From an uncultured Lachnospiraceae bacterium (GTDB lineage Bacteria > Bacillota > Clostridia > Lachnospirales > Lachnospiraceae), in the NCBI GenBank assembly GCA_902783775.1, contig CACZSI010000004.1, positions 1 to 35,566 on the forward strand: a stretch of 35,566 bases of DNA. Direction: 5' to 3'. Numbering within the stretch: the first letter of the stretch is position 1; every line of letters starts with the position of its first letter. Under the pieces are notes generated by a model that was not told the DNA's origin, did not search any database, and saw only the letters and a program-made list of their open reading frames with translations. Below, one piece after another: positions 1 through 35,566 of the stretch. Made by a program: the position numbers and the translations under genes.

Positions 1-2
1 AA

Positions 3-104
3 GATGAGTATGCAACTGTAAAATATGACAAGAAACGTTTTGATAAACCAGCATATGTATATATGTTTCATGAAGGGGATAATAATGGTATATGCTTTAA
101 TTAG
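3..104 (+). CDS. C-terminal end of an unidentified protein (partial)
   Basis: An open frame runs in from the left edge and stops with TAG at 102-104, giving 33 residues that begin DEYATVKYDKK and end GICFN. The start and most of the protein lie outside the window. The composition is soluble and charged, with no motif I recognise. It could be the end of a real gene or a chance frame, because only about 100 bases are visible and no terminator follows it directly. Confidence 0.4.
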   Translation, partial: DEYATVKYDKKRFDKPAYVYMFHEGDNNGICFN

Positions 105-181
105 TTGTATGATAATTACTAAAAGTATATATATGATATTTCAGTACTTGAGTTGCTAAATGATAAGGAATTTGAGTAGAT

Positions 182-820
182 ATGGAAGGAATAATGGTGA
201 AGAAGAGAGTTTTGCTATGCGGAAAGATAAAAAACGAAAAGCAATATAGTGTAAGGCTTTTAGGTATTGTGATTTTGGCAATAATACTCGGTATTGCTCA
301 AAAAATGTTAGATACAACACCAGTTAATTACTTGCCTGATCTTTTTGAGAAAATACAATTTTCAAATCATTTAGGACAATTGAATGCTTGGGTTGCGATA
401 ATAACAGTTTTAGTAGTTTTATCAAAAAATACCAAAAGAGCGGCGATAAACACTTTTGTTTTTCTTTTTTTTATGCTAAGCAGTTATTATTTATATAGTT
501 ACTTTGTATTGGGATTTTTTTCATATTATGAGATTTGCAAATGGTTACTAGCATGTGTAACATCTATACCATTTTCTATTATCCTAAAGTATTCTAGAAA
601 TAAAAGTACTATGACTTTTATAGTAAATGTTATAATAATATCGTTTTTATTTGAATCAGCATTGCTATTTTTAAATTATCATAGGATTAAAAATCTTTTG
701 GATTTTATTTTTTTTATAATAGGTGTATTGGCATTGTATAGTAAATCTAAAATATATGTTGGATCAATATTAGTATCGGTTGCGATAAGTAGTTTTTACT
801 TTTATTTCGCATATTACTAA
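182..820 (+). CDS. Multi-pass membrane protein of unknown function
   Basis: The 212-residue product is very hydrophobic, with about seven likely membrane segments (roughly residues 25-41, 65-82, 89-112, 118-135, 143-163, 169-186 and 192-211) separated by short Lys/Arg/Asn-rich loops. It ends almost directly after the last segment. I do not recognise the family and see no catalytic motif. The start is uncertain. ATG 182 has an AAGGA about 12 bases upstream, while ATG 194 follows a closer GGAAGGA with a very short gap. The gene is more AT-rich than the housekeeping genes downstream and uses many ATA codons, which may hint at accessory origin, but that impression is by eye only. Confidence 0.65.
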   Translation: MEGIMVKKRVLLCGKIKNEKQYSVRLLGIVILAIILGIAQKMLDTTPVNYLPDLFEKIQFSNHLGQLNAWVAIITVLVVLSKNTKRAAINTFVFLFFMLSSYYLYSYFVLGFFSYYEICKWLLACVTSIPFSIILKYSRNKSTMTFIVNVIIISFLFESALLFLNYHRIKNLLDFIFFIIGVLALYSKSKIYVGSILVSVAISSFYFYFAYY

Positions 821-824
821 AAAA

Positions 825-859
825 CTATAACATATCATAGTTAGTTATGAGGGTTATAG
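825..859. repeat. Imperfect inverted repeat after the membrane-protein gene
   Basis: CTATAAC at 825-831 is the exact complement of GTTATAG at 853-859, just after the stop codon at 820. No T-run follows, so it is not a convincing intrinsic terminator. The rest of the 821-1024 gap holds only the promoter-like -10 described next. Confidence 0.3.
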
Positions 860-976
860 AAATAATGAGTGGCAAATGATAGAACTCAATTGTTTTAGGA
901 AATATAAATGTAAGTAGCAAAATATTGAAAAAACTAGTATTTAAGTCACTTTCAGGCGCAGTTTCATATATTATGG

Positions 977-982
977 TATAAT
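977..982 (+). promoter_or_regulatory. Extended -10 promoter element before the DUF3592 gene
   Basis: TATAAT at 977-982 is preceded by TG one base upstream (TGGTATAAT), the extended -10 form. It lies about 43 bases before the ATG at 1025. No good -35 is visible at the right distance, which extended -10 promoters can tolerate. An AAAGGAGAAAA ribosome-binding site follows before the gene. Confidence 0.5.
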
Positions 983-1024
983 GTGATGAGATAAACAAAT
1001 ATAACTAAAGGAGAAAACTGTGAA

Positions 1025-1498
1025 ATGGAAAAAATGGAAGTAAAAAGAAATGATAATAGTAGTATAGCTGTGCCTTTAATTGTGGCTCTTATAGGAATTA
1101 TGATTTTATGTGGTGGAATTTTTCTTCAGGTAAGACAGTATAATATTAATAAGAAAACTGTTGAAGTGAAGGCTGTAATTCATTCAGCGCGTGCTAGTCA
1201 TTCAGGTAGTGGCAATAAAAGTAGAGGAACAAGTTATACAGTAGATTATTCATATGATGGCAGGAATTTTAGAGATGTATCATTGGCGATTGAAGGTAAT
1301 AATCATGAGGTAGGTGATATAGTAAATATTAGAGTTAACCCAGACAACCCTAGTGAAAGTTATTCTGATTTTGGGGGAAAAGCTGGAAAAATTATTATTG
1401 TATTTGGAGCAATTTTCTCATTGTTCGGATTATTTGGTGTATCTTCAGTAATAAAACAGAAAAGAGAAGATGAATACAAGATAGATATGTCTATGTAA
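1025..1498 (+). CDS. DUF3592 family membrane protein
   Basis: The 157-residue protein has one membrane segment near residues 16-36, an extracytoplasmic-like central domain, and a second segment near residues 121-141. The centre reads as the DUF3592 pattern: a strand with VDYSYDGRNF, then HEVGDIVNIRVNPDNPSESY, in which a 'vGd-v-v-vnPdnPsesy' signature is typical. The biochemical role of DUF3592 proteins is unknown. A second in-frame ATG four codons in (MEVKR) is possible; the AGGAG about 10 bases before 1025 fits the first. It appears monocistronic, with its own extended -10. Confidence 0.8.
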   Translation: MEKMEVKRNDNSSIAVPLIVALIGIMILCGGIFLQVRQYNINKKTVEVKAVIHSARASHSGSGNKSRGTSYTVDYSYDGRNFRDVSLAIEGNNHEVGDIVNIRVNPDNPSESYSDFGGKAGKIIIVFGAIFSLFGLFGVSSVIKQKREDEYKIDMSM

Positions 1499-1510
1499 AT
1501 AAATGTATGT

Positions 1511-1516
1511 TATAAT
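1511..1516 (+). promoter_or_regulatory. Extended -10 promoter element before the HD-domain gene
   Basis: TGTTATAAT places an extended -10 (TATAAT 1511-1516) just after the DUF3592 stop codon, about 70 bases before the HD-protein start. No clear -35 is visible. It suggests that the HD gene is transcribed separately. Confidence 0.5.
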
Positions 1517-1586
1517 CTAAGTAGAACACATTCAGTACTGTAATATGGGAAATAGTTAATATCATATTTAAGAAGGGGGAATGCCA

Positions 1587-2039
1587 ATGGGGATTTCGGA
1601 TATTGATAGAATAGATAAAATCTTGTGTGATATTGATGGGACTGATAAAGTTAACGAAATGAAAAAATATATTCAGCACGGTCAGATATCTACATATGAT
1701 CATTGCATGAGTGTGGTGAAATGCAGTTATAAGATAAATAAGAGATTAAAGCTAAAGGCTAATGAAGATACCTTGTTAAAAGGGGCTATGCTTCATGATT
1801 TCTATTTATATGATTGGCATGAGGATTCTGATGATCATAAATGGCATGGATATCATCATGCGGAAGCTGCCAGCAGAAATGCTAAAAAATATTTTGATGT
1901 GGATGAAAAGACAATGCATGTTATTTATTCACATATGTGGCCACTAAATATAACTAGAGTACCTAAAAGCAGGGAAGCATGGATTGTATGTATGGCTGAT
2001 AAATACTGTTCTATAGTCGAAACATTATTTAAAAGATAA
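1587..2039 (+). CDS. HD-domain phosphohydrolase-like protein
   Basis: The product is 150 residues from ATG 1587. An earlier ATG at 1581 directly abuts the AAGGGGGA ribosome-binding site, while 1587 has a normal 6-base gap, so 1587 is preferred. The sequence has the HD-superfamily metal-site layout: a first His at residue 39 (TYDHC), the HD pair at residues 70-71 (AMLHDFYLYDWH), a His cluster near 84-91, SHMWPL, and a late Asp in MADKY. HD proteins of this short type hydrolyse phosphomonoester or nucleotide bonds, but the substrate cannot be read from sequence. A strong bidirectional terminator follows the stop. Confidence 0.85.
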   Translation: MGISDIDRIDKILCDIDGTDKVNEMKKYIQHGQISTYDHCMSVVKCSYKINKRLKLKANEDTLLKGAMLHDFYLYDWHEDSDDHKWHGYHHAEAASRNAKKYFDVDEKTMHVIYSHMWPLNITRVPKSREAWIVCMADKYCSIVETLFKR

Positions 2040-2044
2040 AAAAG

Positions 2045-2085
2045 ATGAAGCATTAACACATTAGCTGTTAATGCTTCATTTCTTT
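2045..2085. terminator. Bidirectional intrinsic terminator between the HD gene and tetR
   Basis: Fourteen paired bases, 2045-2058 with 2066-2079, enclose a 7-base loop. A T-rich tail follows on the plus strand and an A-run precedes the stem, so it can also serve the convergent minus-strand regulator gene ending at 2085. Confidence 0.85.
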
Positions 2086-2654
2086 TAAGAATCTGATTTA
2101 AGATACATCTTCTCCTTAGGAAGAAGTGTATTAGTGATAGCGGCCATCTGCTGTGGCGTTTCGACCTTTCCGGAGTTAATCCAGTTTTCTACCACGGCAA
2201 TACAGCCAAATACAATGTAATATCGATAATACCTGTAATTAGCGCTCTGATTAGGTTCAAATTTCTGCCCCCATCTTAGCATATAATTATTGTGAATAGT
2301 ATAACCGATTCTTTCAAATCCGGTTCCATGCCCGGAATCGAAAGCTAAAATTTCTGCCCTTACATCCTCGTCATAAAGATACTCGAAAAGCCTTAAGAAA
2401 AATCCATAGGAATCGCCACCAGTTGTCTCATCAATAATTTGCTGGATTCCCACCATAATTCTATCCTGCATAATTTCCAACATTTCGTAAGGATCCCTAT
2501 AATGTTGGTAAAAAGTGGCTCGAGTAATATCCGCTTCCTGAGCTAGCTCCCTAATACTAATTTTATGTATACTTTTTTTTCTCAGTAATCGGATTAAGGC
2601 CTGCTCAAGTTGACGACGAGTTCTTAAAATACGTCTGTCTTTATTATTTTTCAT
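2085..2654 (-). CDS. TetR/AcrR-family transcriptional regulator
   Basis: This 189-residue protein has an N-terminal TetR helix-turn-helix at about residues 10-55. The tell-tale stretch is ISIRELAQEADITRATFYQHY followed by DPYEMLE. The C-terminal ligand domain ends in a 'W-x-x-SGK' type helix (ENWINSGKVETPQQM), as in TetR_C_7-like regulators. GGAGG is 5 bases from ATG 2654, better than the overlapping GTG at 2660. It lies next to and divergent from the fatty-acid operon, where related bacteria often carry the MarR-type FabT. Control of that operon is plausible but is inference from position. TetR proteins usually repress their own promoter and neighbours. Confidence 0.85.
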   Translation of the reverse strand: MKNNKDRRILRTRRQLEQALIRLLRKKSIHKISIRELAQEADITRATFYQHYRDPYEMLEIMQDRIMVGIQQIIDETTGGDSYGFFLRLFEYLYDEDVRAEILAFDSGHGTGFERIGYTIHNNYMLRWGQKFEPNQSANYRYYRYYIVFGCIAVVENWINSGKVETPQQMAAITNTLLPKEKMYLKSDS

Positions 2655-2674
2655 ACGCACCTCCCGACCAAATT

Positions 2675-2694
2675 ACTTTACAAAGTGTATTATA
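2675..2694 (-). promoter_or_regulatory. tetR promoter -10 with adjacent palindromic operator candidate
   Basis: On the minus strand, TGTTATAAT gives an extended -10 (2689-2694). Just downstream, near the predicted transcription start, ACTTT and AAAGT arms (2675-2686, centre AC) form a small palindrome ahead of the ribosome-binding site. The position fits autorepression by the TetR protein. The arms are short and AT-rich, so chance cannot be excluded. Confidence 0.45.
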
Positions 2695-2731
2695 ACAGAA
2701 AATAGACCAAAATATAAGGTTTAGAAAAATA

Positions 2732-2847
2732 ATTATACAATTTGTCGTGAAAATGTATAATAAAATACAGATTTAGTAAACAGATAATTGATAAAATGTA
2801 TAATAATAAACAATTTGTATAGCAAAAGTATGGTACTGAACAATTTA
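2732..2847. repeat. Cluster of repeated AT-rich motifs upstream of fabH
   Basis: Three related elements lie in the gap between tetR and fabH. ATTATACA (2732-2739) and TGTATAAT (2754-2761) form an 8-base inverted repeat. A 14-base direct repeat beginning AAAATGTATAAT occurs at 2750-2763 and 2793-2806. ACAATTTGT, itself a palindrome around a central T, occurs at 2737 and 2810, with a near copy at 2840. This is the pattern expected of regulator binding sites or duplicated -10 elements. Which protein binds is unknown. Confidence 0.45.
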
Positions 2848-2864
2848 TTATCTTAGTGTAAATC

Positions 2865-2898
2865 ATCGTCAAATTCTATTGACGGTGATTTTTTTTAC
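2865..2898 (+). terminator. Terminator-like hairpin in the fabH leader, overlapping the promoter
   Basis: ATCATCGTCAA pairs with TTGACGGTGAT (one G-T wobble) and is followed directly by eight T residues, the form of an intrinsic terminator on the plus strand. No gene lies upstream on that strand between tetR and fabH, so any RNA stopped here must start within 2700-2860. The descending arm also contains the -35 of the fabH promoter. Confidence 0.55.
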
Positions 2899-2907
2899 GG
2901 CTATATT
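2879..2907 (+). promoter_or_regulatory. Promoter of the fatty-acid synthesis operon
   Basis: TTGACG (2879-2884) and TATATT (2902-2907) are separated by 17 bases, a near-consensus sigma-A promoter. Transcription would start near 2914, about 31 bases before the fabH ATG, leaving a short leader with a GTGAGG ribosome-binding site. The T-run of the overlapping hairpin forms most of the spacer. Confidence 0.65.
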
Positions 2908-2944
2908 AAGATGCGAAAAACGGCAGCAGTAAGTGAGGTAAACA

Positions 2945-3925
2945 ATGTTTGGAAAAATAATAAGCACAGGTTCATATATTCCTAAAAAGAAAATCACAAA
3001 TAATGATATCGCTAAGGTGGTGGACACAGATAATGATTGGATAGTGGAAAGAACAGGAATAAAGACTAGATATATTATGGAGAATGAATCTACAGCTGAG
3101 ATGGCATATCTGGCTGCTAAAAGTGCATTGGAAAAATCAGAACTTGATAGCGAGGATATAGATTTAATTATTGTATCTAGTGTTTCATCAAATCTGGTTC
3201 TTCCTAATACGGCATGTTATGTCCAGGAAAAACTGGGTGCTAAAAATGCTATGTGCATGGATGTAAATGTAGCCTGCACAGGATTTATGATGGCTTACAA
3301 TACAGCACAGGCTTATATAAACACCGGATTAATTGAAAATGCAATTATCGTAGGTGCTGAAGGATTGTCTAAGTTAGTGAACTGGCAGGACAGAGGAAGC
3401 TGCATTTTATTCGGTGATGGAGCAGGTGCAGTGGTTATAAAGAAAGATGAAAATGCGAAATTTAAAACAGTGATGTATGCCGATGGCAATGGCGGTGTTT
3501 CATTGGAGATGAAAAATGAATTTTCGAATAGAGCCACACCTTTTGGGGATAGGGTTATTAAGAGTGACTTAGAAGACTACTACATAAAGATGGATGGCGG
3601 CGCAGTATTTAGATTCGCCCTTGATAAAATTCCTAAGTGCATAAATGAATTATTAGATGATTTAGGAATGGATAGGGAAGAAATAGATAAATATATTTTG
3701 CATCAGGCCAATGAGAGAATTATAAATTCTATTGTAAAGAGGCTGAAAATAGATAAGGTCAAGGTGCCTATGAATATTGAAAAATATGGAAATACTTCAT
3801 CAGCATGTATACCAATATTGTTAGATGAGATGATGGAAAATAACAATATTAAAGATGGAGACAAGGTTGTAATGTCAGGGTTTGGCGCCGGCCTAACCTG
3901 GGCTGCGACATATATGGAGTTTTAG
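2945..3925 (+). CDS. fabH: Beta-ketoacyl-ACP synthase III
   Basis: FabH condenses a short acyl-CoA primer with malonyl-ACP to start fatty-acid synthesis in the cytoplasm. The 326-residue length is typical. The thiolase-fold catalytic triad is visible as Cys111 (VACTGF), His253 (ILHQAN) and Asn283 (YGNTSSA), with the C-terminal GFGAGLTWA loop that shapes the active site. It is the first gene of a ten-gene operon with its own promoter upstream. The usual ribosome-binding site (GTGAGG) is 6 bases before ATG. Expected primers would be acetyl- or branched acyl-CoA; the sequence alone does not decide. Confidence 0.97.
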   Translation: MFGKIISTGSYIPKKKITNNDIAKVVDTDNDWIVERTGIKTRYIMENESTAEMAYLAAKSALEKSELDSEDIDLIIVSSVSSNLVLPNTACYVQEKLGAKNAMCMDVNVACTGFMMAYNTAQAYINTGLIENAIIVGAEGLSKLVNWQDRGSCILFGDGAGAVVIKKDENAKFKTVMYADGNGGVSLEMKNEFSNRATPFGDRVIKSDLEDYYIKMDGGAVFRFALDKIPKCINELLDDLGMDREEIDKYILHQANERIINSIVKRLKIDKVKVPMNIEKYGNTSSACIPILLDEMMENNNIKDGDKVVMSGFGAGLTWAATYMEF

Positions 3926-3931
3926 TTATCT

Positions 3932-3947
3932 GCAATCGTGAGATTGT
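3932..3947 (+). other. Small hairpin between fabH and acpP
   Basis: CAATC (3933-3937) and GATTG (3942-3946) enclose the loop GTGA, extended by a G-T pair. It has no T-tail and sits in the 52-base gap ahead of the ACP gene. ACP is needed in excess over the enzymes, so a processing or stabilising role is conceivable, but this is speculative. Confidence 0.3.
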
Positions 3948-3977
3948 TGAAATAAATTTTAAGAAAGGAAGAAAACA

Positions 3978-4202
3978 ATGTTTGAAAAAGTTAAGGAGTT
4001 AATCGTAGAGGGATTAGGAGTAGATGAAAATCAGGTAGTTGAGAGTGCATCATTTACAGAGGATTTAGGAGCTGATTCATTAGATTTATTTGAATTAGTA
4101 ATGAGTATTGAAGATGAGTTTGGAGTAAAGATTCCTACAGAAGATTTAGAGGGCATTAAGACAGTGGCAGACGTAATTAAGTATATTGAAGAACATAAAT
4201 AG
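3978..4202 (+). CDS. acpP: Acyl carrier protein
   Basis: A small acidic four-helix protein of 74 residues that carries the growing acyl chain on 4'-phosphopantetheine. The attachment Ser34 is in the [12 protein letters not shown] motif, followed by the acidic recognition helix ([10 protein letters not shown]). An AAGGAAG ribosome-binding site lies 6-7 bases before ATG. It sits between fabH and fabK, the usual Firmicutes order. The holo-ACP synthase is not in this window. Confidence 0.97.
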
Positions 4203-4220
4203 GAATATGGAGAAGGTCGT

Positions 4221-5168
4221 ATGAACACAAGAATAACAGATTTATTAGATATTAAATATCCTATTATCCAGGGCGGTATGGCTTGGGTGGCAGATTACAA
4301 TTTAGCATCGGCAGTGTCATTGGCAGGTGGTTTAGGAATTATCGGTGCCGGCGGAGCAGATGCAGAGTTTGTAAGGGGACAGATAAGGAAGTTAAAAAAT
4401 AAGTGTGATAAACCTTTTGGAGTAAACATTATGCTGATGAATCCGGACGCTGATAATATCGCTAAAGTTTTAGTGGAAGAGGGAGTGAGTGTGGTTACAA
4501 CGGGAGCCGGAAATCCTTCTAAGTATATTGATATGTGGAAGGAAGCAGGAATAAAAGTAATTCCTGTGGTGGCATCAGTGGCAATGGCAAAAATGATGGA
4601 GAGATGCGGGGCAGATGCAGTGGTGGCCGAGGGAACAGAAGCCGGAGGTCATATTGGTGAGATAACTACAATGAGTCTTGTTCCACAGGTGGTATCGGCA
4701 GTAGATATTCCGGTAATTGCAGCCGGTGGAATCGGTGACGGAAGAGGAATTGCCGCAGCATTTATGCTAGGTGCATCGGGAGTCCAAATGGGAACGGCCT
4801 TCTTAGTAACTGATGAATGTAATATTCACGAAAACTATAAGAATAAAGTTATTAAGGCTAAGGATATTGACTCAAAGGTAACCGGAAGAAGTACAGGACA
4901 TCCCGTTAGAACTTTGAGAAATAAAATGACTAGCGAGTATTTAAAAATGGAAAGTTTAGGTGCCAGTCTAGAAGACTTAGAGGCGCTAACATTAGGTGGA
5001 CTTAAGAAAGCGGTAGTGGACGGTGATGACGTGAATGGATCAGTTATGGCCGGACAGATAGCAGGACTTATTAAGGAAAAAACTACCTGTAAGGAACTTA
5101 TTGAAAATGTGATGGTTGAGATGAGAAATACAGTGGTTAACAATATGGTGAGGTGTATGGATGTATAA
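4221..5168 (+). CDS. fabK: Enoyl-ACP reductase II (FMN-dependent)
   Basis: FabK performs the last reduction of each elongation cycle, reducing trans-2-enoyl-ACP with NAD(P)H through FMN. The 315-residue TIM barrel belongs to the nitronate monooxygenase/FabK family. Visible signatures are YPIIQGGMAWVAD at the N-terminus, EGTEAGGHIGE, and the phosphate-binding AAGGIGDGRGIAAAFMLGA region. No FabI-like short-chain enoyl reductase occurs here, so FabK is the likely enoyl reductase of the operon. FabK enzymes are known to be insensitive to triclosan. Its last 8 bases overlap the start of fabD, pointing to translational coupling. Confidence 0.95.
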   Translation: MNTRITDLLDIKYPIIQGGMAWVADYNLASAVSLAGGLGIIGAGGADAEFVRGQIRKLKNKCDKPFGVNIMLMNPDADNIAKVLVEEGVSVVTTGAGNPSKYIDMWKEAGIKVIPVVASVAMAKMMERCGADAVVAEGTEAGGHIGEITTMSLVPQVVSAVDIPVIAAGGIGDGRGIAAAFMLGASGVQMGTAFLVTDECNIHENYKNKVIKAKDIDSKVTGRSTGHPVRTLRNKMTSEYLKMESLGASLEDLEALTLGGLKKAVVDGDDVNGSVMAGQIAGLIKEKTTCKELIENVMVEMRNTVVNNMVRCMDV

Positions 5169-6081
5169 TATAGCTTTTATTTATCCCGGACAGGGAGCCC
5201 AAAAAGTAGGAATGGGAAAAGACTTTTATGAAAAGAGTGTGATTGCAAAAGATATTTATGATAGGGCTAATAAAAAATTAGATTTTGATTTATTAGATGT
5301 ATGTTTTAGGGATAATGAAAAAATAGATAAAACAGAATATACACAACCGGCATTGGTAGCCACTTGTTTAGCTATCACTAGAGAGTTAATGGACAATGGA
5401 ATTAAACCAGATATTACGGCGGGGCTAAGCCTAGGCGAGTATGCGGCAATAGCTACAGCCGGCGGTATGGATGATATAGATGCAATCACCACAGTAAGAA
5501 GACGCGGCATTTATATGAGTAATGCAGTGCCTAGAAAAGATGGTGGTATGGCAGCAGTTTTAGGACTAGATAATGATGTAGTAAGCAAAGTGGTAAAGAA
5601 TATGGAGGATGTGGACATTGCTAATTATAATTGTCCAGGTCAGATCGTTATTACAGGAAAAGTAAGTGGTTTAGAAAAGGCTATTGAAAAATTAAATGAA
5701 GCAGGAGCTAAAAGGTGCATTAAGTTAAATGTTAGCGGACCGTTTCATTCTAAGTATTTAAAAACTGCGGGCACTAAATTAAGAAGCGATTTAAATAATG
5801 TTAATTTTAGAGAGTTAAAGATTCCATATATCACAAATGTAAATGCCGGTGAGGTTAATAAAGTTATTGACACAAAGGATCTTTTAGAAAAGCAGGTATC
5901 ATCATCTGTAATGTGGGAGCAGAGTATGAGAAAGATGATTGACTTAGGTGTTAATAAGTTTGTGGAGATTGGACCGGGAAAAACTCTTAGAAGTTTTCTT
6001 AAAAAAATCGACAGAAACGTGGAAGTTTTTAATGTTAGTAGCATGGAAGATATCAGCAATATAAGGGAGAAATTATGTTAA
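5161..6081 (+). CDS. fabD: Malonyl-CoA:ACP transacylase
   Basis: FabD moves malonate from CoA to ACP to supply the extender for FabH and FabF. The 306 residues show the family landmarks: PGQGAQ at 9-14, the nucleophile Ser90 in GLSLGEYAA, Arg near 113-115, and the catalytic His196 in GPFHS, with a late EIGPGKTL motif. The ATG lies within the last codons of fabK, and the 3' end overlaps fabG by 7 bases, so three consecutive genes are translationally linked. Confidence 0.96.
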   Translation: MYNIAFIYPGQGAQKVGMGKDFYEKSVIAKDIYDRANKKLDFDLLDVCFRDNEKIDKTEYTQPALVATCLAITRELMDNGIKPDITAGLSLGEYAAIATAGGMDDIDAITTVRRRGIYMSNAVPRKDGGMAAVLGLDNDVVSKVVKNMEDVDIANYNCPGQIVITGKVSGLEKAIEKLNEAGAKRCIKLNVSGPFHSKYLKTAGTKLRSDLNNVNFRELKIPYITNVNAGEVNKVIDTKDLLEKQVSSSVMWEQSMRKMIDLGVNKFVEIGPGKTLRSFLKKIDRNVEVFNVSSMEDISNIREKLC

Positions 6082-6809
6082 CAAATAAAGTAGCTATAGT
6101 AACAGGTGCATCTAGAGGAATCGGAAGCTCTATTGCTAAGAAATTATCAATTTTAGGAGCTCATGTAATAATTAATTATTGCGGATCCGAAGAAGAGGCA
6201 AAAAAAGTTAGAGATGAAATTTTAGATAATAACTATAAAGGTGAGATATATCAGTGCGATGTTTCTGATATGGAAAGCTGCAGGGAATTTGTAGACAATG
6301 TTTATAAAAAATATGGTCGCATTGATATTCTTGTTAATAACGCAGGTATAACAAGGGATAATTTGTTAATAGGTATGAGTGAGGATGAGTTTGATTCAGT
6401 TATCAACACTAATTTAAAAGGTACTTTTAACTGTATGAAGTTTGCTTCTAAATATATGTTAAAAAGAAGAGCTGGTTCAATTATTAACATTTCCTCAGTA
6501 TCAGGTGTGTTAGGAAATCCAGGGCAGGTTAATTATTCTGCTTCTAAGGCTGGAGTAATTGGAATGACTAAGTCTGCAGCTAAAGAATTGGCTAGCAGAA
6601 ATATTAGAGTTAACGCTATTGCACCGGGATTTATAGAGAGTGATATGACAGTTAATCTTCCGGATAGCGTGGTGGAAAATGCTAAGAAAAATATTCCGCT
6701 AAAAAGATTTGGAAGAGTGGATGAGATAGCTAATGTGGTGGGATTTTTAGCCCAGGATGACAGCAGTTATATTACAGGTCAGGTTATCAGAGTAGACGGT
6801 GGAATGTAG
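6075..6809 (+). CDS. fabG: 3-oxoacyl-ACP reductase
   Basis: FabG is the NADPH-dependent short-chain dehydrogenase that reduces 3-oxoacyl-ACP to 3-hydroxyacyl-ACP. Cofactor-binding TGASRGIG is at 10-17, the structural NNAG at 88-91, and the catalytic Ser141, Tyr154 and Lys158 are all present (YSASK). The C-terminus ends in VDGGM, as is common in FabG. The 244-residue length is normal. AGGGAGA before ATG 6075 serves as ribosome-binding site inside the end of fabD. Confidence 0.97.
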   Translation: MLTNKVAIVTGASRGIGSSIAKKLSILGAHVIINYCGSEEEAKKVRDEILDNNYKGEIYQCDVSDMESCREFVDNVYKKYGRIDILVNNAGITRDNLLIGMSEDEFDSVINTNLKGTFNCMKFASKYMLKRRAGSIINISSVSGVLGNPGQVNYSASKAGVIGMTKSAAKELASRNIRVNAIAPGFIESDMTVNLPDSVVENAKKNIPLKRFGRVDEIANVVGFLAQDDSSYITGQVIRVDGGM

Positions 6810-6845
6810 AAGTATTTTTTGCTTTTAAAAGGATTGGAGTTAGAA

Positions 6846-8087
6846 ATGAAGAAAAGAGTAGTTGTTACAGGAATGGGGGCCATTACTCCTATAGGAAATA
6901 GCGTGGATGAATTTTGGGAGAACGTAAAAAAAGGAGCTGTGGGAATCGGGGAGATTACTAAGTTTGATACAACTGATTATCAGGTGAAATTAGCAGCAGA
7001 GGTTAAGGATTTTAATCCTAAGGAGCGAATTGATTTTAAGGCATCTAAGAGAATGGCGCCTTTTTCACAATATGCTATCTGCGCATCCAGAGAGGCCTGG
7101 GAAGAGTCAGGACTTGATATTAAATCAGAAGATCCATACCGCGTAGGAGTTTGTATTGGCTCAGGTATTGGTGGATTAAATGATATTGAAAGTGAAGGAA
7201 ATAAGTTAAACACTAAGGGCCCTGGCAGAGTTAAACCTTTATTGGTGCCAATGATGATTAGCAATATGGCAGCAGGAAATGTAGCTATTGATTTAGGTCT
7301 TAAGGGGAAATGCACTAATGTGGTTACTGCCTGTGCTACCGGAACTCATTCTATAGGTGAGGCCTTTAGAACTATACAGATGGGAGATGCAGATGTAATG
7401 TTAGCAGGAGGAACTGAAGGTGCTATTACGCCACTGGGTGTAGCGGGATTTTCCAGTCTTACTGCACTTACTAAATCTGATAATCCTAAATGCGCATCCA
7501 TTCCTTTTGATAAGGACAGAAGCGGTTTTGTTATTGGAGAAGGTGCAGGTGTAGTGGTTTTAGAGGAATTAGAGCATGCTAAAAAAAGAGGGGCAAATAT
7601 CTTAGCAGAACTGGTGGGATATGGCGCAACCTGTGATGCATATCATATTACATCACCGGCCGAGGACGGCGAAGGTGCTGCCAATGCAATGATTCAGGCA
7701 ATTAATGAGGCAGGACTAAATCTTAAGGATGTAGACTATATTAATGCGCATGGAACATCTACTCATCATAATGATTTATTTGAGAGTAGGGCAATTAAGA
7801 AAGCTTTAAAGGATGAAGCTTATAATGTAAAAATTAATTCTACTAAATCTATGATAGGACATCTATTAGGTGCTGCTGGTGGAGTGGAATTTATAACTTG
7901 TATAAAGAGTATCCAGGATAATTTTATTCATCAGACAGTGGGAACTAAAAACATTGATCCGGAATGCGATTTAGATTATGTGGTGGGAGCGCCTCTTAAT
8001 CAGAAGGTTAATGTAGCACTTTCTAATTCACTAGGATTTGGTGGGCACAATGCTACATTGGCTGTGAAAAAATATCAGGAATGTTAA
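6846..8087 (+). CDS. fabF: Beta-ketoacyl-ACP synthase II
   Basis: FabF carries out the elongation condensations. From ATG 6846 the protein has 413 residues, with GGAG 6 bases upstream. A longer in-frame TTG at 6819 lacks such a site and was rejected. The catalytic Cys163 (TACATGTH), His302 (NAHGTSTHHND) and His339 (SMIGHLLGAAGG) match the KAS I/II Cys-His-His triad. The loop after His302 reads THHND where many FabF have a T-P-x-N-D pattern, a minor variation. The C-terminus has GFGGHNATL. It follows fabG by 36 bases. Confidence 0.97.
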   Translation: MKKRVVVTGMGAITPIGNSVDEFWENVKKGAVGIGEITKFDTTDYQVKLAAEVKDFNPKERIDFKASKRMAPFSQYAICASREAWEESGLDIKSEDPYRVGVCIGSGIGGLNDIESEGNKLNTKGPGRVKPLLVPMMISNMAAGNVAIDLGLKGKCTNVVTACATGTHSIGEAFRTIQMGDADVMLAGGTEGAITPLGVAGFSSLTALTKSDNPKCASIPFDKDRSGFVIGEGAGVVVLEELEHAKKRGANILAELVGYGATCDAYHITSPAEDGEGAANAMIQAINEAGLNLKDVDYINAHGTSTHHNDLFESRAIKKALKDEAYNVKINSTKSMIGHLLGAAGGVEFITCIKSIQDNFIHQTVGTKNIDPECDLDYVVGAPLNQKVNVALSNSLGFGGHNATLAVKKYQEC

Positions 8088-8102
8088 AAACTGGAGGATG
8101 TT

Positions 8103-8549
8103 ATGGATATTTCAAATGTTAAAGAATTGATTAAGGCGGTATCAGATTCAAACCTTACATCATTTAAATATAACGAGGGCAATATATCTATTGTTCTGGG
8201 AAAGAATGAAAAAGAAGAGATAGTTGAAAATGAAAAGACAGTAAATGAAACTGTGAAAGAATTAGTAAATCAGCAAGAGGTTAAAAATGTTTTAGAACCT
8301 ATAGAGGAAAGCGAAAGTGGAAACACTATTAAGACTCCTTTAGTGGGAACTGTTTATTTAGCGCCGGGAGAGGATGAGGAGCCTTTCGTAAAGGTGGGAG
8401 ATACAGTTAAAAAGGGCCAGGTAGTGGCAATTGTGGAAGCTATGAAACTTATGAATGAGATAGAGAGCGAGTTCGACGGTGTGGTTAAGGAAGTTTTAGT
8501 GGACAATGCTCAGATGGTAGAATACGGTCAGCCGTTATTTAGAGTATAG
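8103..8549 (+). CDS. accB: Biotin carboxyl carrier protein of acetyl-CoA carboxylase
   Basis: AccB carries the carboxyl group on biotin between AccC and AccDA. This 148-residue protein has an N-terminal helix region, a charged flexible linker (about 35-75) and a C-terminal biotinyl domain (about 76-148). The biotin-accepting Lys115 is in EAMKLMNE, with the usual thumb region just before it (PGEDEEPFVKVGD). GGAGG precedes ATG. Biotin ligase is not in the window. Confidence 0.96.
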   Translation: MDISNVKELIKAVSDSNLTSFKYNEGNISIVLGKNEKEEIVENEKTVNETVKELVNQQEVKNVLEPIEESESGNTIKTPLVGTVYLAPGEDEEPFVKVGDTVKKGQVVAIVEAMKLMNEIESEFDGVVKEVLVDNAQMVEYGQPLFRV

Positions 8550-8558
8550 AGGTGTGAA

Positions 8559-8981
8559 ATGTTAGATGTTAAAGAAATAGAAAAAATTATTCCTCACAGA
8601 CACCCTTTTTTATTAGTTGATTATATAGAGGATTATAAGCCGGGAGAGTATGCCGTGGGATATAAATGTGTGACTTTCAGGGAAGATTTTTTTAAAGGTC
8701 ACTTCCCAGATCAGCCTGTAATGCCTGGGGTTTTGATAATTGAGGCATTGGCTCAGGTGGGAGCTGTGGCGATTTTAAGTTTAGATGAACATAAGAATAA
8801 GACAGCGTTTTTCGGCGGTATTAATAAGTGTAGGTTTAGAAAAGTGGTTAAGCCCGGGGATAAGTTAAAGCTTGAGACTAAGATTATAAATAGAAAAGGT
8901 CCGGTGGGAATAGGAAAGGCAGTGGCATATGTAGATGATCAGGTGGTGGCCAATGCCGAATTAACATTTGTGGTAGGGTAG
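8559..8981 (+). CDS. fabZ: 3-hydroxyacyl-ACP dehydratase
   Basis: FabZ dehydrates 3-hydroxyacyl-ACP to trans-2-enoyl-ACP. The 140-residue hot-dog-fold protein has the N-terminal IPHRHPFLLVD signature and the catalytic pair His48 (GHFPDQPVMPG) and Glu62 (IIEALAQ). No second FabZ/FabN, FabA or FabM gene is seen in this window, so how unsaturated fatty acids are made is not evident here. It is 9 bases after accB and 4 before accC. Confidence 0.96.
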   Translation: MLDVKEIEKIIPHRHPFLLVDYIEDYKPGEYAVGYKCVTFREDFFKGHFPDQPVMPGVLIIEALAQVGAVAILSLDEHKNKTAFFGGINKCRFRKVVKPGDKLKLETKIINRKGPVGIGKAVAYVDDQVVANAELTFVVG

Positions 8982-8985
8982 AATT

Positions 8986-10332
8986 ATGATTAGAAAATTA
9001 TTGATTGCCAATAGAGGCGAGATAGCGGTAAGAATAATTAGAGCCTGCAGGGAAATGGGCATCGAGACTGTGGCAGTTTATTCGGTGGCGGATAAGGAGG
9101 CCTTGCATACTCAGTTAGCAGATGAGGCGGTGTGTATCGGGGAGACAAAGTCTAGCGACAGTTATTTAAATATGGAAAGTATAATGAGCGCAGCAGTTTC
9201 CACAGGGGTGGATGCCATTCATCCCGGAGTGGGATTTTTATCAGAAAATGCACATTTTGCAGAGCTTTGCGAGGAGTGCAATATAAAATTCGTGGGGCCA
9301 TCTAGCGAGATTATAAGAAATATGGGCAATAAAGCTAAGGCCAGAAAAACCATGATTGATGCCGGTATCAGGGTTATTCCCGGCTGCGATAAAATGATTA
9401 CTGATTGTAGTGAGGGAATGGCTGAGGCTGAAAAAATCGGCTATCCCGTAGTTATAAAGGCTGCCTTAGGCGGTGGCGGAAAAGGTATTAGGGTGGCTAA
9501 TAGTAAGGATGAGTTTGAGTCTTCATTTAATATGGCAATGAAGGAGAGTGAGCAGGCTTTCGGCGATAACAGAATGTATATCGAGCGTTTTATTGAAAAT
9601 CCTAGACATATCGAGTTTCAGATTATGGCGGATAATTTCGGGAATGTCATTCATTTAGGGGAGAGAGATTGCTCTGTTCAGAGGAATAATCAGAAGATGA
9701 TAGAGGAGTCACCTTCTATAGCTATTGATAATAAATTAAGAAATGAGATGGCTAAAATGGCTATAAAGGCTGCGAAGGCAGTTAACTATGTCAGCGCAGG
9801 AACCATCGAATTTTTATTAGAAAAAGGTGAGTTTTATTTTATGGAAATGAACACCAGAATTCAGGTGGAACATCCTGTAACTGAGATGGTAACAGGGGTG
9901 GATATGATTAAGGAACAGATTCGTATTGCCGATAATAAAGCGATTTCAGTAAGCCAGGATGAGATTGAGATAAACGGTCATGCCATTGAGTGCAGAATCA
10001 ATGCGGAAAATCCTAAGAAGAATTTTATTCCGTGTCCAGGACATATTTCAGGGATTTATATGCCTGGTGGAAACGGCGTGAGAGTGGACTCTGCTATTTA
10101 CTCAGGCTATGATGTGTCTCCGTTTTATGATTCTATGTTAGCTAAGTTGATTGTACATGGAAAAAATCGCCAGGAGGCAATTAGAAAAATGCGCCGCGCT
10201 TTAGGGGAAGTGGTTATCGAGGGAATCACATCCAATGTAGATTATCAGTACGATATTTTATGTGACCAAATTTTTCTTAAAGGGGATTATGATATTAAAT
10301 TTATTGAGGGATTCAATGAGAGGATATCCTAG
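8986..10332 (+). CDS. accC: Biotin carboxylase subunit of acetyl-CoA carboxylase
   Basis: AccC carboxylates biotin on AccB with ATP and bicarbonate. The 448-residue product has the N-terminal IANRGEIAVRIIRA motif, the ATP-grasp glycine loop GGGGKG at 162-167, the central-domain Lys117, and the catalytic EMNTRIQVEHPVTE segment near 287-300. Full family length indicates an intact gene. It starts 4 bases after the fabZ stop, within the operon. Confidence 0.97.
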   Translation: MIRKLLIANRGEIAVRIIRACREMGIETVAVYSVADKEALHTQLADEAVCIGETKSSDSYLNMESIMSAAVSTGVDAIHPGVGFLSENAHFAELCEECNIKFVGPSSEIIRNMGNKAKARKTMIDAGIRVIPGCDKMITDCSEGMAEAEKIGYPVVIKAALGGGGKGIRVANSKDEFESSFNMAMKESEQAFGDNRMYIERFIENPRHIEFQIMADNFGNVIHLGERDCSVQRNNQKMIEESPSIAIDNKLRNEMAKMAIKAAKAVNYVSAGTIEFLLEKGEFYFMEMNTRIQVEHPVTEMVTGVDMIKEQIRIADNKAISVSQDEIEINGHAIECRINAENPKKNFIPCPGHISGIYMPGGNGVRVDSAIYSGYDVSPFYDSMLAKLIVHGKNRQEAIRKMRRALGEVVIEGITSNVDYQYDILCDQIFLKGDYDIKFIEGFNERIS

Positions 10333-10343
10333 GGAGGCTTAAA

Positions 10344-12026
10344 TTGAAATTGCAAAAATTATTTAAGAAGAGAATTAAAAGTAACGAGGTTATTGATAAA
10401 AGAGACGATGTTCCGGATGGGATTTTTCGTAAATGTAGAAAATGTAAGTCTTTAGTTTTTGCAAAGACAGTTAAAGAATCTAATTATATTTGTCCTAAGT
10501 GTGGAGGATATTTTAGAGTTCACGCCATGAGAAGAATCGAAATGATAGGGGATGAGGATAGTTTTATTCCATGGTTTGAGGGAATAAAGACGGAGAATCC
10601 ACTAGAATTTAAGGGATATGAAAAAAAGGTGGAGGATCTTCGAAAAAAAACAGGTTTAGATGAGGCTGTTGTGTGCGGAGAGATTTCTATAGAAGGTAGT
10701 AAGGCTGCCATCGCAGTAATGGATGGCAGATTTTTAATGGCCAGCATGGGTAAAATCGTGGGAGAAAAGATTACTGCCATGGTGGAAAAAGCTACAAAAA
10801 ATCATTGGCCTGTAGTTATTTTTTCCTGTTCCGGTGGCGCTAGAATGCAGGAGGGGATTGTGTCTCTAATGCAGATGGCTAAGACATCTAGCGCTCTAAA
10901 AAGGCATCATGAATCAGGAAATCTATATATCAGTGTGCTGACAGATCCTACCACAGGTGGAGTAACTGCATCCTTTGCTATGCAGGGAGATATTATTTTA
11001 GCGGAGAAGGATGCTTTAATAGGTTTTGCAGGACCTAGGGTTATAGCCCAGACTATTGGTGAAAAGTTACCGGAGGGTTTCCAGAAATCTGAGTATCTTT
11101 TAGAACATGGTTTTATTGATAGGATAGTTAACCGTGAGGATTTAAGAAAGACACTTAGTGATTTAATTAAACTTCACAGTAATTCTTCTAAAATAGAAAG
11201 TGGCGGAGTTTATATTTCCAATGAGGTCCTTAATATAGATAAGAAAATCTCAGCTTGGGACAGGGTTTTATTGTCTAGAAGAAATGATAGACCTGTGGCT
11301 AGGGATTATATAGATAAACTTTTTACGGATTTTTATGAATTTCACGGGGACAGATATTATATGGATGACGGTGCTATTATCGGCGGAGTAGGGTTATTTC
11401 ACAATGTTCCGGTGACGGTTATTGCCCAGGCTAAAGGACATAATACTAAAGAAAATATTAAGAGAAATTTTGGAATGCCTAAGCCTGAGGGGTATAGAAA
11501 GGCACTTCGATTAATGAAGCAGGCTGAAAAATTTCATCGCCCTATTATTTGTTTAGTGGATACACCTGGAGCTTTCTGCGGAGTGGAAGCAGAAATGCGA
11601 GGTCAGGGGGAGGCTATTGCTAAAAATTTATTTGAGATGTCAGATTTAAAAACTCCTGTGGTGACTATCGTCATTGGCGAGGGCGGATCAGGTGGCGCAT
11701 TGGCAATGGCAGTATCGGATAATGTCTGGATGTTAGAAAATTCCGTTTACTCTATTTTAAGTCCGGAAGGGTATGCCAGCATTTTATTAAAAGATGGTAA
11801 ATTGGCGCCAAAGACAGCTAATATGATGAAGATGACAGCTATGGATTTATTAGAATTAGGCGTGGTGGAAAAAGTGTTTAGCGAACCGGCTAAGTTTACG
11901 AAAGAAAATTTAGATGGAGTAATTAAAAAGTTAGATGCAGAGTTAATTAATTTCTTAGATGAATATATGAAATTACCAGAGGATGAAATAATAAACAGAA
12001 GATATGAAAGATTTAGGGCAATGTAA
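10344..12026 (+). CDS. accDA: Fused acetyl-CoA carboxylase carboxyltransferase beta-alpha
   Basis: One 560-residue chain contains both carboxyltransferase halves that move CO2 from carboxybiotin to acetyl-CoA. Residues 1 to about 285 are AccD, with its four-Cys zinc ribbon (Cys31, Cys34, Cys50, Cys53) and the crotonase-fold CSGGARMQEG segment. Residues about 290-560 are AccA, with DTPGAFCGVEAE and GEGGSGGALA. In many bacteria these are two genes; here the join has no stop or frameshift. The start is TTG 10344, with AGGGAGG 6-7 bases upstream and no better ATG nearby. It is the last gene of the operon and ends at a terminator. Confidence 0.95.
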   Translation: MKLQKLFKKRIKSNEVIDKRDDVPDGIFRKCRKCKSLVFAKTVKESNYICPKCGGYFRVHAMRRIEMIGDEDSFIPWFEGIKTENPLEFKGYEKKVEDLRKKTGLDEAVVCGEISIEGSKAAIAVMDGRFLMASMGKIVGEKITAMVEKATKNHWPVVIFSCSGGARMQEGIVSLMQMAKTSSALKRHHESGNLYISVLTDPTTGGVTASFAMQGDIILAEKDALIGFAGPRVIAQTIGEKLPEGFQKSEYLLEHGFIDRIVNREDLRKTLSDLIKLHSNSSKIESGGVYISNEVLNIDKKISAWDRVLLSRRNDRPVARDYIDKLFTDFYEFHGDRYYMDDGAIIGGVGLFHNVPVTVIAQAKGHNTKENIKRNFGMPKPEGYRKALRLMKQAEKFHRPIICLVDTPGAFCGVEAEMRGQGEAIAKNLFEMSDLKTPVVTIVIGEGGSGGALAMAVSDNVWMLENSVYSILSPEGYASILLKDGKLAPKTANMMKMTAMDLLELGVVEKVFSEPAKFTKENLDGVIKKLDAELINFLDEYMKLPEDEIINRRYERFRAM

Positions 12027-12060
12027 AAGGCTACCGATTAAGTTCGGTAGCCTTATCTTC
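12027..12060. terminator. Bidirectional terminator after accDA
   Basis: Eleven bases at 12027-12037 pair with 12044-12054 around a short loop, followed by a T-rich stretch. The stem begins right after the accDA stop and ends before the convergent lipoprotein gene's stop at 12062, so it probably serves both. Confidence 0.85.
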
Positions 12061-12061
12061 T

Positions 12062-12712
12062 TTATTTTTTCTCTTCTACAGATGAGTAGTAAACAATGAT
12101 TTTAGACTGCTGTGTTGAATTTCCTTTAGCATCATAGATTTCAGCAATGCTGTAGTTTACATCAACTTTAGCCTTATTAGTTTTCCACCAACTGTTTTTA
12201 CTGTTATTAGAATATGTTCTAGAGAATGAAGGATCTCCGAACTTATTCTTAAAGAATTCACAGATAGCTGTGTATGCGTTTTCATCTAATGAACCGTAAT
12301 CCACTCTAACCTCTTTAAGAGACTTATCTTTAAACACATAAGTTAAAGAACCGTCTGCCACTGGAACTGCACCGAAAATAGAATTTTTAGCGCTGTCTGC
12401 AAAAGTGTAAGCTAAATAAGTGTATCCATCTTTTGATGTAGTCTCAGATGGTGAAGTCTTACTTTTAACTGTATCTTTATTTTTCTTCTCAGCTTTTTTG
12501 ATATCTTTAATAGAAGCATTAAACTTAATCTTTCTATATGAATCAATATTTACTTTAGATTTAATAGTAGCATCCTCGCTACCTACTTTCTGATTTACAG
12601 TCAATGGCTTAGGAGTAGGCTTTTCCTGTGTCTTTTTTCCGCAGCCGGAAAATAGTAAAGATGTAGCCATAACTAAAGCTAATGTTGTACAACCAATGTT
12701 TTTCTTTAACAT
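12062..12712 (-). CDS. Secreted lipoprotein of unknown function
   Basis: The start at 12712 has GGAGGG 7 bases upstream and gives a 216-residue protein; a longer frame to 12733 lacks such a site. The N-terminus is a lipoprotein signal: two Lys, a hydrophobic core, and the lipobox LFSGC with the lipidated Cys24. A Lys/Pro/Thr-rich linker follows, then a domain of about 160 residues with FNASIKDIKKAEKK and a pattern of strands, including a WWKTNKAKVDVNY segment. The family is not recognised. It likely sits on the outer face of the membrane. Confidence 0.8.
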   Translation of the reverse strand: MLKKNIGCTTLALVMATSLLFSGCGKKTQEKPTPKPLTVNQKVGSEDATIKSKVNIDSYRKIKFNASIKDIKKAEKKNKDTVKSKTSPSETTSKDGYTYLAYTFADSAKNSIFGAVPVADGSLTYVFKDKSLKEVRVDYGSLDENAYTAICEFFKNKFGDPSFSRTYSNNSKNSWWKTNKAKVDVNYSIAEIYDAKGNSTQQSKIIVYYSSVEEKK

Positions 12713-12746
12713 AATAATACCCTCCGTTTCCAATAATTCTTCCTCA

Positions 12747-12774
12747 ATAATACCACAAAAAACTTTGTATTTAA
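12747..12774 (-). promoter_or_regulatory. Promoter of the lipoprotein gene
   Basis: On the minus strand, TTAAAT (12769-12774) and TATTAT (12747-12752) are 16 bases apart, with TG one base before the -10 (extended form). Transcription would start about 30 bases before the ATG at 12712. Its -35 overlaps the -35 of the opposite promoter. Confidence 0.5.
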
Positions 12775-12792
12775 AGGAAAATGTGTTATAAT
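12765..12792 (+). promoter_or_regulatory. Promoter of the structured leader and ATP-grasp operon
   Basis: TTGTAT (12765-12770) and TATAAT (12787-12792) are 16 bases apart, with TG one base before the -10. The expected transcription start is near 12799, at the 5' edge of the folded leader. No other promoter-like sequence lies between the leader terminator and the first gene at 12948. Confidence 0.65.
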
Positions 12793-12797
12793 ATCCA

Positions 12798-12921
12798 ATG
12801 TAGTACCTACATACTTATTACCCATTTTATGGGAATGAACCGCTCCTAAGGTTCATTTAAGTATACTAGCATATTTTTCAGTCCAGAACGGTTAAGGCAA
12901 GGGGGCCCTAACCGTTCTTTT
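12798..12921 (+). ncRNA. Structured leader RNA ending in an intrinsic terminator
   Basis: About 120 nt before the ATP-grasp operon fold well by eye. Arms at 12811-12817 and 12858-12864 (7 pairs) close a junction holding two hairpins. The first is CCCAT/ATGGG (12821-12833, 3-base loop) and the second has 8 pairs (12834-12841 with 12850-12857, 8-base loop). The hairpins abut with no spacer. A competing 5' hairpin, ATGTAG/CTACAT (12798-12812), overlaps the closing stem by two bases. After 20 unpaired bases comes the terminator described next. The layout suits a riboswitch or attenuator. It matches no class I know; the purine riboswitch also has a three-way junction, but its loops and conserved core are absent. 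Confidence 0.6.
12885..12921 (+). terminator. Leader terminator before the ATP-grasp operon
   Basis: Ten bases at 12885-12894 pair with 12909-12918 around a G-rich loop, followed by a short T-run (12918-12921). It lies 27 bases before the first gene of the operon. Either transcription is conditionally stopped here or the RNA is made separately. Bases AACCG in the upstream hairpin (12838-12842) could pair with CGGTT of the terminator's 5' arm (12889-12893), a possible but short antiterminator. Confidence 0.75.
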
Positions 12922-12947
12922 CGTTAAAGAAAAAAGGAGGAATTAGT

Positions 12948-13820
12948 ATGAGAAATGGATGGCTTATTGTAAATGGATTTCTAACAGGAGAGAAATTCAC
13001 TGAAATATATGACATGCTAATTGAAGCAGGAAAGAAGTACGATTGTAATTTAAGAGTATTAACTAATGATCAGGTTTTATCTATATTGCCTATATCCGAT
13101 GATTCGGTGGAGTGGAGAAGTATACCGGATTTTGTAATCTTTTGGGATAAGGATGTAAGACTAGCTATGGCATTAGAGGCGGAGGGCTTTAGATTATTTA
13201 ATAGCGCCGATGCCATAATGGACTGCGATGATAAGGCTAGAACTTTTTTAAAACTTAAGAATAAAGGGTTTAAGATGCCTAAAACTTATGCGGCACCTCT
13301 TAATTTTAATCAGCCATATCAGGAGTTTGCCTTCCTTATGCAGATAGAAAAAAATCTAGGATATCCTTTTATTATAAAAGAAAACTGTGGATCCTTTGGC
13401 CGTCAGGTTTATATGGTAAGCGATTGGAATAAGGCAGTTAAGACAATTAATAAAATCGGTCACAATGACTTTATTATGCAGGAGTTTGTGGAGCATTCTA
13501 GTGGAATGGATGTGAGACTCCAGGTGGTGGGAGACAAGGTTGTCACTGCTATGAAGCGAACCAATGACAATGATTTTATTGCCAATGTAACTAACGGTGG
13601 AAAGATGGAAAAATACGATCCTTCCAAGGAAGAAATCGACCTAGCCCTAAGGGTGGCAAAGGAATTAAAGCTAGATTTCGCGGGAGTGGATGTTTTATTT
13701 TCTCCGGATGGACCAGTGCTTTGTGAGGTTAATTCTAATGCTCACTTTAAGAATATTTATGATTGCACAGGGGTAAATGTGGCAGAGGATATTATTAAGC
13801 ATATTATTAATTCAATTTAA
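12948..13820 (+). CDS. RimK-like ATP-grasp ligase (first of two)
   Basis: This 290-residue protein looks like a RimK/glutathione-synthetase-type ATP-grasp enzyme, which joins a carboxylate to an amine through an acyl phosphate. The N-terminal half (1-95) is a pre-ATP-grasp domain, followed by the nucleotide part. Signatures are IIKENCGSFGRQVYMV (glycine loop), MQEFVEHSSGMDVRLQVVG, KRTNDNDFIANVTNGGK, and a metal-binding end CEVNSNAHFKN. The substrate is not readable. GGAGG precedes ATG, and it heads a five-gene operon controlled by the folded leader. A ligase that adds amino acids to a protein, peptide or polymer is possible. Confidence 0.8.
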   Translation: MRNGWLIVNGFLTGEKFTEIYDMLIEAGKKYDCNLRVLTNDQVLSILPISDDSVEWRSIPDFVIFWDKDVRLAMALEAEGFRLFNSADAIMDCDDKARTFLKLKNKGFKMPKTYAAPLNFNQPYQEFAFLMQIEKNLGYPFIIKENCGSFGRQVYMVSDWNKAVKTINKIGHNDFIMQEFVEHSSGMDVRLQVVGDKVVTAMKRTNDNDFIANVTNGGKMEKYDPSKEEIDLALRVAKELKLDFAGVDVLFSPDGPVLCEVNSNAHFKNIYDCTGVNVAEDIIKHIINSI

Positions 13821-13835
13821 AGGGATAAAATGTAA

Positions 13836-14660
13836 ATGAAAAAGGGATGGCTTATTTATAATAAGGTGGATGTAAATAGAAATGAATATATGATAAATCG
13901 CCTAATAGATTTTTTTAAAAGTAACCATATTGAGCTTAAACTTATTAGTTATTCTGAAGGTATTAACTTAGAAAATGAGGCGATAAAGTTAGCCGGTAAT
14001 AAAGTAGACTTTGTAATAAACAGAAGTAGATTTTATGAATTTTCCGATGCTTTCGAAAAACAGGGTGTTAAGGTTTTTAACAAGGCAAGAACAACTAAAA
14101 TATGTAATGATAAGTTTAAGACATACAAGGCTTTAGTCGGAGTGGTAGATTTTATGCCTACATCTTTTAAGAATGAGGTAATCTATAGCGGAATTAAAGA
14201 TGAAATAGACTATCCTTTTGTAGCTAAATCCCTAGATGGTCACGGAGGAGAAGAGGTTTATCTTATAAAAGAAAAGTCTGATTTAGAAGATTTAAAAAGA
14301 GATGATTTATTGCACCAAAAGCTAGCTTCTAATGAAGGAATTGATGTTAGGTTTTATATTTTAGGAAATGAGATTGTAGCAGCAGTAAAGAGGGAAGCTT
14401 ATAAAAGTTTTAAAAGTAACTATAGCTTAGGCGGTAAGGTAAGTGAATATCTGCCCTCCAAAGAAGAAAAGTTTATGATTAAAAAGATACTAAAGGTTAT
14501 TGATATCGACTACGGCGGCATTGATTTTATCTATCACAATAACCGTCCGGTTTTTAATGAAATCGAGGATGCTGTGGGAGCAAAAATGTTGTATCAAACA
14601 TCAAAAATCGATATAATAGGTATGTATTGTGAGTATATTCTAAGTCGTATCCAGACTTAG
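13836..14660 (+). CDS. RimK-like ATP-grasp ligase (second of two)
   Basis: The 274-residue protein shares its start (MKKGWLIYNK against MRNGWLIVNG) and ATP-grasp layout with the preceding gene, so the two probably arose by duplication. Signatures are PFVAKSLDGHGGEEVYLI, EGIDVRFYILGNEIVAAVKR, SNYSLGGKVSEY and FNEIEDAVGAKM. The final metal motif here is NEIED instead of the usual E-V-N-S of the first copy, so activity may differ. It starts 15 bases after the first gene, with a weak AGGGAT site. The pair may act on successive steps or as a heteromer; this is inference. Confidence 0.78.
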   Translation: MKKGWLIYNKVDVNRNEYMINRLIDFFKSNHIELKLISYSEGINLENEAIKLAGNKVDFVINRSRFYEFSDAFEKQGVKVFNKARTTKICNDKFKTYKALVGVVDFMPTSFKNEVIYSGIKDEIDYPFVAKSLDGHGGEEVYLIKEKSDLEDLKRDDLLHQKLASNEGIDVRFYILGNEIVAAVKREAYKSFKSNYSLGGKVSEYLPSKEEKFMIKKILKVIDIDYGGIDFIYHNNRPVFNEIEDAVGAKMLYQTSKIDIIGMYCEYILSRIQT

Positions 14661-14678
14661 ATTTTATCGGAGATAATT

Positions 14679-15221
14679 ATGAACATTGTAAAGAGATTTT
14701 ATAAGCATTTATGGACAATAACTAAACATAGGCATATCGTGATGATGAATTGCTTTAAAACTGGGATTTTTCTTCAGGGACTAAAACATGACCTGTCGAA
14801 ATATTCTATTTGTGAGTTTGTAAGTGGTGTGAAGTATTACCAGGGTGATAAAAGTCCTCATGTAATGGAGCGAAATATTAATGGATATTCCATGGCCTGG
14901 ATGCACCATAAAGGAAGAAACAAGCATCATTACGAGTATTGGGTGGATGTTAATCCTAAAAGTCGAGTTTACGAGCCGGTGGAAATGCCAAAGAAGTATT
15001 TAGCAGAAATGTTTTGCGACAGGGTGGCAGCCAGTCGTGTTTACAATGGAAAAAACTATAAAAAGGAAGATTCTCTTAATTATTTTTTAAGGGCTAAAAA
15101 TAATATTAGAATGCACGAAAATACCAGAAGAGATTTAGAGTTTCTTCTTAGAATGTGCGCTAAAGACGGGGAGGATGCCACATTTAAATATATTAAAGAG
15201 AAATTAAAAAAGGAAAAATAA
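14679..15221 (+). CDS. DUF5662 family protein
   Basis: A 180-residue soluble protein with many conserved His residues: KHRHIVM, LKHDLSKYSICEF, MAWMHHKGRNKHHYEYW and an R-M-H-E-N segment. This fits the DUF5662 family. The 'H-D-x-S-K' core resembles a metal-binding HD-like site, but no activity is established to my knowledge. It is 18 bases after the second ATP-grasp gene and 1 base before the TarI-like gene, which suggests co-transcription. Confidence 0.75.
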   Translation: MNIVKRFYKHLWTITKHRHIVMMNCFKTGIFLQGLKHDLSKYSICEFVSGVKYYQGDKSPHVMERNINGYSMAWMHHKGRNKHHYEYWVDVNPKSRVYEPVEMPKKYLAEMFCDRVAASRVYNGKNYKKEDSLNYFLRAKNNIRMHENTRRDLEFLLRMCAKDGEDATFKYIKEKLKKEK

Positions 15222-15222
15222 T

Positions 15223-15924
15223 ATGATTTTTGTTGAGATTGTAGCTGGTGGAATAGGCAGCAGAATGGGAAAGGACATCCCTAAGCAGTATATTAAAATT
15301 AATGATAAACCTATAATTATTCACACCATTGAAAAGTTTTGTTATCACCCTAAGGTGGATAAATTAGCGGTACTTTGTCCTAAGGATTGGATGGAGTATA
15401 CTGAGGATTTAATTAAAGAATTTATTGGTGATTCAGAAAAAATCGTGGTGTTAGAGGGGGGCGATACTAGAAATGAAACAATGATGAATGGCATCGATTA
15501 TTTTGAAAAGATAAGTAACGAAGAGAGAAATATTTTAATTACTCATGATGCGGTTCGTCCTTTTGTCACAAAAGAGATTATCGATGAAAATATTAATTGT
15601 GCAATGAAGTATGATGCCTGTGATACTGTAATTCCAGCTACTGACACTATAGTGGAAAGTAAGGATGGAGTGGTGATTAGCTCAGTGCCAGATAGAAGTA
15701 CTCTATTTCACAGTCAGACACCTCAGACTTTTGAGATGTCTAAGTTAAAGAAATATTATAATAACTTAAGTGATATTGAAAAAGAAGCTATGACTGATGG
15801 CGCTAAAATTTTTAGATTTAATAATGATAATGTTTATCTGGTTAAGGGCGATGGAACTAATATTAAGGTGACATATCCTCACGATTTAATATTGGCGAAA
15901 GCTATACTGGATAGTAATAAATAA
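15223..15924 (+). CDS. tarI: TarI-like ribitol-5-phosphate cytidylyltransferase (or IspD)
   Basis: The 233-residue nucleotidyltransferase has VAGGIGSRMG and PKQYIKI near the N-terminus, THDAVRPF in the centre, a TDTIVESKDG segment, QTPQTF, and VKGDGTNIKVTYPHDL at the end. TarI makes CDP-ribitol for wall teichoic acid; IspD makes CDP-methylerythritol for isoprenoids. I favour TarI from features I recall in that group: CPKDWMEYTEDLIKEF, the LSDIEKEAMTDGAKIF stretch, and S-x-PDRS preceding the Gln-Thr-Pro. No TarJ reductase is adjacent, so an IspD role cannot be ruled out. It lies in the ATP-grasp operon, not in the wall-polymer locus 8 kb on. Confidence 0.75.
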   Translation: MIFVEIVAGGIGSRMGKDIPKQYIKINDKPIIIHTIEKFCYHPKVDKLAVLCPKDWMEYTEDLIKEFIGDSEKIVVLEGGDTRNETMMNGIDYFEKISNEERNILITHDAVRPFVTKEIIDENINCAMKYDACDTVIPATDTIVESKDGVVISSVPDRSTLFHSQTPQTFEMSKLKKYYNNLSDIEKEAMTDGAKIFRFNNDNVYLVKGDGTNIKVTYPHDLILAKAILDSNK

Positions 15925-15937
15925 GAAGGAGGCAATT

Positions 15938-16348
15938 ATGGAGGATTGTATTTTTTGTAAATTAGCAAATGGAATATGGGAGACTAATACTCTTTATGAA
16001 AACCAAGATTTCAGAGTAATATTTGATGCCAGCCCGGCAACAGTGGGTCATGTATTAGTGATTCCTAAAGGGCATTATGCCAATGTGTTTGAGATGCCTG
16101 AAGAGTTAGCAGGAAAGGCTTATATCTTAGCTAAAAAGGTGGCTAAAGTATTAATGGAAGTTACTGGTTGTGATGGAATTAATATTGTTCAGAATAATAA
16201 TGAGGAGGCTGGACAGACTGTGTTCCACTTCCATATGCATGTTATTCCTAGATATAAGGGTGGCGAGAAGATGGTTATATGGCCACAGGGCGAGCCTGAT
16301 CAGGAAAAGATTGATGATATTATAGCTAAGGCTAAGGAAAAATTTTAA
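15938..16348 (+). CDS. HIT-family nucleotide hydrolase or transferase
   Basis: A 136-residue histidine-triad protein, with the active-site triad His97, His99 and His101 in FHFHMHVIPR and an N-terminal CIFCKLANG pair of Cys. HIT proteins (HinT group) hydrolyse adenosine phosphoramidates or similar nucleotides. GAAGGAGG is 6 bases before ATG. It is the last gene of the operon and is followed by a terminator. HIT proteins are often found near nucleotide-activating enzymes, and ATP-grasp ligases form acyl phosphates, but a functional link is speculative. Confidence 0.92.
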   Translation: MEDCIFCKLANGIWETNTLYENQDFRVIFDASPATVGHVLVIPKGHYANVFEMPEELAGKAYILAKKVAKVLMEVTGCDGINIVQNNNEEAGQTVFHFHMHVIPRYKGGEKMVIWPQGEPDQEKIDDIIAKAKEKF

Positions 16349-16360
16349 TAAAAACTAAAA

Positions 16361-16407
16361 AAAACAAGTCTTAATTGGAAAAATCCAATACAGACTTGTT
16401 TTTTTAT
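16361..16407. terminator. Bidirectional terminator between the HIT and GtrA genes
   Basis: Outer arms of 11 bases (16361-16371 with 16392-16402) enclose an inner 6-base stem (16374-16379 with 16384-16389). An A-run lies on the left and a T-run on the right, so it can stop transcription from either side, as needed for convergent genes. Confidence 0.88.
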
Positions 16408-16883
16408 TATTTATTTTTAAAAATAATTAGTTTACTAAATACATAGTTTAAAATTATAACTAATACGCTAATTACAATTTTACTTAAACCGCCGTCGATT
16501 CCTAAAGGCTTATAATCAAGTCCTATTGTCACTAGGAAAGGAACTCCGAACCACTCTAAAAATCCTGTTAGAAGTCTGGCGGAAACAAATTTTATTAATT
16601 CCTTAATAACAAATTTAAATTCCCAGGATCTACTGTTAAATACCCAAATCTTATTTGTGACATATGCAAACAATACACTGATTATCCATGATAAAACATT
16701 GGCAATAGTTACTCTAATAACTTCGCTGTCTATAAGAATTATCTTAGTAAGGATGGCAAAGGATATCCAGCTAACTACTGTTGTGGCCACTCCCATTATA
16801 AGGTACATTATTATTTCTTTGTACTTATTAAATAAGTCAATAAGTCCGAAAGATGTATTATTTGATGAATTAGTGTTACTCAT
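16407..16883 (-). CDS. GtrA-family membrane protein
   Basis: A 158-residue protein with four likely membrane segments. The GtrA hallmarks are visible: VATTVVSWISFAILTK, then SWIISVLFAYVTNKIWVFNSR, and a Phe-rich R-LLTGFLEW loop. GtrA-like proteins are thought to help flip or move undecaprenyl-phosphate-linked sugars during cell-surface glycan synthesis. GGAG lies about 9 bases before ATG. Several wall-polymer genes are nearby, but on the opposite strand. A possible minus-strand -10 lies at 16917-16922. Confidence 0.88.
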   Translation of the reverse strand: MSNTNSSNNTSFGLIDLFNKYKEIIMYLIMGVATTVVSWISFAILTKIILIDSEVIRVTIANVLSWIISVLFAYVTNKIWVFNSRSWEFKFVIKELIKFVSARLLTGFLEWFGVPFLVTIGLDYKPLGIDGGLSKIVISVLVIILNYVFSKLIIFKNK

Positions 16884-16916
16884 TATTTTTCTCCAATTAC
16901 AATCTTTTTTCTTTAT

Positions 16917-16922
16917 ATTATA
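16917..16922 (-). promoter_or_regulatory. Possible -10 of the GtrA gene
   Basis: TATAAT on the minus strand, about 35 bases upstream of the start at 16883, has no convincing -35. A short A/T palindrome (GCTTTTT and AAAAAGC arms around 16924-16940) sits just upstream. Weak evidence. Confidence 0.35.
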
Positions 16923-16988
16923 GGCTTTTTGGAAAAAAGCGCTCTATTACTGATATTAACAATTATTAATGTAAGTGTCAACTTTAGG

Positions 16989-17016
16989 TTGTTGTATATT
17001 GATTTTATGTTATAAT
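16989..17016 (+). promoter_or_regulatory. Promoter of the LCP gene
   Basis: TTGTTG (16989-16994) and TATAAT (17011-17016) are 16 bases apart, with TG one base before the -10. The start of transcription would be near 17023, about 45 bases before the ATG at 17068. Confidence 0.6.
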
Positions 17017-17067
17017 GACTTTGATGTATTAATAGAAAGGGCACATTAAGTTGTGGAGAGGTTAAAC

Positions 17068-18459
17068 ATGGGAAATAACAATACAGGATTCTATGGCTAT
17101 AGTTCAGAATCTAAAATGAATAGTAATGCTATTAATAGAAATGTACCTAAGAATAGAATGCCTTCATCAGGTAAATTTAAAGTTAGTAAGATATTAGGCA
17201 TAATTCTTTGTTTATTGCAGTTAGCTGCATCAGTAGCTTTCGTATATTATGTTAAGACAGTGGACTTTTTAGATGAGAAATATTTCTATGGATTAATAGG
17301 AATTCTATCCGGTTTATTCATATTAACATATGTAATGGCTCATCCTAAGAAGATGTTTGTAAGAAGATTAGGAAAATTTATTTCAATTGTAGTTATTATT
17401 GTTCTAGCAGTGGGATCATATATGATTTGGAAATCACCTCTTACTGTTACAGGAAAGAAAGTTTCTAATAAACCGTTTGTAGTTTATCTATCTGCGGCAG
17501 ATACTTTCGGTAAGTTTGATAAGAAGACATTATCTAGAACAGATACTAATATTATCGCGGTAGTTAATCCTAAAACATATACTATATTAATGGTTTCTAC
17601 ACCTAGAGATTATTATGTGCCAATAGAGGCTAAGAGCGTAGCACCAAATTCTATGGAAAAATTAACTCACGTTTCTCTATTTGGAAGCGGTGTGGCATAC
17701 AGCCAGGATAAGGATCCACTTTCAGCAGCAGAGTGGAGCATCGGCGGTCAGCAGGGTGTTTACTGGCATCCGGGAAATCAGGCTATTATGGCTACATTGA
17801 AGAAGCTTTATAATATTAAAGTTAAGAATAAAGACTATTATTATGCTAAGGTTAACTTTACTGGTTTCGAGTCTTTAGTAGACGAGCTAGGCGGAGTTGA
17901 CGTAAAGGTAGAGGATAACTTCTCTACTAAGACATATGCTACATATAAAAAGGTTAGCCCAGAGAGAAAAGAATATGTTTATAAAAAGGGCACAATGAAG
18001 ATGGATGGTAGCACAGCCCTAACATTTGCCAGAGAGCGTCACTCATTTGGCGATGGAGATATGGCTAGAAACAGAAATCAGATTAGAGTAATGAAAGCTA
18101 TTGCAGATAAGATGATTTCAGGAAAGACACTTGTTAATTACAATGGTGTTATCGATGCTATTAACAATTGTTATGCTACAGATATTGATTTATCTTCAAT
18201 GGCTAAACTTCAGACACAGATTTCAACTAAGAGTGATTACAATGGTTGGAAGTTTATGTCATTTAGCGTTATCGGTGTGCCTGGAAAAGATAAGTCTACA
18301 TACACTGGAAATATCCATGCTGTAGTATATCAGAACCAGGATTCTGTAGCTAATGCATCTAAGTTAATTGCTAAGGCGTTAGCAGCTAAAACACAGGATG
18401 ATGCTAAGAAACTTAATAAGTTAGTAAAGAAATATACTAAAGCTCAGGCAGGACAGTAA
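17068..18459 (+). CDS. LytR-CpsA-Psr (LCP) family wall-polymer ligase
   Basis: LCP proteins transfer lipid-linked wall polymers such as teichoic acids to peptidoglycan on the outer face of the membrane. The product is 463 residues from ATG 17068, with GGAGAGG 6 bases upstream; a GTG 15 bases earlier was rejected. It has three membrane segments (about 42-61, 74-90, 103-121) and then an extracellular LCP domain. Key conserved parts are the DTNIIAVVNPKT region with STPRDYY, and FARERHSFGDGDMARNRNQ with its Arg residues that bind the pyrophosphate. The membrane topology and position fit attachment of the polymer made by the locus downstream. Confidence 0.9.
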   Translation: MGNNNTGFYGYSSESKMNSNAINRNVPKNRMPSSGKFKVSKILGIILCLLQLAASVAFVYYVKTVDFLDEKYFYGLIGILSGLFILTYVMAHPKKMFVRRLGKFISIVVIIVLAVGSYMIWKSPLTVTGKKVSNKPFVVYLSAADTFGKFDKKTLSRTDTNIIAVVNPKTYTILMVSTPRDYYVPIEAKSVAPNSMEKLTHVSLFGSGVAYSQDKDPLSAAEWSIGGQQGVYWHPGNQAIMATLKKLYNIKVKNKDYYYAKVNFTGFESLVDELGGVDVKVEDNFSTKTYATYKKVSPERKEYVYKKGTMKMDGSTALTFARERHSFGDGDMARNRNQIRVMKAIADKMISGKTLVNYNGVIDAINNCYATDIDLSSMAKLQTQISTKSDYNGWKFMSFSVIGVPGKDKSTYTGNIHAVVYQNQDSVANASKLIAKALAAKTQDDAKKLNKLVKKYTKAQAGQ

Positions 18460-18464
18460 AAACT

Positions 18465-18496
18465 TCGCCAGGATTCACGAGAATTCTGGCGATTTT
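18465..18496 (+). terminator. Hairpin with short T-run between the LCP gene and murG
   Basis: Bases 18465-18476 pair with 18481-18492 (11 Watson-Crick pairs and one G-T) around an ACGA loop, followed by TTTTC. It resembles an intrinsic terminator with a weak tail. No promoter is obvious before murG, so it may act as a partial terminator with readthrough. Confidence 0.6.
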
Positions 18497-18522
18497 CAAA
18501 TAATAATGATAGAGGTGGTATT

Positions 18523-19596
18523 ATGAAAAAGATTATTTTAACAGGTGGCGGAACTGCCGGACATGTAACACCAAACCTAGCGTTGGTGCCGGAACTAGAA
18601 AAAAAAGGTTTTGAGATTTTATATGTTGGCTCAATAAAAGGAATGGAAAGGGAAATAGTTAAAAAGGCGGGAGTTTCCTATATAGGAATCTCAGCCGGAA
18701 AGCTAAGAAGATATTTAACCATCGGAAATATTTTTAGAAATATTGTAGATATCTTTAGAGTTTTAAAAGGATATAGACAGGCTAAATCAATAATTAAAAA
18801 AGAAAAGCCGGACATTGTTTTTTCAAAAGGTGGATTTGTAACTGTTCCCGTAGTTTTTGCAGCAGCGAGATATAACATACCTGTAATTCTTCACGAATCA
18901 GATATGACACCGGGGTTAGCTAACAGACTAGCTATAAAGAAGGCCACAAAAGTATGCCATAACTTTCCTGAGACTGCTAAACATTTAGGAATAAAGGCGG
19001 TTCATACAGGATCTCCTCTTAGAGCAGAGCTATTTGAGGGAGATGCTAATGAGGCGAAAAAGCTTTGTGGATTCAATGATGATAAGCCGGTAATTATGGT
19101 AACAGGTGGAAGTTTAGGAGCTGAGAATGTTAATATCTTAGTAAGAAGTGCATTGGATGAATTATTAAAGAATTACAATGTAGCTCATCTTTGTGGAAAA
19201 GGAAAGCTAGATGAATCTCTAGTAGGAAAGCCTGGTTATGTTCAGTTTGAATATATTAGCACACATATGAAAGATTTCTTTGCTATGGCAGATTTAGTTA
19301 TCTCTAGAGCAGGAGCTAATTCAATATGTGAGATAGCAGCGTTGAAAAAACCAAATATTTTAATTCCGCTTTCTAAGAAGGTTAGCCGTGGAGATCAGAT
19401 TTTAAATGCTAATTCATTTAAGAAGCAGGGGATATCTGAAGTATTATATGAGGATGAGGCTAGCAAGGAAGACTTAGTAGAGTTGGTAAATAAAGTATTT
19501 GATAATAAAGATGCTTACATCGAGGCCATGGAAAAAGCTGAGATGACAGGTGGCGTAGAAAAGATTGTTAGATTAATAAGAGTAACTGCAAAATAA
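18523..19596 (+). CDS. murG: UDP-GlcNAc:undecaprenyl-PP-MurNAc-pentapeptide GlcNAc transferase
   Basis: MurG adds GlcNAc to lipid I to give lipid II, the peptidoglycan precursor, at the inner face of the membrane. The 357-residue GT-B protein has the glycine loop GGGTAGHVTPN at 8-18, SKGGFVTVPV, LHESDMTPGLANR, and the donor-site segment near residues 250-275 (ISRAGANSICEIAALKKP), all typical. GAGGTGG precedes ATG. It usually lies in the dcw cluster; here it stands apart, between the LCP gene and a convergent gene. Confidence 0.97.
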   Translation: MKKIILTGGGTAGHVTPNLALVPELEKKGFEILYVGSIKGMEREIVKKAGVSYIGISAGKLRRYLTIGNIFRNIVDIFRVLKGYRQAKSIIKKEKPDIVFSKGGFVTVPVVFAAARYNIPVILHESDMTPGLANRLAIKKATKVCHNFPETAKHLGIKAVHTGSPLRAELFEGDANEAKKLCGFNDDKPVIMVTGGSLGAENVNILVRSALDELLKNYNVAHLCGKGKLDESLVGKPGYVQFEYISTHMKDFFAMADLVISRAGANSICEIAALKKPNILIPLSKKVSRGDQILNANSFKKQGISEVLYEDEASKEDLVELVNKVFDNKDAYIEAMEKAEMTGGVEKIVRLIRVTAK

Positions 19597-19601
19597 AAAA
19601 T

Positions 19602-19644
19602 CACCGCTTACTACTGAAGATTCAGTAGTAGGCGGTGTTATTAT
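19602..19644. terminator. Bidirectional terminator after murG
   Basis: A near-perfect stem of about 17 pairs (19602-19618 with 19621-19637) with a 2-base centre, flanked by A and T runs. It sits between the convergent murG and CbiE/CbiT-like genes and can serve both. Confidence 0.85.
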
Positions 19645-19645
19645 T

Positions 19646-20554
19646 TTACTCAGAAACCTCACCGGTAATAATCCATGGTGATGGCTGCGCTACAAATACG
19701 CTATTTTGATCCGTCTTTGAAACAGTAATCTGCATTACTTCTGTAACGTCGATACCGTATTCCTTTAATGTATTTTTAATTTCTAATAATAAATCTAACT
19801 CCAATGTCCAGAAGATGAACTTAGCTTTAGGATTTATCTTTAGAACACTTTCAATATCTTTTTTGATTTCACCCTTCTTAGCTACTATAAATGCCAGACG
19901 TGGAGTAGGGAATTTAGATAAAGTATCTGCACTTAAATCAGTGACTACCTCTACATTGTGAACACCAAACTTATCGATGTTTTCTTCCATAGTTCTCTTA
20001 GAACCCTCATCTCTTTCGCCGGCTATAATAGTTCCCTCATAAGCTATCATAGAAGCTTCGATAACTACACTTTCTGCATCCACCATCAATGCCACATCTC
20101 TAATGTCTAGCTCTAGCTTATTCATAATGACTGAACGAATCTCATGTCCCACATATTTAACCGTACCGTGGAAGAAATTGTCATTCTTCATTCCGAAAAT
20201 CATAGACTCTCTAGTATTTTCATTTACAATAAAAATAACTGTAGGTCCGCTGATTGGATCATCCATCATATCACTTATCTTACAATGTTTCATTTCAGAT
20301 GGTTCATATCCTGTGCCATAATACATTTCATAATCGCCGTATCCTGCTTCCCAACATTTATATAGCATATTAGGCTGTGTTTCGTCCACGAAAACTAAAA
20401 GTCGTTTATGAGTGGCAATTAAAGCAAGTAAGTTTCTTTTCTTACCACAAAGATTAGCTATCTTAATTTTCTCCGGAGTGACATTTTGTAAATCTGCCAC
20501 GTAGCCCATCCAATCTAACATCTGTTGGTTAGTAAATTGTGTCTTTCCTAGCAT
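19646..20554 (-). CDS. CbiE/CbiT-like protein with a degenerate SAM-binding loop
   Basis: The 302-residue protein aligns by eye to precorrin-6Y C5,15-methyltransferase, in which CbiE (tetrapyrrole methylase) is followed by CbiT (decarboxylating methylase). The CbiT half begins at about residue 125: FFHGTVKYVGHEIRSVIMNKLEL corresponds to the usual 'F...TK-E-R-...KL', FGVHNVEVV to the 'N...f-v-nv' strand, and the end VFVAQPSPWIITGE to the CbiT terminus. The SAM-binding loop 'D-I-G-A-G-T-G-S' is replaced by MVDAESVV (residues 157-164), and the preceding 'TK' by GH. No cobalamin genes are near. Methyltransferase activity is unlikely from this; another role is open. It may share a transcript with the rhomboid gene 86 bases upstream. 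Confidence 0.65.
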   Translation of the reverse strand: MLGKTQFTNQQMLDWMGYVADLQNVTPEKIKIANLCGKKRNLLALIATHKRLLVFVDETQPNMLYKCWEAGYGDYEMYYGTGYEPSEMKHCKISDMMDDPISGPTVIFIVNENTRESMIFGMKNDNFFHGTVKYVGHEIRSVIMNKLELDIRDVALMVDAESVVIEASMIAYEGTIIAGERDEGSKRTMEENIDKFGVHNVEVVTDLSADTLSKFPTPRLAFIVAKKGEIKKDIESVLKINPKAKFIFWTLELDLLLEIKNTLKEYGIDVTEVMQITVSKTDQNSVFVAQPSPWIITGEVSE

Positions 20555-20640
20555 ACTATCACGCTCCTTTTACGTTCATATTCACTAATATTATTTTATC
20601 ACAATAAGGAGCATATTTCGATGAAAAAAATTAGAAACAA

Positions 20641-21237
20641 TTATTTCTCTTTTTTAGGAAAATATAAAAGTAAGGCTAAAATAATACCTGCAATGGCACC
20701 GCCTAAATGAGCTAACCAGTTAACTCCAGGCTCCATACTGTAAACTGCCATAAGAATTACGATTCCGGCAAGAAGACGCTGAGGGGCTTTGTCGGATTTT
20801 TTATGGTCTATAACTTTCATAACTGCTAAAAATCCCATAAGTCCGAAAATGGCACCGGAAGCACCAACGCTTATGGATGGTGAAAAGAATTCTGCTTCCA
20901 CATATCCGGAAAAGATGGCTGCAAAAATTCCTGTTCCAAAATAAACTATAGAATATAAAATTTTTCCGATATTTTTTTCTATCTCATTGCCAATTAAATA
21001 AAGACTGATCATATTTCCAATTAGATGGCTGGTATTAGCATGTAAAAACATATGAGTTATAAGCTGATAATAGCGATGTTTATCAACTATGTCTGGCATA
21101 TATATTCCACCTTTTTCTAAAAGGAACTGTGATACGGGCAGTGATGTTAATAAATATGTCAATATAAATAGAATTACATTAATGACAATGATGATATTAG
21201 TAATGTTAATATATTGTTTATATTTTTTTATGTTCAT
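20641..21237 (-). CDS. Rhomboid-family intramembrane serine protease
   Basis: This 198-residue protein has the rhomboid core of about six membrane segments. The catalytic Ser127 is in GASGAIFG and the partner His177 in WLAHLGGAIAGI; the conserved HMFLHANTSHLIGNM lies in an earlier segment. It probably cleaves membrane proteins within the bilayer; the substrate is unknown. The protein is shorter than rhomboids with extra cytoplasmic domains. A consensus promoter lies just upstream on the minus strand, and its ribosome-binding site (AGAAAGG, about 12 bases away) is weak. The transcript probably continues into the CbiE/CbiT-like gene. Confidence 0.9.
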   Translation of the reverse strand: MNIKKYKQYINITNIIIVINVILFILTYLLTSLPVSQFLLEKGGIYMPDIVDKHRYYQLITHMFLHANTSHLIGNMISLYLIGNEIEKNIGKILYSIVYFGTGIFAAIFSGYVEAEFFSPSISVGASGAIFGLMGFLAVMKVIDHKKSDKAPQRLLAGIVILMAVYSMEPGVNWLAHLGGAIAGIILALLLYFPKKEK

Positions 21238-21273
21238 AAATTACTGGACCTTTCTTTTTTTGTATTATCAAGT

Positions 21274-21301
21274 ATTATAGATTCTTTTTTTGAAATGTCA
21301 A
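21274..21301 (-). promoter_or_regulatory. Promoter of the rhomboid gene
   Basis: On the minus strand a perfect TTGACA (21296-21301) and perfect TATAAT (21274-21279) are 16 bases apart. The start would be near 21267, about 30 bases before the ATG at 21237. Confidence 0.75.
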
Positions 21302-21329
21302 TAAAGAAGAAACCCTAAAAATGCTAAAA

Positions 21330-21358
21330 TTGACAAACATATATCCCTTTGTTAAAAT
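21330..21358 (+). promoter_or_regulatory. Promoter of the wall-polymer locus
   Basis: A perfect TTGACA (21330-21335) and TAAAAT (21353-21358) are 17 bases apart, a strong sigma-A promoter. Transcription would start near 21365, about 37 bases before the sugar transferase ATG at 21402. Together with the rhomboid promoter it forms a divergent pair 28 bases apart at the -35s. No other strong promoter is seen until 32041. Confidence 0.75.
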
Positions 21359-21401
21359 TAGAAAGAATATACTATTATAGGTATAACATCGGGAGAAGAA
21401 G

Positions 21402-22778
21402 ATGAGAAATTCAAGAACATTCAGAAGAATTGTGGTTCTTACTCTGATTGCCTTGGCTATTGCCGGGCATACGGCGATATTCTGGCATTTTTGGAATGAT
21501 GCATATATCGGACAGATGACGAGACAGTTCTTCTTTAAGGGTAATATGGTGCTTATGTTTGTATATGCCCTTTTATATATAATTTTTGGAAATGTTTATG
21601 GAGCTTTTAGAATCAGAAAACTGAGATTTGCTGACTTGGCATTCTCACAGATTCTGGCACTGTTCTTTACTAATATAATCATATATTTACAGGTATCTAT
21701 GTTAACTTTAGAGATAGCTAATCCTGTACCTATATTGCAGATGTCTATTGACAATGTGCTTTGTATAGTGCTTTGGACATGGGTATCTATTGGGGTTTAT
21801 AAGTGGTTATATCCACCTAGAGATATGCTGTTAGTTTACAGCGACCACGACCCTGATAATTTAGTTAAGAAGTTCCAAACTAGAGAAGATAAATATAGAA
21901 TTAAGGAATCTATTCACTGTGATACTGATTGGAAGGAGCTTACCTATACTATTAAGCATCATCAGGCAGTTATCCTGTGTGATATTCCTAGTTCTCATAG
22001 AAATAACATATTAAAATATTGTTATTCAATAGATAAAAGAGTGTATGTAACTCCGAAGTTATCGGATTTAATACTTAGAGGTGCAGAGCAGAATAATATG
22101 TTTGACTCACCCCTTTTAGTTTCTAAGATTAAGGGACTTAAGTGGGAGCAGGCCTTCGTTAAGAGATGCATTGATATTGTAGTTTCACTTATTTTATGTG
22201 TGCCTGCAGTGTTTATGACTATCTTAGTGTTGGTGGGAAATATTATTTTTGATCATGATTTTGGACCTATCTTTTATACACAGATTCGATTAACACAGAA
22301 TAGAAAAGAATTTAAGATTATTAAGTTTAGAAGTATGAAGGTGGACAGCGAGAAGGCTGGAGCCAGACTAGCTATGAAGGATGATGACAGAATCACTACT
22401 ATGGGTAAGGTTTTAAGAGCCACTCATTTAGATGAATTGCCACAGGTATTTAATATTCTTATAGGGCAGATGTCAGTGGTAGGTCCTAGACCTGAGCGTC
22501 CAGAGATAGCTAAAGAATATGAGGATAGTATTCCGGAGTTTGCTTTTAGATTAAAAGTTAAGGCAGGTCTTACCGGATATGCCCAGGTATTTGGAAAGTA
22601 CAATACTACACCATACGATAAGCTTAAGCTTGATTTGTATTATATTCAGCAATACAAGGTCTGGACAGATTTTCAGATTATCCTTATGACATTTAAGATT
22701 ATGTTTATCAAGGAAAACACTGAGGGTGTGGATAAGGAACAGACCACTGCTATGTTGGAGAAAAAGAAGGAAATGTAA
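21402..22778 (+). CDS. Polyprenyl-phosphate sugar-1-phosphate transferase (priming enzyme)
   Basis: This 458-residue membrane enzyme starts lipid-linked polymer synthesis by moving a sugar-1-phosphate from a UDP-sugar to undecaprenyl phosphate. It has the multi-domain PHPT layout: several N-terminal membrane segments (to about residue 130), a soluble middle part, one more segment near 250-275, and the C-terminal Bac_transf domain. Signatures are IIKFRSMK, LRATHLDELPQ, SVVGPRPERPE and AGLTGYAQV. The sugar (glucose, galactose or other) cannot be told. GGGAGAAG precedes ATG. It opens the wall-polymer locus. Confidence 0.92.
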   Translation: MRNSRTFRRIVVLTLIALAIAGHTAIFWHFWNDAYIGQMTRQFFFKGNMVLMFVYALLYIIFGNVYGAFRIRKLRFADLAFSQILALFFTNIIIYLQVSMLTLEIANPVPILQMSIDNVLCIVLWTWVSIGVYKWLYPPRDMLLVYSDHDPDNLVKKFQTREDKYRIKESIHCDTDWKELTYTIKHHQAVILCDIPSSHRNNILKYCYSIDKRVYVTPKLSDLILRGAEQNNMFDSPLLVSKIKGLKWEQAFVKRCIDIVVSLILCVPAVFMTILVLVGNIIFDHDFGPIFYTQIRLTQNRKEFKIIKFRSMKVDSEKAGARLAMKDDDRITTMGKVLRATHLDELPQVFNILIGQMSVVGPRPERPEIAKEYEDSIPEFAFRLKVKAGLTGYAQVFGKYNTTPYDKLKLDLYYIQQYKVWTDFQIILMTFKIMFIKENTEGVDKEQTTAMLEKKKEM

Positions 22779-22779
22779 T

Positions 22780-23592
22780 ATGAGTTATTCAGTGTTGATG
22801 TCGGTCTATATAAACGAAAAACCTGAATATTTAAAGATGGCCATTGATAGCATACTAAACCAAACTGTAAAGAGTGATGATTTTGTTATTGTCATCGATG
22901 GTCCTCTTAACAAAGGCCTGGAGAGAGTTATTGCAGATGTTGTGGTGGCAAATCCGGGCTTGTTTAATGTTTTTAGACTGCATGAAAATAAAGGTTTAGC
23001 GAAAGCGCTAAACAATGGTATTTTGCAATGTAAAAATGAGATTATTGTCAGAATGGACAGCGATGATATAAGTGATCCTAGCAGGGTGGAAAAGCAGCTA
23101 TTGGCAATGAAGGAAAAGAATGCAGATATCGTGGGCAGCAATATTATAGAGTTCGAGGGAGATGTCTCTAATACTAAAAAGGAGAGATGTGTGCCTGAAA
23201 CTAATGAAGAGATTATTGCCTTTGCTAAGAAGAGAAGTCCCTTTAATCATCCCTCTGTAATGTATAAAAAGAGCAAGGTTATAGATGCCGGATTTTATGA
23301 GGATTACAGATATTTCGAGGATTATAATTTGTGGGTTACCATGTTAAATATGGGATTTAAGGCCTATAATATCCAGGAAAATTTGGTTTATATGCGAGCC
23401 GGTGAGGAGCTATATAAAAGGCGCGGTGGCTTTAGATATGTGGGGCATATATTTAGATTCCAGAAGAATATGAAGCGCATTGGCTTTATAGGCTTTAGAG
23501 AATTTATTTCTAATTTATTAGTGAGGGGAACTGTGAGTTTGATTCCTAATAAAATGAGAGGATTAATGTATAAAAAGGTATTGAGATCATAA
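22780..23592 (+). CDS. Family 2 glycosyltransferase
   Basis: The start ATG 22780 follows the AAGGA at 22766-22770; a longer frame to 22726 was rejected because it overlaps the previous gene without a site. The 270-residue protein is GT-A fold: SVLMSVYINEKPEYL at the N-terminus, the divalent metal-binding MDSDD at residues 92-96, and FNHPSVMYKKS with FEDYNLW in the acceptor part. It probably adds one sugar to the primed lipid intermediate. Its start abuts the stop of the sugar transferase, and its stop overlaps the next gene by one base (TAATG), so the genes are translationally coupled. Confidence 0.88.
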   Translation: MSYSVLMSVYINEKPEYLKMAIDSILNQTVKSDDFVIVIDGPLNKGLERVIADVVVANPGLFNVFRLHENKGLAKALNNGILQCKNEIIVRMDSDDISDPSRVEKQLLAMKEKNADIVGSNIIEFEGDVSNTKKERCVPETNEEIIAFAKKRSPFNHPSVMYKKSKVIDAGFYEDYRYFEDYNLWVTMLNMGFKAYNIQENLVYMRAGEELYKRRGGFRYVGHIFRFQKNMKRIGFIGFREFISNLLVRGTVSLIPNKMRGLMYKKVLRS

Positions 23593-24722
23593 TGAATAAG
23601 GACATTTTAAGAGTCTTATTTAAGCCATTGACGCTTATTAATAAGATAAAGAAGAAGGAAGACAACTTAATATTTTTATATACCAACTTAGGTTTTAGAG
23701 ATAATGTTAGAGCACTCTATGAGTACTTAATTAAAAATAAGTACAATGAAAAATATAGAATTGTGGTGTCTATTAAGGAGTATAGGCATTATAAGAATCA
23801 GGCACCTCATAACGTAAGATTTGTAAGTCTTATCACGGGAATTCCTTATTTTTTAAAGGCTAAGTATGCATTTTACTGTTTTGGTAAATATCCAATTAAG
23901 CCGGGAAGAAATCAGACTGTAGTAAATATGTGGCATGGAACACCGATGAAAAGAATCGGTAACTTAGAGGAAGGCCTAGAGCAGGTGGACTATAATTATT
24001 TCACATCAGTTATCACTAACTCTAAAATCCATAAGGAATTGATGGCACAGATTTTTTCTTGTAATGAAGAAAATGTGGACATTATGGGATACCCTAGATG
24101 CGATGAATTGTTTGAGGTTGATAATGTTCAGGATGAATATATTAGAGGAAGTGCTAAGAAGATTATTTTATGGCTTCCTACATACAGAGAGTATGACGAA
24201 GAGTTTGTTATCTCTACATTAGGTCCTGAGGATTTAAACCAGATAGATGAATTATTAGAAAAACTAGAGAGTAAGATGATAGTTAAAATGCATCCATTGC
24301 AGAAGGTGGAGAGAATAGACCGCTGGAATAACATTCAGATTTTAAGTGAGGATGATATTAAGAAAAGCGGAATTACTGTTTACTCTATTTTGAGAAATGC
24401 AGATGGATTAATAACAGACTACTCATCTGTATATTATGATTATATGCTGTTAAACAGACCCATTGGTTTTGCTATTCAGGATATTAATAAATACGAGAGT
24501 GAGAGAGGTTTTCTTTTTGAGAAGCCTAAGGAATATATGCCGGGATACAATATTAAAAACGTGGAGGATGCAAAAAAGTTTATCCAGGATATTGTGGCAG
24601 GAGTAGACAAATTCTCTGAGGAGAGAAAGAGAATAAACCGATTAGTTAATAAGTATAAAGACGGCGAGAACTCCAGAAGAATTGTGGAGCGCTATATACT
24701 AGGAGAAGAAGAATGGGATTAG
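23592..24722 (+). CDS. CDP-glycerol glycerophosphotransferase-like (TagB type)
   Basis: A 376-residue protein of the Glyphos_transf family, which transfers polyol phosphate from CDP-polyol to a lipid-linked acceptor or growing chain. Catalytic-site His115 (NMWHGTPMKR), His234 (VKMHPLQ) and the DYSS at 276-279 (LITDYSSVYYDY) are present. Single-domain and shorter than TagF, it resembles the TagB type that primes the first unit. It overlaps the previous gene by 1 base and the next by 10. A role in adding the first glycerol-phosphate is inference. Confidence 0.88.
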   Translation: MNKDILRVLFKPLTLINKIKKKEDNLIFLYTNLGFRDNVRALYEYLIKNKYNEKYRIVVSIKEYRHYKNQAPHNVRFVSLITGIPYFLKAKYAFYCFGKYPIKPGRNQTVVNMWHGTPMKRIGNLEEGLEQVDYNYFTSVITNSKIHKELMAQIFSCNEENVDIMGYPRCDELFEVDNVQDEYIRGSAKKIILWLPTYREYDEEFVISTLGPEDLNQIDELLEKLESKMIVKMHPLQKVERIDRWNNIQILSEDDIKKSGITVYSILRNADGLITDYSSVYYDYMLLNRPIGFAIQDINKYESERGFLFEKPKEYMPGYNIKNVEDAKKFIQDIVAGVDKFSEERKRINRLVNKYKDGENSRRIVERYILGEEEWD

Positions 24723-27139
24723 GCGGTATAAAGAATAAATTAAAAAAGAATAAATTGGCCAGATTAGCCAGCGCTGTTCTTGTGCCAAACCCTTATATTG
24801 CATATTATAAAAAGCAAAAAATCAGGGAGGATGTGGTTTTATATGAATCATTTTACGGCCAGGGAATGAGCTGTTCTCCTAAGGCGATTTTTGATGAACT
24901 TATGAGTCAGGAACGTGACTTAAAGCATGTTTGGGTTTATAACAGCGAGGTGGCGTGGCGACCATATTTTGATAAATATAAGTCATATGGCAATGTATTA
25001 TTTGTCAGATATAAGAGTAGAAGATATTATAAATACTTGGCCAGCGCTAAGTATCTTGTGAACAATAGCACATTTCCTCAGTTGTTTACTAAAAAGACCG
25101 GCCAGATTTACATTAACACATGGCACGGTATTCCCCTTAAGAAGATGGGATATGATATGCCTAATGGAAATATTGAGGTGGCTAACACTGAGAGAAACTT
25201 CTTAATGAGTGATTATTTGATTTCTCCTAACCCCCATCAGACTAAGATGTACACAAAGGCTTATAAATTAGATGGGATTTACGATGGTAAAATCCTAGAG
25301 TTAGGTCAGCCTAGATGTGACACCTTATTAAAGGGAAGTAATAGCATAAAGGAAATGCTAGAACAGGCAGGAGTTTTTATTAAAAAAGATAAAAAGATAG
25401 TATTATATGCCCCAACTTGGAAGGGAGAGAGCTTTTCAAACCCTGAGACAGATGTGGATTTAGAAGAATTCTACAATACTATTATGGAGACTGTAGGAGA
25501 TAAGTACCAGCTATTAATAAAGCCACATCAGGCAGTTTATAAAAAGATAAGTGAGAATAATCCTAAACTAAAGGATAAGATGATTCCACCGATATTTGAT
25601 ACCAATGAAGTTCTATCTATTGTGGATGTCCTAGTTTCAGATTATTCTAGCATTTTCTTTGACTACTTAGTTACAGGAAAGCCGATATTATTCTACATTC
25701 CTGATTTAGAAAAATATCGTAAAGAGCGAGGACTTACTATAGATATCTCAAAACTTCCGGGACCTGCCACATCGGATTTAGAGCAATTAGTGGGACTTAT
25801 CTATTACTCTGAGGAAGTTTTAGAAAAGTCAGCTGAAAACTATATTGCCATAAGAGATGAGATGTGTGTCCATGACAATGGAAAGGTGGCAGCTAAAATA
25901 GTTAAGGCGGTTTGGGATAAGGATTTAGATGACATCTTAGTGGTAAATACTAAGAATGATAAGAAGCGAATTTTTATAAGCTTAGGTCGCGCATTGCAGA
26001 ATGGAATTACCCATTCCTACATGAATCTGTTAAATAATATCGACTATGAAAAGTACGATGTAACAGCCTATCTTTACGAGGCGGTAGCCGATGATCAGGT
26101 GGAGAGAATTAACGAGATTAATAAAAATGTGCGTGTCTTAATTAGATGCAATTTCCTTTTTGCAGGAAGATGGGATTTAGTAAAGATGGCTGTAGGTTTA
26201 GCTACAAATCTTAAACTAAAGGTGTTCCCGGAAAAATATTTGCTTCGACAGGCTAAGAGAATCGCAGGAGATACACATTTTGATGCGGTAATTGAATTCT
26301 GCGGATACTCACCTATATTGGCGATGATGCTTCCGTATATGAATTGTAAGAGAACTGCTATCTGGATGCACAACGATTTACTAGCGGATGCTAACCGCGT
26401 AGTAAATAAGAAGAAGCCATTGAAGAGAAAGATGGCAATGGTATTTAATAATTATAAATATTGGGACAGATTAGTTTCCTGCAGCAGCGCTGTTATGGAG
26501 GTAAATAAAAAGAATCTTTCTAACAGTGAGATAGAAGATAAATTCTACTATGCTAAAAACACATTAAATTATCAGAGAATTTTCAGATGCTTAAGCGAGG
26601 AGCCGGATTACGGTGACATAAAGATGCCTAACCCTGAAGAGATAAATTTTGTAACAATGGGAAGAATGTCCACTGAGAAAAATCACAGTACATTAATCAG
26701 AGCATTTGCTAAATTTAATAAGGAGTGCCCTAAGTCTAAACTTTACATAATAGGTGATGGACCATTGAGGGAGGAAGTTAAAAAGACTATCGAGGATTGC
26801 CAGATAGGAGACAATGTAATCCTAACCGGAAACCTTATGAATCCATTTAAATTAATGTCAAAATGTTCGTGTTTTGTATTGCCTTCATTGTACGAGGGAC
26901 AGCCTATGGTGCTACTAGAAGCTAGGGTGGTTGGACTACCGATTGTGGTTTCAGATTTTTCATCAGTTAAGGATTGCTTAATAGAAAATGGACAATATTT
27001 GATAAAATCTGATGAAACAAGTATAATTGAAGGGTTGAAGGCATTTAGAGACGGTTTAGTGCCGGATATAGGTTTTGACCCAATGAAATATAACAGCGAA
27101 GCATTTAGTGAATTTGAGAATGCAATATTTAGAAATTAA
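24713..27139 (+). CDS. TagF-like polyol-phosphate transferase fused to a GT4 glycosyltransferase
   Basis: The 808-residue chain contains two enzymes. Residues about 35-405 are a Glyphos_transf domain with His138 (NTWHGIPLKKMGYD) and DYSS at 310-313. Residues about 420-800 are a GT-B glycosyltransferase of family 4, with GRMSTEKNHSTLIRAF from residue 650, the IIGDGPLR and LPSLYEGQPMVLLEA donor-site segments, and an acceptor domain before them. The fusion suggests alternate addition of polyol-phosphate and a sugar to the same polymer. GGAGAAGAAG precedes ATG inside the end of the previous gene. No frameshift between the domains is seen. Confidence 0.88.
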   Translation: MGLGGIKNKLKKNKLARLASAVLVPNPYIAYYKKQKIREDVVLYESFYGQGMSCSPKAIFDELMSQERDLKHVWVYNSEVAWRPYFDKYKSYGNVLFVRYKSRRYYKYLASAKYLVNNSTFPQLFTKKTGQIYINTWHGIPLKKMGYDMPNGNIEVANTERNFLMSDYLISPNPHQTKMYTKAYKLDGIYDGKILELGQPRCDTLLKGSNSIKEMLEQAGVFIKKDKKIVLYAPTWKGESFSNPETDVDLEEFYNTIMETVGDKYQLLIKPHQAVYKKISENNPKLKDKMIPPIFDTNEVLSIVDVLVSDYSSIFFDYLVTGKPILFYIPDLEKYRKERGLTIDISKLPGPATSDLEQLVGLIYYSEEVLEKSAENYIAIRDEMCVHDNGKVAAKIVKAVWDKDLDDILVVNTKNDKKRIFISLGRALQNGITHSYMNLLNNIDYEKYDVTAYLYEAVADDQVERINEINKNVRVLIRCNFLFAGRWDLVKMAVGLATNLKLKVFPEKYLLRQAKRIAGDTHFDAVIEFCGYSPILAMMLPYMNCKRTAIWMHNDLLADANRVVNKKKPLKRKMAMVFNNYKYWDRLVSCSSAVMEVNKKNLSNSEIEDKFYYAKNTLNYQRIFRCLSEEPDYGDIKMPNPEEINFVTMGRMSTEKNHSTLIRAFAKFNKECPKSKLYIIGDGPLREEVKKTIEDCQIGDNVILTGNLMNPFKLMSKCSCFVLPSLYEGQPMVLLEARVVGLPIVVSDFSSVKDCLIENGQYLIKSDETSIIEGLKAFRDGLVPDIGFDPMKYNSEAFSEFENAIFRN

Positions 27140-27150
27140 GAGGTAAAGAA

Positions 27151-27561
27151 ATGAAGAGAGTAATTACATATGGTACATTTGATATGCTTCACTACGGTCA
27201 TATCAATATTTTAAGAAGAGCTAAGGAATTAGGAGACTACTTAATCGTAGTTCTTTCAACAGACGAGTTTAACTGGAACTCAAAGCAGAAAAAATGTTAT
27301 TTCACATACGAGCAGAGAAAGGCTGTATTAGAGGCTATCAGATATGTAGACTTAGTAATTCCTGAGAATGACTGGGAGCAGAAGGTTAGCGACGTTCAGG
27401 ATTATAAGGTAGATACTTTTGTTATGGGATCTGATTGGGAAGGAAAATTTGACTTCTTAAAGGATTACTGTGAGGTAGTTTACTTACCACGTACAGAGGG
27501 AATTTCAACTACACAGATTAAGGAAGACTTAAATAACAAAGACTTAACTGCAAAGAAATAA
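27151..27561 (+). CDS. tagD: Glycerol-3-phosphate cytidylyltransferase
   Basis: TagD makes CDP-glycerol from CTP and glycerol-3-phosphate, the donor for the transferases around it. The 136-residue protein has the nucleotidyltransferase HxGH motif at His14-His17 (GTFDMLHYGH) and the RTEGISTT signature at 114-121, which are diagnostic. The size is normal. GAGG precedes ATG. It is the strongest evidence that at least part of the polymer contains glycerol phosphate. Confidence 0.95.
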   Translation: MKRVITYGTFDMLHYGHINILRRAKELGDYLIVVLSTDEFNWNSKQKKCYFTYEQRKAVLEAIRYVDLVIPENDWEQKVSDVQDYKVDTFVMGSDWEGKFDFLKDYCEVVYLPRTEGISTTQIKEDLNNKDLTAKK

Positions 27562-27597
27562 TTAAAGACAATATAATGGTTTTATTTGGAGGAAGAA

Positions 27598-29793
27598 ATG
27601 GTAAGCATAATTGTAACCCACAAGCGTTCAATGCATTATTTAAAGGACTGCTTAGATAGTATTGCAGATCAGACTTTTAAGGACTATGAGACTATTTTAG
27701 TATTAGACCATACAGAAGATGATATGGCTGATATTGAAAAGGAATATAAGGATAAGATTAATCTTAAAATTTATGAATTGCCTGAGGATAAAACAGGTGT
27801 GGCTGCAGCTAGAAACTACGGAGTAGATAAGGCTTGTGGTGAATACATATTCTTCTTAGATAATGACGATTATTTATATAATGATACAATAAAGCAGTTA
27901 TTAGATAAGATGGATGACGAAACTGATATGTCATATGGATTAATTCACCATACTTGGTTCATGAGAAGCGCATACAATGATGAACAGCAGGGTGAAGATA
28001 CAGAGGACAATGAGGAAGATATCAGACTTATTGAATATGATTTCAGTGACCCATTTGACTTTTTATACAATAGATTTATGAAATTAAAGAAGGTTACTGT
28101 CCTAGGTGCTGTTTACAGAAAGAGCATGATTGATAAGTACAATATCAGATTCAATGAGGACAATGAGCATTATCCGGATGCTGCATATTTAATAACTGTT
28201 TTAAAGAAAGCTAGAAAAATCACATCAGATATTGAAGCTAGATACGTAAAGAGACATCACAATGATTTATACGGAAATCCTGCATTGACACAGTTATCTA
28301 AAGAAGTGACAATGCCATCATATTTAAAGATGTATGATGATTGTATCAAGGTATCAGAAGGTGATGAAAAGTTTATTAAGAAAACTGAATTAATGCTATG
28401 TAAGTTCATCACATTAGTTTACATTAAAAAGATCCGTTATATGAAGGATGAAAGATGGGCTAATGAATGGTTTGATGAAATATATAAGAGAGTAAAAGAT
28501 GTTCACTTAAAATGGCATAAGAAAGATTTCAAGATGGATGAGAAGGCCATGCTTAAGGCGTTTATGGAAGGCGACTTTAATAAAATGCAGAAGAAATCTG
28601 TCAGAGTGCTATTTAGAAGAAAAGTTAAGAGAATTATTATTAACTCAAGAGCTAGAAATAAAGCTATTACACTTCATATTTTTAGTAAGCTATCACTTAA
28701 GGAAAACTGGATTGTTTTCGAAAGTTTCTACGGAAGAAACTGTTCAGGACAGCCTAAATATATTTACCAGTATCTTCAAGAAAATTATCCTGGAAAATTT
28801 AAATGCATCTGGGTAGTTGACAGAAGAGGTATTGTAATCAACGGTAAATATAAGAGAATTAAGAGAATGAGCCTAAGATACTTCTATTATATGAACAGAA
28901 GTAAATATTGGGTTAACAATATGAGACAGCCAATGGTTATTCCTAGAAGACCTGAGACTAAATTAGTTGCCACATGGCATGGAACTCCACTTAAGAGATT
29001 GGTTTTCGATATGGATGATGTACATGCATTTAATCCTAGATATAAAAATATTGTTTACAGACAGACACGTCAGTGGGATTATATGCTAAGTGATAATCCA
29101 TATTCAACAGAAAAATTCCAGAGCTGTTTTAGATTAGAGAGAAGCCAGATTTTAGAGAGCGGATATCCTGCTAATGATCCTTTTTATGCTGAGGATAGGG
29201 ATGAGAGAGCTAAGAAGATTAAGAAGAAATTAGGAATTCCTGAGGATAAGAAGGTTATCTTCTACGCGCCAACATGGAGAGATGATCAGTTCTACGATGA
29301 GGGTGAGTATAAGTACGAACAGGGAATAGACATTAAGAAGCTTCAGGAAAATTTCTCAGATGAGTATGTATTATTAATGAGACTTCACTACTTTATAGTA
29401 GATCAATTAGATTTAAAACAGTATGGCGACTTCACAGTGGACGGCAGCAGATATGATGATATCACTGACTTATATTTGATTTCAGATATATTAGTTACAG
29501 ACTATTCATCTGTATTCTTTGATTTCGCTAATCTTAGAAGACCAATGTTGTTCTACACATATGACTATGATAAATATAAGGATGTTCTACACGGATTCTA
29601 TTTCGATATGAATAAAGAATTACCTGGACCACTTCTTATGACAATGGATGAGTTAGTTGACGCTCTTAAAAACATTGATAAAATTACAGAACAATATAAA
29701 GATAAATATGATGAGTTTTACGATAAATTCTGTTGCATAGACGATGGTCATGCTGCAGAGAGAGTAGTAAAGACAGTATTTTTTAATGATTAA
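27598..29793 (+). CDS. GT2 glycosyltransferase fused to a TagF-like transferase (copy 1)
   Basis: The start ATG 27598 has GGAGG 5 bases upstream; a TTG four codons earlier was rejected. The 731-residue protein begins with a GT-A domain (about 1-230) carrying the metal motif DNDD at 88-91, and ends with a Glyphos_transf domain (about 360-731) with His461 (ATWHGTPLKR) and DYSS at 635-638. A middle helical section links them. It thus could add both a hexose and a polyol phosphate. It is closely similar to the next gene in domain order and sequence (SGQPKYIY, NPYSTEKF, GYPANDPFYA). Confidence 0.9.
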   Translation: MVSIIVTHKRSMHYLKDCLDSIADQTFKDYETILVLDHTEDDMADIEKEYKDKINLKIYELPEDKTGVAAARNYGVDKACGEYIFFLDNDDYLYNDTIKQLLDKMDDETDMSYGLIHHTWFMRSAYNDEQQGEDTEDNEEDIRLIEYDFSDPFDFLYNRFMKLKKVTVLGAVYRKSMIDKYNIRFNEDNEHYPDAAYLITVLKKARKITSDIEARYVKRHHNDLYGNPALTQLSKEVTMPSYLKMYDDCIKVSEGDEKFIKKTELMLCKFITLVYIKKIRYMKDERWANEWFDEIYKRVKDVHLKWHKKDFKMDEKAMLKAFMEGDFNKMQKKSVRVLFRRKVKRIIINSRARNKAITLHIFSKLSLKENWIVFESFYGRNCSGQPKYIYQYLQENYPGKFKCIWVVDRRGIVINGKYKRIKRMSLRYFYYMNRSKYWVNNMRQPMVIPRRPETKLVATWHGTPLKRLVFDMDDVHAFNPRYKNIVYRQTRQWDYMLSDNPYSTEKFQSCFRLERSQILESGYPANDPFYAEDRDERAKKIKKKLGIPEDKKVIFYAPTWRDDQFYDEGEYKYEQGIDIKKLQENFSDEYVLLMRLHYFIVDQLDLKQYGDFTVDGSRYDDITDLYLISDILVTDYSSVFFDFANLRRPMLFYTYDYDKYKDVLHGFYFDMNKELPGPLLMTMDELVDALKNIDKITEQYKDKYDEFYDKFCCIDDGHAAERVVKTVFFND

Positions 29794-29796
29794 AGT

Positions 29797-29829
29797 ATAC
29801 TCGTAGGTGACAATGTCGCTTACGAGTAT
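29797..29829 (+). other. Strong hairpin between the two GT2-TagF genes
   Basis: Fifteen pairs (13 perfect plus two G-T) from 29797-29811 and 29815-29829 enclose a 3-base loop. It begins 4 bases after the stop of copy 1 and ends just before the ribosome-binding site of copy 2. No T-run follows, so it should not terminate transcription; mRNA stabilisation, processing or control of copy 2 translation is possible. Confidence 0.65.
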
Positions 29830-29844
29830 TTAGCAGAGGAAGAA

Positions 29845-32022
29845 ATGATAAGTTTAATTGTTCCGTTTAAAAAAGGAATTATATATTTAAATGATTGCCT
29901 AGAAAGTATTAAAGCTCAAAAAGAAAAAGATATTGAAACTATTCTGATATTAGATAAGGATAGTGAATATATTGATAGAGCGGGGCTTTTAGAAAACTAT
30001 TCTGATATTGGACTTAGAATTATGGACAATAACCGCACTCCGGGTGTGGCGGGAGCTAGAAATACGGGAATCGAAAATGCGAAAGGACAATGGATTTTCT
30101 TTTTAGATGCAGATGACTATCTACTAGAAGATACATTGACTATATTAAAAGAAAAGGCTAAGGGATATGATTTTTCATATTCCCAGATTAGACATACCTG
30201 GTTTATGAAGGAGGCTTTTAACAGAGACCAGATAAAGGTGGCATCTGATGTAAACCCAGGTGAAAAAGTAGGTACATTAAACGAAGAATATACCAAAAAG
30301 GATGTGGACTTTTTTAGATACAGAGTTAAGAGATTTCACAGCTTAGATGAGATAAGTATCCTTGGAATATTAATAAAAAAAGATGTGCTAAAAGATTTTA
30401 GATTCAATGAAAATTTAGTTTATTTTTCTGATTTAGAAATGGTGACTAGACTTAGCATGAATGACAATGAGGCAGATGCAGTGGAGGCATTATATGTTAA
30501 GAGACATCATTCTGATTCAATTAATTTACCTGCATTGTCCCAGATAGATGATGAGAGAAAATATAAAGATAGACTTTTAGCATATAAGAACAGCTTAGAA
30601 ATATCAGATGGCAGGGTAAAAGAGTTTTTAGAAAAGAATGCCTGCGATTATTTTATTAGTACATATGCAGTTTTATTCCACAAAGATAAAAGTAGAATTA
30701 CAGATGAAAACTTTAAAAGTATGTGCGAATTAGTCTCTGCATGTTCTAAAAAAACAATTAAGAAATATCATTTTCTTAAAGGTAAGATATTAAAAAATGC
30801 CATTGCTAAAAATAAAGGTGGCGTTGAGAAAAATATTAAACTTAGAATGGCTGTTAAGAAACTTAAGATGATGGTTTATCCTAAACATTTATATAGAACC
30901 ATTAATCTATATGTGTTTAGTAAGTTAAGCGTTAAAGATAACTGGGTGTGTTTCGAGAGTTTTTCAGGAAGACAGTACAGCGGACAGCCTAAATATATTT
31001 ATGAATATTTAAGAGATAATTATCCTAATAAATATAAATTTATCTGGCTGGTATCCGATAAAAAAGTAAAGGTGGATGGCAGAGCTAAAAGGGTTAAAAG
31101 ATTTGGCCTTAGATATTTCTACTACACATCCAGAGCTAAGTATTGGGTGCTAAATAGCAGACAGCCGGTTTTATTTAAGAAGAAAAAAGGCCAGATACTT
31201 TTTGAAACCTGGCACGGCACACCTCTAAAGAAATTGTTCTTTGACTTAGATGATGTTCATGGAACTAATCCAAACTTTAAAAAGGTGGCTTACAATCAAG
31301 CTAAAAACTGGGATTACCTACTATCAGATAATCCATTTTCCACAGAAAAATTATCCAGCTGCTTTATGTATGACAAGGAAAAAATTCTGGAATTGGGATA
31401 TCCTGCTAATGATCCGCTATACGCAGATGATTTAAAAGAGAAGGCGGATATTATTAAAGAAAAGATAGGAATCCCAAAAGATAAAAAAGTAATATTATAT
31501 GCACCTACCTGGAGAGACGATGAGTTTTACGAGGCTGGAGTTTACAAATACACACCGGCTCTTGATTTATCTGCAATGAAAGAGAGTTTCGGTGATGAGT
31601 ATGTGGTGCTTCTTAGAATGCATTACTGGGTAGTGGATAAAATAGATATGACAGGTCTAGAGGATTTCGTTTACAATGTCAGCAATTACGGTGATATCAC
31701 AGATTTATATATTGTATCTGATATGTGTATTACAGATTACTCCTCAGTTTATTTCGACTACGGAAACTTGAGAAGACCGATTCTATTTTATATGTATGAT
31801 TTAGAAAAATATAGAGATTTACTTCACGGCTTTTATTTAGATATAACAACAGAACTTCCAGGCCCTATTCTTAGAACAAATGAAGAGCTAAGGGATGCCA
31901 TTTTTAACATTGAAAAGGTTAAGGAAGAGTACAGGGAAGACTATCAGAAATTTTATGATAGATTCTGCTGTATTGACGATGGCAATGCGGCTGGGCGAAT
32001 CTGTGAAAAAGTATTTAAGTAA
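29845..32022 (+). CDS. GT2 glycosyltransferase fused to a TagF-like transferase (copy 2)
   Basis: A 725-residue paralogue of the previous gene. Domain 1 (1 to about 230) is GT-A, with the metal motif at residues 88-91 (DADD); domain 2 (about 355-725) is Glyphos_transf, with His457 (ETWHGTPLKK) and DYSS at 631-634 (ITDYSSVYFDY). The changes, for example DADD for DNDD and differing middle parts, suggest different acceptor or donor use. AGAGGAAG precedes ATG, right after the hairpin. It is the last gene before the exporter operon. Confidence 0.9.
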   Translation: MISLIVPFKKGIIYLNDCLESIKAQKEKDIETILILDKDSEYIDRAGLLENYSDIGLRIMDNNRTPGVAGARNTGIENAKGQWIFFLDADDYLLEDTLTILKEKAKGYDFSYSQIRHTWFMKEAFNRDQIKVASDVNPGEKVGTLNEEYTKKDVDFFRYRVKRFHSLDEISILGILIKKDVLKDFRFNENLVYFSDLEMVTRLSMNDNEADAVEALYVKRHHSDSINLPALSQIDDERKYKDRLLAYKNSLEISDGRVKEFLEKNACDYFISTYAVLFHKDKSRITDENFKSMCELVSACSKKTIKKYHFLKGKILKNAIAKNKGGVEKNIKLRMAVKKLKMMVYPKHLYRTINLYVFSKLSVKDNWVCFESFSGRQYSGQPKYIYEYLRDNYPNKYKFIWLVSDKKVKVDGRAKRVKRFGLRYFYYTSRAKYWVLNSRQPVLFKKKKGQILFETWHGTPLKKLFFDLDDVHGTNPNFKKVAYNQAKNWDYLLSDNPFSTEKLSSCFMYDKEKILELGYPANDPLYADDLKEKADIIKEKIGIPKDKKVILYAPTWRDDEFYEAGVYKYTPALDLSAMKESFGDEYVVLLRMHYWVVDKIDMTGLEDFVYNVSNYGDITDLYIVSDMCITDYSSVYFDYGNLRRPILFYMYDLEKYRDLLHGFYLDITTELPGPILRTNEELRDAIFNIEKVKEEYREDYQKFYDRFCCIDDGNAAGRICEKVFK

Positions 32023-32040
32023 GCCTAAAAATTTTAAAAT

Positions 32041-32068
32041 TTGACTTTATTTCTTTATGGTTTATAAT
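32041..32068 (+). promoter_or_regulatory. Promoter of the tagGH transporter genes
   Basis: TTGACT (32041-32046) and TATAAT (32063-32068) are 16 bases apart. Transcription would start near 32075, only about 20 bases before the tagG ATG. It suggests that export genes have their own promoter besides readthrough from the locus. No terminator is seen after the preceding gene. Confidence 0.65.
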
Positions 32069-32094
32069 GATTAAGGATTTATTATGGAGGGTAT

Positions 32095-32937
32095 ATGAAG
32101 AAATATATTGATGGTTTCATGAGATATAGATATCTCTTGAAGGAACTGGTAATTAAAGGAATTAAACTAAAGTATCGTCGTTCATATTTAGGATTAATAT
32201 GGACATTGTTAGAGCCATTGCTAACTTCAATGGTATTAGCTTTCGTATTTGGAAACATGCTTCAAAGAGGCGGTGACGTTAAAAGCGACATGCCATTTAC
32301 ACTATATATTTTAGCAGGTCGACTAATCTACAGCTGTTTTGCCAGCTGTACAAAGATTTCTATGAGATCTATTCGTGCTAATCAGGCAATGATAAAGAAG
32401 GTGTACGTACCTAAATATCTTTATCCAATGTCTACAGTTTTATATAACTATGTACTATTCTTATTGTCATTAATAGTGTTAGTTATTATGATGGTATTTT
32501 TTACTGTCACAGATAAGACATACACAGCTGTAATTAATCTAAATTCATTGCAGATTTTTATTCCGCTATTAATTTTATTTATAGGATGTGTGGGAGCAGG
32601 ACTTATGCTTTCTACAGTTTGTGTATTCTTTAGAGATTTAGAATACCTTTGGGACGTAATTCTTATGTTAATTATGTACTGTTCAGGTGTATTCTACTTT
32701 GTTACTGAGAAAATGGGTATGGCTCACAGTCTTATTAAATTCAATCCACTTTATTGTGTGATAAGTAATGTGAGAACTATTATTGCAGGAAAATCTATTT
32801 TCACATCTTTTGATTTATATGCAGGATATTCTGAACTTAAGATGATGGTTTATGCATTGGGCTTAAGCGTAATAAGCTTAGTAGTAGGTGTGTTTATGTT
32901 TAAGAAACATCAGGATAATTTCATCCTACATATTTAA
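32095..32937 (+). CDS. tagG: Teichoic-acid-type ABC transporter permease
   Basis: TagG is the membrane half of the ABC-2 exporter that moves lipid-linked wall polymers across the membrane. The 280-residue protein starts with an amphipathic helix (LLKELVIKGIKLKYRRSYLG), followed by six membrane segments, with the family's LGLIWTLLEPLL motif near the first segment. GGAGGG precedes ATG. TagH follows by 10 bases. Similar exporters also move O-antigen and capsule, so the substrate call rests on the neighbours. Confidence 0.92.
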   Translation: MKKYIDGFMRYRYLLKELVIKGIKLKYRRSYLGLIWTLLEPLLTSMVLAFVFGNMLQRGGDVKSDMPFTLYILAGRLIYSCFASCTKISMRSIRANQAMIKKVYVPKYLYPMSTVLYNYVLFLLSLIVLVIMMVFFTVTDKTYTAVINLNSLQIFIPLLILFIGCVGAGLMLSTVCVFFRDLEYLWDVILMLIMYCSGVFYFVTEKMGMAHSLIKFNPLYCVISNVRTIIAGKSIFTSFDLYAGYSELKMMVYALGLSVISLVVGVFMFKKHQDNFILHI

Positions 32938-32947
32938 GGAGGGACGT

Positions 32948-33688
32948 ATGGCAAAGCCGGTATTAAAGGTAGAGGATGTCAGCATTCGTTTTAATCTTAG
33001 TAAGGAAAATGTTGATAATTTAAAAGAATTAATAGTTAAGAAATTAAGAGGAGAGAAGATTCGTTACAATGAATTTTGGGCTCTTAAAAATATAAATTTT
33101 GAGTTGGGAAAAGGCGACAGATTAGGTATTTTAGGACTTAATGGTGCTGGAAAGAGTACACTGTTAAAGGTTATTGCAGGTGTATATAAACCAACTACAG
33201 GAAAGATTACCAGAAAAGGCAATATGGCGCCTATGATTGAGTTAGGTGCCGGATTTGATCCTAACTATACAGGTAGAGAAAATATCTTTTTATATGGTTC
33301 TGTTTTAGGTTTTCCTAGAGACTTCTTAGAGGAGAAGTATGAGGAGATTTTAGAGTTTTCTGAGTTAGGAGAATTTATCGATGTTCCTATTAAGAATTAT
33401 TCATCAGGAATGAGAGCCAGATTAGGTTTTTCTATTGCCACAGTGGTTGAACCTGATATACTTATATTAGATGAGGTATTGTCAGTAGGTGATGCTAAGT
33501 TTAGAAAGAAGTGTGAAAAGAAAATGAAGTCTATGTTTGATCATGGAGTTACAGTTTTATTTGTTTCACACAGCTTAGATCAGGTTAAGAGACTTTGCAA
33601 TAAAGCTATTTTATTAGATCACGGTGAGATGATTGCCTTAGGTGATATTGATGAAGTATCAAAGCTTTATGAGTCAAAGATTAAATAG
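32948..33688 (+). CDS. tagH: Teichoic-acid-type ABC transporter ATP-binding protein
   Basis: TagH drives export through TagG. The ATG at 32948 has GGAGGG 5 bases upstream; a longer frame to 32888 has no site. The 246 residues show Walker A (GxxxxGKST at 63-71), the signature YSSGM at 151-155, Walker B (ILILDE at 171-176) and the switch His in FVSHS. This is the short form lacking a C-terminal polymer-binding domain. No terminator is seen after it before the next gene, 16 bases away. Confidence 0.92.
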   Translation: MAKPVLKVEDVSIRFNLSKENVDNLKELIVKKLRGEKIRYNEFWALKNINFELGKGDRLGILGLNGAGKSTLLKVIAGVYKPTTGKITRKGNMAPMIELGAGFDPNYTGRENIFLYGSVLGFPRDFLEEKYEEILEFSELGEFIDVPIKNYSSGMRARLGFSIATVVEPDILILDEVLSVGDAKFRKKCEKKMKSMFDHGVTVLFVSHSLDQVKRLCNKAILLDHGEMIALGDIDEVSKLYESKIK

Positions 33689-33704
33689 TGCGTAGGAGAA
33701 CAAT

Positions 33705-33950
33705 ATGGAATATAAGACAAAGGGAGTATGCTCCACCAAAATTACATTTGATGTAGAAGATAATAAGGTAAAAAATGTGGTTTTCACAAATGGATGCCAC
33801 GGTAATACACAGGGGGTATCTGCTCTTATAGATGGAATGGATATTGACGAGGCTATCAGCAAAATTAAAGGAATCAAGTGCGGTATGAGGGGTACTTCAT
33901 GCCCTGATCAGCTTGCGTTAGCATTAGAAAAATATAAAGAGAATGTATAA
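33705..33950 (+). CDS. TSCPD-domain protein (TIGR03905 type)
   Basis: An 81-residue protein of the TSCPD family, named for its C-terminal motif, here GTSCPDQLA. Other conserved Cys residues are in GVCSTKI, NGCHGN and IKCGMRGT, suggesting metal or cofactor binding. TSCPD domains also occur at the end of some ribonucleotide reductases, but the free-standing form has no established role that I know. It follows tagH by 16 bases with AGGAG in front, so it may be co-transcribed. Confidence 0.88.
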   Translation: MEYKTKGVCSTKITFDVEDNKVKNVVFTNGCHGNTQGVSALIDGMDIDEAISKIKGIKCGMRGTSCPDQLALALEKYKENV

Positions 33951-33954
33951 ATTT

Positions 33955-33982
33955 AAGGCTGGCTTTATGTCAGCCTTATCTT
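33955..33982 (+). terminator. Weak intrinsic terminator after the TSCPD gene
   Basis: AAGGCTG (33955-33961) pairs with CAGCCTT (33971-33977), extended inside by C-G and G-T pairs. The tail (ATCTTATATCT) is T-rich but interrupted. It separates the exporter transcript from the nucleosidase gene. Confidence 0.55.
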
Positions 33983-34019
33983 ATATCTGATCGATACTAA
34001 AAAAAGGAGGTGGATTATT

Positions 34020-34712
34020 ATGATCGGAATTATTGGTGCGATTAGCAGTGAAGTGGACGGATTGAAAAATGCCATCGAAGGGGCGGAAGTTTTTACAATA
34101 GCCGGAATGGATTTTGTAAAAGGAAAATTGTATGGCAAGGATGTGGTTGTAGTTAAAAGTGGAATGGGAAAAGTTAATTCTGCAATGTGCACTCAGATCC
34201 TAATTCTTAATTTCAATGTGGACACAATCATTGATACAGGTGTAGCAGGTGCAATAGACTCTAGCTTAGAGGTGTTAGATATTGTTATTGCTAAAGATTG
34301 TATTGAGCATGATTTTGATGCCACAGCTTTAGGATATGAGAGAGCTCATATTCCAATGGCAAAAACATCTGTCTACAATGCTGATGAAGAATTAGCAAAT
34401 AAGGCGTATGAATTAGCTGTGACAACATTGCCTAAGGTTAAAACTATCAGGGGTAGAGTTTTGACAGGAGATCAGTTTATCAGCACACCTGAGAAAAAAG
34501 ATGATTTAGTTAATGCATACAAAGGTGAATGTGCAGATATGAAGGGGGCAGCAATGGCCCATGTAGCTTACGCTAATGACACTAAGTTTGTTATTATCAG
34601 AACTATTTCTGATGAGGCGGATAAAGGTGCTAACGTAGATTATACGGCATTTGAAAAATTAGCGGCAAAAAATTCTATTGCATTACTTAAGGAATTGTTA
34701 AAAACGCTTTAA
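34020..34712 (+). CDS. mtnN: MTA/SAH nucleosidase-like protein (altered active site)
   Basis: This 230-residue protein has the fold of 5'-methylthioadenosine/S-adenosylhomocysteine nucleosidase, which releases adenine in the methyl cycle. Visible are the N-terminal Glu11 (GIIGAISSEV), GMGKVNSA, DTGVAGA, GDQFIST and the catalytic Asp198 (TISDEADKGA). The usual ribose-binding V/A-E-M-E segment reads ADMKGAA (172-178), so the expected Glu is Lys175 (AAG, 34542-34544). Such a change would impair normal catalysis. AAAGGAGGTGG is the ribosome-binding site. Confidence 0.8.
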   Translation: MIGIIGAISSEVDGLKNAIEGAEVFTIAGMDFVKGKLYGKDVVVVKSGMGKVNSAMCTQILILNFNVDTIIDTGVAGAIDSSLEVLDIVIAKDCIEHDFDATALGYERAHIPMAKTSVYNADEELANKAYELAVTTLPKVKTIRGRVLTGDQFISTPEKKDDLVNAYKGECADMKGAAMAHVAYANDTKFVIIRTISDEADKGANVDYTAFEKLAAKNSIALLKELLKTL

Positions 34713-34790
34713 AAATAATACAATAATAAAATAATAATGCTTGTAAAAATAATTTCATAATATTACAATAGGAAAGGTAAGCGTTTTTTT
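34700..34790 (+). terminator. Possible long-loop terminator after mtnN
   Basis: AAAAACGCTT (34700-34709), ending in the mtnN stop region, is the exact complement of AAGCGTTTTT (34779-34788), which runs into a T-tail. The 69-base loop holds an inner stem TTGTAA (34741-34746) with TTACAA (34763-34768). The pairing is AT-rich and the loop long, so its termination strength is doubtful. It could instead be a regulatory leader of pgi. Confidence 0.4.
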
Positions 34791-34816
34791 GAATTGATTA
34801 TAATCAGTTATATAAG
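34789..34816 (+). promoter_or_regulatory. Promoter of pgi with a palindrome in its spacer
   Basis: TTGAAT (34789-34794) and TATAAG (34811-34816) are 16 bases apart. The spacer holds a perfect 12-base palindrome, TGATTATAATCA (34795-34806), the position of many repressor operators; it also contains another TATAAT. AGGAGGAG lies 7 bases before the ATG. Confidence 0.5.
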
Positions 34817-34843
34817 ATGCATATTTATTAGGAGGAGTTAAAA

Positions 34844-35566
34844 ATGGCAAAGGTAACATTTGATTATTCAAAGGTAGCACAGTTTGTTTCTGATGATGAA
34901 GTAAACAGCATGAAGAAAATCGCAGAAGATGCGAAAAAAGTATTAGTTGAAAAGACAGGTGCAGGAAATGACTATTTAGGATGGATTGACTTACCTGTAG
35001 ATTATGATAAGGAAGAATTTGACAGAATTAAAAAAGCTGCCCAGAAGATTCAGAATGATTCAGAGGTTTTAGTAGTAATTGGAATTGGTGGTTCTTACTT
35101 AGGAGCTAGAGCTGCTATTGAATTCTTAAGACATGGTTTCTACAATAATGTTTCTAAAGAAATTAGAAAGACTCCAGAGATTTATTACGCTGGAAATAGC
35201 ATTAGTTCATCATATCTTAAGGGATTATTAGATGTAATTGGAGATAGAGATTTCTCACTTAATATTATTTCTAAGTCCGGTACTACAACAGAGCCTGCTA
35301 TTGCCTTTAGAATTTTAAAAGAAAAACTTGAGAAGAAATATGGTAAAGAAGAAGCAGCTAAGAGAATCTATGCTACAACAGATAAGGCTAAGGGAGCATT
35401 AAAGACTTTAGCTACAGCTGAGGGATATGAGAGCTTCGTAGTTCCTGATGATGTAGGTGGACGTTTCTCAGTTCTTACAGCAGTAGGATTACTTCCTATC
35501 GCAGTAAGTGGCGCTGATATTGATAAGCTTATGGAAGGTGCAGCTAGCGGAAGAGAGATGGCATTA
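34844..35566 (+). CDS. pgi: Glucose-6-phosphate isomerase (5' part, cut by the window edge)
   Basis: The frame from ATG 34844 stays open to the edge of the window, giving the first 241 residues. Pgi interconverts glucose-6-phosphate and fructose-6-phosphate in glycolysis. Signatures seen are [13 protein letters not shown] (phosphosugar-binding region), [15 protein letters not shown], and [16 protein letters not shown] in the second sugar isomerase part. The catalytic end of the protein lies beyond the window. AGGAGGAG precedes the ATG. Codon use is that of a well-expressed gene. Confidence 0.95.

Follow-up and report, generated by a model that had tools for sequence, protein, structure and literature searches.

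Between a divergently oriented gene and the gene for a RimK-like ATP-grasp ligase (AG1) of an uncultured Lachnospiraceae bacterium lies a leader of about 120 nt; what kind of RNA, if any, does it encode, and how might it act on the ligase gene? The stretch analysed here (the window) comprises 35,566 nt. The original prediction, a structured leader with a terminator before an ATP-grasp gene, was partly supported by our analysis of the window and its relatives. In two related bacterial groups, judged from sequence comparison, a short conserved structured RNA appears to open the mRNA of the RimK-like ligase gene. The divergent gene 5' of the leader resembles a small lipoprotein gene by eye.

Structure of the leader in the window

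The fold energy of 12798-12947 was -42.9 kcal/mol, compared with a mean of -30.3 kcal/mol for shuffled sequences (z = -3.5), and none of 200 shuffles folded as well. Promoter, fold and 3' hairpin were all found at the positions originally claimed (Table 1). Folding of 12800-12884 also returned the secondary structure that had been drawn, with a closing stem of 7 pairs (12811-12817 with 12858-12864), a junction strand of 3 nt, two abutting hairpins of 5 pairs (12821-12833) and 8 pairs (12834-12857), and a short 5' hairpin. When the 5' domain was folded alone, 0 of 200 shuffles were as good for the window and 1 of 200 for genome G282; that of G297, from a second genus, did not stand out from its shuffles (z = -0.92), of which 37 of 200 equalled or bettered it. 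The 3' hairpin of the window consists of 10 outer pairs and a 3-pair top, and 27 nt separate the conserved CUUU from the AG1 start codon. Of the terminator proposed before AG1, the hairpin and its distance from the gene were thus confirmed, and the U tract proved modest. A motif scan did not report this terminator, probably because of the scan's 8-nt loop limit. The window's genome carries a single copy of the leader.

Table 1 Features of the leader and of the genes downstream of it in the window
Feature	Position	Strand	Basis or remarks
Predicted promoter	12765..12792	+	-35 TTGTAT (12765-12770), N16 to TATAAT; extended -10 TGTTATAAT (12784-12792)
Constant predicted RNA 5' end GUAGUAC	12800..12806	+	Invariant in 16/16; pairing possible with UACUA(A/G)C, 12864-12870
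Closing stem of 5' domain	12811..12864	+	12811-12817 with 12858-12864; comparison of 16 sequences
Optional hairpin 1	12821..12833	+	Missing from 9/16
Core hairpin, constant CUCCUA in loop (loop 12842-12849)	12834..12857	+	Covariation
Constant 3' strand and linker, GUAUACUA(A/G)CAUAUUUUUCAGUCC	12861..12884	+	16/16 identical except one A/G position
3' terminator-like hairpin, top loop AAGGGG (12899-12904), constant 9-pair stem	12885..12918	+	16/16
Short U-rich tail	12919..12926	+	4-6 T in 8 across 16 sequences
Shine-Dalgarno-like AGGAGG of ligase gene	12935..12940	+	Sequence
RimK-like ATP-grasp ligase AG1, directly downstream of leader	12948..13820	+	Pfam RimK 8.4e-38; TIGR00768 above cut-off
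Second RimK-like ATP-grasp protein AG2	13836..14660	+	Pfam RimK 7e-20; below TIGR00768 cut-off
DUF5662 protein	14679..15221	+	Pfam 2.6e-35
Probable D-ribitol-5-phosphate cytidylyltransferase	15223..15924	+	NF001183 9.7e-93, above cut-off

Distribution of the leader

Of the 23 genomes of the window's genus, 14 (its own included) carry the leader, as do all three of the second genus; with that of the window, there are 16 distinct sequences. The orthologous RimK-like ATP-grasp gene followed in all 15 distinct cases whose contigs reach so far. Most of these relatives are metagenome assemblies, and they belong to two genera only.

Several searches contributed to this set. A DNA search of 397 genomes of the family at E 0.01 matched 25, three of them true (the window's own genome, G282 and G297). 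Five of the 22 discarded genomes were inspected and rejected (L005, L006, L007, L014 and L025), and the 17 others were rejected by coordinates, as only the query end near the ribosome-binding site (query base 115 onward) had matched. A pattern scan of named genomes yielded 36 stretches; 15 were homologues, from assemblies labelled Lachnospiraceae, Eubacteriaceae or Eubacterium, and 21 were discarded because the surrounding sequence does not fit the leader. Model searches with stricter filters matched five of the 397 family genomes (three true) and seven of 392 genomes of the order (four true), the two samples overlapping, and uncovered no true member outside the two genera. Rows L136, L145 and L146 were rejected after inspection, and G172 and three extra weak rows of G297 on score alone. 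The search pattern partly fixes the linker and could exaggerate its constancy, but all 16 sequences were also recovered by BLAST or model, pattern-free; no locus of the genus found by BLAST lacked the pattern. A strongly diverged leader could have escaped the searches. Viral contigs gave no matches to a 22-nt pattern and seven to an 18-nt pattern, none in a leader context.

Covariation and conserved anatomy

Comparison of the leaders of orthologous loci, a check proposed with the original prediction, revealed a conserved element with covariation among the 16 distinct sequences. Both-sided changes occurred at six pairs of the whole structure (matched by 0 of 500 shuffles), and in the core hairpin stem they affected four of the five counted pairs around a CUCCUA that is constant in all 16. 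Paired cells amounted to 97.9%, compared with at most 48.8% for slid partners, a control that according to a tool warning favours a structure derived from the same sequences. Four of five covariation measures were matched by 0 of 500 shuffles, where the tool warns that kinship of the sequences inflates the control; the fifth, further pair types, was no better than shuffles (206 of 500). All 16 share, without any change, the GUAGUAC with which the RNA is predicted to start, the CUCCUA within the second hairpin's loop and the nine outermost pairs of the 3' hairpin. In the closing stem, 95.4% of cells were paired, one pair had changed on both sides and four cells at one end were unpaired; the second genus, with its three sequences, is poorly aligned there. 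The potential pairing of GUAGUAC with UACUA(A/G)C lies beyond the reach of covariation, since GUAGUAC is invariant.

Hairpin 1 was present in seven sequences and absent from nine. The three-way junction is therefore optional, and the proposal that it forms the core of the leader was rejected; without hairpin 1, the 5' domain folds as one long hairpin. The core rather appears to consist of the 5' GUAGUAC, the covarying CUCCUA-loop hairpin, the constant linker and the terminator-like hairpin.

Search for a switch

Two routes of switching had been suggested for the window, through the 5' hairpin GUAG/CUAC and through pairing of AACCG with the 5' arm of the terminator. Each of these elements is confined to the window among the 16 sequences, and neither suggestion survived the comparison. 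A systematic search for partners of the 5' arm of the 3' hairpin found no upstream pairing stretch of at least 5 bases common to more than one of the 16. The commonest upstream partner of the 3' arm was AGAGU/GUUCU, with one G-C pair, in seven. No conserved antiterminator helix was found in the 16 sequences. Since no competitor for this arm is shared, a trans-acting factor is at least as well indicated as an RNA aptamer, as far as sequences can tell.

Two candidate pairings were rejected. In every one of the 16 sequences, an alternative hairpin from RNAalifold, AAGUAU/AUAUUU, was less favourable than the main fold, by 1.7-7.3 kcal/mol. Its cost was 1.7-4.5 kcal/mol in the seven members with hairpin 1 and 2.5-7.3 kcal/mol in the nine without, and because of this difference it would be no uniform switch. 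Judged by eye, the second genus (GAGGUG) does not keep a pairing between the CUCCU loop and the Shine-Dalgarno sequence of the ligase gene itself.

These results bear on a metabolite riboswitch, in which the constant nucleotides of the 5' domain, the linker and the G-rich loop would form a pocket and the ligand would alter termination. The covariation, the location upstream of an enzyme gene and the variable, optional stems surrounding constant loops and strands would suit such an RNA. However, nothing conserved competes with the 3' hairpin, AAGUAU/AUAUUU does not serve as a uniform switch, and the leader has one gene context, two genera and no Rfam match; we regard a riboswitch as distinctly unlikely.

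The constant 3' half

Between the genera, mean identity reached 95.4% over the 60 nt that run from GUAUACUA to CUUU (12 x 3 = 36 pairs, 93.3-96.7%; L082 with its truncated AG1 left out), while in the same pairs it was 55.7% for the AG1 proteins and 54.1% for the RNA's 5' half. The energy of the 3' hairpin was -16.6 to -19.1 kcal/mol in all 16 sequences. This hairpin varies at its top only, where one pair changes on both sides and three sequences lack a top pair. A plain terminator stem is free to change in pairs. Here the sequence of the 3' stem itself, beyond pairing, is held constant, from which we infer a sequence-specific partner. Indeed, a near-constant 3' half amid a drifting protein and a drifting remainder of the RNA suggests that a specific partner reads it.

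The same constancy could be expected of a DNA site, for example an operator or recombination site made of the inverted repeat GAACGGTTA/TAACCGTTC, with the RNA structure being incidental. The repeat is perfect over 9 bp and invariant in all 16 sequences. However, the upstream hairpin covaries around its constant loop, the linker is constant though not symmetric, and no second full-length copy of the 60 nt turned up in 8 genomes searched at E values up to 10, which makes this explanation highly improbable.

In all 16 sequences, the CUCCU loop can pair over 5-6 bases with the G-rich 3' loop, partly using bases of the hairpin's top pairs; in the register as drawn, one pair is lost in two sequences. 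A rough estimate suggests that runs of 5 contiguous pairs are no rarity between loops of this kind, and the contact falls outside the evolutionary test because both loops are nearly constant. A two-hairpin attenuator could be built on it, in which the anti-Shine-Dalgarno-like CUCCU and the Shine-Dalgarno-like AAGGGGG terminator loop would dock on each other and a ribosome- or elongation-linked factor would compete for them. We consider this very doubtful; if true, it would tie how strongly the RimK-type ligase is expressed to the cell's translation state.

Promoter and leaderless relatives

An extended -10 element, TGNTATAAT, is located 6-7 nt upstream of GUAGUAC in all 16 sequences. A stricter promoter scan missed the leader promoter, whose -35 fits in 3 of 6 positions only. 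Of the 19 listed loci, among which identical leaders recur, 17 lie on contigs that extend to AG1; in these the 3' hairpin and the gene are about 18-658 nt apart, with large gaps of about 258-658 nt in some species. A promoter-like site within the gap was seen in one of the 19 loci (L004).

AG1 is present in all 23 genomes of the genus, and the leader is dispensable, as nine of them do without it. The leader model detected no leader in these nine, nor in any of 27 AG1 loci that were examined in other genera of the family. Orthologs without a leader, which according to the original prediction would refute it, therefore exist, although the leader is under strong constraint within the two genera that have it. 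In the nine leaderless congeners, an extended -10 is followed by 18-33 nt to the AG1 start codon; it reads TGATAGAAT in eight, with TTGAAT at 16 nt, and TGTTATAAT in one, with a poor -35. The leader is thus present or absent between apparently the same promoter and gene, which indicates that this promoter is AG1's own and that the leader is part of the AG1 mRNA. Such membership favours action in cis, and a second role as a small RNA is possible.

The main rival to the attenuator proposed below is a trans-acting small RNA derived from the 5' UTR, with the ligase gene living on readthrough. The leader has the parts for it, namely a promoter of its own, a hairpin whose CUCCU seed loop could bind Shine-Dalgarno sequences, a U-rich linker and a terminator-like hairpin. 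The C-rich loop and the U-rich linker are constant, the constraint on the 3' sequence exceeds that on structure, and some species tolerate the large gaps between hairpin and gene. However, the ligase gene keeps its place behind every distinct leader whose contig extends to it, and leaderless congeners carry a similar promoter at the gene. In addition, the 3' 60 nt, used as query in place of the seed loop, gave no convincing second copy or target in 8 genomes (the weak matches L174 and L162 were inspected). We judge a dedicated small RNA unlikely, if worth keeping in mind.

An AG1 tree was computed from 52 of 54 rows, leaving out L088 (a duplicate of L034) and L132 (leader-bearing, with a truncated AG1). 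Both leader-bearing genera and the nine leaderless congeners form a clade (support 98/94), and the AG1 of the window falls between two leaderless lineages (95/89 and 94/71). At least two changes are needed among the labelled rows, and well-supported branches force just one of them. The simple history would be a single gain of the leader with two losses.

Comparison with known RNAs

The search against Rfam 15 gave no match for the window, in line with the leader having been taken as an undescribed one, and a lax search of 12740-12960 gave eight sub-threshold matches only. The T-box family was not among the matches of either search. Loci of six relatives gave none with fast filters; these zeros are no proof, since the fast filters had missed an element in locus L101 that passed the threshold, as the only match, in a lax search of the L101 leader and gap. 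The element (L101:1593-1717) sits behind the 3' hairpin of the leader, in the gap that precedes AG1, and corresponds to Clostridiales-1 RNA (RF01699; 52 bits, cut-off 48). Similar-looking elements with repeated tails were seen by eye in the same gap of L070 and L086. In a DNA search with the gap element, four of six genomes matched, nearly all at this locus; the two matches elsewhere in G282 are 32 nt long.

RsaE and RoxS are small RNAs of Firmicutes with C-rich loops. The leader resembles them in having a C-rich loop that could pair with Shine-Dalgarno sequences and a terminator-like hairpin of its own, but its position is fixed in the 5' UTR of one gene, and RsaE appeared in the lax search solely as a sub-threshold match on the opposite strand (14.3 bits, cut-off 79). 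The stretch CAGUCC(A/G)GA resembles part of what we take to be the PyrR site consensus. Unlike in PyrR-binding leaders, this stretch forms the linker and the foot of the 3' hairpin, no pyrimidine gene lies downstream, and Rfam yields no match.

The rimP-leader, in the available text of PMC2965389, is likewise a 5' leader whose hairpin, there a terminator, has a highly conserved stem sequence, mostly with no visible antiterminator, which its authors took as a sign of a protein. It is described there as widespread and upstream of rimP-nusA-infB; its stem carries a GGGc/gCCC motif, and larger conserved elements are missing (PMC2965389). The present leader instead lies upstream of a RimK-like ligase gene, is found in two genera, and has a second, covarying hairpin and a constant linker before its terminator-like hairpin. 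The crcB and pfl motifs, as far as PMC2864571 describes them, share with it a conserved structured 5' domain, followed here by a terminator-like hairpin and there by a terminator hairpin. In candidates of that type the terminator often overlaps the motif (PMC2864571), whereas here we found no conserved alternative pairing between domain and 3' hairpin, and a single gene context. Clostridiales-1 RNA is also listed as a candidate RNA in the available part of PMC2864571. Among the titles and abstract openings listed, none describes this leader, and in the literature searched nothing joined riboswitch, ATP-grasp and Lachnospiraceae. The tables of PMC8040213, which on the portion available reports thousands of gut RNA candidates, could contain the motif.

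Genes downstream of the leader

By sequence, the nearest solved relatives of AG1 are RimK/LysX-type ligases, and AG1 and AG2 appear to form a common ligase pair. AG2 follows AG1 in the window and in 23 of 27 leaderless loci of other genera (L029-L056 without L034); in five congeners (L113, L117, L120, L121 and L122) it is inverted and convergent with AG1. Many of the leaderless AG1 genes of other genera lie directly 3' of a gene whose end, by eye, we take to resemble FtsK/SpoIIIE. DUF5662 accompanies AG1 and AG2 in several loci, and its name was absent from the literature searched. The product of 15223-15924 is IspD according to Pfam, yet scores above the NCBIfam cut-off for D-ribitol-5-phosphate cytidylyltransferase. 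Such an enzyme would fit teichoic-acid-like genes that were noticed by eye further right in the window. A gene for a HIT protein is also among the downstream genes.

Proposed mechanism

A structured RNA lies between promoter and gene and is conserved with the gene, as expected of an attenuator. We consider it fairly probable, with considerable room for doubt, that the leader attenuates transcription in cis and that a trans-acting factor reads its constant 3' half. From the one predicted promoter, an RNA starting at or near GUAGUAC would fold the CUCCUA-loop hairpin, pass the constant linker and reach the terminator-like hairpin ahead of the gene. By default the 3' hairpin would form and part of the transcripts would stop there. 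The factor, recognising the constant linker together with the 5' arm and the G-rich loop, would choose between stop and readthrough. It may be an RNA-binding or elongation-factor-like protein; another RNA seems less likely. The complementary CUCCU and AGGGG loops may pair and dock both hairpins. A factor is preferred over an RNA antiterminator because no conserved helix competes with the 3' hairpin and because sequence constancy goes beyond pairing; the published case for a protein at the rimP-leader is a precedent for this reasoning (PMC2965389). Against the attenuator speak the short U tract, the one covariation measure that did not exceed shuffles, the poor showing of the second genus' 5' domain in folding, the large gaps before AG1 in some species and the nine of 23 genomes of the genus that do without a leader.

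The leader represents a probably regulatory RNA family that is absent from Rfam and whose gene target in Lachnospiraceae is clear. Relatives that naturally lack the leader but have a similar promoter provide a ready-made control. The putative partner, if found, would tell what controls a common pair of RimK-like ligases.
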